The translations under genes were made by a program, and so were the position numbers. The notes below the pieces were generated by a model. It had not been told where the DNA came from, did no database searches, and was given only the letters and a program-made list of their open reading frames with translations. Positions 1-64,000 of a stretch of DNA of 64,000 bases are shown here, piece after piece. Numbering within the stretch: the stretch's first letter is position 1; every line of letters begins with the position of its first letter. This DNA comes from Xiphophorus maculatus (taxonomy: Eukaryota; Chordata; Actinopteri; Cyprinodontiformes; Poeciliidae), in NCBI RefSeq assembly GCF_002775205.1, contig NC_036453.1, positions 14,402,594 through 14,466,593 on the forward strand, read 5' to 3'.

Positions 1-653
1 AATAATAATCAGAACCGAACACTATACAAAAAAAACTTTTTGGAAGGACTGCAGTTTTTACAGTGAACACTCATCTGACTTGCTGAAAATATACTTTAAA
101 TTAGTTTCATTTGTTTTTCAGCTAAAGTTAATTTTAAGTTTCGCCTTATTTTAAGTGTACTGAGACATTTGCATTAGAATCTGGACTAAGATTGGAAAGA
201 TTGGCAAGATTTTGTGTTCTTGCAGTGTGAATACTTTTAGAATAGAAAAGGTGCAACAGTAGCAAAGTGAAAGGTAATTAAGCCAATTTTATTCATAAGC
301 CCTTTAAAGACAACAAAACTGAACCAACATCATATAAAAAGAGCAAAATAAAACCAACAGAAAAGATGAAATACAACTTGACAAACAAAATGGCCTCCAT
401 TCATTCTGGGTCACAAGCTAAAGACAACAGAAGGGTTTTCAAAACAGCTTTTAAAATAACATCAATAAATCAAAGCAATATTCATACAAAGATTAGAAAA
501 TAAAACATATAAAAATAGAATAAAGAATAACATTAATTCCTCTGTTACATAATTAACATGAAACTAAAGATAGTGTTGAATAAATATTTTTAACTCAGCC
601 AGCAACAGTGTGTTGATCTCCTTGTTCACCTCCCACCATCACATGTAAATGCT
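1..653. other. AT-rich intergenic sequence, no gene seen
   Basis: No open frame with recognisable protein similarity. The sequence is AT-rich and unstructured up to the minisatellite that begins near 690. Confidence 0.6.
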
Positions 654-689
654 GTGCGGCCTGTAAGTTGTGGCTGCGGCTGGGGGCCT

Positions 690-815
690 CACCATGGCCA
701 GGGGCCTCCATGGCCAGGGGCCTCACCATGGCCAGGGGCCTCACCATGGCCAGGGGTCTCACCATGGCCAGGGGCCTCACCATGGCCAGGGGCCTCACCA
801 TGGCCAGGGGTCTCT
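690..815. repeat. 18-bp minisatellite, about 7 copies
   Basis: Tandem copies of CACCATGGCCAGGGGCCT, one of them slightly shortened. Each copy contains CCATGG and AGGGGCCT. Open frames on both strands here encode only short-period M-A-R-G-L-T-like or P-W-P-G-A-S-like peptides and follow from the period being a multiple of three. I do not regard them as genes. Confidence 0.9.
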
Positions 816-939
816 CCGCAGCAGCTGGGGGTAAACGAGCAGCACACTCTGGAGTCTGTGATCCTGATGCCGCTGATAGCTGCTGAGTGTGACGACGTGT
901 TAAGTGTCAACAGACGCAACACTTACGTGATGTTATCTC

Positions 940-983
940 CCACACACACACGAGCGCGCACACCCCCCCACACACACACACAT
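940..983. repeat. CA-rich microsatellite
   Basis: Short interrupted (CA)n tract, a typical fish microsatellite. No coding content. Confidence 0.8.
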
Positions 984-2420
984 GAGTTTCCATTTTAAAA
1001 GTTCAGATATTAACAGATTTATTGATGACTTGAAGTTCTGTGGTTCCACTGAGAAGAACTTTCTTTTAAAAGCTGAAGCTGCTGAACCGGACCGGTCCGG
1101 ATCGGTTTCTGGGGGAATAGTGGCTGGAAGTTTGTGTGATTTTTAGATAAAATCAAAGAAACAAGGCTGATGAAAGTCAAATCCTCCTTGATCTACAGGA
1201 ACGCTACGGAACCAAAAAAGATCATGTTTGTGTTTTTGACGGTGATCCGGGTCAGAACTGTAGTCATCAACCAGAACATGAACTGGACCTTTATGGTGCA
1301 TTCAGGTACAGCTCATCACCTGGATACAAACTCATTCAGTACATTGGAATATTATTGACAAGCCCATTTATTTCAGGAACTTCATCACTTAGTAAGTATT
1401 ATATAGATTACATACAAATGGATGTTTGAAAGCCTTTATTTCTCATAATTATGATGAAAACTTGACAATTAAATTAGAACATCACATAAGACTAATAAAA
1501 GATTAAAACAAACAAAAGTTTTAATACTGAAGTGTAGACTTAATGAAAAGTGTGTTTAATATCTGCTTAAAGGTTATTGTTTTCAAAGGATACATTTAAT
1601 CTGACAAAAAAGATTCATTGGGACTATTATTATAATCTAATATATCTATACTATGGGGTGCTGCTGTAAATACCAGCTAAATAGGCCGATGTAAGGAAGC
1701 TAGTTAGCTAGCTAGCTCCGAGCTAAATATGTAGCTTCCTAACTATATATTTCGTTTATAAACTAAATATGTAGCTTCAATCTAAATATTTAGTTAGTAC
1801 ACTACGCATTTAGTTTGCGAAATAAACGTTTAGTTTGTAAAGCAAATATTTAGGTCAAATCTTTAGAACTAAGCCAGTAAGCTCCGTGCTAGCTAGCTCC
1901 GTGCTAGCTAGATGGTTAGCTCTGAATATTTTTATTTTGTAAGTATTCAGCTTGAAAACTATATATTTAGTTTACAAACTAATATTCCGTTTGAAGTGAA
2001 ATATGTTGCTTGCCAATAAAATATTTACTTTGAAACTGTAAGATTTATAAATGAATGAACATGTTGAAATTATGACTTCAACAGGCTAAATAACTCAATC
2101 AATCATTTTCAGATGTGTTTATTGTGTCAGAAACTGTATTTATAAATCTAAACGAAGTAAATCAGCTCTAAAATGGACACTTTAAGCAGAATGAGTGACA
2201 CCAGAACCACAGACAGAAACAGAAGCAACAGGTTTTAGGAAAACCAATATATTTACACTAATACAGTTTATGGCGTTTAAAACACACATAAAACAATTAA
2301 AGTCAGACTGTAGACTTGTTTTTAATGGATACATTAATTAATATCTGATTTTTTTTTTTAAAAAACAATAAAAATGAGCACTTTTTTTTCTTCCCTTTTT
2401 TTTAAATTCCTAAAGGTGAT
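984..2420. other. intergenic, with a degenerate TAAATATTTAG-rich patch
   Basis: No gene is seen. From about 1665 to 2040 the motif AAATATTTAG and variants such as AAATATGTAGCTTC recur many times, often followed by TTTG, mixed with runs of GCTAGCTAGCTCCG. It looks like a very degenerate short-period repeat. Confidence 0.55.
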
Positions 2421-2426
2421 TTTATT
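2421..2426 (-). terminator. polyadenylation signal for the FOXI-class gene
   Basis: TTTATT on the plus strand, which is AATAAA on the minus strand, about 60 bases past the stop codon of the forkhead gene. Position and match fit a vertebrate poly(A) signal. Confidence 0.55.
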
Positions 2427-2484
2427 TTCAAACTTCATCACCTTATTTCAGATTTAATCAGATAAATATAAAAGTGGAGTCTTT

Positions 2485-3302
2485 TCACTGAAGGAGCAGA
2501 AAGTCGAGCAGCAGAGCATCGCTGAAGAACTCGGAGAAACCCGGATCAGAACCGGAACCGGGCTCCATGCAGGCCTGATGGTCGGCCAGGCAGGAGAGTG
2601 GGGGGGGAGTCCACTGGGCTGGGGGGAAGACGGGAAGAGGAGGAGGAAGAGGAAGAGGAGGAGGAGTGGAGTCTGGAACCAGGAAGTTCAGCGATGAAGA
2701 GGAGGAGTCAGAGTGAGGAAGAGCAGAGCTGCTGCAGTGCATGCTGGGACATTTGGAGCTGGGCTCTGATGATGATGATGATGGATCCCTGTCAGACTTC
2801 CTCTTCCTCCTGCGGCGGAAGCTGCCGTTGTCGAACCTCTTCCCGCAGTCCGGGTCCAGAGTCCAGTAGCTGCCCTTACCTGGGGAGGAAGAGGAAGGTT
2901 ACAGGAAGTGACGTAACGGCTTACAGGAAGTGATGAAGGCAGGTGCAGACCTGGGTCGTCATCGCCGCGGGCGACCTTCCTGAAGCAGTCGTTGAGCGAC
3001 AGGTTGTGGCGGATGGAGTTCTGCCAGCCGGCCCGGTTGCGGTCGTAGAACGGGAAATGGGTCGACACGAAGCTGTAGATCTGGCTCAGCGTCAGCCTCT
3101 GATTGGGCGAGCTCTGGATCGCCATGGCAATAAGGGCTGAGTACGAGTATGGGGGCCGCACCGGGCCCAGTGGATCCCAGGAGCAGAACCAGGACCAGAG
3201 CGGAGCGGTGCCGGGGACCGGGTCCGGAACCGGCCAGGAAGATGGAGCGGAGCTGGGGTAAAGGCTGCAGGTGGACCCGTCCAGAACCAGAGCCTGGTCC
3301 AT
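2485..3302 (-). CDS. foxi1: FOXI-class forkhead transcription factor
   Basis: Two coding exons, 3302-2951 and 2879-2485, join in phase to give 248 residues. A forkhead (winged-helix) DNA-binding domain runs from about residue 49 ([14 protein letters not shown]) through [16 protein letters not shown] to [11 protein letters not shown] in exon 2, followed by a basic [10 protein letters not shown] stretch. The single intron just after DDDPG and the RRKRKSD tail are typical of the FOXI class. FOXI factors specify otic placode, pharyngeal arches and ionocytes in fish. The C-terminal half is serine- and proline-rich and ends in an acidic/hydrophobic [14 protein letters not shown], probably an activation segment. 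The N-terminus (48 residues) is much shorter than in FOXI1. The ATG at 3302 is used because the upstream frame has only a GTG. Assignment to foxi1 rests mainly on adjacency to lcp2; another FOXI paralogue is possible. Confidence 0.85.
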
Positions 3303-3334
3303 GCTGTCTGAACACCTGCTGCTCACCTGGGCTT

Positions 3335-3372
3335 CTTATAGCCCCAAGCCCCGCCCACTGCCCACTGATTGG
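3335..3372 (-). promoter_or_regulatory. core promoter of the FOXI-class gene (TATA, GC box, CCAAT)
   Basis: Reading on the minus strand, CCAAT (3372-3368), GGGCGGGGC (about 3358-3350) and TATAAG (3340-3335) occur in the canonical order just upstream of the ATG at 3302. If the TATA element works, transcription would begin about 5-10 bases before the ATG. Confidence 0.6.
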
Positions 3373-5392
3373 CTGTTGGCTTGATTTGAATAAGAACAGG
3401 CAGAATATTTGCCCCGGGGCAACAGGGTGATACGTTAGGACCTGAGTCAGCCAGGGGGAGATTCTTCCACCAGAACCGGTCCTGGTTCTGAGCCAGTCCT
3501 GATTCTGATCCAGTTCAGTTTCTGATCCAGTCCAGGTTCTGATCCGGTTCAGGTTCTACATAGTTTTACTCACTTCCTGAGAAGCTGTGAAAAACATTTA
3601 ATCCCTGAAATCAGAGCCAAGTTTCTCTGAAGTAAACAGAACCAGCAGACGGATCAGAACCGGGACGTGTTTGGACCAGTTACTTCCAAAGTGATTATCA
3701 CTTTATTTATCAATCAGTTTCATTTATCAGTTCATTACGGTTGAATCGGTTCTCTCCACCAGGTGTTTTCATTCCCAGGTTTCCAGTTGTTGACGTTTCG
3801 AGGAATAAAAGTTGAAACCGGATCGGACCCGGAGACTTCCTGAAGACGTTTTAATCTGCAGCCATCAGACAGAACCTCCTTGATCGGATTAGAACCAGAA
3901 CCAGAACCAAACGCTGACTCAGCAGGTTTTCTGTTTGCAGCTGAAACTAGGATCATATCAGGCTTTACTGGTTTCTGGGCACCATCTTTAAAAACATGGC
4001 GGCTCAGTTCAAATTATTAATGAGGTCAAAGGTCAGCCGAATGATTCCTCCAGACTGAGGTCACTCTGGGACATACTGACCGCTCAGAGCTACTCCGCAC
4101 AACCCACTGAGCTCACAGCACTGCAAACAGAAAACCAGTCTAGTAAATAGATTTGTTTGATAAACTAAATGTAACAAATTAACTGAATCTTTAAAAGTTG
4201 GAGCAATATTCTGTTTTGTTTCTGATCCTCTTATCTTGTCTTCTTCTTCTTTTGTTTATCTGGTGTGTAAAGCTGGTCAAACATCCAGGGTGAAACCCTG
4301 AGGAACTCCAGATGTTGAGCTGCTGGATTTCTGTTCAGACATTTCTAGTTAAAACACACGCAGTTCCCAGCTGATAAATGAACTGCCAGTCTGTCAGCAG
4401 CGAGCGCTGAGTGGATTTACAGATTACCCCTCACACACTCAGATCGTTAATTCATCTCCATCAGTCAGGCTGCAGCTAACGGATTTGTTATCTCATCACG
4501 TCCTGATCCGCTCAGGCTGCTGGCGGTTGGAGGCGAGCGGCAGTAATCTGCGGAGGGAACAGTCAAAACATCAGCAACCGACCACTTGGTGTGAGGGTTA
4601 GGGGGGTGAAGGGAGTGTTACCATGGGAACAGGTAACTGAACACCTTCAACTGTCTCCAGATGTAAATCCTCCAACCAGCAAAGGAAGCTAATAAACTGA
4701 ATGTTTTTACAGTGAAACTAAACCTCAAACTAAATTTGTTTTTTTCCAAATAAACTCTATAAACTGATACTAGCTTCATGTTTCTGAACTAATTTTGATA
4801 TTTCTGTGTAAATTTGTTTAAAAGGCCTAAAACGTCTCATTGTTGCCCTCTTTATATTGAACGGTGGTACTGCAGTTTCCCTGTTTGTTACATCATATCC
4901 TGTCCAGGTTTTAAAGCATCTCAGTCAGACGCACGCCCCCTGGTGGCGAATCAGGAGCTGGAATAGCGAGTGCTGGGAGCAGAGATTGTCAGCATTTCTC
5001 ACAGCAGCTCTCAGGAGTCGCAATAAACGTATCCAAAATATTAAAAAAAGTTGCTAAATTTGTTGCTTTTTTAAATAAAAATATACAGGGCCTTAAATGT
5101 TGCTTCTAAATACTGTAACAAAGTTTGTAAGTGGCAACAGTGATTCCTCCTGTAAAGCTAAAGCACTTTACCAGCATATTTACTGAAAGCTAATGTTAAA
5201 TCAATATACTAACATGTTATTTAGCAGATGCTAACACCAATTTGCTATACCAAAACATTATTTAGCAGAAGCTAATGCTAATTTGCTCTCCCTATTTTGA
5301 GTCCAGTCCTTGAACCTGACCACTTGATGTTCAGAGTTCTGGAAACTGCCTGACTGAAATAAAACTCCAGAATATTTCTGATGTTTCCAGAT
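3373..5392. other. intergenic between the foxi gene and the lcp2 3' end
   Basis: No gene seen. Around 3465-3560 the phrase CTGATCCAGTTCAGGTT recurs degenerately, and AGAACC/GGTTCT words are unusually common. The rest is unremarkable AT-rich fish intergenic DNA. Confidence 0.5.
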
Positions 5393-5398
5393 GTTTTA
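5393..5398 (-). terminator. possible ATTAAA poly(A) signal of lcp2
   Basis: TTTAAT on the plus strand reads ATTAAA on the minus strand, about 290 bases beyond the lcp2 stop. I saw no AATAAA nearer the stop codon. Confidence 0.35.
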
Positions 5399-5685
5399 AT
5401 GAGATCAGCTGATGGCAAACCGACACATTTACAGTAAAAGAGAAGAAGAAGGAGAAGAAGAAGAGGTGCATAGAAGCTCTGCTTTAGTCTTAGAGTTTGT
5501 TTGTGGGTCCAAATGGAGTAGAACCAACATAACCTCTAATATTTCTGAAGAATATTCTTAAAGGTTTAAAAGTTGAAACTGAAAAGAGAAGAAAGAAAAC
5601 AAAGCAACACATGCAAAGATGGAGGCCATCTGAACATTCATCTGAACCGGGTTGACCGGAGCCGGCTTCGGTCTGGTTCAGTCTG

Positions 5686-8600
5686 TCAGGACCAGCTCTG
5701 CTCCAAATAGTAACCGGCCGGGTCCGACAGCAGACACTGGTTCTGGTGGCTGGAGCTCCGGTTTTTAGCATCAATGAGGACCAAAGGGGACTGGGAGTAA
5801 TGGTTGATGATGTCACTGACTGACGGGAAGAACTGGAGACACAAAACAGAACAGTTGGAGCTGAGAGCGCTGCCCCCTACAGGCTAAATTAAAAACTACA
5901 TAAGAGCGCTGCCCCCTACAGGCTAAATTAAAAACTACATAAGAGCGCTGCCCCCTACAGGCTAAATTAAAAACTACGTCAGAGCGCTGCCCCCTACAGG
6001 CTAAATTAAAAACTACGTCAGAGCGCTGCCCCCTACAGGCTAAATTAAAAACTACGTCAGAGCGCTGCCCCCTACAGGCTAAACACAGGCTAACAGGCAG
6101 GCGTTAATGAATGTGTTTTAGCTGCTTGTGGCTCCTGTCTGTGACTCCAGAGGCCGGCGGTGGTTCTGACCTCCTGGGCTTTCAGTCCGGTTCCCAGCTG
6201 GAACTGCTGGCTGTGCTGCCGGATCTGGATGTTGTAGACTTTGTCCTGGTAGAAGACCATGAGGGTGAAGGGCTGGTTGGTCTGCTGCCGGGTACTGTCC
6301 CTCACCAGGTAGGCCCCGTCCTGCACACACACACAGACACACATTATCACCGGCTATCAGCTCAACCTGTAATCAGAGTCCTGATGCTGGATGGATTCTC
6401 ACCCTCTGGACTTTCTTCAGGCATCCCTCAGCCTGTCCACGGCTCACCTTCCCAACGTACCAGTTTGGATCCAGAGCCTGCAAACCAATACACACACACT
6501 GCTGAAGCTGCTGAATGTCCTCAGGCCTGCAAATGCAATGCAACAGCGCCCCCTGCTGCCCAACCAGGGCAGATCAGCCTGGTTGGTTGTGTCAAATTTT
6601 GAATCTTCAGGGTCTGAACAGAATACTGTGATTATCCTGGACTCGTGCCGTTCGAGGTTTGGCTTTAGAGCTGAGGATGTCTCTCACCTTGCCGGCGGCC
6701 GCGGTGGGAGGTGGAGGACGGCTGGGCGCCGATATGCTGCCTCTGTGTTCGGCTATGGCTGAAAGCAGACAGAAGACACTCAGCAGCCGGTTTCTGATTC
6801 ACAGTAAGATCAGCTGGAGCAAACCGAAGGTTTTATTCAGATTCAACCAGAAAACGTTCGGACTCTGTCAGGTTTCTCTTACCAGACTGCAGCTTGTGAG
6901 GCAGAGAGGCCGAGGAGGAAACGCTGCACAAAAAAAAAAAAAAAATCCTGTTAGAGATCGTCTGAGGCAGAAACATTAAAGCTCCAGGAAAAAAAATATT
7001 TTATTTAATATGTGTTGAAACTATCACTTTAATATGTTTAATATGATTCAGATAATTCGTGAAAACAATAATCTTCTCTGCTTCTCCCATTTACTAGAAA
7101 CAACCAATCAGAGCAAAGAGGCGGGACTTAACGCTGTCAATCACCTCATGTACACGCCGCTTAACTAGCCTGTGAATGCTGCTCATCTGCCATCTGTTCA
7201 TTGCAGATGAACAGTTTTCATGTAATGGTAAGTTGCTTCTCCACCATTAGCACATTTAGCAGTGACTACATCAGGATGATTGGCAGCGCTAAGCCATGCC
7301 TCCTGGCTCTGATTGGTTGTTTTTGGTCAGGAGGAGGTGGAGCTTAATCTGTTTCATAAACTGTCATGACATGGTGACAGTTTTAACATCCATGTGAAAA
7401 CAAATTTTTTATAAGTTACTGCAGCTTTAAGTGGAAAGCCCCCAGGGCCGCAGCCGAGGCCTCCGGGGCCCCGGGCAAACTGCTCCGTGCTTTACTCTGA
7501 TTTCCTTTCTTCATTTAAGCAGGTGAGTTACGAAGAACAAACTGTTATTTACGACCTTCTGATGAGTCGCGTGAGTAGGAGTGAAGGCTGACCTGGAGGC
7601 GTGCTGCGGCCCGGGGATCCCGGGGCGCGGCGGCAGATTCTTGTGAAGAGGGAACGTGTTGTGTTTAGGGACTGTGGGAAAACAAGCAGGAGGGGGAAGC
7701 TTCTTTTATTCGCTCTGCGAAGCTTCAGGGTTTCAAACTGGAGAATGAAACTCACCATCTTGTGTCTGCTGAAGAGAGAAGAAGGGGTCAAAGGTCAGTC
7801 TCCATCACAATCTGTTCTAGGTAGCAGTGAACAATCATGTTTGATCTAACAGGAATCAATAAAAACCGGAGCAGCTTACCTCTCTGTGTCCATCGAACCT
7901 GAAAACAAAAACATCAAATTATTATCGGGAACTTTCTGGAACCAAACGATTCGACCTGAACCACAGAGGACCTGCTAGGGGGCGCTACTCTGGCAGAGGA
8001 GTTACTCCTGCTGACGGAGGAGGTGGGAGGAGGAAGAACCGGAGGTTTGGATCTTGGCGGTTCCGATGCGTCCGCCGGTGTCCTGTGAGGACAGACACAT
8101 TAAAACTCCTGATGAGCAGCTAAAGCTAAACATGAGCAGCTAAAGCTAAACATGGGCAGCTAAAGCTAAACATGGGCATCTAGAACAGGAAACATTCAAC
8201 ACGTAGCAATCTAAACTAGAAGCTGCTGCTGTTCACTGCCTCCTGCCTCCATCGTCTGTTTTCTCTCTGCATCGCGAGCGCATCGCTGCAACAACATCGT
8301 GACTGGAGTTCTCTAACAGTCAACAGGAGCCGCAGTTTAACGTGAAACCTGACCTGCTGGACGTAAGCGGCCATGTTTAACGCCTGTGATCCAGACGTAG
8401 CTGTAATCTTTTAAGCTGGTCTTCAGTTTTATTTATAGACTTTTTCTGCCGTGTCACTCACTTTCAGGTTTTGCCATAAAGACACAGTTTGTTCCCGTTT
8501 TCTTAGAAAAATGTATTTTAAAAAATCCCCAAATATCTAAATATGTTTCTGCTGTAATGAAGTGTGAAAAACCAGAACAAAAATAAATTTCTGTTGTGTA

Positions 8601-9562
8601 GACTTAATTTACCGAAACCAGCTATTATTGGCTCTATATGTGGTTTACTGCTAACAAGACTCTGTTTCATTTCTTCAAAAGAAAAATGGTTTCTGCTTAG
8701 CTTACACCAGATAAGCTTAGCCTCTTTTAGCTAAAACTCATTTAGTTTAGCTATTTAGCTATTCTAGCTTCTACCACTTTAGCTTACCTTAACTTAGCCT
8801 AGCTTGCCCTAGTTCATCAAGGTATCACAGACTTTACCTTCCCTTAGCTTAGCTAAATTAAGCATAGCTTACACTACTTTATCATAGCTTTAGACACCTT
8901 GTCTTATCCTAGCTTACATTAGTTTAGCCCAGCCTAGCTCACACTAATTTGTTGAAGCATCCTCTACATTAGCTTAGTTTACTTTAGTTTAGCATAAAAC
9001 CAACCCAGTGAATCTATTAACTCTCATGTCCTACCACATTTTTGTGAGTTATTATTAATTTTATTTTACTTTTGATCAGTTGCTGCTAAACTGATTAATA
9101 ATATTCATGTCTCCACATGTAGAGAGATGAATAAACAAGCACCAAGATGTTAGCTAACCTAAACTCAAAGGCTTTTGGAAATGCTAGAGAACCGCCCATG
9201 AAAAAGATTTCATAAAACTATAACAGGAAGTAAAAGAGGAAGTGATATGAGATGGATGGCGATGGGCCAATTCACGTCCTCTGTAGAGTCATATCCACAT
9301 TTCATAACTGCATACTTTAACTTCAACCCTATAAAAAATATTTACTGGCATAAAGCTTAACCTTAGTGCATTAGCTTATTTTCCATTGTAGTGTTTTGGA
9401 TATATTATAAAGATAAATAATATAAACTACAACTGTTTTATATCTTCTCATTAATTCATTTAAACCAGTTATACATTTTATATTATATATTATAATCTGG
9501 TTTCTATGAACAACTTCATGTTTTTGTGAAAATAAGTATTCTCTGTGTGTGTGCGTGTGTGG

Positions 9563-9629
<67 letters not shown>

Positions 9630-12600
9630 AGTTTACACACCTCCAGGACTGTGCACCAGGCTGCAAAAACAAAAACAACATGAAGTTAGAAACATTAAAC
9701 TTTACATTTTAGTTTGATGTGTGTGTGTGTGTGTTTGGGGTTCCTGAGGGTCGAGTCGTCGTACTCCCTTTTTTTTCATAATAAACTTTATTGTACTGAG
9801 TTGTACAACGTTGATAAAAGTGCAGCGGCTGAATTAGATTTAAAGGACACTCACTCTGTCCGTTGAGTTGAACTGATGGCCTGAGAAAGAGAGAGAACAG
9901 AGTAAACGTCCACAGATTATTCTAAACCAGGGGCGTCAAACTCCAGTCCTGGAGGGCCGCTGTCCTGCAACTTTTAGATGTGCCTCTGCTGGATCACATC
10001 TGAATTGAATAATTTGGTCATTAAGGCTCTGGAGAACTGATCTACACAAGGAGGAGGTCATTAAGTCATTTCATTCCAGTGTTTTATACCTGTGGCACAT
10101 CTAAAAACTGCAGGACTTGAGGACTGGAGTTTGACACTTGTGTTCTAAAAGTTTCAGCGATGGCAGCCGGAGCTGTTGGCTGAACGTCTGAGGGTTTACC
10201 TCTGACGGGGGACTGGGTGTTTCGTGACTCACGGCCGGGTTTGATGTCGCGACACACCTTGGGAGGCCCTGAGGGAACTGAACACCAACAACATGAACAC
10301 GACAAAATACTGGGGCCAGGATGACCAGAAAAAAGACAAAATATTATGAGAATGAAGTTGTAATATTAGTAAATCAAAGTGGTAACTTCATAACTCTTAC
10401 ATAAAAAGTAACAATAAATTAAAATGAGGAATGTTTAACATCTAGTGATTTTCAGTTTATAAATAAGGAAATATTTAATCTTTCAACACGTCAGCATTAA
10501 ATTATTTCCAGTAGCATAACTCTGAAATGTTTTTTACAAACTTTTTCTCATATTTTGCATCTTTACTTTGCTAATGTTCTTACCTTACCCTATAATATTT
10601 AAAGTTTTTTCCTGTAGTTAAAAATCTGTTTGTTTCTGTTTTTATGAACGTACAGTTACCTGGCGGTCGTCCGTGAGGAGACGGGTCTCTTCTGGACTCT
10701 CCAGGCTGCACAAACACAAACACAAAAAAGTTTTGCGTAATCACAGAATGATTCATTAGTCAGTAAGGTGGCAGACGTTACTTTAACTAGACCTCATTTA
10801 GGTTTCATTCTCTTCATCATTTCAGGACTTTATAAAAATCTGTGATGGTTCAACTTTCATTTCCTAAAATACATCCAGTTTCACATCAACCTGAAAACAA
10901 CATTTGTACATGCGATTTTGTTTTCTATTGTATTTCTGAATTTATGATCAATTGTATTCTTGGGTTGCATTATTTTTTCTATAATATTTGTTTGGAGGCT
11001 TCACAGGAAATGGAGCAGAAAATGCAGCCAAAATGTTTCAGAACGAACCTGAAATTGTTTTATTGGCTGCAATTTCATTACAAATGTGAGCAAATCTTTA
11101 AGTATTTTCTCATTTCTAATGTCGATAAACCAAAAAAAAAAAAAAAAGACACGATTCAGCATTTGTTGAGTTTCCATTAACTAGGAAATGAAGCTGAAAT
11201 CCCAGGTGAATAAGTTTGTTGAGGCTATAAGTCATTAAAACCATTGCAGTGATGATCTGCCTGTCTGTTTCACATTGAATAGATTTAAGATCATTTTAAT
11301 AACTTATGAAGTTTTAAACGGTTTGGCTCAAAACTAATCAGATAAAAAAATCCGTTGTTATTAACTGTTCCTCAGATTCGTCTACATGTTTTTCTCTGTT
11401 GTTGCTCTGGAATAAATTACCTTCCAGATCAGATCTGACCCCGGATCAGTTTAATCCATTCTTAAAACTTATTTCAGCCGAGGTCTGACGGTGTAACCTT
11501 CCTGTTCTGATGTTTTAGTTTTATTTTGATCATTTTATCCCACTGTGATTTTATAGTTTTTATGTGAAGTTTGAACCTGTTTGTAAAAGTTTACATCAAC
11601 ATTGACTTTCTACTTCCTGTCGTCTTCTTCTGCGTTTCCCTCAGTAGAAACCTCGGGCTGCTGATCATGTGACTCGTGATGCGAATAAACAGTTTCCACT
11701 GCAGTTTTGCAAAATAAATCTATTTCAATACAAAGAACCACCTCAATGTTTTATCAAAAAACGTGACTCTTAAATTTCCATTAAGCGAATTTATTTGTAT
11801 AAGTTTGTGTAATTCTGTGGCTGATGGAAACGCTTGCGAGTCCTGAATGACTGAATGAGTTCAGGAGCGACTCAGAGAGGAAAAGCTGAACTGAATCGAG
11901 ATTTTATAGAAACACAAAACAGATGAACGAATGATTGTTAAAGCAGGAGAATCAGCAGAAGAACTGTTATAAATGTAGAAATGAAGTTTTAAACGGTCTG
12001 ATGCTGTTTTCCAGTGTAGCTGTTCAGACTGACCATGCGGGCCGGGGGTGCAGACAGTGAGGTGGGGGGGCGGGGACACAGAGTGGGGGGCGGGCCTCTG
12101 GCCGCCACGTTGTTGTCCCTCCGGTCTGCACACAGAAACAGAAACCGTTAACCTCTGATGACCTGTGACCTGGTGACCTCGCTGTGGGGCTGATGCGGTC
12201 GGCGTTGAGCGACTGCTGCGCCATGTGAGTACCGATGTAGTCCCCGTCCCCAATGGGCTGGGACGGGCACAGCTTGTGGTCCTCTGCGGGTTCAGAGGGC
12301 GGCGGCTCGTAGTCGTTACCCGCGTCCAAGTCGTCGTTCGGGGACTCGTAGTCCCGGTCGTCTTCGTCGCTGTACGGACTCTCGTAGTCATCGTCAAACT
12401 CTTCGTCGTCCTGCAGAGCAGAAGATCATCTCATAAAGAGGTCGGGTTTCCATGCTGCCCGACGATGAAACATGAAGCTTTACTGCGTCGTTCATTTTCA
12501 TTAAGCCCCAATCAAAGGCCAGGAAGGAGAAAAAATAGACAGGAGGGAAAACATCAACCTAGGAAAGGGTCAAAGGTCATCTCCAAACCGTCTGAGAGGA

Positions 12601-15537
12601 AAACATCTTCATTCAGATCAAGGTCAGACGTCAGAGCGTGAAGCTCAGAGAAACGAGCAGAATCCCAAATCGCTTTGGGGTTACAGTCAAAACCGAACAG
12701 CAATAATCTGAGTCATTTAGTCATTAGAGAAAAAATAGGTTTTAATTTCACCATCTTATTCTTTAGTTTATAAATGTCAAACTAAACAATCAGTTTGAAA
12801 ACTGAATTACAGTTTGAAGATAATAATTTACTTAGCAGGCTAAATATATATTTAAAAAGTTTAATATTTAGTTTAATATTTAGCAAGAGTTTGTGAATTA
12901 TTTTGGACAGACGGGACATGTTTTAGTGAATCCTACAGGCTGTTGGATCTTTCGTGTTTCTGTCGATAAATAACATCGCAGCAGAACCAGACGTGTTGTT
13001 CATCTCATATTAAAAGTCATTTTACCTTCATTCGTGTTTAAATAAACCAGCAGAAAAACAGGGTTAAAGTGAAATCCGGTCCGACTCACAAACTCGTCTT
13101 CGCCCCATCCTCCATCAACGTTCATCTCTGCAAAACACAAAGAAACACGTTACCAGCGTCTCACACTAGCTTCTGCATCGCTACACCCCTTCGGTATTTA
13201 GAGGCCGTTTCCATGGAGACCAACTGTTGTTGTGTTTCACCTCAGGAACAAACCAGAACCTCGCAGGACCGGTCACCTCAGAGTAACAAACTAGTTTCAT
13301 ACTAACTGATCATAATTCAACTGGAGCCAAACAGAAAGAACCGAGACGATCACTTCCTGTTCTGGTTCTGTCAACAAAAACCCAATCAAACCTGATCAGC
13401 TCAGGAGACAGAAACTAACTCACCTGGTTCATGATACTTAGGAGTCGATCTGTGAAGCAGAAACACACAAACAGGATGTGAATCAGTTCAGTTATGAACC
13501 AAACGTGTTGTTCATCTCATATTAAAAGTCATTTTTCCTTCATTCCTGTTTAAATAAATCAGCAGGAAAACAGGGTTATTAGTTCAGCAGCTGGGATGAG
13601 TGTCGTCTCCTTTACGTCTCAGGTCCAGTTCCAGGTTTTAGCAGGACTGCCGTCATGGCGACAGACAAAACTTAGCTTAGAGCTGTTAGTTATGGGAAAT
13701 TGTTCAAAAAGTTACAGTCAAAAATGACAACAGTTTAGGTTATTTTAGTCATAATTAATTTTTCAAAGTCAAAGTTATTCATTCATTTCCTCGTGTCACA
13801 GTTTGAAACTAACAATTTAATAAGCCGAATAAATATTTTAGCTTCTTGTTCTGAAGTAGATAACGAAAGTAGAAGCTGGATCTGCAAACTGACTATATAA
13901 ACTGAAAAAAGAAGAAATGAAAAAGGAGCAAAACACGAAACCGAAACAAAGAAAAGAAATAAAAAGTCATTTCTTGTTTACATCTAAATATTTAAACTAA
14001 TGTGCAAATTCACTTGTTTTCAAGTTGAAGTAGATTATCAAAGTAAAAGCTCTGGCAAAACCAGTAGATAAACTGAATTTTTTTTAAAAAGTAAAGTGAG
14101 AAAAAAAAATAATGGAAAAACAAAGAATAAAGAAAATAATGTTTATCTTCAAGCTAAATGTTTAGCTATTTAATTTTAATATTTAGTTAGAATAACCGGA
14201 TGAGAGTGACTGAAATGATTTATTTCTCCAGGCAGGCTGAATGACTCAAATTATTTTTGTTTTTTATAAACAGCTCCCTGCAGTTAACAGACGTTTCTGT
14301 TTGTGTGAGACGTACTTTTTAGAAAACAAGCCTTTCTTCTCATTCTTGTAGATTTCATTGCTGATCTTAGAAATCATCCTGCAGACACAAAAACACACGT
14401 TAAGCAAAAGCAGCCATGGAGACAAAATAAAGATAAATGTCTTAAATGTCTTCATCAGTGAAGGAGGTAGAGAAGCTGTTTGTGTTCAGTCGGAGATGAA
14501 AACCTTCCTCTGACTTACGGAGCGTGAAGCTTGGGGAACTTCTGCAGGTCGTTATCCGTCAGGTTCTGCAGGAACAAAAACATCAGTGAGGATGATGATC
14601 CTGGCCTTCGTCACTCCTCGTCCTCCTCCTCTTCGGCCAGAAACACTCACCACAAACCTGGAGCCGCTGATGGAGTTCTTCAGAACCACCTTATCACAGC
14701 CGGGGAGGTTCATCTGCCACAAACACAGTTCGTCCTTCAGCACAACTTTACCAGACCGACAGAAAGAGGCCAGGGCCGGTCCAGACCGGGGGCCTAAAGG
14801 GGGCCACAGGGGCCGAAAGGGGGCCATCTGGGACCACCGGCCCAGAACTGGTTCTGGCCCGGTTACAGCTGGGTCCAGAATGGATCATCAACAAAGCAGC
14901 TCATCTACAGCTGCTTGAAAAACTAAAGAATCAACATGCTTCAATGGCCTAGTCAAAGTCCACGCTGAAGCAGCTGTGAGAAGAAGAACCGACCCAAAAC
15001 CCTAAAGGTTTTACAGGTTCTGCAGACTGCTGGACCCGATCTACTCTCACAGCTCGACCTGGAAAATCACAGGAACACAAGAATGCGTCCTACCTGGTTC
15101 CTGTCTGGTTCTAGCCCTGTTCTAGCCTGGTTCTAGCCTGGTTCTAGTTCAGGCTCAGCACCAGGCTCAGTAGCTAATTCAGCTCATCGGCAAATAATTA
15201 GCATCTGCATCAGCAGGAAGCAGTTCCTGTTTGTTGCATCGTTCTGGACCAGAAACAACCATCTCAGCGCTTCTATCCGACCCAGTTCGGTTCCCAGGAT
15301 GCATCGGGAATCTCTTCTCCATCACATCCACCATCAGCTGCACTGTAACGGACCAGAACCGTTCTGGTTCCTCCAGAACCTGATTCTGGGGACTCCCAGG
15401 GTTCAGAGCGATTTAAGATGTGGAAACAGAGATAAAGAGGAAAGGTTCTGGTTCTGGTTCCTCACCCGCTTCAGGTAGTCAGCCAGCTGCTGGGGGCTCC
15501 AGCCCATCACCACCGACCTCTGGGGAACCGAACTCAT
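5686..15537 (-). CDS. lcp2: SLP-76 (lymphocyte cytosolic protein 2) adaptor
   Basis: Scaffold of T-cell, mast-cell and platelet signalling, phosphorylated by ZAP-70/Syk family kinases. I trace 21 phase-consistent exons, high to low: 15466-15537, 14651-14713, 14519-14565, 14316-14378, 13424-13449, 13090-13127, 12233-12410, 12034-12125, 10660-10705, 10200-10268, 9855-9880, 9641-9660, 8006-8082, 7880-7898, 7756-7765, 7593-7639, 6883-6923, 6688-6758, 6403-6477, 6171-6320, 5686-5832. They give 458 residues. Exons 1-4 form the SAM domain (GWSPQQLADYLKR, NLTDNDLQKFPKLHAP). Exon 7 holds the three kinase-target tyrosines (DDDYESPY, DRDYESPN, GNDYEPPP), then a proline-rich centre. The SH2 domain starts at LDPNWYVGK, contains AYLVRDS with its phosphotyrosine-binding arginine, DKVYNIQIR and LGTGL, and ends at AGYY. 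The centre is about 75 residues shorter than human. Central small exons are the least certain. Start: first ATG, MSSVPQRSVVMGW. Confidence 0.93.
5863..6082. repeat. 39-bp minisatellite in the last lcp2 intron, six copies of the core
   Basis: Near-perfect direct repeats with a 39-bp period. Core GCGCTGCCCCCTACAGG starts at 5867, 5906, 5945, 5984, 6023 and 6062, separated by an AT-rich CTAAATTAAAAACTAC spacer. On the minus strand the core is CCTGTAGGGGGCAGCGC, 14 of 15 matches to the CTCF consensus CCASYAGRKGGCRSY. Confidence 0.9.
8690..9000. repeat. degenerate TTAGCTTA-rich low-complexity patch in an lcp2 intron
   Basis: Dozens of variants of TTAGCTTA, CCTAGCTTA and ACTTTAGCTTA in one direction over about 300 bp. 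Probably an old, decayed short-period tandem repeat. No coding potential. Confidence 0.6.
9541..9628. repeat. (GT)n microsatellite adjacent to an lcp2 exon
   Basis: About 40 GT dinucleotides with few interruptions, ending some 12 bp from the 3' edge of the 20-nt lcp2 exon 9641-9660. On the coding strand it lies just downstream of that exon's donor site. Confidence 0.95.
9928..10142. mobile_element. hAT-type MITE in an lcp2 intron
   Basis: Terminal inverted repeats CAGGGGCGTCAAACTCCAGT at the left and ACTGGAGTTTGACACTTGTG at the right. Flanks are TTCTAAAC (9920-9927) and TTCTAAAA (10143-10150), a 7/8 match to an 8-bp target duplication. The interior is colinear with the element at 63464-63688. 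Non-autonomous, no transposase. Confidence 0.88.
12989..13577. repeat. pair of dispersed direct repeats within lcp2 introns
   Basis: About 75 bp beginning ACGTGTTGTTCATCTCATAT and ending near ACAGGGTTA occurs at 12989-13064 and again at 13503-13577 with a few differences. The two copies flank lcp2 exons 13090-13127 and 13424-13449. Confidence 0.75.
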
Positions 15538-16805
15538 ACTGCGTCTGTCCAGCTGAACTCGGCGCTCAGAGCAACATCAGACGAAACGCCACGGATCTCC
15601 GACGTTCAGTTTCCAACTCCTTCAGCGACTCGTCTCTCCTTCCTGTCAAAACGCAAAACAAAACTCAGAAAAACCAAATACCTGCCGGGTTTCCTCAGCT
15701 TCCACTTCCCCAAACGCACCGTTTGTTTCTCTGCAGGAACCAGCGCCAGAGAGGGGACGAACATGTCACAAAGTGCCCAAGATGGCTTCCTTCTGTCTCT
15801 CCCCTCCCTCTTTGAGGAAGTGAGTGTGCAGCGGGGGGGCAGCAGCAGCGTCTTCCTCCTTCCCCTGCCGACCGCAGAGTCAAACAGCCGCCGCAGCTGC
15901 ACCCACTCACTGCAACACGGCGGCGCAACGCAACCGATAGCAAACTGACTCAGGGTTCAGACCAAAGCCACCATGCTGCCAGGCCCGGGTCGGTTCTGCC
16001 GGACCTGGGTCGGTCCATGTCAGAACACTCCTGCAATAAAACAGACTTTATTCATGAAGACGTCCTTGTCGCTGCTTTAATTACAGAAGTCCTGGGTTCA
16101 CTTCTCACTTCCTGTTTCCTGGTAGAAACTCGAAACACTTCGAGGGAAGATTTATTTTTTCTTCTTTTTTCTTCAACTGGAAAAACAAAACGAGGTCAGA
16201 TTGAGAAAACGGAAATCATGGGTAGCGATAAAACAAAACAAAAAAATCTGTCAAGAATGAGTCAATGTCTGAATGGCAAAGGTCAAAGGTACTGGAGTGG
16301 AGAGAAAAACACCTACTACCTCCTCTACAGTCCATGGTGACTCTGAAAGAGCTGCAGAGATCCACTGCTCAGGTGGAGAAAGACCATCACAAGTCTGGAC
16401 GTTATGGACAACTGTTGATGAAAGACAATCAGAAGAAGTTATGTTGGAAACAATTCATCAGATGAATCGATTATTGAAATAATGAACTAATTTAACAATC
16501 AATTAATCATTAATTTGAGTATTGAGGATCTAATAGAGACCATTAGCTGAAAGAACAAAGTCAGAGCTGCAGTGAGGCCAAAACTGAACAATAAATATCA
16601 ACATCTTAAATGAATAAAACTTTCATGTTTGTAAATCTGTTCTACCAGAACAGTTTTAGCTTCACCTGGTTCATAATCTGGAATAGATCTCCTATTAAAT
16701 CACCTTTTCAGCGATTTTACAGGTTCTGCTGGACCTGATCTACTCTCACAGCTCGACCTGGAAAATCACAGGAATGCGTCCTACCCGGGCCTACCTGGTT
16801 CCTGC
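15008..16805. repeat. pair of direct repeats about 1.7 kb apart
   Basis: The passage from TTTTACAGGTTCTGC through CTCACAGCTCGACCTGGAAA to GAATGCGTCCTACC is present at about 15008-15110 and again at about 16717-16805, with small indels. The copies lie on either side of lcp2 exon 1 and its upstream region. Confidence 0.75.
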
Positions 16806-17345
16806 CCTGTTATTAATCAGTCATCAAACGCATTTTTTATTTTATCATCCTGAGCGCCAGAATCTGTAAACTCACATTATATTTGGTATGATTACCCACA
16901 GTTTGGCATAATTTGACCAACGTAATCCGGTTAGCTACCAAGGAACATTTATCAGAAAGAAACCGTTTGCTGACGAAATGTTATGTTACATAATTTAGCA
17001 GAAACAAATTAAATTTGGGGCAAAACACAAATCCAAATTAGCAGCTACATATTGGAAGCAGCAGCAAATTAATCTCCTTTATAATTTAGTGCATTAAAAC
17101 AGATTTAGGTAACGAACAAAATAAAACTCAGAATGAAAGATGTGCATCGTAAATTTAGCTTGATTTAGCTTAGCTTCCATGGTTAGCTTATGCTAACTAG
17201 ACAAACGAATGTGGATACATTACAAAATATTTTATTAATGTTATTTTTAAATATATTTGATGGTTTGTGGAGTTTATAAGTTTAGAATAAGAATAAATTA
17301 CCTGTTATAAGTTTCACCATGATGACACTGGCAGCGGCTGCTGGT

Positions 17346-17464
17346 GTTTCAACCGGTCTGAACCAGTTTCAACCAGTCTGAACCAGTTTCAACCAGTCTG
17401 AACCAGTTTCAACCAGTCTGAACCAGTTTCAACCAGTCTGGACCAGTTTCAACCAGTCTGAACT
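17346..17464. repeat. 20-bp minisatellite, about 5.5 copies
   Basis: Tandem AACCAGTTTCAACCAGTCTG, nearly perfect. Each unit is itself made of two related 10-mers, so it probably grew from a 10-bp unit. Confidence 0.92.
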
Positions 17465-19722
17465 AGCTTAAACAGCTTTATCACCCTTTCTTCTGAAGTT
17501 CTTTGTTTTAACTTAAACTTAGTTCAAATATTATGTCCTAAATATAGATAAATAAATACTTCATTGATAGATGCCATGTGATACAAAACAAATAAATTTA
17601 TTCAACTTTCATCCGGATGTTAGCATCGACATTTATTCTGTATTTCTTTAATGCTTCAGCTCTGTGTTTAATGGGCCTTTTGTTTATAGCATTACTTTCT
17701 ACATCGACTGCAGTGTTTTTTGGTTAATTTTTTTTTAATTACCATAGGCTTCAACATTAACATTTATTATTGCTTGATGGATGGATCACCTGCTAAAGTC
17801 ACAATTCCAACTTTGGAAAGTCAAAGGTTTCCCACCAACCCCAACCTAAATATCCAATATGGCTCCCACAGCATTTTAAAATGTGATGATTGCTGCAGTA
17901 TTATTTCTTATTCTGTGAGTTTGTATCTCTATGAATTAGTTGACAGTCATTTCTACAGTATGTGATCTTCCATTAGTAAATGTGTTGCTAGAAGCTACAA
18001 TGTTTTAGTTCGTAAACTTGCGTTAAGAACTGGAGTGCTTCTCTGACGTTATCCTGCCATGATTCAGATACCTAGAGTTGGGGGAGGAGGTGCATTGTGG
18101 GAGTGCAAACATGAAAATAAGGAGCCTTCAGATGCAGAAGTGGTTACAATTATAGTAAGAGCTTCACTGTGGCATGAAAATGTAAATTTATACAAATAAT
18201 CAACTAGCCCACTTACATGTATTTATAGAATTATGAAACATTTTACAAGTGAATGATTCGTTTTCCTGTGCACATTAACAGATGTTGTTTCTGATGAAGC
18301 AAGTAAAGGATAAAACTTTGATGAAACCAAACTGTCTAACTGTGATAAATGTAATCAAAATTTACTTGGTTTATTTAACTCAGTTTAGCATACCAAGCTA
18401 ATGTTAGCCCACATTAGCTTAGTCTTCCTTAGTTTCCCATCTTGCCTTAGCTAAATTGACCAATTGCTCTGTTTGTTTCTGAAACTCCTTATATCCAAGT
18501 GGAGAGATTCCAGTTACAAGTTGTGGGACTTGTTATGTGATGCTAACTAACCACTAACAAAATATTTCTCTCAATTTTATGAGTTCAAACACCAGTGAAT
18601 CTCTTGGCCTGATTCAGTCTAGATGACAGAGTTCACCGACAGACAGATTGAATCACCTTTGAAATCATGTTCTTTTATTTTCCTTGTGACAATGACAATA
18701 AAGATTTATCTTATCTTATCTTTATTTTTATCTCTGCAAAAATATTTGAGCAGTTTTGTGTAAACATTTTGGTAGGCCTACAGATTTTCAGTCACTGAGG
18801 AAATGAATATGAATCAGCTAGGTTGCGTTCACACCATCCTCATTTAGACTGTTAATTTAACTTCAGTCCATTTGCCTAGGAAGTCCCTTTACGTTGGTGA
18901 GTTGTGAATGGTTATCGACCTCTGACCTCTAGAGTCATGCATATGTGAACATCAAGCAAACCGCAGACCCCTCCAAAAGCAGAAAGTGGATTACAGCGCA
19001 GGGCATTCTGGTTAAATACAATCAAAACAAACACATTAGCCTAGCGATAGCAGGAGAAATATCTCGTGGTCTTTAGTTAAAGACTAAAGAGAAATGCTCC
19101 AACTGCTAAAATCTGATGCTACTTAATTTTTGTTTACCTTTTGCGAAGGAGAAAGTTGTGCTCAGTGTCTTCAGAGGTTTTTGAGTCGCTTCCTTCAGTG
19201 GTTCTTGGTGCAGCGCCCCCACAGGCGAGGAAGGAACAGTTTACTAAAAGGGTTTGACTGGTTTGAGAAAGAGAACTGCAGCAGCTGGAAATGGGAAACA
19301 TTTCACTACAGTCTCTCTACGTGTCGTTACATGAGTAAAACCAGATCTTATGGAGAAAACTTGGGTTAGAATCATGTTGGACTTCTTGTGTGTATTAAAG
19401 ACCGGACTGTCAAATACTCATCATAAGGTAATATTTGTAGCCCTCTGGCACACTTCACACCATGATGGTTAAGATTGAAACCACAAACTCTGAAACACCT
19501 TCAGAAAGTTCAGAGAACCTCTGATTGAGACGACTTCCACCGACCACTGGGCAGTCTGCAGCAAAATTAATGAACATGAATTTTACATGCGGCTGCATCA
19601 ATAAATGAGATTATTACAAAAAAAATTAATATTTCGGCAACTCCATCACCCAGTGAAACATTATAGAGTTTAATTCCACACACATTGATGCTCTTAAGCC
19701 TTTTGTTCTGGTATTGATGATG

Positions 19723-19806
19723 ATTTTCTGCTTAGAGTTCATAAAAGCACAAAATTAAATTAAGCAAAAATCAATTTTGTGCTTTTACGAACTCTAAGCA
19801 GAAAAT
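19723..19806. repeat. long imperfect hairpin, 34-bp arms
   Basis: Left arm 19723-19756 (begins ATTTTCTGCTTAGAGTTC) and right arm 19773-19806 are reverse complements except one mismatch, with a 16-nt loop. No ORF or known element is associated with it. Confidence 0.85.
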
Positions 19807-20101
19807 CAGAAATGATGTGAGGCCACTAAAACAGTTTAAACAGAGCCTGTTTAACACCAGGTTATTTTATTTAGCCTCACAGAAACCAATCGACTAATTC
19901 TCTGACTGCAACGGAAGTAAACATGTAAAATATTCACTGAAGCACTGAGTCATAAATAAAAACCCCAGGTCGGGTTGACTAATGGCGACAGACCGCAAAT
20001 GACGGCCACATCCTGTCTTGCAGCAAATCGTGCAAGCTAGCTGCTATTTTCTCCTAGCAGCAGCCAGTAAACAAGCAGTCAGGGTAGTTTACTGACAACC
20101 C

Positions 20102-20137
20102 TTTTAAATCGGGTCTAAGTACAGACCCGATTTAAAA
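20102..20137. repeat. perfect hairpin with 15-bp arms
   Basis: TTTTAAATCGGGTCT (20102-20116), loop AAGTAC, and AGACCCGATTTAAAA (20123-20137). It immediately precedes the recognisable part of the decayed LINE. Confidence 0.85.
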
Positions 20138-20450
20138 CATGACAATGTATTCCTGACACCTTGATGAAGGTTCTTCTATTTCCTGTGATTAAAGACAAAG
20201 CTGGAACAATTGGCAGCTCTGATAGTTATAAACCTATAGCCCTAGCAAGTACACTGTCTAAAGTCTTAATTCTTTTGCAAAAACTTTGCTAAGATAGTTA
20301 TGTCTACAGACAATCAATTTGGATTCAAGTACAAACATGGCACTGATTTCTGTATATATGGCTGAAAAGAATTACTGAATAATTACAGTAGCAAAAATTC
20401 TACGGTTTTTTAGACATCACTAAGGCTTTTGATCGTGTAAATCAGAAAAC

Positions 20451-20646
20451 CTTTTTTTTTTTTACCCCTCCAGGGGGTCTTTTGTGGGCTCTAGTGTCCC
20501 TTATATGACAGTGGGCTGACAGGAAACGGGGAAGGACATGCGGCAAATGTCGTCGGGTCCGGGAGTCGAACCCTCGACGGCCGCATCGAGGACTGAAGGC
20601 CTCCAAATACGGGTCGCGCTAACCGCTACGCCACCATAGCATGCCC
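20451..20646 (-). mobile_element. tRNA-derived SINE inserted in the LINE
   Basis: On the minus strand it starts with a tRNA-like head: A box TGGCGTAGCGGTTAGCGC, B box GGGTTCGACTCCC, then a body and a poly(A) tail (poly-T at 20451-20461 on the plus strand). The insertion is bounded by an exact 8-bp duplication CAGAAAAC (20443-20450 and 20647-20654). Removing it rejoins the reverse transcriptase frame at FDRVNQKT. Confidence 0.92.
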
Positions 20647-20816
20647 CAGAAAACTATTTTTAAAACTGTGCCAAGCTAATGTGCCCAAATGTACAGTAAG
20701 ATGTCTGTCCTATTGGTATGCTAATCAAACTATGCAGGTCAAATGGGACAACTGTGTGTCTGTATTCTTCCGTGTCAGTAATGGAGTCAGACAAGGAAGC
20801 ATTTTATCCCCTAAAT

Positions 20817-21018
20817 CAGTGGTGCCCAAAGTCGGTCCTCGAGGATCCGCATCCTGCATGTTTTAGTTCTTCCCATGGTGGCAGTAACAACTTTTTCATG
20901 TAAGAACATGCCAATGTTCTTATTAGTCCTTCTAATGAGCCATCATTTGATCCAGGTGCGTTAAACTAGGGAGAGAACTAAGACATGTAGGATTCTATCC
21001 CTCAAGGACCGACTTTGG
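20817..21018. mobile_element. hAT-type MITE inserted in the LINE
   Basis: Left end CAGTGGTGCCCAAAGTCGGT, right end CCGACTTTGG in inverted orientation with its last few bases lost. Flanks CCCTAAAT (20809-20816) and CCCTATAT (21019-21026) are a 7/8 target duplication. It separates GSILSP from the LFHFYMNDL part of the reverse transcriptase. Non-coding. Confidence 0.82.
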
Positions 21019-21880
21019 CCCTATATTGTTTCATTTTTATATGAATGACCTCTCTAAGCAGCTAAACCTGTGTAGAACTGGCTGTATTGTTGGAGATACA
21101 ATTATAAATCAATGTATGCTGATGACCTGCTGGTTTTTAGTTCAGCTGGTCTTCAGAAGCTGCTTAATGTCTGTTCAGCATACGGTGAATTAAATGATGT
21201 TGAATTCAATCCATCAAAAAGTCTCATTTTGATTTGTCACACTAAAGAGGACAAAAATAGGGTATTTCCAAATTTCAAGCTGTCTGGGATTTTATTGAAC
21301 GTCTCAAATGAAGTAAAATATCTTGGTCATGTGTTGACAGACCGTCTGTCTGATGATGAGGACGTTTACCGTCAGGTTCGAATGATATTTGCTTAGGCAA
21401 AGATCCGGTCTGTAAGTTTGGATTCTGTTCTGATGAAGTGAAACTGAACTTGTTTAGATCATATTGTACATCACTGTATGCTGCACATTTGTGGTGCAAC
21501 TTTAAAAAAGCCAGTCTTCGAAGATTGAAGGTGGCTTATAATGATGCATTAAGACTTTTGTTTAATAAACCCAGATGGACCAGTGCCAGTGAACTGCTTG
21601 TATCTGCTCGCCTCAGCACTTTGAAGGCTGTTTTAAGAAAGCTTATGTATACATTTATTTGTCGTCTAAACGAGTCTAACAATGGAATTATCCTACTGTT
21701 GACTAATGTTAAATACAGTGCAGTAAAATACTCGCCTGTACTTTGGAGACATTGGTATGACTGCCTCCTGAATGGTTAGGGGCCTTTTTCATGTACTTTT
21801 TATTCTTCTATTGTATTAATTGTTTTTATTTTTATATAATTTGGACTTTGAGTCTGTAATAAAATCTATCTATTCAAGAT

Positions 21881-22569
21881 TTCTGTTTCTTATTTCAGAA
21901 AAAACTCATATTACATTAATATGGCATGAAAATGTTAATATTTCTTGATGATTATGAGTTAAAGAAAATAAAAACTCTCAGAAACATGTTAAATATTAGA
22001 AACTCCTGGTGTTCCAAACACCTGCAGAGGTTTCCTGAACACATAAGGTGAAGATGGTTGCTCAGAGTGCTGTGCTACTGAAGGAAGGTTGAGTGGAAGG
22101 AAAAAGTGTAAAAATCTAAAGGGGCAGTATTATAAAAAATGTACTTTTGTGAGCTTTACATCATGTTGTGTTATACTCTCAGTAAAAACAAACCTGGAGT
22201 GTTGTCCTGGTCTCCATGGTAACCATTCAGAGGGCCTAAGCGCCTATTTCGACAAAGCTCCACCTCCCACCCCCACTGTGCTCCTGCAAACTACTGGCAG
22301 CAGCAACTAGCAAACACCTAGGAACTCCACATCTGCTGAACTCCTAACAACGGTTGTAATCAGCTTCATGATGTTCTGAGTGTCGGAAAGAGCAGGAGCT
22401 TCTTAAAGAGACAGAGGCCCAATTGTTAGGCAATAAATAACTGAAGGTAAAATAGTCGCTTGATTGTGCTATAAAATGGAATTATGTGACTTAAAAATGT
22501 GACACCAGCCCTCTAAGAGCAATGTGTTGAACATAAAAGTTTCCATTTCATTTAGAAATCGAACAGACA
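21881..22569. other. intergenic/repeat flank left of the hAT element
   Basis: No gene. At about 22085-22115 GGTTGAGTGGAAGGAAAAAG resembles the sequence at about 37285, suggesting a fragment of the same dispersed fish repeat into which the hAT element inserted. Confidence 0.45.
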
Positions 22570-23450
22570 CCCTACAGCAGTGGTCCCCAAACTGCGGCCC
22601 ACGGGCCGGATCCGGCCCGCCTCCACATTTGGTCCGGCCCCCTGAACAATACCAGAGAGTATTTTATGTGTATTGTATTCGATAATAAAGTTGGACTTTT
22701 GCAATAAAATATTCCTTAGTTATGAACTTTTTTCATTATTAACTATTAGTTAGTAACTATTTCATACACGCATATAAGGTGACATTTTGTTCCACCCTTC
22801 GGGGGTCTGTGCCCCTATCTGGCAACCCCCAGCAAAAAATCTTAAACCCGCCCCTCTCAAAGAGAGAACGGAATAATGGCGAAAAGATTAGGTAAGAGAA
22901 AAATTGGTTCAGAATGCAGGGCATTTAACCTGCAGTGGAAAAACAATTTTTTTTTTTTTGTTCAATGCAAAGAAAAGGCCGTATGTCTCATCTGTCAAGA
23001 GGCGGTGGCGGTATTCAAACAATACAATCTACGGAGACACTATGAATCCCGTCATAAAGACAAGTATGATAGCTTGCAAGGCCAAATGCGAGCAGACTTA
23101 ACTCTTAAAACTAAAAGGTGGACTGTTAGCACAGCAGAATACATTTGTACGCCAAGCTCAGCTGAACCAGTCATCTGTTCGGGCCAGCTTTCGGGTTGCT
23201 CAACTGACAGCAAGCAGCGGTAAACCTTTCACTGATGGAGTTTGTCAAGAAATGCATAAAAGCTGTCATGGAGGTGTGTCCTGAGAAGAAAGACATCTTT
23301 AATGCCGTGAGTCTATCAGCCAGTACAATCACCAGACGCATTGAAGAAATCGAGGGTAATGTATGTATATGACCAGCTGCAGCAGAAGGCGAAAGAGTTG
23401 CGGGTTTTTTACCGCAGTGAAGTTAGTTTCAAGTTGGATATTCGATATTC

Positions 23451-23730
23451 GAGCTCCGCGGAGTAAGCGGCGTTTAGCTCAAGGTTGATCCGATTTATGA
23501 ACGCTACTGTCGGCCAGCGGTTCTCCACCGCTCCCGGCCCGAGCTCCGCGGAGTAACCGACGTTTAGCTGAAAGTTGATCCGATTTCGGAACGCTACTCT
23601 CGGCCAGCGGTTCTCCACCGCTCCCGGCCCGAGCTCCGCGGAGTAACCGACGTTTAGCTGAAAGTTGATCCGATTTCGGAACGCTACTCTCGGCCAGCGG
23701 TTCTCCACCGCTCCCGGCCGCAGCGCCCGA
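23451..23730. repeat. three 90-bp tandem repeats in the left TIR
   Basis: Units start at 23451, 23541 and 23631 with GAGCTCCGCGGAGTAA and end in CACCGCTCCCGGCC, exactly 90 bp apart. The right TIR has just one copy. Units 2 and 3 are almost identical; unit 1 matches the right TIR best (TAAGCGGCGTTTAGCTCAAG). A minus-strand open frame across them exists only because 90 is divisible by three. Confidence 0.93.
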
Positions 23731-23792
23731 AGGTTCACTTAGGGACTATCAACAAATTACTGAACCTAACATTCCTGTCAAAGAAATATAAT

Positions 23793-24562
23793 GTTTTCTT
23801 CAATAGCTTCCAGGTCATGTGACCTATTGACTCAAAATCACTTTGGAATAATTATACTAGTCTCTTTAATTGAGGCACAGTCATTTGTTTTCCATTTTAA
23901 ATCATTTTCAATTTTTAATTAATTTTTTTCATCAAAATTGAGTGTTTTTCTTCAATAGCTTCCAGGTCATGTGACCTATTGACTCAAAATCACTTTGAAA
24001 TAATTCTAATAGTCCCTTTAATTGAGGCACAGTCATTTGTTTTCCATTTTAAATCATTTTCCATTTTTTAGGAATTTTTTTTCTTCAAAATTGAGTGTTT
24101 TTCTTCAATAGCTTCCAGGTCATGTGACCTATTGACTCAAAATCACTTTGAAATTGTTCTACCAGTCTGTATAGATGAGGCACAGTCATTTGATTTCCAT
24201 TTTTAGCCATTTTCCATTTTTTAGGAATTTTTTTCTTCAAAATTGAGGGTTTTTCTTCAATAGCTTCCAGGTCATGTGACCTATTGACTCAAAATCACTT
24301 TGAAATAATTCTAATAGTCCCTTTAATTGAGGCACAGACATTTGTTTTCCATCTTAAATCATTTTCCATTTTTTAGGAATTTTTTTCTTCAAAATTGAGG
24401 GTTTTTCTTCAATAGCTTCCAGGTCATGTGACCTATTGACTCAAAATCACTTTGGAATAATTCTAATAGTCTCTTTAGATGAGGCACAGTCATTTGTTTT
24501 CCATTTTAAATCATTTTCAATTTTTAATTAATTTATTTCATCAAAATTGAGGGTTTTTCTTC
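23793..24562. repeat. left subterminal array, five 152-bp repeats
   Basis: The palindrome GGTCATGTGACC occurs at 23813, 23965, 24118, 24270 and 24422, inside units CAATAGCTTCCA...GACTCAAAATCACTTTG. A sixth unit is cut off at about 24562, right where the coding sequence starts. Confidence 0.95.
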
Positions 24563-24567
24563 AATAA

Positions 24568-27500
24568 GATGAAGATGGCCATCATACAGCAGAAGCACAG
24601 CACAGCAAAAGTGACAAAAGCAACAGCATTATTGCTAACTCACCATTTACAAAGACTTTCCAAGTTTTACGGGACCAAGCTCAGGTTGACATTCTGTCCG
24701 AGGAATCAGAGATCACAGAAAATCATTACTGCTGTCCTGGTATAGTTGATGTGCTTGTGAAGAACTACATGGGAATCATCCCACTGTGGAGCGGAATGTT
24801 ACTTGGCGACTTAACACGGTACAAAACACCCACATCTGCTGCAACAAATAAAACAAGCAAATCAAGAGAAACAAACTGCCATGTGGAGTTGTGGTTTGGC
24901 TTGGTAAAAAAGAACATCTTGGCCAAAAAAAAGTACCTCAGACCAGCAGACTTCATCACAAAATTGTATACATCTTTACAAGGTCGGTATGTTGAACATG
25001 TTATGCAGCATGGTCTGCCAGACAAACTTCTGGACCAAACTGTCAGAGTTTTGAATAAACCGGCAGATGATCCCAAAGAAAAATGGAACAAGAGGGAAAG
25101 TTCTGCTGGTCAGACAAAGACCAAATCCAAGTATTTCAATCCCCCGAAGATATTACCCAATCCCAGAACTTCCAAAGGCCCAAAAAAACAAATCACCAAA
25201 GCTGAAGATGATAACAATAATAAAGAATCACAGGTAAGGTTTCACCTACCTTTGAGGCTCTGTTGCAGTTCCACATAAAGAATTAGTTTGTTAAAACAAT
25301 GAATTTATCTGATAACATTTTTTTGTAATCTTCATTTCTTAAATTTCATTAGAAGTAAACAAGTAATAATAGCTTGCATTTCACAATTTCATAATGTGGT
25401 TAACATGGGATAACATAACTGACATATATGTATTACAGTCTGGTATAGATTTTGTCTTTATTATGGCCGGCTGTTAGCATAAAGTATTATTTAAATTTTG
25501 TAAAATATACATTTTTGTTGTATTACTTTCAAATGTTTTGATTTGGGTTTTTTTTATATCTGATTTGCAGTTAACCTTGCTTTGGAAAAAGAGTGATACA
25601 GAAGTTGTAGTAGCAGTTGTTCCGTCACAAATTAAAGGTCGGAGCATTGTGATTCATCATTCTGACTTGTGCACTCTTCGACCACATCAATGGTTGACAG
25701 GGGAGGTATGTGTTTGTTTCAGTCATTTGTAAAACATCTTCAATCTCAAGATTAATACAAACCAATTTTTAGATTTGTGTGAGAAGACTTTTGGATGCAT
25801 GTTTAATATGTGGAAACGCTGATATTCCTTGTGCAGATCATTGAAAGCCTTCTGCATGTGGCTGCCCATGCATTGGGAGTCATGGACACCTTCTACATCC
25901 TGAATCACTACTCAGCTGGTGTGATTTTGTTCGGGGACAGAACTGAGCTTCCTAGACAAAGTTTACCAAAGGTAATGGATATCTTTGTTGCTATATTATG
26001 TCATTATAAGATGAATGAACAGAACTTTCACAGTTACACATCAGTTACACAGAGCTACAAAATTGACAACAAAATTACTTCGAAGATGAAATCATATGTA
26101 ATGTGTTTATGGCAAATATGTGTGCTTGTTGATAAAAAGAAGAACAAGATGTATTTTTTTAAAAGGTTTGAATTAAAAGCTGAGTTGTTTTTAAAAGAGT
26201 GTTCTGAAAGAATTGCCATGTTTTACTGACTACTTGGCTGTTTTAAACATTGAAACACTTGACAAAATTAATGTAATTGTTCACTTCCGTGCGAGTTCCA
26301 AATATAAGTGTCACAGAGGGTTATCCAGGCAAATAAGGAGCTGAACATGGCAGTAAGGATGGATAACTTCTTTAGACAACATTACATAATTAATTCCACA
26401 TGTAAAAAAACTTCTGTACTGGACACTACATATAAGATTTCAGAGTAATGTAAATGTCAATCATTTAATAAAGTAGAAGTAAGAATCTTGATCTAGTTGC
26501 ACCCACATTAATCTTGGCTAAGTAATTTCATTTGATATCTTGTACGTGTCCTACTAACTAACATCAACATCACTGCAAGCTTTACCCCATCCCACAGCAG
26601 CCTGTACAGGGCAATGTTTAGCACCTTAACTCTTGTAAAACAGTGTATTGATTATTTTATCATTTTTAAAACACCTTCTCATTGAAAAGCAAAATTGTCA
26701 GTAAAAGTAAATACTGACATGTGGGAAAAGATTAATTGCGAGACATGTGTTTAAAGTTTGTCTTTATGTTAACATTTAATTTTTGAACATTTTTAATGCC
26801 ATTTCAGGTAAACTTTGACAACTATGAAGCAGTTCTGTCATTTGTCCTTGTGAACAACAATCACTGGAAGTTGCTGGTTTGTGATTTTTTGTCTATAATC
26901 AATATTTTTTCATTTTATGGTTTGGATAGAGCATGACATATTCACATTAGTTTTAATGAAATTTTTCTTTGTTATGCCCCTTTACTTTGTTGATCTGTTT
27001 TAGTACATCAATGCAGAAGCCAGAACTGTATTCCTAATAGATCCTGCACAAGTATCATCTGAGCTTGTGGACTCCCAAAAGGCAGCTAAAAGAATACAGT
27101 AAATAAAGCTCTAATAAATTTTTAAAATGTATTAAAAATTAATAAATTTGCAAAGTGACCACATAGAGATTGAGTTAAAAATCTGAATGTATGTGACATT
27201 CAGATTTCTGAATATATTATTGAAATATATTATCCATAACATTTTTTCAAAATATATTATGTAAAAAATATTTCTATTAATTTAAATGTTTATGTAAATA
27301 TTAATTTCAATAAACTTAACATTGTTGTTGTTAACAGAAACTGATAAGAGGAAAGCGTGAGTTGTCTTATGAGTGGAATTACAGAATACAATTGCTCTTA
27401 CACAAATCATTTTGTTTGTTATCCAGAGAATACTTCAAAATGAGAAGGACATGCCATGGAAAAACAGACTGGGTTGGGATCCAATGGAAAGGGGGGACAA

Positions 27501-29100
27501 TGCGCCACCCTATTCAACAAGACGGAAGCAGCTGTGGAGTTATTGTAGTCAAAGTAAATTAATGAGTTCATGTTTTTTGTTATACAAGTGTGGATACTGT
27601 GTAATTATTATAGAGAAAAGTTGTCTATCATCAAATACAGTCTCTCTGGTTAGTTAAAATGGGCTTTCGGAATTGTGGAAAGAGTGTGTATTCACTTGGA
27701 GGAATACAGACTCCCCCAACAGTAGCCCATAACTGGGGTCAGTGCAACATGCCACACAGTATTTGTAATTACAGTTCTTTCATCATCATCTAAATGTTGA
27801 AACATTTAGATGTTTCACTACAGGTATCTGTACTAACAAACATACCTGTTTTAGTATATGTGGGTACACTATATATGTCCACATGAATGTTTTAAGTCTG
27901 ATGCATTATAATGCCATAAAAAAAGTCTTTAAAAACTTTTTTTTTCTTTAGATGGCAAAAGCACTGATGGAAGCCTTCCCTCTGATGCCAGATGTAGATT
28001 TTGACACAACAAAAAAGGCAATGAAAAGTGAAAGAAGAACTCTCGCTCTTCAAATCCTTGATGCATCAGGTATACCATGTGCATTTCGACTTACAATACA
28101 TAAACATACACACATATATATTGCAGAATCTCCCCAGCTCTTACATTACTGAACCAGTCTTGACTGGTGAATTTAAGGTTTTTTATTTTATTTGATTAAG
28201 ATCAACCACCATCATCAAAGTCACCACAATAACCTCAATAAATGTGAAAACTAAAACATATACAAACATTGTAATACAAAACATGAACTTAACCAATAAA
28301 GATAACAAAACTAAACAGACCTCGCTGCTTTCGCTGGGGAACACTAAGTTTTGATTTCTTTGTGACAAGCACATCTTGACAGTTCAATTAATTCACTGTT
28401 TCAATGACTCTTTCAACTTATATAGAGTCTGCCCTCATTAGCTCCTGCAGCCCGTGAGGTCAATAAAAAAAATAATAAATTACAAAATGCAAATTCCATT
28501 TCACAAAATATAAACCACCAACAGTGCCAATCCAAACAGACAAAGATATCTAAACGATATGCAACATTGATAATTTAGAAAATTTACTTTAGTTTACAAA
28601 TGTATTTTATATAATCTCCAAGTATTAATAATTTTAAATTAATTTTCTGAAATAATTAGCTATTTTGTTATATATATATATATCGATCTATCAATCTATC
28701 TTGTTTGAATATGCTGTATATTCTTCTTGATTACAGTATTTGATGACCACTGTTGGTGTGCGATGTGCGCTGCATACAAAGCCCCGGGGTCTGGCCCTGG
28801 AATGACAGACTGGGTGAGAAATCAAGAGTTGTCAATGTAAAATTCAGAATTAGACACAGGAAATGACTCTTGGGAGTCATGAAATGTTTTATATAATAAA
28901 TGACAAGCAATTAAACACCAAACTGTGTGACAGGAGATGAGTAAGTTCAATACTGCTAAACATGTATATTTTCTTGTATTTGTGAACAGATCCAGTGTGA
29001 CAACTGTGACTGATGGTACCATGCCCTGTGCATAAATATGAAGAGCACAGAATTTCAAAAGAAAAAAACAGGCAGTTGGAAATGTGTATTGTGTAGTTAA
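24568..29100 (+). pseudogene. transposase tail, Ulp1-type (C48) cysteine protease and PHD finger, 5'-truncated
   Basis: Nine exons join in phase: 24568-25233, 25571-25705, 25837-25971, 26808-26876, 27004-27098, 27427-27553, 27952-28069, 28737-28813, 28990-29100, 511 codons in all. The first, with no in-frame ATG, contains NYMGIIPLWSGMLLGDLTRY and CHVELWFGLVKKNIL, then LRPADF and a basic linker; this looks like the region after a DDE transposase core. The Ulp1 fold has all catalytic residues: His in NNNHWKLL, Asp in FLIDP, Gln and Cys in QQDGSSCG. The last two exons form a C4HC3 PHD finger (CWCAMC, QCDNCD, WYHALC, WKCVLC). Ulp1 domains are de-SUMOylating-type proteases; their role in transposons is unknown. 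Defects: the N-terminus is missing and codon 29011-29013 is TGA inside the PHD finger. Confidence 0.85.
25234..28989 (+). other. introns of the Ulp1-PHD transposon gene
   Basis: AT-rich introns with GT-AG ends; the longest is 25972-26807. The donor after 27098 (GTAAATAAA) is weak. Nothing else is recognisable, apart from a TATATATA tract near 28671. Confidence 0.6.
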
Positions 29101-29334
29101 TCTGAAAACTAGAAACTGTGTTCATTATTGTTCGAAATATGTTTTGAAAATATCTGTGGAAAATGAAAATGTAATATGTTTGTGTGGCATAGATGCTATG
29201 TGTGATGTATAAAGTGTACTGGAATCATTTCAAATTGATAAGTAATTTTATGACGTTATCTGAAAGCTATTGAGCAACAATCTTAAACTTTAAGGAAAAG
29301 ATTCCTAAAAATTACAAAATAAAAACATAAAACA

Positions 29335-30047
29335 TAAATAAATGTCTGTGCCTCATCTAAAGACACTAGTATAATTATTTCAAAGTGATTTTGAGTCAAT
29401 AGGTCACATGACCTGGAAGCTATTGAAGAAAAACTCTCAATTTTGAAGAAAAAAATTCCTAAAAAATGGAAAATGATTTAAAATGGAAAACAAATGACTG
29501 TGCCTCAATTAAAGAGACTAGTATAATTATTCCAAAGTGATTTTGAGTCAATAGGTCACATGACCTGGAAGCTATTGAAGAAAAACTCTCAATTTTGAAG
29601 AAAAAAATTCCTAAAAAATGGAAAATGATTTAAAATGGAAAACAAATGTCTGTGCCTCAATTAAAGAGACTATTAGAATTATTCCAAAGTGATTTTGAGT
29701 CAATAGGTCACATGACCTGGAAGCTATTGAATAAAAACCCTCAATTTTGATGAAATAAATTAATCAAAAATTGAAAATGATTTAAAATGGAAAACAAATG
29801 ACTGTGCCTCATCTAAAGAGACTATTAGAATTATTTCAAAGTGATTTTGAGTCAATAGGTCACATGACCTGGAAGCTATTGAAGAAAAACACTCAATTTT
29901 GAAGAAAAAAATTCCTAAAAAATGGAAAATGATTTAAAATGGAAAACAAATGTCTGTGCCTCATCTAAAGAGACTAGTATAATTATTTCAAAGTGATTTT
30001 GAGTCAATAGGTCAAATGACCTGGAAGCTATTGAAGAAAACATTATA
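29335..30047. repeat. right subterminal array, five 152-bp repeats in inverted orientation
   Basis: Reverse complement of the left array. GGTCACATGACC starts at 29402, 29554, 29706 and 29858, and a variant GGTCAAATGACC at 30010, with the same 152-bp period. Confidence 0.95.
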
Positions 30048-32296
30048 TTATTTAATATTAAAATTATTGAAAATATTGTATATGACTTTAAAATTTTATA
30101 GATGCTATTTTGGCTCATGTAAAAGCATGAATTAGCACTGACAATTAGTTAGTTGGTTACAATTCAAGGCATTTATTAACATTTCTTTGACAGGAATGTT
30201 TGGTTCGGTAATTTGTTGATAGTCCCTAAGTGAACCTTCGGGCGCTGCGGCCGGGAGCGGTGGAGAACCGCTGGCCGAGAGTAGCGTTCATAAATCGGAT
30301 CAACCTTGAGCTAAACGCCGCTTACTCCGCGGAGCTCGAATATCGAATATCCAACTTGAAACTAACTTCACTGCGGTGAATTACCTTCATTAGCACTGGA
30401 TGAGAGCACGGACGTGCAGGACACCGCGCAGCTGCTCATTTTTATTTGTGGAGTTACTGCAAACTTTGAGATGTGCGAGGAGCTGGCAGCCCTCCAAAGT
30501 CTCAAAGGGACTACGACGGGGGAGGATATTTTTGGCAAAGTGTACCAAACCATGGAAGAGTTGGACCTGGACTGGTCAAAGCTGGCCAGCATCACAACTG
30601 ACGGGGCTCCCAATATGGTGGGCATGTCTCGGGGTCTAATAGGACACATGAACCGGGAGATTGAAGAACGAGGTCTCACTGCCCCGCTACAAGTCCACTG
30701 CCTAATTTACCAGCAAGCACTGTGCTGCAAAGTGTTGACGTGGAATTCTGTCATGAAGGTTGTGGAGGCATGCATAAACTTCATCAGAGCAAAGGGACTT
30801 AAACACAGGCAGTTCCAAGAATTCCTGTCTGAACTGGAATCTGCGCACGGAGATGTGCTGTACTACACAGAGGTCCGATGGTTGAGTCGGGGCGGAGTTT
30901 TGAGGCACTTTTATGAGCTGCTACCTGAAATTAACCATTTCTTCATTCACAAAACAAAATGGTGCCAGAGCTGATCGACCCAAAATGGAAATGGCACCTC
31001 ACATTTTTAACAGACATGACAGAAATGCTGAACAGCTTTAACTTGCAGCTACAAGGCCAGGGGAAACTCATTTGTGAAATGTATTCCCACATCAAAGCAT
31101 TTGAGGTGAAACTAGAGCTGCTTCTGGGACAAATGAAAAACACAGTTTTATTCATCTCCCTGCTATACAAAATCTCTCTGCAGAGAACCCAGCGGTCCCT
31201 TTTCCACCTGAAAAGTGTGTGGAAGCACTGTAAATGCTAAAGCCGGAGTTCAGTGTGCGATTCCTTGAACTACATATTTATGCAAAAGTAATACGTCTTT
31301 TCCAGAACCCCTTTGTTGCCGACATTGATGAAGCCCAGCCTTCTTATCAGTTTGAGTTGGCCGAGTTACAGAACTGTGATGACGTGACGTGTTCAAGCCC
31401 AACAGTCTCATTGACTTCTATGCCGCCCTCTCAAACGACACGAACCCCAACATCAGAAAACACGCAATGAAGATGTCCACACTTTTTGGCAGCACGTATA
31501 TCTGCGAGCAAACCTTTTCCCGTATGGAACTGCTGACAACTTCAATGAGATCAAGATCGACAGATGAACGTCTGCATCAGTGTTTGGGACTGGCAGTGAC
31601 TAGAATGGAACCTGACATCCAACTTCTCACCAGCCAGATGCAGGCCCACAGTTCACACTGATGAACGTACAAAGGTAAGCTACAGGTAAGTAAGGTAAGT
31701 ATAAAGATATAATCATAATAAAATCCATCTCCACAGCCATACTGGTAGTGGTACTGGTTGTGCTGTGTAGGTGCTGTATCACTTTGTTCAGTTTCTCAGC
31801 CTGCTTGCTTTGTGGGTTTCACAGGGAAGTTGATGAGAGAGAGAGCTGCAAACAGCGATGTCTACAGTACAAGCTATTGGAACCTACAAAAAGATTATAA
31901 GGAAGGAACACAAGAACTTTGAGAGCTGCTCATATGAGCCATTTAAGTAAGTGATTCTGCTCTGACAACTAAGCTGAACTTGGACCTGTTAAGATTGTGC
32001 ATGGCACAACAGAAAGTTTATGTTCCATGGACTTTTTTTTATGTGAAGAACCCAGAGAGTGTTATTTGGTTATTTATTTCATAAATAGTGTTATTTATTT
32101 CCTGACTTTTGTTTTGTGAAGAATCCAGAAAGGGTTATTTGATTGTGCTTTCTGGAAAACATTAAATTTTTACGATTAGGCACTCTTGCAATCATCACAC
32201 TTTTTTCTGTTACAAACTGACCCCTCCCCCCCTGCCAGAGAAGGGAAAAGTTATGTGGCCCTCAGAGGAAAAAGTTTGGGGACCCCTGCCCTACTG

Positions 32297-32450
32297 AGTC
32301 TGGAGGAAGAGGAGGGACCAACGATGAAGATGAATGTTTTATCAGCAGGAGCTCCTTCATGCCACTGATGCAGTAATTAAAGCTAAAGGAACCCAGACCA
32401 GAACTGAAGAACGTTTTTCTGTTTAAATTGTTTTATTGATCTCACGGAAT
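32297..32450 (+). repeat. fragment of a dispersed fish repeat right of the hAT element
   Basis: GACCAACGATGAAGATGAAT, then CTCCTTCATGCCACTGATGC and GAACCCAGACCAGAAC, match in order the sequence at about 37635-37750. The hAT right flank therefore lies inside a copy of this repeat. Confidence 0.6.
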
Positions 32451-32509
32451 ATTCTGATTTCTGTCGAGCTCTCTGGTCCAGAATCATGGACCAGAACATG
32501 ATTCTGGAG

Positions 32510-32750
32510 TGACTGTGGCTCTTTGGTAGAGTAGTCGTCTTGCGATCGGAAGGTCGTAGGTACGATTCCAGCTTCCTCCTGCCACATGTGGATGTGCCTC
32601 TGGGCAAGGCACTTAACCCCAAATTGCCTACCGATCTCCGTATCGGTGTATAAGTGTTTGTGAGTGCGACTGGGTGAATGTGACTCTAGTGTAAAGTGCT
32701 TTGACTAGTCAAAATGACTGGAAAAGTGCTATATGAGTTCAGTCCACTTA
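32510..32750 (+). mobile_element. tRNA-derived SINE
   Basis: tRNA-like head with A box-like TGGCTCTTTGGTAGAGTAG and B box GGTACGATTCC, then CTGGGCAAGGCACTTAACCC and a tail with GTGCTATATGAGTTCAGTCC. This layout is typical of fish tRNA-related SINEs. It is a different family from the SINE at 20451-20646. Confidence 0.85.
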
Positions 32751-33174
32751 CATATGAAGGCTGAAATACTTCACTAAACATTAAATTAAGATTATTATTA
32801 AACAGAGTTCCTATTTCTGGGGGGGGGAAATAATTTCATTTTTTTAATGTCATTTTTTATTTTTTTTTGTGTGTACATCCAGGATATAGATGCTCAGCAG
32901 AGTAAAAATAACATTTTGTTCTGATCTGGATGATCAGCTGGTTCTGGTCATTTTTCAGCAGCTCAGAGGAAACAACCAACTTCCTTGTCTACTTCCTGTT
33001 GATCAAACGCCGCAGCGCCGCAGAGAGAGGCTGAACTCGCTCAGCGTCTCGGATCAGAAAGAATCTGCTTTAAAATGATCAGATTAATAATCCATCATCC
33101 TGCAGATGAACTGAATTATGCGATTAAAATGTTTCAGCAGCTGAAACTACAACAACCATCCAGAAGTCAAAGAT
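32751..33174. other. intergenic, no gene seen
   Basis: AT-rich sequence with a G9 run at 32820 and a short T-rich stretch. Nothing else recognised before the zmat2 poly(A) signal. Confidence 0.5.
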
Positions 33175-33180
33175 TTTATT
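33175..33180 (-). terminator. poly(A) signal of zmat2
   Basis: TTTATT on the plus strand (AATAAA on the minus), about 300 bases past the zmat2 stop codon. Confidence 0.55.
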
Positions 33181-33478
33181 AAAATATGAACAGAAATAAA
33201 AGCAGCTTCTCCTCCTGATTCCAATCATTTCCACTTTCAACAGAAACGCTGAACGCAGCGAACCCAGACGACGCTGGATGCTGATTGGCTGACGGGTCGC
33301 AGTCCGACTCCGCAGGAGAACAGCCTACTGGGCCACGGCGTCTGACCAACCGGCTGCTCAGAGCCACACAACCTGCCAAAATAAGAGTCTGTCTGGGAAT
33401 GCAGAGCAGGACGAGTCCTGATCTGAGTCTCTGAACTAGTCCCAGTGTGCAGCAGGAACTGGTCCCAGTGTGCAGAAG

Positions 33479-36363
33479 TCAGTGGCTCTTCTTGGACGAG
33501 CCGAACCCGGAGAATCCCATGACGGCGGCCATCTCGTCGTCCTCCTCCAGCTCCACGTCATCCTCAGCTCGCCGCTTCCTCTCCTTCTGCTTCTCCTTCT
33601 TGTAGGCCTTCGCCTTCTCCTCCTGCAGGAGACACAGGCCGCAGAGATAGGCTATGAGGACAGGAGGCGTCACTCTGACTAAATACACTGCAGAACAAAC
33701 CATTGACCGGCCAGTTTGACCAGGACCTGCAGCGGGGTGATTAGGGCCATTGTAGATAGAAAAAAGGAGCAAATTTAAACCAAAAGAAATTTAAACTCCT
33801 GATTTGGTTTAATGAGTATTATTTTATTTCATGTATCAACCAATCACAGCCAAGACTAGACCTGCTGTTTTATCTCAGAAAGACTTCAGAAGTAAAAACC
33901 ACCAGGGCAAATTCTAGTGTTAACAGTGTTTTTTTTTTTTGTAGAAACATTTGGCCCAAACTCCTCACCAGTAGCTGGCAGTAATGCTCCCTCATTAACA
34001 TTTTATTTTCTGGATAAACTAAACTACTAATTATTCAGATAAAATAAAAATTAATTGATTTCTAAGACAGAAGGTAAATAAAGTCTGGATCGGGAATCCG
34101 CTTTGTTTCTGATGGTTTTATTGTGCATGTGTGGAGCGCAGTAAGGTCAGGGGGCCAGCAGGGGGCGTGGCCTGACTCACCTCCTCCCTCAGCTCCTTCA
34201 TTCGCTCCTCAAAGTCGTACTCCTTCTGCTTCTCCTCCAGCTTCTTCTTGTTCACCTCGAAGCGTTTCTTCACCTGATCCAGAGACGAGCGCTCCACCCG
34301 CATCGACATGCCCAGGTTCCTCTGGTCTGCTCACACACACACCCCCATACACACACACATACAGTTTACATATTAGGACTTTGACTTCCTTTCCTTTTAG
34401 TACCTGCATTCACGTCCTACATCCAAACTTGACCTCTGACCCTAAAATAGGGTGTCAACGAAGGCATGGGCAACATGGACTTAGAATGTGATCTCAGTAT
34501 TTTGTAGTACTATTGTGATAACCATGAAAATGATGATAAGACCTATTACTCCTTTTTTAGGTAACTGTTGACCTTAAACCGTTTCTATTTTAAATAAACG
34601 ACTTCAGGACGCCACATGCACATAAACACGCTGAAAGAAGTTTGATTTATATCACTAAACCACCAGATACTTTATTTAATCATATTTCTGAATTTACTAA
34701 TATTTTCTGATGGCGACGACCATCTCTACTGCCGTAAATAAAATGGCTGCTCTTTCAGCTAACAGCGGCTAGATCTTAGCAACCGGCTGCTATGGCTACA
34801 AGATTCAAGTCCAGACTAGAGAGACGAGTCTGACTCAGATGGCTCAGCTGATGGACTCACACTAAGCCAAAACACAGCGTTTCCATAGCAACAGTTGCTG
34901 GTTTGAGGACTCACGTTTCTTCCCGTTGATGTGATCCAGGAAGTTGATGGAGTCCTTCACCACACAGTCGCACACGTTGCAGTAGTACCTGGAACAGCAG
35001 AAGAAGAAACGAGGAGTCAGCACCGGCCAGTCGGCGTGGGGGCGGAGCCAACTCTGAACACCCACCCGCCCATCTCAGCCTGCGGCGTCGTCTTGGTGAT
35101 GACGATGGTCTTCCCCAGCTTGGACTCCAGGTCCACCTTGTAGTCCCGGTGACGCAGGAGTTCCCGCTTGACAGGCGGGGCAATCTTCCCTGGAGGAACG
35201 CAGAGAAAAGCTTTAACCTATGACCTCTGGGAAATCAGAGCTCTGCTTCTAATCAGCAGACAGAAACAGGAAGTGAAGCCATGTTGAAGACAGTTCTCCT
35301 CACCATCCCTCTCCTCCACCAGACGTTTCTGAGCCAGAGACTCGTACTCGTCTTTGTCCCATTTCCGACGGAAGTCGTTCTTACTCGACTGGAAGAGGTC
35401 AAAGTTGAACATGAGAAAAGCTTCCAGAGAAACTGATCCTCAGAAACCTTCGCTTTACCTTTCCAGATTGAACAATTTTTGTTCTGAATCAGGGAGAAGT
35501 AAACTAAATTCTGCAAAATTAACCTTTGACCAGATGTGTTTTTTCTGCAGTGATGAAAATGTTTATATTATAAATACTTCACTTTATCATATAATATATT
35601 TTTTATAGTAGTTATAGCTCCTCAGGAAACTGAAAAGATTAAACATTACTGTCATACAGTAAGTCTTCAGTCAGAGGCCTCTACAGATTTCTTGCATGAC
35701 TGCTACTGGAGATGAACAAGGATTCTCTGAAGATACTCAGGTGATCAGTTACAGCAACATCTAGTTTCGCTTTAGGATAAATTTAGTATTGTTGAATTGA
35801 ATAAATAATTACGTGCATTTTTTATTCTTTAAGATGATAAAGATAATGATGTAGAACCCAAAGTGAGATTCAATTACGTAATAGCAAACACTATTTTCTA
35901 CTTTAATACAGAATTATAACTTTTACTTTTAAAATCTCATAGAATTTTTTTAATCATTGTTCAAGCCGAGAATAATTTTATTTTGACAGACCGGAAGTTG
36001 GGTTGTAGCGGTTAGCTGAGCTCCTGCTAAAAGCTAAGCGTTTATTTATCATCGGTTTTGCTTCAGAATAAAACCAGAAACACACGAACGACTGGTACCG
36101 ACTGAAGCTCGAGTTTAAATGTACATATGGTCACAAACTGTGACTAAAGGCCTGATTATTGTTTTCGTCGTGGTCTGTTAGCATGCTAGCCCCTAGCATC
36201 AGCGCTCAGAGGCTCAATAGACGGCTTCAGGCGGAGCTGAAAGCGGTTCCGGTCGACGGTGAAACCCGAATATTTACGGACACTTAAGGTTTGATGTTTA
36301 AAAAGTACAAATGAAATATTTAAACTATAATAGTGAAAAACTCACCCCACTGCCTGACGCCAT
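33479..36363 (-). CDS. zmat2: zinc finger matrin-type protein 2 (spliceosome component)
   Basis: Six exons join in phase: 36346-36363, 35304-35388, 35066-35189, 34915-34988, 34181-34326, 33479-33622, giving 196 residues, close to human ZMAT2 (199). ZMAT2, the counterpart of yeast Snu23, is a component of the spliceosomal B complex. The N-terminus MASGSG continues into [19 protein letters not shown]. The U1-type C2H2 finger is [20 protein letters not shown], completed by KKHQRN across the exon 4/5 junction. A helical, highly charged segment follows ([20 protein letters not shown]) and the protein ends [13 protein letters not shown]. Start: first ATG, in a first coding exon of just 18 nt. It is transcribed divergently from slbp2, whose ATG lies 335 bp away. 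Confidence 0.97.
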
Positions 36364-36698
36364 CTTGTTTACTCGGTTACCGGAAATGGCTGAAACTGAC
36401 TTTTAAATTTGTGATTTGCAGCGCCCCCTGCAGGACAGGCAGGTAGTGATGGCAAACCAGGCAGATTTTAACAGAGGAAAATATAAACAGGTAAAATGCT
36501 GTCCTACAGGTGAACGGAAGTGAGTAAACTGGTTGTGAAATGATTACAGTTTCAGAAGAGAAGCGCCAGAGACGGAAGGTAACCCAGGTGTGGTCAGGTG
36601 AGCTTTGGGCCCCGCCCCCTTTCCAGCGCCGCAGGTGCGCCTCATTATAAGGCTGAGAATCAGAATGATGGCGTGTCTGTCTGAAGAGAAGAGCAGAA
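36364..36698. promoter_or_regulatory. bidirectional promoter region, zmat2/slbp2
   Basis: Only 335 bp separate the two start codons. An ETS-type ACCGGAAAT is at 36379-36387, near zmat2. A CTCF-like CCTGCAGGGGGCGCTGC lies on the minus strand at 36434-36418, a GC box CCCCGCCCCC at 36610-36619, and a TATA-like ATTATAAGG at 36644-36652, about 50 bp before the slbp2 ATG. The layout suggests a TATA-less housekeeping side (zmat2) and a TATA-containing side (slbp2). Confidence 0.6.
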
Positions 36699-39600
36699 AT
36701 GTCAACCAGCGGAGTGAAACCAGCAGCCCAGAGTCCGCTGCTGTCCTCCAGGTACGAACCAGAACCAGAACATGAACCTGCTGGCAGAGTTTGTAGAACC
36801 AGTTTCTTATTTAGAGGAGAACTGTTTCCTGTAATTTACATTGAGCTCTGTCTTTCTGACCTGCTGATTACACTCTAAATGTTAAAGTTCTGCGCTTTGA
36901 ACCTATTTTGGGTTTATTTCTTGACCCATTTGGACCGACTGGTTCGGACTCTTGCTGTGTTTGGTCCTGAGTTTCACCTCCCAGGCTTAATGGTGTGTAT
37001 TCAGAGGGTGTCACCCAGAATCAGTCAAATAAAACTGATTTCCATCGGCATGGTCACCCAAAGGCTTTCTGGTTTTGGTCAATTTAAATGTAAAACTTTT
37101 TTTCCCCTCTTACGGGTAATAAACTGCTGGGTTTTTCAGACAATTAAATCAATAAAATGGATAATTAATTCATTAATGAGGAAGTCTGCTGACCCAGACA
37201 CTCGCTTTCTGCACATTTAAGCGACAAAAGGTCAAAGCTAAAGAAGCTGTCCGTTCAGAGTTCTGTATTAAAACATACTGGAAAGTTGAGTGGAAGGATA
37301 AAGTGTGGTAGTAACAAAACTGAAGTCGACCTTGAGAGGATTATGAAGCAAAATGACTTTTTTCTTCATATACTGGAGGACGAGTGGAAAGAACCAGATT
37401 GCTTCCTGTTGGTGATGATCTGGGTCACCATGACATCATCTGGTTCTGGTCCACTGGGTCTCCTGGAGTTCAGTCAATGCAGCGGAGGAGTTTAGAGCTC
37501 CTCCTGGTTCCATTTTCCAGCTGGACTTGGTACCAACCTACAGTACCTGCTTTAATCACCATGGTAACACCAGCAAACTGGCCTGACCTTTAGCCTCATG
37601 GGGAATCTATGGAGTCAAGAGGAATATGAGACACCAGAACCAACGATGAAGACGAGCTGAGGTTCTATCAGAGTAATCAAAACCTCAGCAGAACCTCCTC
37701 CATGCCACACCGCATGAATACAGGAACTCATGGAGCCCAGACCAGAACGGAGAGCAGAAGAGGAGGAACGTTTATGGATTAAAATAATTTTATTGGTCGG
37801 ATGTAAAACTCAGGCTTTGAAATTATTTTTTTCACGAATTTGAGGTTTTCAACTTGAAAATGCATAAATAAATTCTTGAAATATTTCACTGTACAGAACA
37901 GTTGTTTTCTAACTTTAATTCAGATCTTTAGGTGAAAATGTAAAAAGGTTCGCGATTAAATAAACTTTACTAATTTATCAAACAAAGTCTAAATATTATG
38001 GGGGGGGGGAAACTTAAGTAAAACATGTCCCTCTGACCCGGTTCTGCCAGCTTCTCTTCCAGCCCCTGGTCGTGTGTTTGTGCCAATTCTTGGTCCGCGG
38101 CCATGTGGAGCGGCGTTCCCGACCTGATGCCCGCTGCCCCGGGAAGCTCCTCTCCTGAACCGTGGCTCCTCCCCGGCTGCAGCTCCGTCTTCGACACCCT
38201 GGTCAGGTAGGTGGCTCACCTGGTCACCGGCTACTACCGGGAATTCAGGTAAGTGCTGCCCCCTAAAGGAAGGGATGGATAATTAAACTGCAGCAGGTCT
38301 TATTTGGTTTTGATCCAGACTGCAGTTCAGGTTCTTTCTCTCCAGGGGGCAGCACAGCTGGATTTTTTTTTTTTTTTATGGAGACAAATTTCTGCTATGA
38401 AAGAAAAAATAAAAGTCCAACTGGAAGTCATTATTATACTGGAGCAAGACTTCATAGAGAGAGTTTTACACTCATAATTTTCACTTTTACTCAACGTCGT
38501 GTTGGAAGTTTTTTATCTCTTCTGGAAGCTGGTGTTTCCAGATTTTTTTTCTCTTGAGTGATCTCCTGAATTGTCTGCATTGTGTTGGATATTTGTTCCA
38601 TAAGGGTTTTCCTTCTGGTTTTCCAGCAACACGTCTCCGATCCCGTCTCCTTCGTCTGCAAGCGGATTTCGAGGACGAGAGCGAACCGGAAGCAAGCCTC
38701 GCCGGTTTGTATCTCCACCGAGCCGCTTCTCTGCACTGCAGTACTTCATTGTTTTCTTCCTGGGATCCAGACTCTTAAAGCTGTCTGGATCATTTCCTTC
38801 AGGACTTCAGGCTCCTGATGCTGCTGGAAGGAAAATGTGTAGATCAGGACAAACCTTCAGTCTGAAAAATGAAGTGTTTTTAATGCGTGGAGTCTAAATT
38901 AGGGGTATCCAAAGTGCGGCTCGGGGGCCATTTGTGAACAAAACTATAACCCAAAAAAATTTAATCTACTAGATGAAGTATTCATCCTTTAATAACCAAA
39001 CCTTCTACTTTTTATTGTTAAAAAAATGTCAAAACGCCCTCATTTTTAAGGCTGCAGATTTTAAAAATGTTTTCTTGAGTTGCCGATTCTTAAAGATGTC
39101 CTCGGCAGGCCGTCCATCCTGGAGCGCTGCATCCTCAAGGTGTCCACCAGCAGTGTGGCGGTGGGGACGGACGACGTGGACGGGAAAAGGTCAGCGTGAC
39201 GGTGACCCGGACTGGTCGGGTTTGTTTGAACCTCGGCTGATTTGCGCAGCATGTTTCGGCCTGCTTTGTGGCGGGTTTGGTCTCCATGGTGACGGCTCGG
39301 CCTTCGTTTCCTGCAGGCCTTCGTTCCCCCGCTGCTACCCCCGATTGCCAGACCCGGCCAACACCGAGACGAATGCGGCGGTCCTGAAGCGCCGCCAGAA
39401 GCAGATCCAGTATGGGAAGAACACCAGTGGCTACCAGAACTACCTGCAGCAGGTCCCCAAGTGAGAAACCATCTCTGAAGTCGGGATGCAAACTATTAAT
39501 TACTTTTTAATTAACCCACAATCAGTGTGTAAAGAAACATTAACTTTCAGGGTGATTTTATTCACCATTTAATTAAATTCATTTAGCATAAGTGCTAACC

Positions 39601-42513
39601 TCATACCATTTGAATTTTAGATAACCTTGGCAGAAAATTGTATTTTATTGGAATATATTTTTCAACACTGTCCAGTCTTTTGATTACAGGAAAATATGTA
39701 ATTTTTATTAATCTCATTAATACAAATTAAGTTCTTATGATTTGCTGCAGCAGGGGTCCTTTGTCTTGTCAGCAATGTTTCCATTTCTAGCTGTGCTAGC
39801 TTGAGGAGCAACACAACTTGATGAATTTGACTGGCAGCAGCCAAGTAAATTGCATTTAAATAAATTATTTAAACTTGTATTTAACAAAAAGAGTTTGGAA
39901 AACAGAAAAAAATCAAGATAAATGCATGGTTTAAACATTTCTGGGATTAATTTTTTTTTCATTTAATTTTTGCATGCTTTTCCCCCCCTCATCTTCTCTC
40001 TGTCTCCTCCACAGCGCCCCCTGTTGGCTACCATTTAAAAAAAACACTGCTGTAGGACACCACTGTCACCAGTATCACTGAACTGCACACAGTAGCTGCA
40101 ATTAATCATATTTTCAAATTTGATATGTAATAATATACTCATGGCATAAATAGTAGAGAAAATACTTAAATCACGATATGGACAATTTAGGGTTTTTTTA
40201 AGCATCATTATTTGAAATTTCTTGACAATGATAAATTATCACGATAAATGCCCACCTGTACTCTGAAGGCTTAGGCTCCGCTGAAGGCTTAGGCTCCGCC
40301 CCCTGATCGGTTGATCTCCTCCACAGACACCTGCGGGACCCGAAGCTCCACCCAGCCACGCCCAACAAGTACCGGAAGTACAGCCGACGTTCGTGGGACA
40401 TGCAGGTGCGTCTGTGGAGGCGCGCGCTGCACCTGTGGGACCCTCCGGCCAACGATGCGCCGGACACGCCCGACCCAGTGGAGCAGCTGTAGGTGGAGCC
40501 TCTGCCGCCCCCCTGCTGGACGCTCTCGGCAGCAGAAAGCGCAGCGTCTCACCCTCCTCTGGTGTCTGCAGGCAGAGCCAGCTGGCCAAGATGACGTCGG
40601 ACCTGTGCGAGGACGGAGGAGACAAGCAGAGAGAGAAGGAGACTCCTGCAGCCTCTGATGCCTCCTCGGTGTCTCCTCTGTCTGTGGACGTTTCTGGAGC
40701 CTGGACCGTCCCGCTGTCCCCAGTAAGGCCTTGCCTCTGTACTCGCTGATTATTGCAGGAGGAAGTGGTTTCTGCCTCCAAACGATGATGGTCTGATGTA
40801 AACATCTAGCTAGTTTTCTACAGCTGCCCATCAGTCCTGCAAGTCAAGGGGTGATCAGTCACATGTGGCAGTATTTATATATCCTTCTATTGTCCACCCA
40901 GCTGGGGCTACTTCCTTGTAGCAAGAGGCCATATCCGTCCCAAAGCAATCTACTGATCTCATTAATGATGGGTGGCCCGGTTACTAAGCAAGTGGCTAAC
41001 GTGCCTAGCCTGGTCATCCGCTGGATTGTCTATTTCCTCTGCTGTTTGTCAGCATTGGATTGGCTAGCAGCTTCACCTAGGTTGGTCTCCTGCAACTTGT
41101 ACTTTCTTCTTTAAAGGAAATGTTAAGAAAAATCGTTGGTATACAGTGTTTGTAGTGCCATGTGAAGTAGCCACTGCTGGTTGTGCAGTAGTCTTAATTT
41201 CGATTTAAAACCACATCATACACTCAAATGGTTTGCTTCATTGACTGAAACTAAAGTAAGTCTAGACCAACCAGTTTATAGGTTGATGTTTGGATTCTGA
41301 CAGACTGTAGATATCTTTATCTGGGCTCATGGTTCATGGACTCTGCCTTGGGTTAGCTTGTCCTCACATAGAGGCTGATTAACCAGCTGCAGCGTAACTG
41401 CAACAGCTCGGCAATTTAAACGGGTCTGGAACCGAGCCTGGCCCCTAATCACTGAAGTGTTTCACGTTGAGCCTGTGAGCCTGGTTTCCAACATGGAGAC
41501 ATGCATGGTTCTCCTCAGGGCTGGTTCATAACAGAACCCTGCAGGGTGATAAAACTGGTTTTATTCAGTCGATCGGTTTGTGCTGCAGGTAGACTTAATG
41601 ATGTCTGAACGTGGTTCCGAGTCAGAACTCTGAATGACAGACCTGTTTTCCTTCATCCGGCAGCCGGAGACAAGCCACCGGCCTTTTCGCTCTCCTCCTG
41701 GTCTCAGCTACTCCAGCAGGAGTCAACTAACCCCTGATGACGGCATGAATGACTGGCTCCGCCTCCTGATGGAGACCGACCACACCCCAGGTGAGGCCAC
41801 ACTCATCACTCATATAACACCTTTCAATCTCTAACTGGTTGAATACCACAAGTAATTTCTCTCGCTAGGCTAGCACATTAGCTTTAGTTGTATTTACCCA
41901 GAATGTCCTGCACTGTATTCCACTTCCTGCTTTTGGAGCAGTCTCCAGTCCGCTTGGCGTTCACATATGCATTCAAACCGAACCAGAGTTCACTTCAACC
42001 AAACCCAGACCGAGGTTTGTAGAACCAGAGGTCCATTAGCATGAGCATTCACACCTCACTAACCGAACTGGACTTTATCAAATGGACTGAACAGGGCTGG
42101 TGATAATGTAGCTTAAAAGTGATGTATGAACATGAAACAAACGTCAAGGTGGGTCCAACAGGGACTTTGTCTTCTTTCTTCCTTAGAAGTCCTAGAACCT
42201 GCAGTAACTCTTGTTGAACACTTGGGGGCAGCAGACATGTCAAGTCCTGCACTGACTCACTTCAGTTTCTGAATGAATGAAAACTTTAATCTAGAATCAT
42301 TTTTAACCATCTGACTTTTTCTGGAAACAGATTAAAATCTAAATCGGAAGCTTTCGGTATTCATTATTGTTCCTGCAGGTCAGAACCGGACCAGAACCTT
42401 TTTCCAGATTTTAGATTTAACTCCTATTCCTCGGGTTTGTCTCCTCAGATTTCGGCTCTGATGACCAGCAGGTTCCTGTGTTTTCCGACCAGCTCTTCTG
42501 GAATCCGTACTGA
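36699..42513 (+). CDS. slbp2: stem-loop (histone mRNA) binding protein, SLBP2 type
   Basis: Binds the 3' hairpin of replication-dependent histone mRNAs; SLBP2 is the oocyte form known from frogs and fish. Exons in phase from the RNA-binding domain on: 39317-39460, 40327-40488, 40572-40722, 41664-41790, 42449-42513. The domain reads [40 protein letters not shown] and [20 protein letters not shown], including the conserved TPNK and the WD pair. Upstream, an exon ending at 39189 encodes [21 protein letters not shown]-terminal exons are less certain: 36699-36751 ([10 protein letters not shown]), 38051 or 38063 to 38206, and perhaps 38627-38704. I could not bring the last of these into phase with the 39.1-kb exon. 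The C-terminus has a [19 protein letters not shown] segment and ends [17 protein letters not shown] lies at 42975. Confidence 0.92.
37265..37780 (+). repeat. dispersed fish repeat fragment in slbp2 intron 1
   Basis: Segments GTTGAGTGGAAGGATAAAGT, GACCTTGAGAGGATTATGAAG and GAGACACCAGAACCAACGAT are in the order seen in a common fish mobile repeat, and the right half matches 32310-32400. Decayed, no intact ORF. Confidence 0.6.
38900..38950. mobile_element. solo hAT end fragment
   Basis: GGGGTATCCAAAGTGCGGCTCGGGGGCC resembles a hAT terminus of the CAGGGGTGTCCAAAGTGCGG type. I see no second terminus nearby. Confidence 0.45.
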
Positions 42514-42974
42514 TGACCCGATCCAAGCCCCGTTGGACCTGATGTTGCCTGAACTGGACCTGACCTGTTTTCTGCTGATTCTGAACTCTAACAAATATTT
42601 TGGGGCTTTGGAGCCAGAAACTCACTCTTTTAAAGATCACCACAAACCTACGTCATCGCCGGTGGCTCGCGACCCGTCCCTGGTCCGGTCCCCGCCCCCG
42701 GCGGTTGGACGCCTTACTGTTAGCACTAGTTTTATTTGAACTGCGTCAGAATGAGCACAGTCACCTGCATCACGCCGGAATCCTGCACTGAGGGAACGTC
42801 ACGAGTTTGTCCCGTTCGTCACTCGGTTCTTCACCTTCATCCTCCGCTCCTCCTCCTCATGTTTCTTTTAAAAAATGAAGCTCCTGATCAGTGGAGTCAA
42901 AGTGCTGCCACTTTTGTGTTCTGAGATTTCTTTTACTTCCAGGTGCTGCTTTATGAGTAAAGTGAAATGTGATT

Positions 42975-42980
42975 AATAAA
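42975..42980 (+). terminator. poly(A) signal of slbp2
   Basis: AATAAA, with a second one at 42987, about 460 bases after the stop codon at 42511-42513. Confidence 0.6.
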
Positions 42981-43009
42981 GATGTAAATAAAGAGTTGAA
43001 ACCTTAAAC

Positions 43010-44880
43010 CTGACCTGATCTCTGCTTCAAACTGGGACTACTGGGAGAAGATGTACTGGTCCTGCTGCCAGTGCAGGGCCAGCTAGCTCTGCGCTGGTGG
43101 TTCTGGAAGAGAAAAGGATGGCCCAGATGTTCCTGAATTGTTCAACTATACAACTGAAGTTCCAGTGGATGCAGAATTAGTTGTTTATGCAGATGTTCTA
43201 TTGTGGTTGGTCTTTAACATTTCTTTTTCAACATACATCATTTTGTTTTCTTTTGGTCAGAAATGGATCATTAAGATTTTTTTCCCCTCCAAGTTAGAAG
43301 ATCTGAGCTAGATTTTTGCAGAGGCCTCGTTGGAGCAGTCGCCCAGGGCCTCACATTTTTGGGGCGGCTCAAAAGATTTGGCATGTTATGGCTGTACAAA
43401 CTTTAAAACTCAGAGCAGCTCACACGAAGTGTTGTGTTACAGTTCTATAAATGTATACAACACTGAAATATTTGAACTAAATATTTCAGTGTTGAACGTG
43501 GAGCTATTTCGGGTGGGGCATTTTGCTGTTGTGTTGGCCTAGCTATCAATGTACTGTATTTTTTTATTTTAATGAAGTAAATTTCAGAGTCTAAAATCAT
43601 ATTAAATTATCCACAAAACAAGGAACATTTTTAACTGAAAAACATTTTTGCTGCTAAATTATTGAATAAGCAGACATGAGCAGAACATGACAGATATTTA
43701 TAGTTGTAATCTGTTCTTCAGGTTCTTTAAGCATCAGATTGGAGCAAAGTGTTTTCTTATCTGTTCATCTTTCTGGTGTTTCAAGAAGATCACTCATGGA
43801 GCTTCTTTAAAACTGTAGACTCTGACATTAGCATTAGCTGCTACATGTTAGTATTGAGATGCTATTTTAGGCTGAAATAGCTTTGCTGATAGGCTAACAC
43901 CTTTTAACACAACTTGAACATAACAGTATTCTTTTCCGGTCTCCAATCAGATAGCTTAGAAGCAGAAATTAACCCCTAGTGTGCCGAGAGAAGACACTTC
44001 GTCAGCCATTGCTGTTAACAAATGTCGCTTGTGCGTCAGATTTACGGGTGTACCAGAAACATGCAAATACAAGGGTTATTTAAAACCTTTGTTTGCACAA
44101 CGCAATTAATTTCATTAAAATCTATGTAATTAATCAAAATAAAAGTGTTTAAGTCCCAGACCATATTATTTTTTCTTTGGTTTGGGCACCAAAACAGGTT
44201 TTAGCCCAGGGGCCCTGTCCTTCTAAGTTCAGCACTGCAGCATAGGATGCCTGATCCACCTGCTTAGGAGCATTTCCGACCTTTTTCATGTGTTATGAGT
44301 TTTTCCTGGCTCTGTTTTGACCTGTAATGTGTATTTTGGAAGCTCTGAAGGTGGGAGGTGTGTGTCTGCAGAGACAGGTGGAGGTGTTCAGATACGGACA
44401 GGTGAGGGTGGAGGTGCTGAGCTGCAGGACTGTGATTTCTGCAGGCTTGTCCTTTAACCACAGCCTCCAGAAGGATCAGAGCTGCTGCTGTAAACAAGCT
44501 GCTGTCGGCCTGGGAACTACAGCTCCCATCATCCCCTGCGCTGCGGGCTTGTTTTGGTCCAGCTGGATTATTTTTTATTTCTGCAGGATTTCTGGCCTAA
44601 TGTTCGGCTGTTTGCGGTCTGCAGAGGCTGGAGGAGTAAAATAAGAGAAGAGGAGCAGGTGCTGATGATGAAGCATGAAGCATCGCTCCTCCTCCTCCTC
44701 CTTCTCCTCCTCCTCCTCCTCCTCTTCATCCTCCTCCTGGCACCGTAAATGTTATTTATGAATGCCCGCCGCTCACGGGCGTGTGCGCGCAGGATTTCCA
44801 TTATTATGCTGGATAATTAGGAGACATCGCGCTGAGATCAGAACCGAGCTGCGGGTCGGTACCGGAGCCGAGCGACATCG
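43010..44880. other. intergenic between slbp2 and fam53c, no gene seen
   Basis: No supported ORF. It contains a (CTC)n/(CCT)n polypyrimidine tract at 44690-44740. The GC content and CpG frequency rise from about 44760, consistent with approach to the fam53c CpG-rich promoter. Confidence 0.55.
44690..44740. repeat. polypyrimidine CTC/CCT repeat
   Basis: About 50 bp made almost only of CTC and CTT triplets. The associated open frames (poly-Leu or poly-Arg) are artefacts of the triplet repeat. Confidence 0.85.
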
Positions 44881-44983
44881 TTCGTGCTTTGATTCATTTC
44901 GGTGGGTTCGGTTCCGCTGCTCCTCGGTAATACTGGGTCAATACACCGAGCACCGGAACCGCCTCACTTCGACACCAGACCAG
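44880..44983 (+). other. probable non-coding first exon of fam53c
   Basis: A CpG-rich stretch ends at GACACCAGACCAG followed by the strong donor GTAAGCT at 44984. No gene of its own is present, and the next plus-strand coding exon is fam53c exon A at 47.65 kb. The 5' limit is not defined. Confidence 0.5.
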
Positions 44984-45249
44984 GTAAGCTGCCGCTGGGA
45001 CCCGGGAGGAGGGGGGACGACTGCATGTTCGGTTCGGTCGTAGTTCGGGTCGGTCTGAGGCGTGCTTCCCTCCCGTGTCTCCGCTAAGGGGCTCCGCGGA
45101 CCGGCCTGTGTGTGCCAGCAGCGCCGCTGTGACCATCCAGGCTGGCGGGGAGGCAGCAGGCCTGTAGCCGAGCATCAGCGGAGGATCTCCGCTTGTTTAT
45201 TCAGGCTGTGCCGCTAACAGCGCCGTTAGCTGCCGCTAGCTGGGCTCTG

Positions 45250-45925
45250 GTTGCTGCTGTTACCCCCGGTTAGCCCCCTCGATGCACCCCACTACCCCCA
45301 ACACCTAATTAGTCTTCCCATTCGGCCTCCTATTTACCCCCATTATTACCCAGTAGCCCCCAGTTAGCCCTTGTATTACTGTTACCCCTTCTATTACCCC
45401 CATACACCCTATAGTTTTATTTTAGACCCATTACCCCACACCACCACCCCCATATTTGCCCCTATAATTCCCAGTAAGCCCTCCTTAGTGTTACCCCCTC
45501 TGTTGGCCACCCTGTTACCCCTGTACCCTATAACCCATTAGCCATTGTCACCCCCAGTTTACTCCTGTTAATGTTACCCCCTCTGTTAGCCACTCCATTA
45601 GCCTTTATTACCTATTTTTTAGCTATGTAGTTAGTGCCTGTTACCCTGAAATACCCCATTTGACCCTTGTACCCCTCTTTTAGCCCCATTTGCCCTTTCA
45701 GTTGCCCTTGTTAATCCTCCTTCTGTTCAGTCACCCCCACTTTGAATCACTCAATTAGTCCCTGTTACTCTCAATTAACCCCTATGGTATTTCCCCTCTG
45801 TTAACCAACCCATCAGTTTTTGTTACCCCTCTGGTAGCTATGTAGTTAGCCCTGTTTCCCTAAAATACCCCATTTTGCCCTCCTACCCCTCTTTTACCCA
45901 ACCCATTAGCTTATTAGTGGCATTG
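45250..45925. repeat. degenerate TTACCCC/TTAGCCCC array in fam53c intron 1
   Basis: Several dozen irregularly spaced words of the type GTTACCCCC, TTAGCCCC, CATTAGCC and AATACCCC, all on one strand, with a weaker continuation at 46960-47090. It resembles a decayed telomere-like or C-rich minisatellite; the opposite strand is rich in GGGGTAA. Confidence 0.7.
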
Positions 45926-47649
45926 TCTGTTAGTAGGTACCGGCAGTCAATTTTTTTTGTTTAGATTTTTAGTACTCTAAATGCATTTTTCTATTAAGTG
46001 TATTACCAGAAAAGAGCCTGAAGAACTTTCAGCCCATTATGTCTAACGGTTTTTGAGATTTTGGGGGATATGTGTACCTTTCCACAAACCCACCTTTGAG
46101 TAGAAAAAGATGGGATTTTTGGAAGCCGATTACTTAAAAATAAATCAATTTGACACTTATTTGTAATGACATTCTTTAAATACATATAAATCATGTTGCA
46201 AAACATGAAAATGCACAATATAAATAGCTTACTTTAAAAATGAAGGTTCTTTAAAAAAAATTATTTTGAAAAATAAAACAAATTTCAATATTGACCCTAA
46301 TAGCAGACATGGCATTTTTGGGATACCATATTAAAAACTATATGTTGAAACCAAGCCCCAAAAGCTATTTGCCCAGTCTACTGTGTGGTCTTAACAGGCT
46401 TTTTTGTAGGGTTTGGGACTGTTTAATAAAGAATTATTAGGCTGCAAAAATGCTTCCATAGCTAATTTAACTGATGGGAAAAAATTGACAAAATTGAGTA
46501 TTTTTTGACCACTCCCCAAATTAGTATTTTTCATCAGATTTTAATAACACTTCTCTACTACAGATAAATTAGGCTGCTGAATAAAATAAAGGCCTCCATT
46601 TTTGGCCACCTTTAATAGTTTCCTTGTTAGTGCTGGTAGGAAATGGGGATTTTTTGTTTGTTTTTAAAACAATCAAATTTTAGAGAATTTTTGACTTAGA
46701 CCAAAATGTTTATTTTTTATGCATTTCATTGAAACTTCCTTCCTAGAGGCTGCTGCATGAGATAAAAACATTTATTTATGGCTATTTTTAGTAGTTTTTT
46801 GTATACTGGTGGCAGAAAATAGAGTTGTTTTTTATTATTTCTTTTATTTTGGAAAATTCATTATTTTCTTTTCCGACTCTGACTGTTTTCTCAGTCAGAG
46901 TCCGAGGAAACAGACTCTGACTTTATCTACTGTTAGCCACTTGCCAATCTTCATTCTGTCCAATTAAGCCACCCCTTTAGCTACTCTGTTAGCCCCCTTT
47001 TAAAATGACCTCTTTTACTTCCCCTTTGATGCCCCTTTTTTGTTACCCCTTCATTTAAGCCCCATTAGCACCCCACTGCTCCATCCACCTCTAGGGCCAC
47101 AGTTGGATCCAGATAGAGGGACACTTGAGGGAAACCGTTGGATTCGACTCTATGGGAATCATTACATCTGATTCTAGCATAGCTAGCTGTTGCATCATGG
47201 TTTAGTTGTAGCATGGTCTTGTAGGGTCTGCGGTTAATTTGCATAGCATTGTTTTTAAACTATTTGTAACATTCTTTATCATTGTTTGTTTGTTTCATTG
47301 GCTGAGGAAAAGCATTGATGAATTCAGCTTCTAGTTTGATTCTTCAATGCTAACTTGAATGTGTGTTTCTCTTCGCCAGGTGTGTTCCCAGGGCAACAGG
47401 TGAATGATGATGCCCTTGTGATAGTGGGTGGGGCTGCATGGGCCTGAGGGGGTAAGGAGGCGGAGTCTCTGCCTTAAGCCCCTCCCCTCTCCTTCCTGCC
47501 ACAGACCAAACAGACGGGAAAAACACGGCCAGAGCTCTCCCTTCCCTCTTCCTCCTCCCCCTCTCTCCTCCCTGTTCTTACCCCCTCCTGACCCCGCCTC
47601 TCCCCCGCCGCCCTCCCCTGTCTCCCCCCTTGGCCGCTGCCACCATGCT

Positions 47650-50600
47650 GTGGTCTCGCTGCTGGTGGAGAGCCTGAGGAAACAGACTCTGGCAGGCGAC
47701 CCTGCTCAGCCGGGGGACTACTACCTGGTGAGGCACTCAGCCAGAGAAACCCAGATGAACATTCAGATCCGAGAGTTTCGCTGACACCAAAGCTTTTTCT
47801 TTCAGTCCCTGCTGGACCCGAAAACCCTCCCAGAGTGCTGGCCCCCAGATGGCTTGATGCCTGGTGAGTGTTTGGCCGAGGTGGCAGCCCGCTGTTCAGG
47901 CAGGAGGTTTAAGAAGTACTAGATTATTTTAGCAATCGAGTATTTATCGACTATTCTGGCAATTAGTTTTTTTTTTTTTTTAAGCAGTTTTGAGTAGAGC
48001 TGGGCAATATGAATTTATCATGGTATTTTGTGGTATTGTGATAACACTAAAAGCGACAATAAGAACTAATTATTACATCTGTTTCAGCTAACCTTAAGAC
48101 TGTAGCTGTAACAGCAATTACAGCCCCACAAACATGAATATTGCTCTTTAAAAACATTCCCATCTGTGATATGAGAAATGTGACTTATATCACACTTAAC
48201 ATTAACTGCATTTTCAAATTCTTTGGTATTTATTGATGTTTTTATTGTGAAGAAAATAGTAAAACTAACAAACCCGACAATAAGAACAGTTTTGGAAGGT
48301 TTTAAACATAATTAATTACAATGTAACGTAAGAACCATAAATAAAAATTCTTATAAAATATTTATCACGATACAAAAATGTCCACCACTAGTTATGAGCA
48401 CAGCAGCGAAACCTTAAACTGCTACCGTGTAAGTTACTCAACATGTTGTTGCTAAGCAACCAATAAGTGAGTTGCTAGGCAACCAATAAGTGAGTTGCTA
48501 GGCAACCAGTAAGCGAGGTGCTAGGCAACCAAATAATGAGTGAGTTATCTGAAGCCACCCAGCTAGCTTAACTGGCTGTGAGAGTTTGAGCAACTAATGT
48601 CTATATTTCCCAGAATACCGTGCGGTTTCTGATTGGAGTTCTGTGAATATCCCATTTGTTGAATATTCTGTCAAATGTCATATCTGTAGATCTTGATCAC
48701 GTGTATATTGTGATATATATTGTTATTGATTAGTAGTCCAGCCAATCAGAGTTGCTAGGCCAATCAGAATGCCAATCAGAATGCCGGACCAGGCGTCACT
48801 TCTGTGGAGAGAAAAATAACAGAGAAAACGGAGTTAGTAGTTGAAATACGAGCAAACTGGAGAGTAGTAGGAAGAAAAATCAGAGTGAGGAGAAAGAGGA
48901 AGGAAGGTATGGCAGAAAACTGTCATGGTTGCTTTAAAGATTTCTGCTTATTTAGGTTATTACACAGTGTTCCAAATTATTGTGCAAATTGGATTTATGT
49001 GTCAAAGATTAAATTTTTTGGTTTTCGATGGTATTGTGTGTCAGGGCTCTTTGAATCACTATAATTAATTTCAGAGAGCTGGTTGATTAGTTTGTCTGGT
49101 GAGCTCAATTAAAGGAAATCTACTTAAGAAGGATGTTCCACATTATTAAGCAGGCCACAGGTTTCAAGCAATATAGGAAAGATAAAGGATCTCTGCTGAT
49201 GAAAATCATCAGCTAATGTAGAGCCGTATGACAAGGTATGAAAACATTAGATATTTAATGAAAACTGACGCGTTCTTGTACTGTGAAGAGATTTGTGGCT
49301 GATTCAGAACAAAAATGGGTTTGTGCAGATAAAGGCATAATGAGGAAGGTTTCTGTTAGACAAATTCATCGGATTAAGAGAGCAGCTGTTAAAATGCCCT
49401 TACAAAGCAGCAAACAGTTATTTGAAGCTGCTGGAGCCTCTGGAACCTCAAGGTGGAGGATCCTCCAGAGGCTTGTGGTGCATCAACCTACTATTGGGCC
49501 CCTAACCAGAGCTGACAAGCAGAAACGGTCTCAGTGGGCCCAGCCGTACATGAAGATTCATTTTCAAACAGACTTGTTCACTGATGACTGTTGTGCAACC
49601 CTGGATGGTCCAGATGGACGCAGTAGTGGATTGGTGGTGGACGGTCACCACATCCCAACACGGCAAGGAAGTGGTGGAGTCATTTTTTGGACCTAAATCA
49701 TGGGGAGAGAATAATTGGTCGGCCCCTTCAGAGTCCCTGAAGGTGTCAAAATGACCTCAGCAAAATATAAGGACTTTCTGACTGATCACTTTCTTTCATG
49801 GTTCAAAAAGAAGAGCCAAACCTTCAGTAGCAAAATCAGCTTCATGCATGACAATGCACCATCTCATGCTGCAAGGAATACCACTGTGTCATTGGCTGCT
49901 ATGGGCATAAAAGGGGAGAAACTCATGGTGTGACCTCTGACCTCAACCCTATTGAGAACCTTTGGAGTTTCCTCAAGCAGAAGATCTGAGGGTGGGATGC
50001 AGTTCATATCAAACCAGCAGCTCTGGGAAGATATTCTGACATCCTGCAAAGAAATTCAAGCAGAAACTTTCCACAAACTCACAAGTTCAATGGATGCAAG
50101 AATTGTGCAGGTGAAATCAAAGAAGGTCCTATGTTAACATGGAACTCGTCTGTTATGATATTTTTGATTGAAATAGCTTTTGATTTTAGTACATGTGACC
50201 ACTTAATGCTGCACATTCAAAGAATGCCCGTTTGCAGTTCTTTATAATTCATACAATGTTTAGAAAATCTGCTGTGCATAATAATTTGGAACAGTGAATT
50301 ATGAGTTTTTTATTTTTGAAAAAAATACTGTTCTCATGGGGAGCTTTGTTCAGTAAAATTTGATTTATACTGTAATAGTTCATCACTTGAAAATTATACT
50401 GACCATCATTTGCATTGACCATATACGAAAATCTGAGACAATATCACTTGTATAATAATTTGGAACACGGTGTATTATTAGTTCACTTTGTAGCATGAAT
50501 TAAACCTAAAATGAAATTCATCTCAGTAGAATCACTTCCTGTTTGTGTTTCCTCAGAGAGCAGCTACTGGCAGCTCTGCCCTCCCTCTAAGACCAGCCTG

Positions 50601-52191
50601 CAGGGGGGGTTTCTGAGCTCTAGTTTCCCCCCCGGCCCCTTGCCCCTGGTGCCCCCCGATGCCCACCTTCAGGAGGCCGGCGACCCCTTGGAGGGCGGCC
50701 CCTCTGAGCCCCAGCGACCCCTGGCACCCAGCACCTCGGCGTCAGAGCTGTCCCTGTCTGGGGCGGCGGCGGCGCCCCCCCCGGGGCCTGGACCACCCCC
50801 TCCGCCACCACCGCCCCCCAAGCGCCACTGCCGCTCGCTGTCGGTACCGGAGGACCTATCGCGTTGCCGCTACACCTGGCGGCCCAGCGCTTCTCGCGTC
50901 TGGACTCCCGTCAGCCGCCAGCAGTGCCACGGCGGCACGGGCGGAGGCGTGGCGGGCGGGGGCGGGGGCGTGGCGGTGGCGGCAGGGGGTATGGGCATGG
51001 CGGGGGGCGGAGCCTGCCCGCTGCGTGCCCCCAGCTCTTCTCTGACCTCGTCGCTGCACTCCTCTTCCAGCCCCACCTTCTTCAGCCTGGCGCTGTCGCC
51101 GGACTCCCCATTGCCATGGAGCTTCCCCTGGGACCCCAGTGAGGCGGCGGCAGGGGGTGGAGCCTGCTGCTGCTTTTTTCCCTCCCCCTCCTCCTGCTCG
51201 TCATCGCCCTCCCCCCTTCACCCGCCTCCGCCCCCCCAGCGGCGCTTCTCCCTCTCACCGGTGCTCATCAGAGACTCGGCCACCTCCACCTTCCTTCCTC
51301 CACCTCCAGTCCCCAGCCAGGCGGCACCGCCCCCGCCGGGCTACGCCGCTGGCGCTGCCGCTGGGGGGCCGGTACCTCCCTCGCCCTCTTCTGCCTGCAG
51401 CACGCCGTCTTCTCTCCGCCGCAGTCTCCCGCCGCAGCTGCCCCGCTGCCACTCGCAGCCCTGTGACCTACTGCTGCTGAAGCCGGGCTTGAAGCGGCGC
51501 CGCGATCCCGACCGACCCTGCGCCCGGCCCGTCCTCGACTTCACCAAGATGACGCAGGTAGCCGATTGGTTGGCCTAATAATACAAATTTATTTTTATGA
51601 CTTTATTCTCATGCTGTTACAACTTTATGCTGGTATTATTTTATTCTTGTGTTATGACTTTTATTATGTTATTAGGACTTTGTCTTATTATCACATCTTT
51701 ATTCTCACTACGTCTTATCGTATTACGACTATTCTAATTATGACTGTATTCTTGTATTATTATAACTTTAATGCAGTGCTTAGCCCCTTGCTTACATCTT
51801 TGCTTAGTGTCTTTAACGAGTTTAGCACCATGTTTATCTCTATGTTTAGCTTCTTTTTTCCCACCGTGTTTAGCCCCTCGACTGCCTCCTTTCGTCCCTG
51901 CAGACACGCAGCATCGACCCGCAGTGCCTGGAGCGCGGCGGCGGTAGGTTAGCCTGTGGCGGCGATGTCTGCATGGGCATGGAGGCCTTTATGGGCGACT
52001 TTCGGGGCTCCTGCTCGCCTGCCGAGTGCCTGGGCCGCACCAGCATCGGGCCGCTGAGCGAGAGTGACGAGGAGTGCCGTGAGGACGATGAGGACGAAGA
52101 GGAGGAGGCGGAGGAGCGTGAGGCGGCACAGCAGGCCGTATTTGAGAGGGATTGTACAGAACTGGACCTGAACTTGATAGAAGAAAACTGA
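47650..52191 (+). CDS. fam53c: FAM53C-type nuclear protein
   Basis: Coding exons about 47650-47727, 47806-47863, 50557-51557 and 51904-52191 are in phase, 475 codons. FAM53 proteins are nuclear, bind 14-3-3 and modulate signalling. Family marks: N-terminal VSLLVESLRKQTL (human: M-I-T-L-I-T-E-Q-L-Q-K-Q-T-L), then KRHCRSLSVPEDLSR with a 14-3-3-type serine motif, FFSLALSPDSP, RRFSLSP, CHSQPCDL, and the terminal LDLNLIEEN. It is longer than the 392-residue human protein because exon 3 is very GC-rich and has runs of proline, glycine and alanine (PPPPPPPPP at about 50795, and a Gly/Ala tract near 50945-51010). No in-frame ATG exists at the expected start: the codon there is GTG at 47650, and the ATG in good Kozak context (GCCACCATG, 47645) is in another frame. 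Exon 1 may be non-coding. fam53c is favoured over fam53a/b by synteny with human 5q31. Confidence 0.88.
48448..48529. repeat. tandem array of X-box (RFX) motifs in fam53c intron
   Basis: GTTGCTAAGCAAC at 48448-48460, GTTGCTAGGCAAC at 48471-48483 and 48494-48506, and GGTGCTAGGCAAC at 48517-48529, spaced exactly 23 bp. Each is an (im)perfect inverted repeat matching the RFX X-box consensus GTTRCYNNGYAAC or differing by one base. Confidence 0.85.
48963..50472 (+). mobile_element. Tc1/mariner-type transposon in fam53c intron
   Basis: Inverted ends CACAGTGTTCCAAATTATT (left) and CACCGTGTTCCAAATTATT (right, inward) are flanked by TA on both sides (48961-48962 and 50473-50474), the Tc1/mariner target. 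The interior plus strand encodes a degraded Tc1-type transposase: a helix-turn-helix part near 49350-49480 and DDE-domain pieces TDLFTDDCCATLDGPDG, VGPFRVPEGVK, FMHDNAPSHAA, and NPIENLWSFLKQ. Several frameshifts and stops separate them, so it is inactive. It lies in the same direction as fam53c. Confidence 0.92.
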
Positions 52192-54263
52192 CTTGTTGTA
52201 AATGAAGGCTGTTCTCTGTTTCTGTTTTCTAACTGAGTTTTATTTTGAAATGACCTGACCCCAGCCCTTCTTCCTGTCCCACCATCTTCTCAACACTCGG
52301 CGAGTTCTCGCCACCAATCAGCAGAGCTCTCAGGAACAACATCTTCTCCCATTGGACGAGCTGATTACTGGCAACAGTGATGATGTGGCGGCCGGCAGAC
52401 CTGGACAGACTGGTCCGTTCCAGTTGGACCAGTACCAGCTGCGGTCCAGGTAACTTCCAACACGTCTGACAAGGCGAACGCGGCGCTGCAGTGGCCGACC
52501 CAGACGGTCCTGAACCGCCACAGAAACATAACCCAGAATAATCTTCACACCAAAGATGAAATGAAACATAAATACTCTCATAGATATAAAGAATTAGATG
52601 AGTTCTGATCTGAAATAGAGATTAAAAAGTTAGTTTTGCATTTAATGACAATCAAAAGTCCAAAAAATAATTTAATCACGAGGGCCTTTAAATGACGAAA
52701 AACCTGCAGATTTCTGAATTTAAATTCCTCCAAAAACAAATGATTTTCCGTTGGTGCAGTCATGTGACCCGGTCGTGGTGATGCGTTCAGGGTCGCTGCG
52801 GCCGCGCCTGTCAGTCGTCGCTGAGGGCAAAAAGCCACTGATGCTGTTGTTCAGCCGAGTGTTCGCACATTCCTGCTGTACACAACTGTCACTGAAGACA
52901 CTACAACTGAGTGTGTGTGTGCGTGTGTGTGTGACATCACACCCTGCTGGTCATGTGACCTGTGTTTAGATTGAATCCAATGGATTTCCTTGTGACAACA
53001 GTTTGTGTTTTAATTAAAATTGTTCAGTCATCTAGGTTTGGGTTAAACCATAAAAAACGGCTCTAGTTATTTTCTGTTGAGTGAAGCAGAAACTTTAACT
53101 CATCTCCAGTTTTAGGCTCTGTAATCTTGCCACAAAAACAACAAATTAAGAAATAATGGAAATATATAAATACAAACTGAGAATTAACTTTGAATTCAAA
53201 AAGGAACTTGGAAAAAAAAACTTTAGGTTGCAATGAAATGCAAATTACAGCCATGAATCTGTTAAATTTGGCATAAAAGAAGGTGAATCTGGGATTTAAA
53301 TGAACATGGAGAGTTTTAATCTCCATCAGAAAAATTTATCCCAACGAACAACGTCCCTCAAGTTTTCAGTGAAAGACTTCAGCAGGTTTATTCCTGGAGT
53401 CTTACTGGTTTGGTGAAATAATTTTGATTTAAAACTATAAATTTTTACACAGAGGTGTTTTTGTTTTAACTGGTAAATCTTAAATGTAATGTCAGCCACT
53501 GCCAATAGAGGGCAATACAAATATTTAATATTATTGTTGTAACTTTATTTGTCTGTGTTGAATCCAAATATAAGCTGAAAATGGCAGAATAAACACATTT
53601 TTTCAGTCGGTTTCAAATTCTGAGTCATACAAATGAACAATCCAGGCTGAACTGTGATTAGTTAATCTGACAGAACCACTTAATCTGGATTCAATCTGAG
53701 CACTGAGAAGTCACAGAAACTGTTAAACATTTTAGTTTCACTGGTCGTTTGAGCTGATTGTTTCACATCCTGCCAGGTTTATGACGTTGTTTTCACCCGT
53801 TAGAGTTGGATAATCCAGCCCAGTTGCTGTTTAGCAGCTTTTCCATTAGCTTTGACGCATAAAACGGACACAGTGATTTTATTTCCCTTTTTTGGGTTTT
53901 GATCAACTCAGAAAAAAAATCCAATGATAAAGATGATTTTTGATATAAGAAAGAACAGAATATGATGTATTTCAGCATCTGAGATTGGGAAACGCCCTTA
54001 AATGTATCAAAATAAGATTTTATACCGTTTTCAAGCCGAAGCTGTTTAGAGGCTGGTTGGTGGATTATCAGCGTTCTGCTGTGGCTACTTTACTGTTAAA
54101 CTTTTATAAATAATTTAAACCTAACATCATCTGTGTGTCTGTGTGCTATGAAGCATCTCTGCCCTTCAAAGATCCACATAGCAGTTATAAACTGGGCTGA
54201 AACTCGGAATATAGTCCAGTCATTTCATGACAATGATCTGGAAAAAGAATATAAAAATTTGTC

Positions 54264-54295
54264 AATGCGCTAATGCTAATTTGCATTAGCGCATT
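54264..54295. repeat. perfect hairpin, 13-bp arms
   Basis: AATGCGCTAATGC (54264-54276), loop TAATTT, GCATTAGCGCATT (54283-54295). No adjacent gene. Confidence 0.85.
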
Positions 54296-55473
54296 GGCGC
54301 TTTTATATCAGTTGGAAAATGTGATTCTGTGTGTTTGGGATAAATCAACATTTAATTGTATATTTATCCATTTTATAATTTAAATTACAATTTATCCTTA
54401 AATTATCACACACCTTGTCGATTTTTCCCCCAACAGTTAAAAGCAGGCCTTTTTGTTAGACCAGTAGATTTGGTGATCATTTAATTGCATAAGGAATGAG
54501 GAAAATTTTTCGGCGCGCAGTTGCTGCTTTCTGCCTTTGTAGGGCAGTGTTGCTACCTGAATGTCTGGGTGGTGTGTGTGAGGTGGTTAATTTCTGCCTG
54601 CTGTGGGCTCCTAATTTAAAACACTTAAAGGAACAGTTCAATGTTTTTAGGAACAGTTTAGCCTCATGTTTGTGCCTAAGCTTTGAATCCTGGAGTGGAG
54701 GCGTGATCAGCGGAGCTAGAAGGGTCTTCCATGAGTTTTCATGCAGCATCCATATCATTTAATCCCAACTATAACTTGAAGCATGAAATCATCTCTACTC
54801 CACCTCTCTACAGCTGATTGCAGTCTTTCAGGTTCATCTTAGCTGAGAAGGTCGTAAACACATCTGGAAGCTAACGACTGTCTGCTGCCTTTATAAAAAC
54901 TTTCATTTACATCTTTATGACTTTTTTTATTTGCCATACATGGACAATGATGTGACCATAGAGTATTAGCACAGACATTGGCCTGTTTGCTAAATAATAT
55001 TAGCAAAACTGAAGGCAACTATATTACCATCCTTTAATGAAAAACATGATCAGCTAGTGGTTTTTTGGGCATCAGGAGGATGGAAATGCGTTACTTCGAG
55101 GCTGTCTATCCACCGTGGCTAGATTAGCAGATTAGCATTGGCACAAATCTAAATGAGATTATTTATCAAAATGTTGAACTACTCCTTTAAGATAATATTG
55201 CATTTAAAATTAAACCTGTATTTTGCTGTAAAATAAGGAATTGTAAATGTTAAGGCAGCGGTGAAATATAGACGAGGTTTAACTGAACTCATGAAGTAAT
55301 TGCAAAGTGAGCAGAGTTTCCTCATGTAACATTTATTTACTGTATCTGAGATACTTTCCCTCAAATGCTGAAGTAAAACCTGAACACATAAATTAAACAA
55401 AACGTGTCAGAAGGCGGTCTCATAGTCACAAGGAGTCATGGACGGTCCCTGGAAGACGGGTCTGGTCATGGCG

Positions 55474-55665
55474 TCCCCGTAAAACACAAGAGTCCTCAAT
55501 CGGTGGATAAAGGACCGCTTAGTGTCCCCATAAAACACAAGAGTCCTCCATCGATGTGTAGAGGACCACTATCCCTGTAAAACATAGTGTCCCTGTAAAA
55601 CATAGAGTCCTTGATCGGTTAGTAGAGGAACGCTTAGTGTTCCCATAAAACAGAGTCCTCGATCG
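55474..55665. repeat. degenerate tandem repeat, unit about 55-65 bp
   Basis: Successive units share CCC(C)GTAAAACACAAGAGTCC, TCGATCGGT and AGAGGACCGCTTAGTGT with internal partial duplications (CCCTGTAAAACATAG twice). Non-coding. Confidence 0.7.
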
Positions 55666-56689
55666 AAACAGAAATATCAAACATCCCTGTAAGTCAAGCC
55701 GTTTTCAAACTTTAGAGACATTTTTCTAACTGCTTGCTGTTAGCCTCCCTATGTTTTTGCTTTTGCACCAAGAGGTCCACTTCTCAGAGATTTAATTACT
55801 GATGGAGAATATATTTGTTCCAACTGTTAGCATGGGCTGAATGGTCAGCCATCACTGCACTCAGTGCAGTATAGTCCTTTTTTTCCTATTTATAAAACAA
55901 TGCAGTAAAGTTTAGTTGTTAAAAAGTTTTCTATCAAAGGAAACTGCAGATTGTATTGAGTCAATTCCTCCTGCTGAAGAAGCATATGGTTACATTCAGA
56001 AGGAAAACCCCGTTTAGGATTGCAGTTATTTCTGTACTTCCTGGAGTGCGCGACACAATGCAACGTCCCAATAAAACCCAATAACTTAGAGAAAATACTT
56101 TTATGACAGGAACTCATCATTAGAAGATCCAATGTCTTCATTTCTTATGTTATCTGCATTCACCCTCTTGTCTTCATCCACCCGGTCTGTTTCTGTTAAA
56201 TATCATGCATAGCATCCAGCATAAGCCTTAACTGAGCGTATTCTGTTATCCTGTAACCACAACATTTAAAAGAATAAAGGGAAAAGAATAAACCAACAGA
56301 ACAAAAGGAAAATGTGTACTGTAGCTGTTAATTTTTTTAGTCCTTCTGTTGATCATTTTCTGCTGTTTTTTCTTAATATTTCTAATCTGATGTCTGAACG
56401 CAGTAAAGGTGTCGACATGAAGACATAGAGTTGGAAAACCGTGTTGTTTCCATAAGGATGAGGAGTAGTCATGTATAGTTAGTGAAGAGTCTCAGACATC
56501 TCCTGTCTTTTAGAAATGTTTTTTATTGTACGTGATTTACCAGAAAAGACAAATGTCAACATGACAATTTGAAAAGCAGTTTGTGAATAAATTAAGTTTA
56601 CTGAGAATTATTTTACAAGGAAAGTGGAAAAAATGGTGTCCTGTGTTTTATTTTCTTCTCCCGTTTTGCTGATATGCTAGGTTTGGTTT

Positions 56690-56790
56690 CTTCCATCTGG
56701 GTTCTATTCATCACGGTCCAATGTCTCCATTCTGGTCTCATCAGTCCAGAGGACATTGTCCCAGAAGTCTTTGCAGGACTGATACGCTCA
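56690..56790. repeat. dispersed repeat fragment
   Basis: CTCCATTCTGGTCTCATCAG and CCAGAGGACATTGTCCCAGA belong to a passage very common in fish genomes, from a DNA-transposon-derived repeat. The segment at about 59545-59605 (ACCACAGCATGATCCTACCA) looks like another portion of such repeats. Confidence 0.5.
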
Positions 56791-57330
56791 GTCCTGCCGT
56801 CATCTTGTTTCTAGAGAGAAGAGGCTTTCTTCTTCAACTCTTTCAAGCAGCCATATAAGTTATTTATCTTGATCTTTAACCTTATCCTGCTAACTGAGAC
56901 CTGCAGAGATGAGCTCATATCTCTGAGCATCCTGGAAATGACCTTTGACGCTCGCCAGGTTGATGAACAGCAACGGTTGCTTCTCTGACCCTAGTTTGTG
57001 TCAGGAGATCAACAGAGTTTTGATGTGAAATGTTAAAACATGACTGAAATTATTTACAAACAAAAACAAAGATTCTACATGAAGAACTTTAGTTCACTAA
57101 ATTTAAAATAAAAACACTAATATCAAACTGCTCTGAGGTCAGAAGAACAAAGGATTAACCAGCTCATAGACCTGCTATCAACAGATGCTTCACTGATGGT
57201 AGGTTTTCAGATTATAGACAAAAATATCTAAAAGTATAAAGATGAATAGATTTACATTTAAATTTAGAATGAATTTTTAATTTTATTTAGTGTTAAGTTA
57301 ATATAATATTTGAAATTTTTATAATGGGTG

Positions 57331-57336
57331 TTTATT
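57331..57336 (-). terminator. poly(A) signal of hsp30
   Basis: TTTATT on the plus strand (AATAAA on the minus), about 105 bases downstream of the hsp30 stop codon. Confidence 0.6.
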
Positions 57337-57441
57337 TTTATAAAAGCAACAACTTTAAAGCTGTTAAAAATCAAAGTGCAATGAGAGAAACTTCCTGGCT
57401 CCTCCGGTAGATAGGTTAGCTGTTGAGATGTGTCATTCTGT

Positions 57442-58068
57442 TCAGTTTTTCTCGGCTAGGCTGCTGTCCGCGGGGGGGCTGCTGTTCTCTGAGGTAATGG
57501 CCGGGGCAGAGGTGACGTTGATGGGGATGATTCGTTCTTTCCCGTCGCTTGGCGGTTTCTCCCGGGGCGCCTGGATCTGCAGCCGCCCCCCCACCAGCGA
57601 GCAGCTGACAGTCTCTGGGTCGACGCCGTTCGGCAGGTCAAACTCCTGCCTGAACTCCTGACACCTGTAGGAATAGGAGCCCTTTCCGTCCTCCTGCTTC
57701 TTCTCCGTTCTGCCACTCACCTGCAGCTTCCTGCCGACCTGTTTAACGGACAGCTCCTGCGGGGCAAACTCGGCCGTGTCCAGACTCAGTGCGAACTTGT
57801 CACTGTCCTTCCCCAGCTCCTGGAAGGAAATGGGCCTCAAAGCCCCCGCAGAGCAGGAAGTCTGGTCGATCTCTTCGAAGATCTTCTGGTGCAGCCGCTC
57901 CATGTACTCCATGCTCTGCCTCATCTCCTGCATGTGGCGAATCATCTCCTGCTCCATTTGGAAGAAGAGCGGCCGGGTCTCGGGCCACAGGCTGCGGATG
58001 GGCCAGTGCAGCTCCAAGAAGGGCCTCATGGCAGCCGGAGTCGCCTGGAAGATGCTGGGACACAACAT
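57442..58068 (-). CDS. hsp30: HSP30-type small heat-shock protein, intronless
   Basis: A single exon of 208 residues. Starts MLCPSIFQATP and has the fish/frog HSP30 N-terminal signature WPIRSLWPETRPLFF, then a helical EMIRHMQEMRQSMEYMERL and the alpha-crystallin domain, about residues 88-170: KFALSLDTAEFAPQELSVKQ, GRKLQVSGRTE, FRQEFDLPNGVDPETVSC and GGRLQIQAP. The tail is serine/proline-rich. Small heat-shock proteins bind unfolding clients as ATP-independent holdases. The frame is open 26 codons further upstream to an ATG at 58146, but that ATG overlaps the TATA box, so 58068 is taken as the start. Absence of introns is usual for this stress-induced family. In zebrafish nomenclature the closest name could be hspb11-like. 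Confidence 0.93.
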   Translation of the reverse strand: MLCPSIFQATPAAMRPFLELHWPIRSLWPETRPLFFQMEQEMIRHMQEMRQSMEYMERLHQKIFEEIDQTSCSAGALRPISFQELGKDSDKFALSLDTAEFAPQELSVKQVGRKLQVSGRTEKKQEDGKGSYSYRCQEFRQEFDLPNGVDPETVSCSLVGGRLQIQAPREKPPSDGKERIIPINVTSAPAITSENSSPPADSSLAEKN

Positions 58069-58144
58069 CCTGTCGGTCTGTTGGAGGCTGAGAGGATCTC
58101 TGATCTGCTGCTGCTTTGTCTGAGAGATGTCTGTCCCTGGTTGC

Positions 58145-58190
58145 ATTTATACCCCAACACGCCTCAGCAGGAAGGTTCCAGATGCATTCC
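58145..58190 (-). promoter_or_regulatory. hsp30 promoter: TATA box and heat-shock element
   Basis: On the minus strand TATAAAT occupies 58151-58145. Eighteen bases further upstream, 58170-58190 read on the plus strand is GGAAGGTTCCAGATGCATTCC. This is alternating GAA/TTC pentamers (gGAAg, gTTCc, aGATg, cATTc), two perfect and two near, an HSF-binding heat-shock element at classic spacing. Confidence 0.75.
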
Positions 58191-58191
58191 T

Positions 58192-58193
<2 letters not shown>

Positions 58194-58226
<33 letters not shown>
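58194..58226. repeat. (GT)n microsatellite upstream of hsp30
   Basis: About 16 GT units immediately upstream of the heat-shock element, relative to the hsp30 direction. Confidence 0.92.
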
Positions 58227-58228
<2 letters not shown>

Positions 58229-60300
58229 CAGCTGCTTAATACAGACTATGACCGAGTCCTGCAGCAGAAATAGAACAAAGCTGAGACGGTCGGCATGTGG
58301 CACATGTTTGCAGAGATTTCTTTATGAGGTTCATCACTCACAGAGGAACACACCCCGACCCAAACGCCATTCTGACTCATAACTCCCGAATCAGCTTGGG
58401 ACTCTCAACCAGAACCAGAGAAAATGTCCTGAAGAACTCCAAACTGGACAACTGCCCTCACAATAAGGGCTACACAAGTGTAAAACACTCACGGTCTCCT
58501 GTTTCCACTCACTTCTGAGGGCAACAGCATATCTGTTGGTCAACTTTTTTTATTCAGAAAACCTCATAAGATATTGCCTAGGTTTCTCTAGGAATGTTTG
58601 AAACCTTGTCATCAGACGTTTGAATGTATTTCTCTGAAGATGTTTGATTTTTCCCATCAGCTCAAGTGAATGACATGGCAGGTCTGGTTGCATTTGGTCG
58701 CCTTATATCGCTTTTACTTAGTTGAGTTCACTGTAAAAAGCATAATAGGATGTTGCACAGTCAACTGCACAAAGAGACAAAAATGCAAACCGAACTTGTC
58801 AGTTTATTGTAAACCTTTGATGAGGAAAGAAGACGGCAATAGCTAGTAACCATCAGTCATAATGACTGGCAGCCCTCGATGTATTCACAGATTTTCAGCT
58901 AAAGTGTTTTATGGGATAAGAAGATTAATGTTCATACACCTCATAAGTAAGAAAGAGACAATCAAATATTGCGTTGTGGAGAAGGTACGCAACTAATCAT
59001 TAGTAACCATGTAGCATCTAGACTTTTGAAGGCTTTTAAGTATGCTCTGGTGTAAGGGGAAACACCGTTTATGACATAGTGATATAAATCATTTGGCCTG
59101 AACTCAGAAAAAGCATCAAATCATTGTCTGGAGGAGAAGGTATGAGTCAGATCTAAGTCAGCTAGCACCGCTATGATCACCATCTAAGTGTGCTACTTCC
59201 ACAGGCAAGTTAGCTTGATTTGACCAAGTAGAACCCCATGGCTATACTGGCAAAAACAACTTGGGAAAACAATTGGAGTTGCTACGTTCAATGGCGCCTC
59301 TACGTGATTAGGTGATGTAGTTGCAAAGTGACTTTTTTGAGTCGCTTAGCATCTGAGGGTTGAAATCTGGTACTGCTCACTCTCTCTACTGTTTGGCTTG
59401 TTTTTTTTTCTTTTTTGTTTAGTTGATTGCTTGACTTAGACTATATGACCATCTGATTCACCTTATTTCTGTAGTTTTTCTTGATGACAAGGTCCACCAC
59501 AGTTTATCTGAAAATGTGATGTAGAGGTTTCTGCTGCACCGGTCCCACTGGAAGTAAAGCAGCACCACAGCATGATCCTACCACCATGCTTGACAGCCGG
59601 TACAGATAGTTTGTGAGGCTTTCAAACATTATTCTTGCTATTGTGATCAAAGAGCAAAATCTGTTTGTCTGAGAATCAAACCTTTCTCCAGAAGACATGT
59701 GATTTGTCCAGGTGACATGTAATTTAGAACAATAATTATTCAATAATTAATAATTATACAATACACTAAAATAACTGGGTCCATAAGCTGAAATTTAGCA
59801 TCCTTGGTTTCTAATAAGTACAAAACATTTATTTACTTTTATGGAATTATTAAGCTGATTCTAATATTTGTAATGTATTAATTTATATCAATAATGTCCA
59901 GACAGGTAATCTCTGAAGTGTTAAACAACCTCCCGCTTTAACCTCTGAGTTTATTTTCTGTTGTCATTTCTATTTTCACCAGCAGCCTGAGTGCTCCCGC
60001 CTTTAGCGTCACTGGCCAATGGTATTAGTCCTTGGTCTACCATTAGCCAATCAGGTGATTGCTGTGAGTGGAAAGTGAATGACGGTACCGTGTTGCTAAT
60101 TCAGGTTTGGAAGCTTCATAAGGTCTTTAAATGGGACCTGGTGACGCAGCTGTGGTTAGACATTTCTCAGGCGGCGTGACTAAACTTTCTTCAGGAAGTA
60201 GTAGAAGAAAGAATGGTGTCAGCCACCCAAAAGCACCAGAATGGGAACAGAATGAACTATCTCCCCCTTCTCTGGTGAAATAGGTGACATGGTCTAGACC

Positions 60301-60345
60301 AGTGTTTCCCAACCCTGGTCCTCAAGGCTCACTGTCCTGCATGTT
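60301..60345. mobile_element. solo hAT MITE end
   Basis: CAGTGTTTCCCAACCCTGGT followed by CCTCAAGGCTCACTGTCCTGC is a typical hAT MITE terminus. The opposite terminus was not found. Confidence 0.6.
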
Positions 60346-60572
60346 TTTTTTTTCACTTCAAATTTTAGATTTTCCTATAAGATTATAGCAAAGGCATTAT
60401 CTTTTTTTTAATATTACAAGAAGAATTACTCTTTAATTCATTTCTCAATAAATAATTTAATTTAATTTTTTGTTCCCAAATTAAATGCGAACAATAAGAA
60501 CTGTTTATGTTATAAAAACAGATAATGATTAATTAGGAAGAGCAGCTAAATCACAGGTTATTTTCAGTAAGA

Positions 60573-60587
60573 CCACCAGAGGGCGCT
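60573..60587 (+). promoter_or_regulatory. CTCF-like binding motif
   Basis: CCACCAGAGGGCGCT matches the CTCF core consensus CCASYAGRKGGCRSY at all 15 positions. Occupancy is unknown. Confidence 0.55.
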
Positions 60588-62280
60588 ACCCATTCACACA
60601 TATCAGTCCTGGGTTCCCATCCCAGTCAGACTCAGCTTGTTTCCGCTTTGAGTTACCGTAACAACTAGAAAAGACAAAGTCGCATTTAAGACGCAAATAA
60701 AGCAACACAATGAACATTGTTGTCTTCCTAATATAATGAGCTTTTAAGTTTTCATGGATTCCCAAGAGATCCTGAATTAAGAAGACGGTGGCTTGTAAAT
60801 ATTCGTCTCTACCAGTTAAAGCTAAAGCTGCACAGCAAAGTTTGCAGCCTTCACTTCACTCCAAATCAGTTTCTTCAGCCTAAAAATAAAGGAGTTATTT
60901 CCATGGCATCACTTCTGTATTCAGCCTGATAGAGCGAGTGTATGGGAGCGACCAGAGCCAGACAACTGATGCACCTGTACACACTGCTGTAAACACCGTC
61001 CTAGTTCAGCTTTTCACAAGAAACATGCGAAAGTAATAGGACGAAACAACACGGAGTCCTTAAAGAAACACGGCCATATTTTTCTAAAAGCAACGACTCT
61101 GAACCAGAACAGTCAGCTGAACTAGAACTCTACCAGAGCTGCTCTACTGTTAACCTATGGGCTTGTTGTGCTTCGGAAGGAAAAAGACCGAACCGTAAAA
61201 TCCCCCGTTACTTGGTCTCTGATTGACACTAACGACAACAAACACACATAATATACTTGAAAATAAGTACAAAATACGGTTAAAAACACACACACACAAA
61301 AACATTGTCCGTTAGAATGGATTAAAATGTTTAGATACGTAAATAGCACATTTTTACAAGAAAATTGTCCGAGAATATTGCCTACTAGCATAAGCTAAAG
61401 CTAATGTTAGCCACAAAGTTTAAAGAAAGTAAAACTCACCTTTAACGAGACGAACATCTTAAAACCTTTATCCAGCTACTTGTTGGGGCTTCGAATCGAT
61501 GTTCATCATTAATTGTTACCTTGGACAAGCCCTGCAAGCACCCAGTGTAATTTATTTTATTTTATTTTTTTATTAAACACTTTGAACAATCGTACAAAAC
61601 CACGTGGCATGTACGTACATGAAGAGATCAAGTCTTACAGGTTTAAGGCACACTTATAATTATAAGACAATAAGAAAATAGAAATAAAAAAGTAAAATAA
61701 AATATAAATAAATACAATTTGTCAGACATCATAAAGGGATAGCAGAATGACAAAAACAAACAGAAAAAAACAAAAGGGGATTAGTTCTAAAAAAAAAATT
61801 AGATCATTATAGGTGTTCAAGAGCTGTATTCCATGCTTGTTTTTCATAGTTTTAAAGCACTGAAGTGATTGTCCATTAGAAGGTTTTTAAAGGCTGAAAA
61901 ATCAGGTTTTCTATTTCCCTATTTACATGAGTGGCTGAAGAATTTTGAGAAGATCAGCAGGTTGTTAAGGATGAGGTCGATTCTTCTGTCTCTGTGGGTG
62001 GTTCCAAATATTATATCCTCTCTTTTTAAGGGATGATGAAGGGAAAGTTTTGATGAGATCCAGTCCTGAACGTTTCTCCAAAATGTTCCAGTTTGCACAC
62101 AATAGAAAAAGAGATGATCTGTTGCTTCAATGTCGTTGTCACAAAAGGTCCAGCTGTTGGTATCAACGTTGAATCTTTGTCTTAATAGTTCCCTGGATGG
62201 AAAAATGTTATTGAGAATTTTAAAATGAACTTCTTTAGCTTTAGGACTTGGAGGGTATTTAAGGTAAGACATCAGGTTTT

Positions 62281-62344
62281 GGATTTTGTTTAAATAACAC
62301 AATTATTTACTTGGATTTTGTTTAAATAACACAATTATTTACTT
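62281..62344. repeat. perfect 32-bp tandem duplication inside the LINE
   Basis: The unit beginning GGATTTTGTTTAAATAACAC occurs at 62281-62312 and 62313-62344 with no differences. Its length, not a multiple of three, adds a frameshift. Confidence 0.9.
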
Positions 62345-63463
62345 GTTATAATTCTTCCAGTATCCACTTGTTAACCTCTGAGTCGGAAAACAAATTTAAA
62401 ATTGAGTTTTTATTTGGTCGGACAGGAAATATAAAATTAGTTAGATGCTAAAGCATTCGGTTGTTGGAATTACTTTTATCCAAAAGGTTAACTCCAAACA
62501 GTTGAAGAGCTGGTAACTGTAGGTTAGCTAATTGAATGATTATATTTTGAGCCAGATATTTGACTGCAGTGGGGATGGAGTTCAATACTGTGTTACATTG
62601 AGTACGTGAGCAATCCAAATTATACAATAAGCAAAATTTGTCAAAAGACAAAAAATCTCCACTATCATTAAGAAAATGTCTTATGGACCAAATACCTTAC
62701 CTATCCAGTGATCCAAATACAGAGACTTATTCCTGTGTAACACAGATCTGTTGTTCCAGATGGGAGTTTGGTGAGGAGTAAAGTTGTGTGTGTACATTAG
62801 TTTCCCACACAACAAAACCTGCTTGTGAAAGGCAGATAACTTAACAGGAAGTCTGTTGACACCAAAGTCACATCTAAGAACAAAATCTATGCATCCAATT
62901 TTTTTAAACAAACCTTTGAGGAGACAATACCAGATTTCCAGTCATTAAAAAAGATTTCAACCAATTTACTTTTAAGACTGCATTTAAACACTCAAAGTCA
63001 ATAGCTTGTAAGCCTCCATCTTTAAAGTCTTTAACGATATTTGCTTTCTTTAAGTAGTGGACTCGATTTTTCCAGATGAAATTAAAGTTCAGCTGATTTA
63101 TGGCTTTAATATATTTATTAGGTATGGCCATAGAATAAGCTGGGTATATGCACCGGGACAGCGACTCCATTTTGGTTAAATAGGTTCTCCCAAACAGAGT
63201 CAGATCTCTTTGGAGCCATCTATTTAACTGAGATTTGCAATTCTGTATTTTATTCTCTCTGCTAACAGTTTCACTGCGTTTAGCATCTTTAGTTATTAAA
63301 ATTTCAAGATATTTAACTGAGGATTTAATGGGGATAATGTAAGCTTCCGTCAGATCAGAGCCATGAATCGCCATCAGTTCACACTTCTGCAGGTTTAAGG
63401 CTAATCCTGATGCTTTGGAGAAAGTATTAATTAACTCAAGTACTTTAGGGGTTTGGTCTAGAC

Positions 63464-63688
63464 CAGGGGTGTCAAACTCCAGTCCTCAAGGGCCGCTGTC
63501 CTCCAACATTTAGATGTGCCTCTGCTGCACCACACCTGAATAGAATAATTAGGTCATTAGCAAGGCTGGGAGAACTGATCTACACAAGGAGGAGGTAATT
63601 AAGCCATTTCATTCCAGTGTTTTGTACCTGTGGCACATCTAAAAACTGTAGGACAGCGGCCCTCGAGGACTGGAGTTTGACACCTGTG
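63464..63688. mobile_element. hAT-type MITE, intact ends, inside the LINE
   Basis: Left end CAGGGGTGTCAAACTCCAGT, right end ACTGGAGTTTGACACCTGTG. The 8-bp target duplication GTCTAGAC is exact (63456-63463 and 63689-63696). It is 225 bp long and colinear with the copy at 9928-10142. Confidence 0.95.
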
Positions 63689-64000
63689 GTCTAGACACTT
63701 CAAAATAAATTGTGGTGTCATCAGCTAGTTGACTGATTATAATTTTGTCATCTAAAACTTTCAATTTAGGTATATTTGAGTTTTTTTATGAAAATACTCA
63801 TCACTTCCACAGCCAAGATGAAGAGAAAGGGGGAAATATTGCAGCCCTGTTTTTACTCCCCTATTAATGGTGAACCGTGGAGACGTACCGTTTGGCAGTG
63901 CAACTGAACTTGTGGTGCCGTTATAAAAGCTTTTTATTATTCTACAGAAGTTTGGCCCAAATCCGAACAAGTGTAAAACTTTGAAAAGAAACTGATGTTC

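Follow-up and report, generated by a model that had tools for sequence, protein, structure and literature searches.

A young fish transposon family, probably Mutator-like, with a putative Ulp1- and PHD-bearing transposase divided over two complementary non-autonomous classes

The window, a stretch of 64,000 nucleotides of Xiphophorus maculatus DNA (contig NC_036453.1), contains an element that a preliminary description took to be a DNA transposon with long inverted repeats, encoding the tail of a transposase fused to a Ulp1 protease and a PHD finger. What kind of transposon is it, and where is the remainder of its transposase? The element breaks a decayed gene that we take, from its motifs, to be hAT-like (Table 1); a zinc finger (PF18658, E 8.2e-10) was detected in the left ORF of this gene only. 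The ends of the element, ACCGCAGTGAAG at 23411 and CTTCACTGCGGT at 30377, recurred in other copies, leaving the coordinates first proposed unchanged, and common tips were found on the window copy, L007–L010, C1, C5, C8, and C20. A 22-base stretch starting 6 bases inside each tip had the same sequence at both ends, and the outer arms of the terminal inverted repeats (TIRs) were 95% complementary in inverted-repeat pairing within the window. The arms exceeded 700 bp and contained tandem units, about five of 152 bp per side and, of the 90-bp unit, three on the left and one on the right. With shared ends and long TIRs, the identification as a DNA transposon was borne out.

The window gene consisted of nine exons separated by eight introns, all GT-AG, and its frame was open except for a single TGA at codon 482 of 510, as against a mean of 35 stops per 510 codons (minimum 18) in 1000 randomised sequences with matching dinucleotide composition, consistent with the nine phase-compatible exons described earlier. 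When the joined nine-exon protein, with X in place of the internal stop, was searched against Pfam, it matched Peptidase_C48 (PF02902; E 9.2e-08, 32.6 bits, cut-off 20.7) and a C4HC3 PHD finger (PF00628; E 3.1e-07, 30.8 bits, cut-off 24), and not KDZ; the exons queried singly gave zero Pfam matches. Yeast Ulp1 (1euv) was matched weakly (E 0.0038), with His, Asp, and Cys all aligned. The profile match and this alignment support the proposed C48/Ulp1 peptidase with all of its predicted catalytic residues. The PHD finger was likewise recovered by its profile, but that of the window copy is cut by the internal TGA, and the two Asp of the putative DDE core were absent from this copy; the preliminary description noted neither point.

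Table 1. Features of the element and its surroundings in the window (positions are those of the whole stretch).
Feature	Position	Strand	Basis or remark
Decayed, presumably hAT-like gene broken by the element	22846..31661	+	ORFs 22846-23223, 30366-30974, 31383-31661
Left 9-bp flank GGGTTTTTT	23402..23410	+	Duplication judged altered; empty sites GAATTTTTT
Whole element	23411..30377	+	6967 bp, tips ACCGC...GCGGT; same tips on other copies
Left tip	23411..23449	+	Tip comparison among copies
90-bp tandem units x3, GC-rich, left arm	23450..23719	+	Repeat analysis
152-bp tandem units, ~5, AT-rich, left arm	23794..24566	+	Repeat analysis
Exon A, 3' half of putative transposase	24568..25233	+	Candidate Glu in TNCHVELWFG, codon 24886-24888, read by eye; no profile match
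Exon 2	25571..25705	+	Splice sites
Exon 3	25837..25971	+	Splice sites
Exon 4, Ulp1 His (NNNHW)	26808..26876	+	Splice sites, profile, 1euv alignment
Exon 5, Ulp1 Asp (FLIDP)	27004..27098	+	Splice sites, profile, 1euv alignment
Exon 6, Ulp1 Gln + Cys (QQDGSSCG)	27427..27553	+	Splice sites, profile, 1euv alignment
Exon 7	27952..28069	+	Exon joining
Exon 8, first part of PHD finger	28737..28813	+	Exon joining, profile
Exon 9, remainder of PHD finger	28990..29100	+	In-frame TGA 29011-29013; final stop 29098-29100
152-bp tandem units, right arm	29336..30040	-	Decayed unit extends inward to ~29222
90-bp unit, single, right arm	30241..30338	-	Repeat pairing
Right tip	30339..30377	-	Tip comparison among copies
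Right 9-bp flank GAATTACCT	30378..30386	+	Duplication judged altered

Copies were sought in the 704-Mb assembly from which the window comes by DNA-level matching, which places diverged relatives outside its reach. Exon A DNA, representing the 3' half, occurred at six places, five of which were 99.6–99.85% alike, and this near-identity of copies shows, as far as sequence can, that the family is young. Apparent differences of the copy L011 at 24581–24676 were a misalignment, L011 having its own deletion there. The DNA of the 5' half was found in three sister elements with the same ends as the window element, and contained the motifs LDATG, TDYSWAL, and CSAH, in the order D, D, C..H, the candidate Asp residues being D466 and D539. 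Together with TNCHVELWFG of exon A, these would complete the D, D, C..H, E of a DDE core, an order read by eye across two separate half genes. The putative missing D/D half thus occurs in sister elements that share these TIRs, which supports the earlier reading of a segment resembling the end of a transposase. The preliminary description had counted a relative without a DDE domain against itself; all six 3'-half places are literally of this kind and lack the core, yet the sister elements hold what we read as its missing part.

At none of these six and three places did DNA-level matching find both halves together, and no autonomous copy was found by this means in the assembly. No place joins the halves, which suggests that both classes derive from longer elements by internal deletion and were mobilised in trans. 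The reading that we favour, and hold to be reasonably probable, is of a recently amplified, non-autonomous, MULE-like cut-and-paste family, in which classes with a halved transposase arose by internal deletion and are mobilised in trans. An ancestral autonomous element would have encoded a single transposase, with the DDE core followed by C48/Ulp1 and then PHD, and internal deletions would have given rise to two complementary classes with complete ends, the 3'-half class of the window and the 5'-half class. The transposase mobilising both would bind to their TIRs, rich in repeats, and cut with a 9-bp stagger, while Ulp1 and PHD may help the transposase complex act on sumoylated proteins and on chosen chromatin. 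Points against this reading are the lack of a Pfam transposase match and the six of nine elements without a perfect duplication, and the two halves, whose join is spanned by no copy, may not once have been contiguous.

Perfect 9-bp target duplications flanked three of the nine elements with both ends readable (L008, C8, and C20); in the other six, four to seven of the nine positions matched. The diverged element C4 (L061), with flanks matching at 3/9, was left out of these counts. In 2000 trials with random flank pairs, a perfectly shared 5-mer turned up in 46% and an 8-mer differing at no more than one position in 21%, so that the window alone fixes no duplication. The early candidates GCAGTGAA and TTACC were dropped, as other copies put the tips at ACCGC. 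Five uninterrupted relatives of the decayed hAT-like gene served as empty sites, and because these differ from the window flanks, they show by sequence comparison that the latter were altered. At nine of 18 ends, GGT, which is complementary to the terminal ACC, stood five bases outside the tip. Insertion itself might rewrite the target flanks, the start of the 9-base gap fill being copied from the 5' end of the element (ACC), so that GGT comes to lie five bases beyond the tip, a proposal advanced only tentatively; with similar reserve, GGT-N5-ACCGC ends could be seen as replacing part of the target duplication. The original 9-mers would then be CTGTTCGGA (L007), TCCACACCA (L009), TGTTATTTG (L010), TGAAACTTT (C1), and AAAGCTGCT (C5). 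It is somewhat unlikely that nothing changed at insertion and that the altered flanks reflect chance with an nGGTnACCn target preference, or assembly error. In favour of such an account, the GGT pattern was spotted first and counted afterwards, and empty sites exist for just one of the six altered elements; but GGT and ACC were missing from the window's insertion site in all five empty hAT sites, a target preference is unable to make both flanks of one young insertion differ, and assembly error would need like changes at many places. If confirmed at more empty sites, altered duplications would be a direct trace of insertion-gap repair, and if general, flank rewriting would imply a so far unexplained, end-templated gap-repair step that leaves a readable mark.

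The perfect 9-bp duplications of three elements and the long TIRs rich in tandem repeats point to a MULE-like family rather than KDZ/Zisupton, given that MULEs make target duplications of 8–11 bp, mostly 9, and that long TIRs are a trait of some of their groups. Affiliation with the Mutator superfamily is therefore likely, yet short of proven because no Pfam transposase profile matched exon A, the 5' half, or the joined core, and formal MULE membership is accordingly not claimed. Such blanks (zero families for the 416-residue joined core at E up to 10, and for the 606-residue 5' half at E up to 1) would be expected of a separate, uncatalogued DDE superfamily carrying Ulp1 and PHD; this appears unlikely, however, as MULEs have the same order of motifs, kind of TIR, and 9-bp duplications, and one sequence family does not permit a sensitive profile comparison. 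Exon A also matched nothing in Pfam or PDB sequences and had one chance row in NCBIfam (E 0.13), and its single-sequence fold was of no use (mean pLDDT 38.5). Zero relatives were found in phage, plasmid, viral, and genome contig collections, which says little because these hold few or no animal genomes.

Alternatively, the half-gene classes could be a two-component transposon acting as two chains or via trans-splicing, with no need for a full-length master. Both classes are young with complete ends, no place in the assembly has both halves, and the two halves come close to joining in frame (RGLK / DEDG, read by eye); moreover, the 5' half of C1 is open for 607 codons from stop to stop, and the 3' halves of L007 and L009 are open, without the PHD stop. 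Among the three 5' halves, however, that of C5 is divided between two frames and that of C8 is interrupted, the PHD stop is present in the window, L008, and L010, and the deletion joint of C20 differs from that of window-type copies. Ordinary deletion derivatives account for all these features, and we know of no DDE core split in this manner, making a two-component system very improbable.

A KDZ/Zisupton element, in keeping with the fish host, the many exons, and the C-terminal Ulp1 that a 2012 paper reportedly gave to Zisupton, is hardly credible, since PF18758 was unmatched by the joined protein, exon A, the 5' half, or the joined core, and duplications, where perfect, were of 9 bp and not 8. 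Kolobok elements make TTAA target duplications, and these were not seen at the flanks of the nine elements, which speaks against this placement too.

A young family of vertebrate transposons whose putative enzyme carries a SUMO-type protease and, at its end, a chromatin-reading module, divided here over two complementary non-autonomous classes, allows the role of Ulp1/PHD modules in transposition to be investigated. Known systems are compared here from parts of their published descriptions. Zisupton/KDZ shares the fish host and many exons, and differs in its 8-bp duplications and its KDZ domain (PMC12730594, PMC9297572). Ginger1 shares the C-terminal Ulp1, and Ginger1-9_HM a PHD as well, a combination on record since 2010, but its 4-bp CCGG/CCGT duplications, TGTNR tips, and Gypsy-type integrase core (PMC2836005) were all absent here, where tips are ACCGC, duplications, where perfect, 9 bp, and the 5' half and joined core blank in Pfam. 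The MULE-related Rehavkus shares a PHD in the transposase, long TIRs, and a minisatellite near the TIR, and its 9-bp duplications have perfect counterparts here in 3/9 elements; by description it differs in being reported from arthropods and annelids, with Ulp1 unmentioned in the part of the source used (PMC6446971). Muta1 of Aedes aegypti and related MULEs of that species duplicate 8–9 bp of target, and their long TIRs likewise bear a terminal motif and subterminal tandem repeats; they also have many non-autonomous derivatives of varying repeat number, whereas Muta1 is 3.2 kb long with a 504-residue transposase, Ulp1 and PHD going unmentioned in the portion of its description compared (PMC5225508). 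The preliminary description could not place the element in a described family; profiles indeed give no place, but the anatomy is MULE-like and a transposase with Ulp1 and PHD is already in print. Comparable in this respect by description are MuDR-type elements of hydra, lancelet, and plants, with Ulp1 in a Mutator-type transposase gene and, according to a legend, PHD (PMC2836005).

The element spans exactly the 6967 bases that the preliminary description had assigned to it, and the transposon seen there is a real and recent family. Each arm is composite, with a tip of ~40 bp followed by GC-rich 90-bp units (three in the left arm, one in the right) and then by AT-rich 152-bp units (about five per arm). 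The palindrome of the 152-bp units occurs at 10 sites, nine exact to a 24-base search pattern and one with a mismatch; it resembles a bHLH-type site and is perhaps a candidate site for the transposase or a host factor. The element interrupts a decayed gene, which we take from its motifs to be hAT-like, with a zinc finger in the left ORF (PF18658, E 8.2e-10) and no telling Pfam match in the right ORFs. Five copies of this gene lacked the element and were 93–95% identical over the right flank; eight further matches were short and left out of the comparison. Elsewhere in the window, ORFs resembling a forkhead factor and a small heat-shock protein suggest that the host is a teleost.

Coordinates of the element, its parts and other features (window positions unless a contig or copy is named)
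Feature	Position	Strand	Remark
Element	23411-30377		starts ACCGCAGTGAAG, ends CTTCACTGCGGT
152-bp units, left arm	23794-24566		palindrome GGTCACATGACC in every unit
152-bp units, right arm	29336-30040		palindrome GGTCACATGACC in every unit
Exon A	24568-25233		first of nine exons
Joint in C20 copy	24740
Segment deleted from L010	about 26050-28953
Non-LTR-like pieces	20597-21779	+	presumably reverse transcriptase (by motifs); no telling match in Pfam
ORF	2688-3335	-	presumably akin to a forkhead factor (by motifs)
ORF	57442-58146	-	presumably akin to a small heat-shock protein (by motifs)
C20 copy (L011)	G000 C20:25012477-25026763		14.3 kb; nested LTR-type retroelement between parts of left arm
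Repeat expansion in C8 5'-half ORF	L058, about 4010-5362		large; short coding tandem repeat (EQNEETTQERTQ...)
Diverged element L061	C4:134038-138501		similar tips, arms about 75% similar

The gene within the element has nine exons and eight GT-AG introns, giving a 510-residue product with a single TGA, at codon 482; so open a frame is far from chance expectation. With X at the stop, the joined protein matched Peptidase_C48 (E 9.2e-08) and PHD (E 3.1e-07) in Pfam and aligned weakly with yeast Ulp1 (E 0.0038). Exons searched singly gave no Pfam match, and exon A no profile match. In our reading, TNCHVELWFG in exon A is the helix that bears the Glu of a DDE transposase.

Searches covering the 704-Mb assembly placed exon A DNA at six sites, one of them partial. 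The 5' joint between TIR repeat and exon A was common to five, the window element and four further copies (L007–L010); the sixth, on contig C20, has a different joint, at which a short TATAG appears to be shared. Interiors of the window element, L007, L008 and L009 were 99.66–99.85% identical over about 4650 bases, and that of L010 99.6–99.8% over 1758 bases, while the C20 copy gave 98.1–99.1% in a multi-copy alignment, partly through misalignment, and 99.45% by BLAST. All 510 codons are open in L007 and L009, and the TGA is common to the window element, L008 and L010.

The left tip had at least 41 matches in the assembly (40 of 156 candidates scored). Three further elements with the same tips, on contigs C1 (L059, 4514 bp), C5 (L060, 4617 bp) and C8 (L058, 7944 bp), had no match to the interior of the window element and carry another ORF, of 607 codons stop to stop in C1, spread over two frames in C5 and interrupted in C8, the last element also containing a LINE-like reverse-transcriptase ORF. 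In C1 the motifs LHLDATG, ETDYSWAL and LCSAHIMK follow, in our reading, the order of a DDE core; the last residues of the ORF are ...TRDRGLKE, and its TAA lies at the TIR repeat. A 700-base query from this 5' half recovered from the assembly the C1, C5 and C8 elements only, C8 as two pieces, with C1 differing from C5 at 4 and from C8 at 15 of 3265 sites. C1 and C5 have almost none of the coding repeat that is expanded in C8. Other repeats (L046–L056) show an 87–92% match to the tip over its outer 125 bases; several represent another family, because they have conserved sequence outside ACCGC. Neither gene half was recognized in the ORFs of L061.

Exon A and the 5' half lie at separate places, so in this assembly the D/D half belongs to one young class and the E-Ulp1-PHD half to another. 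RGLK of the 5' half and DEDG of the 3' half could almost meet in frame, but no copy found spans the join, and a stretch between them may have been lost. The simplest account is that both classes arose by internal deletion from a master element, itself missing, rare or not assembled; a bolder one is a two-component system, with the halves on separate elements and no master required. Provided that the DDE reading holds, copies of the 3' half could not cut alone and were moved in trans. Under the simpler, master-element account, the transposase of a full-length copy would, judging from the anatomy, bind the tips and repeat arrays, cut, and insert with a 9-base stagger. The Ulp1 domain would probably strip SUMO or a like modifier from the transposase itself or from proteins of host chromatin or repair, while the PHD finger would probably link the complex to a particular state of histone tails.

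Three elements, L008 (TGGTTCATT), C8 (GAAATAAAC) and C20 (ACTTTTAAG), have perfect 9-bp duplications, whereas the flanks of the remaining six of nine elements match at 4–7 of 9 positions, despite hardly diverged copies. For the window element, L007, L009 and L010, matching peaked at length 9 (22/36; runner-up length 4, 8/16), and 3 of 360 left/right pairings reached 22, the true one among them. Mismatches spare the centre, nearly all lying at positions 2–4 and 6–8. GGT starts at distance 8 from the tip at 9 of 18 ends, whereas 56 other distances each had it at 0–3 ends, figures flattered by the pattern having been noticed before counting; one of the nine (L008 left) is native, as it lies within a perfect duplication. 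All five hAT relatives read TTTGAATTTTTTTC at the window insertion site, so the original 9-mer was GAATTTTTT; element-adjacent bases are unchanged on both sides, while TGAA became GCGGG on the left and TTT became ACC on the right. Empty sites exist for one of the six altered elements, so the direction of change is demonstrated in that case and inferred for the other five. We propose that the 5' end of the element itself served as template for the first gap-fill bases; the same outcome would be expected from quasi-palindrome correction during a later round of replication. The altered flanks and the two-class split are the points deserving more work.

Placement in Ginger1 was rejected when its defining tests failed. 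The defining KDZ tests failed too, and with them the initial leaning toward that group (PMC12730594, PMC9297572). MULE-like kinship is suggested by the perfect 9-bp duplications, the long tandem-repeat TIRs and the D-D-C..H-E order as we read it, a wording that claims no membership, because neither the 5' half nor the joined core matched any Pfam model. The literature searched, mostly titles and abstract openings, describes neither the element nor the flank pattern, which may be published elsewhere. Ulp1 and PHD are already known together in one transposase, Ginger1-9_HM being listed with both (PMC2836005). Muta1 has long TIRs with tandem repeats, as does the window element (PMC5225508), and Rehavkus combines a PHD finger with 9-bp duplications (PMC6446971). 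The domain combination is thus known, and its setting here is a fish MULE-like element.
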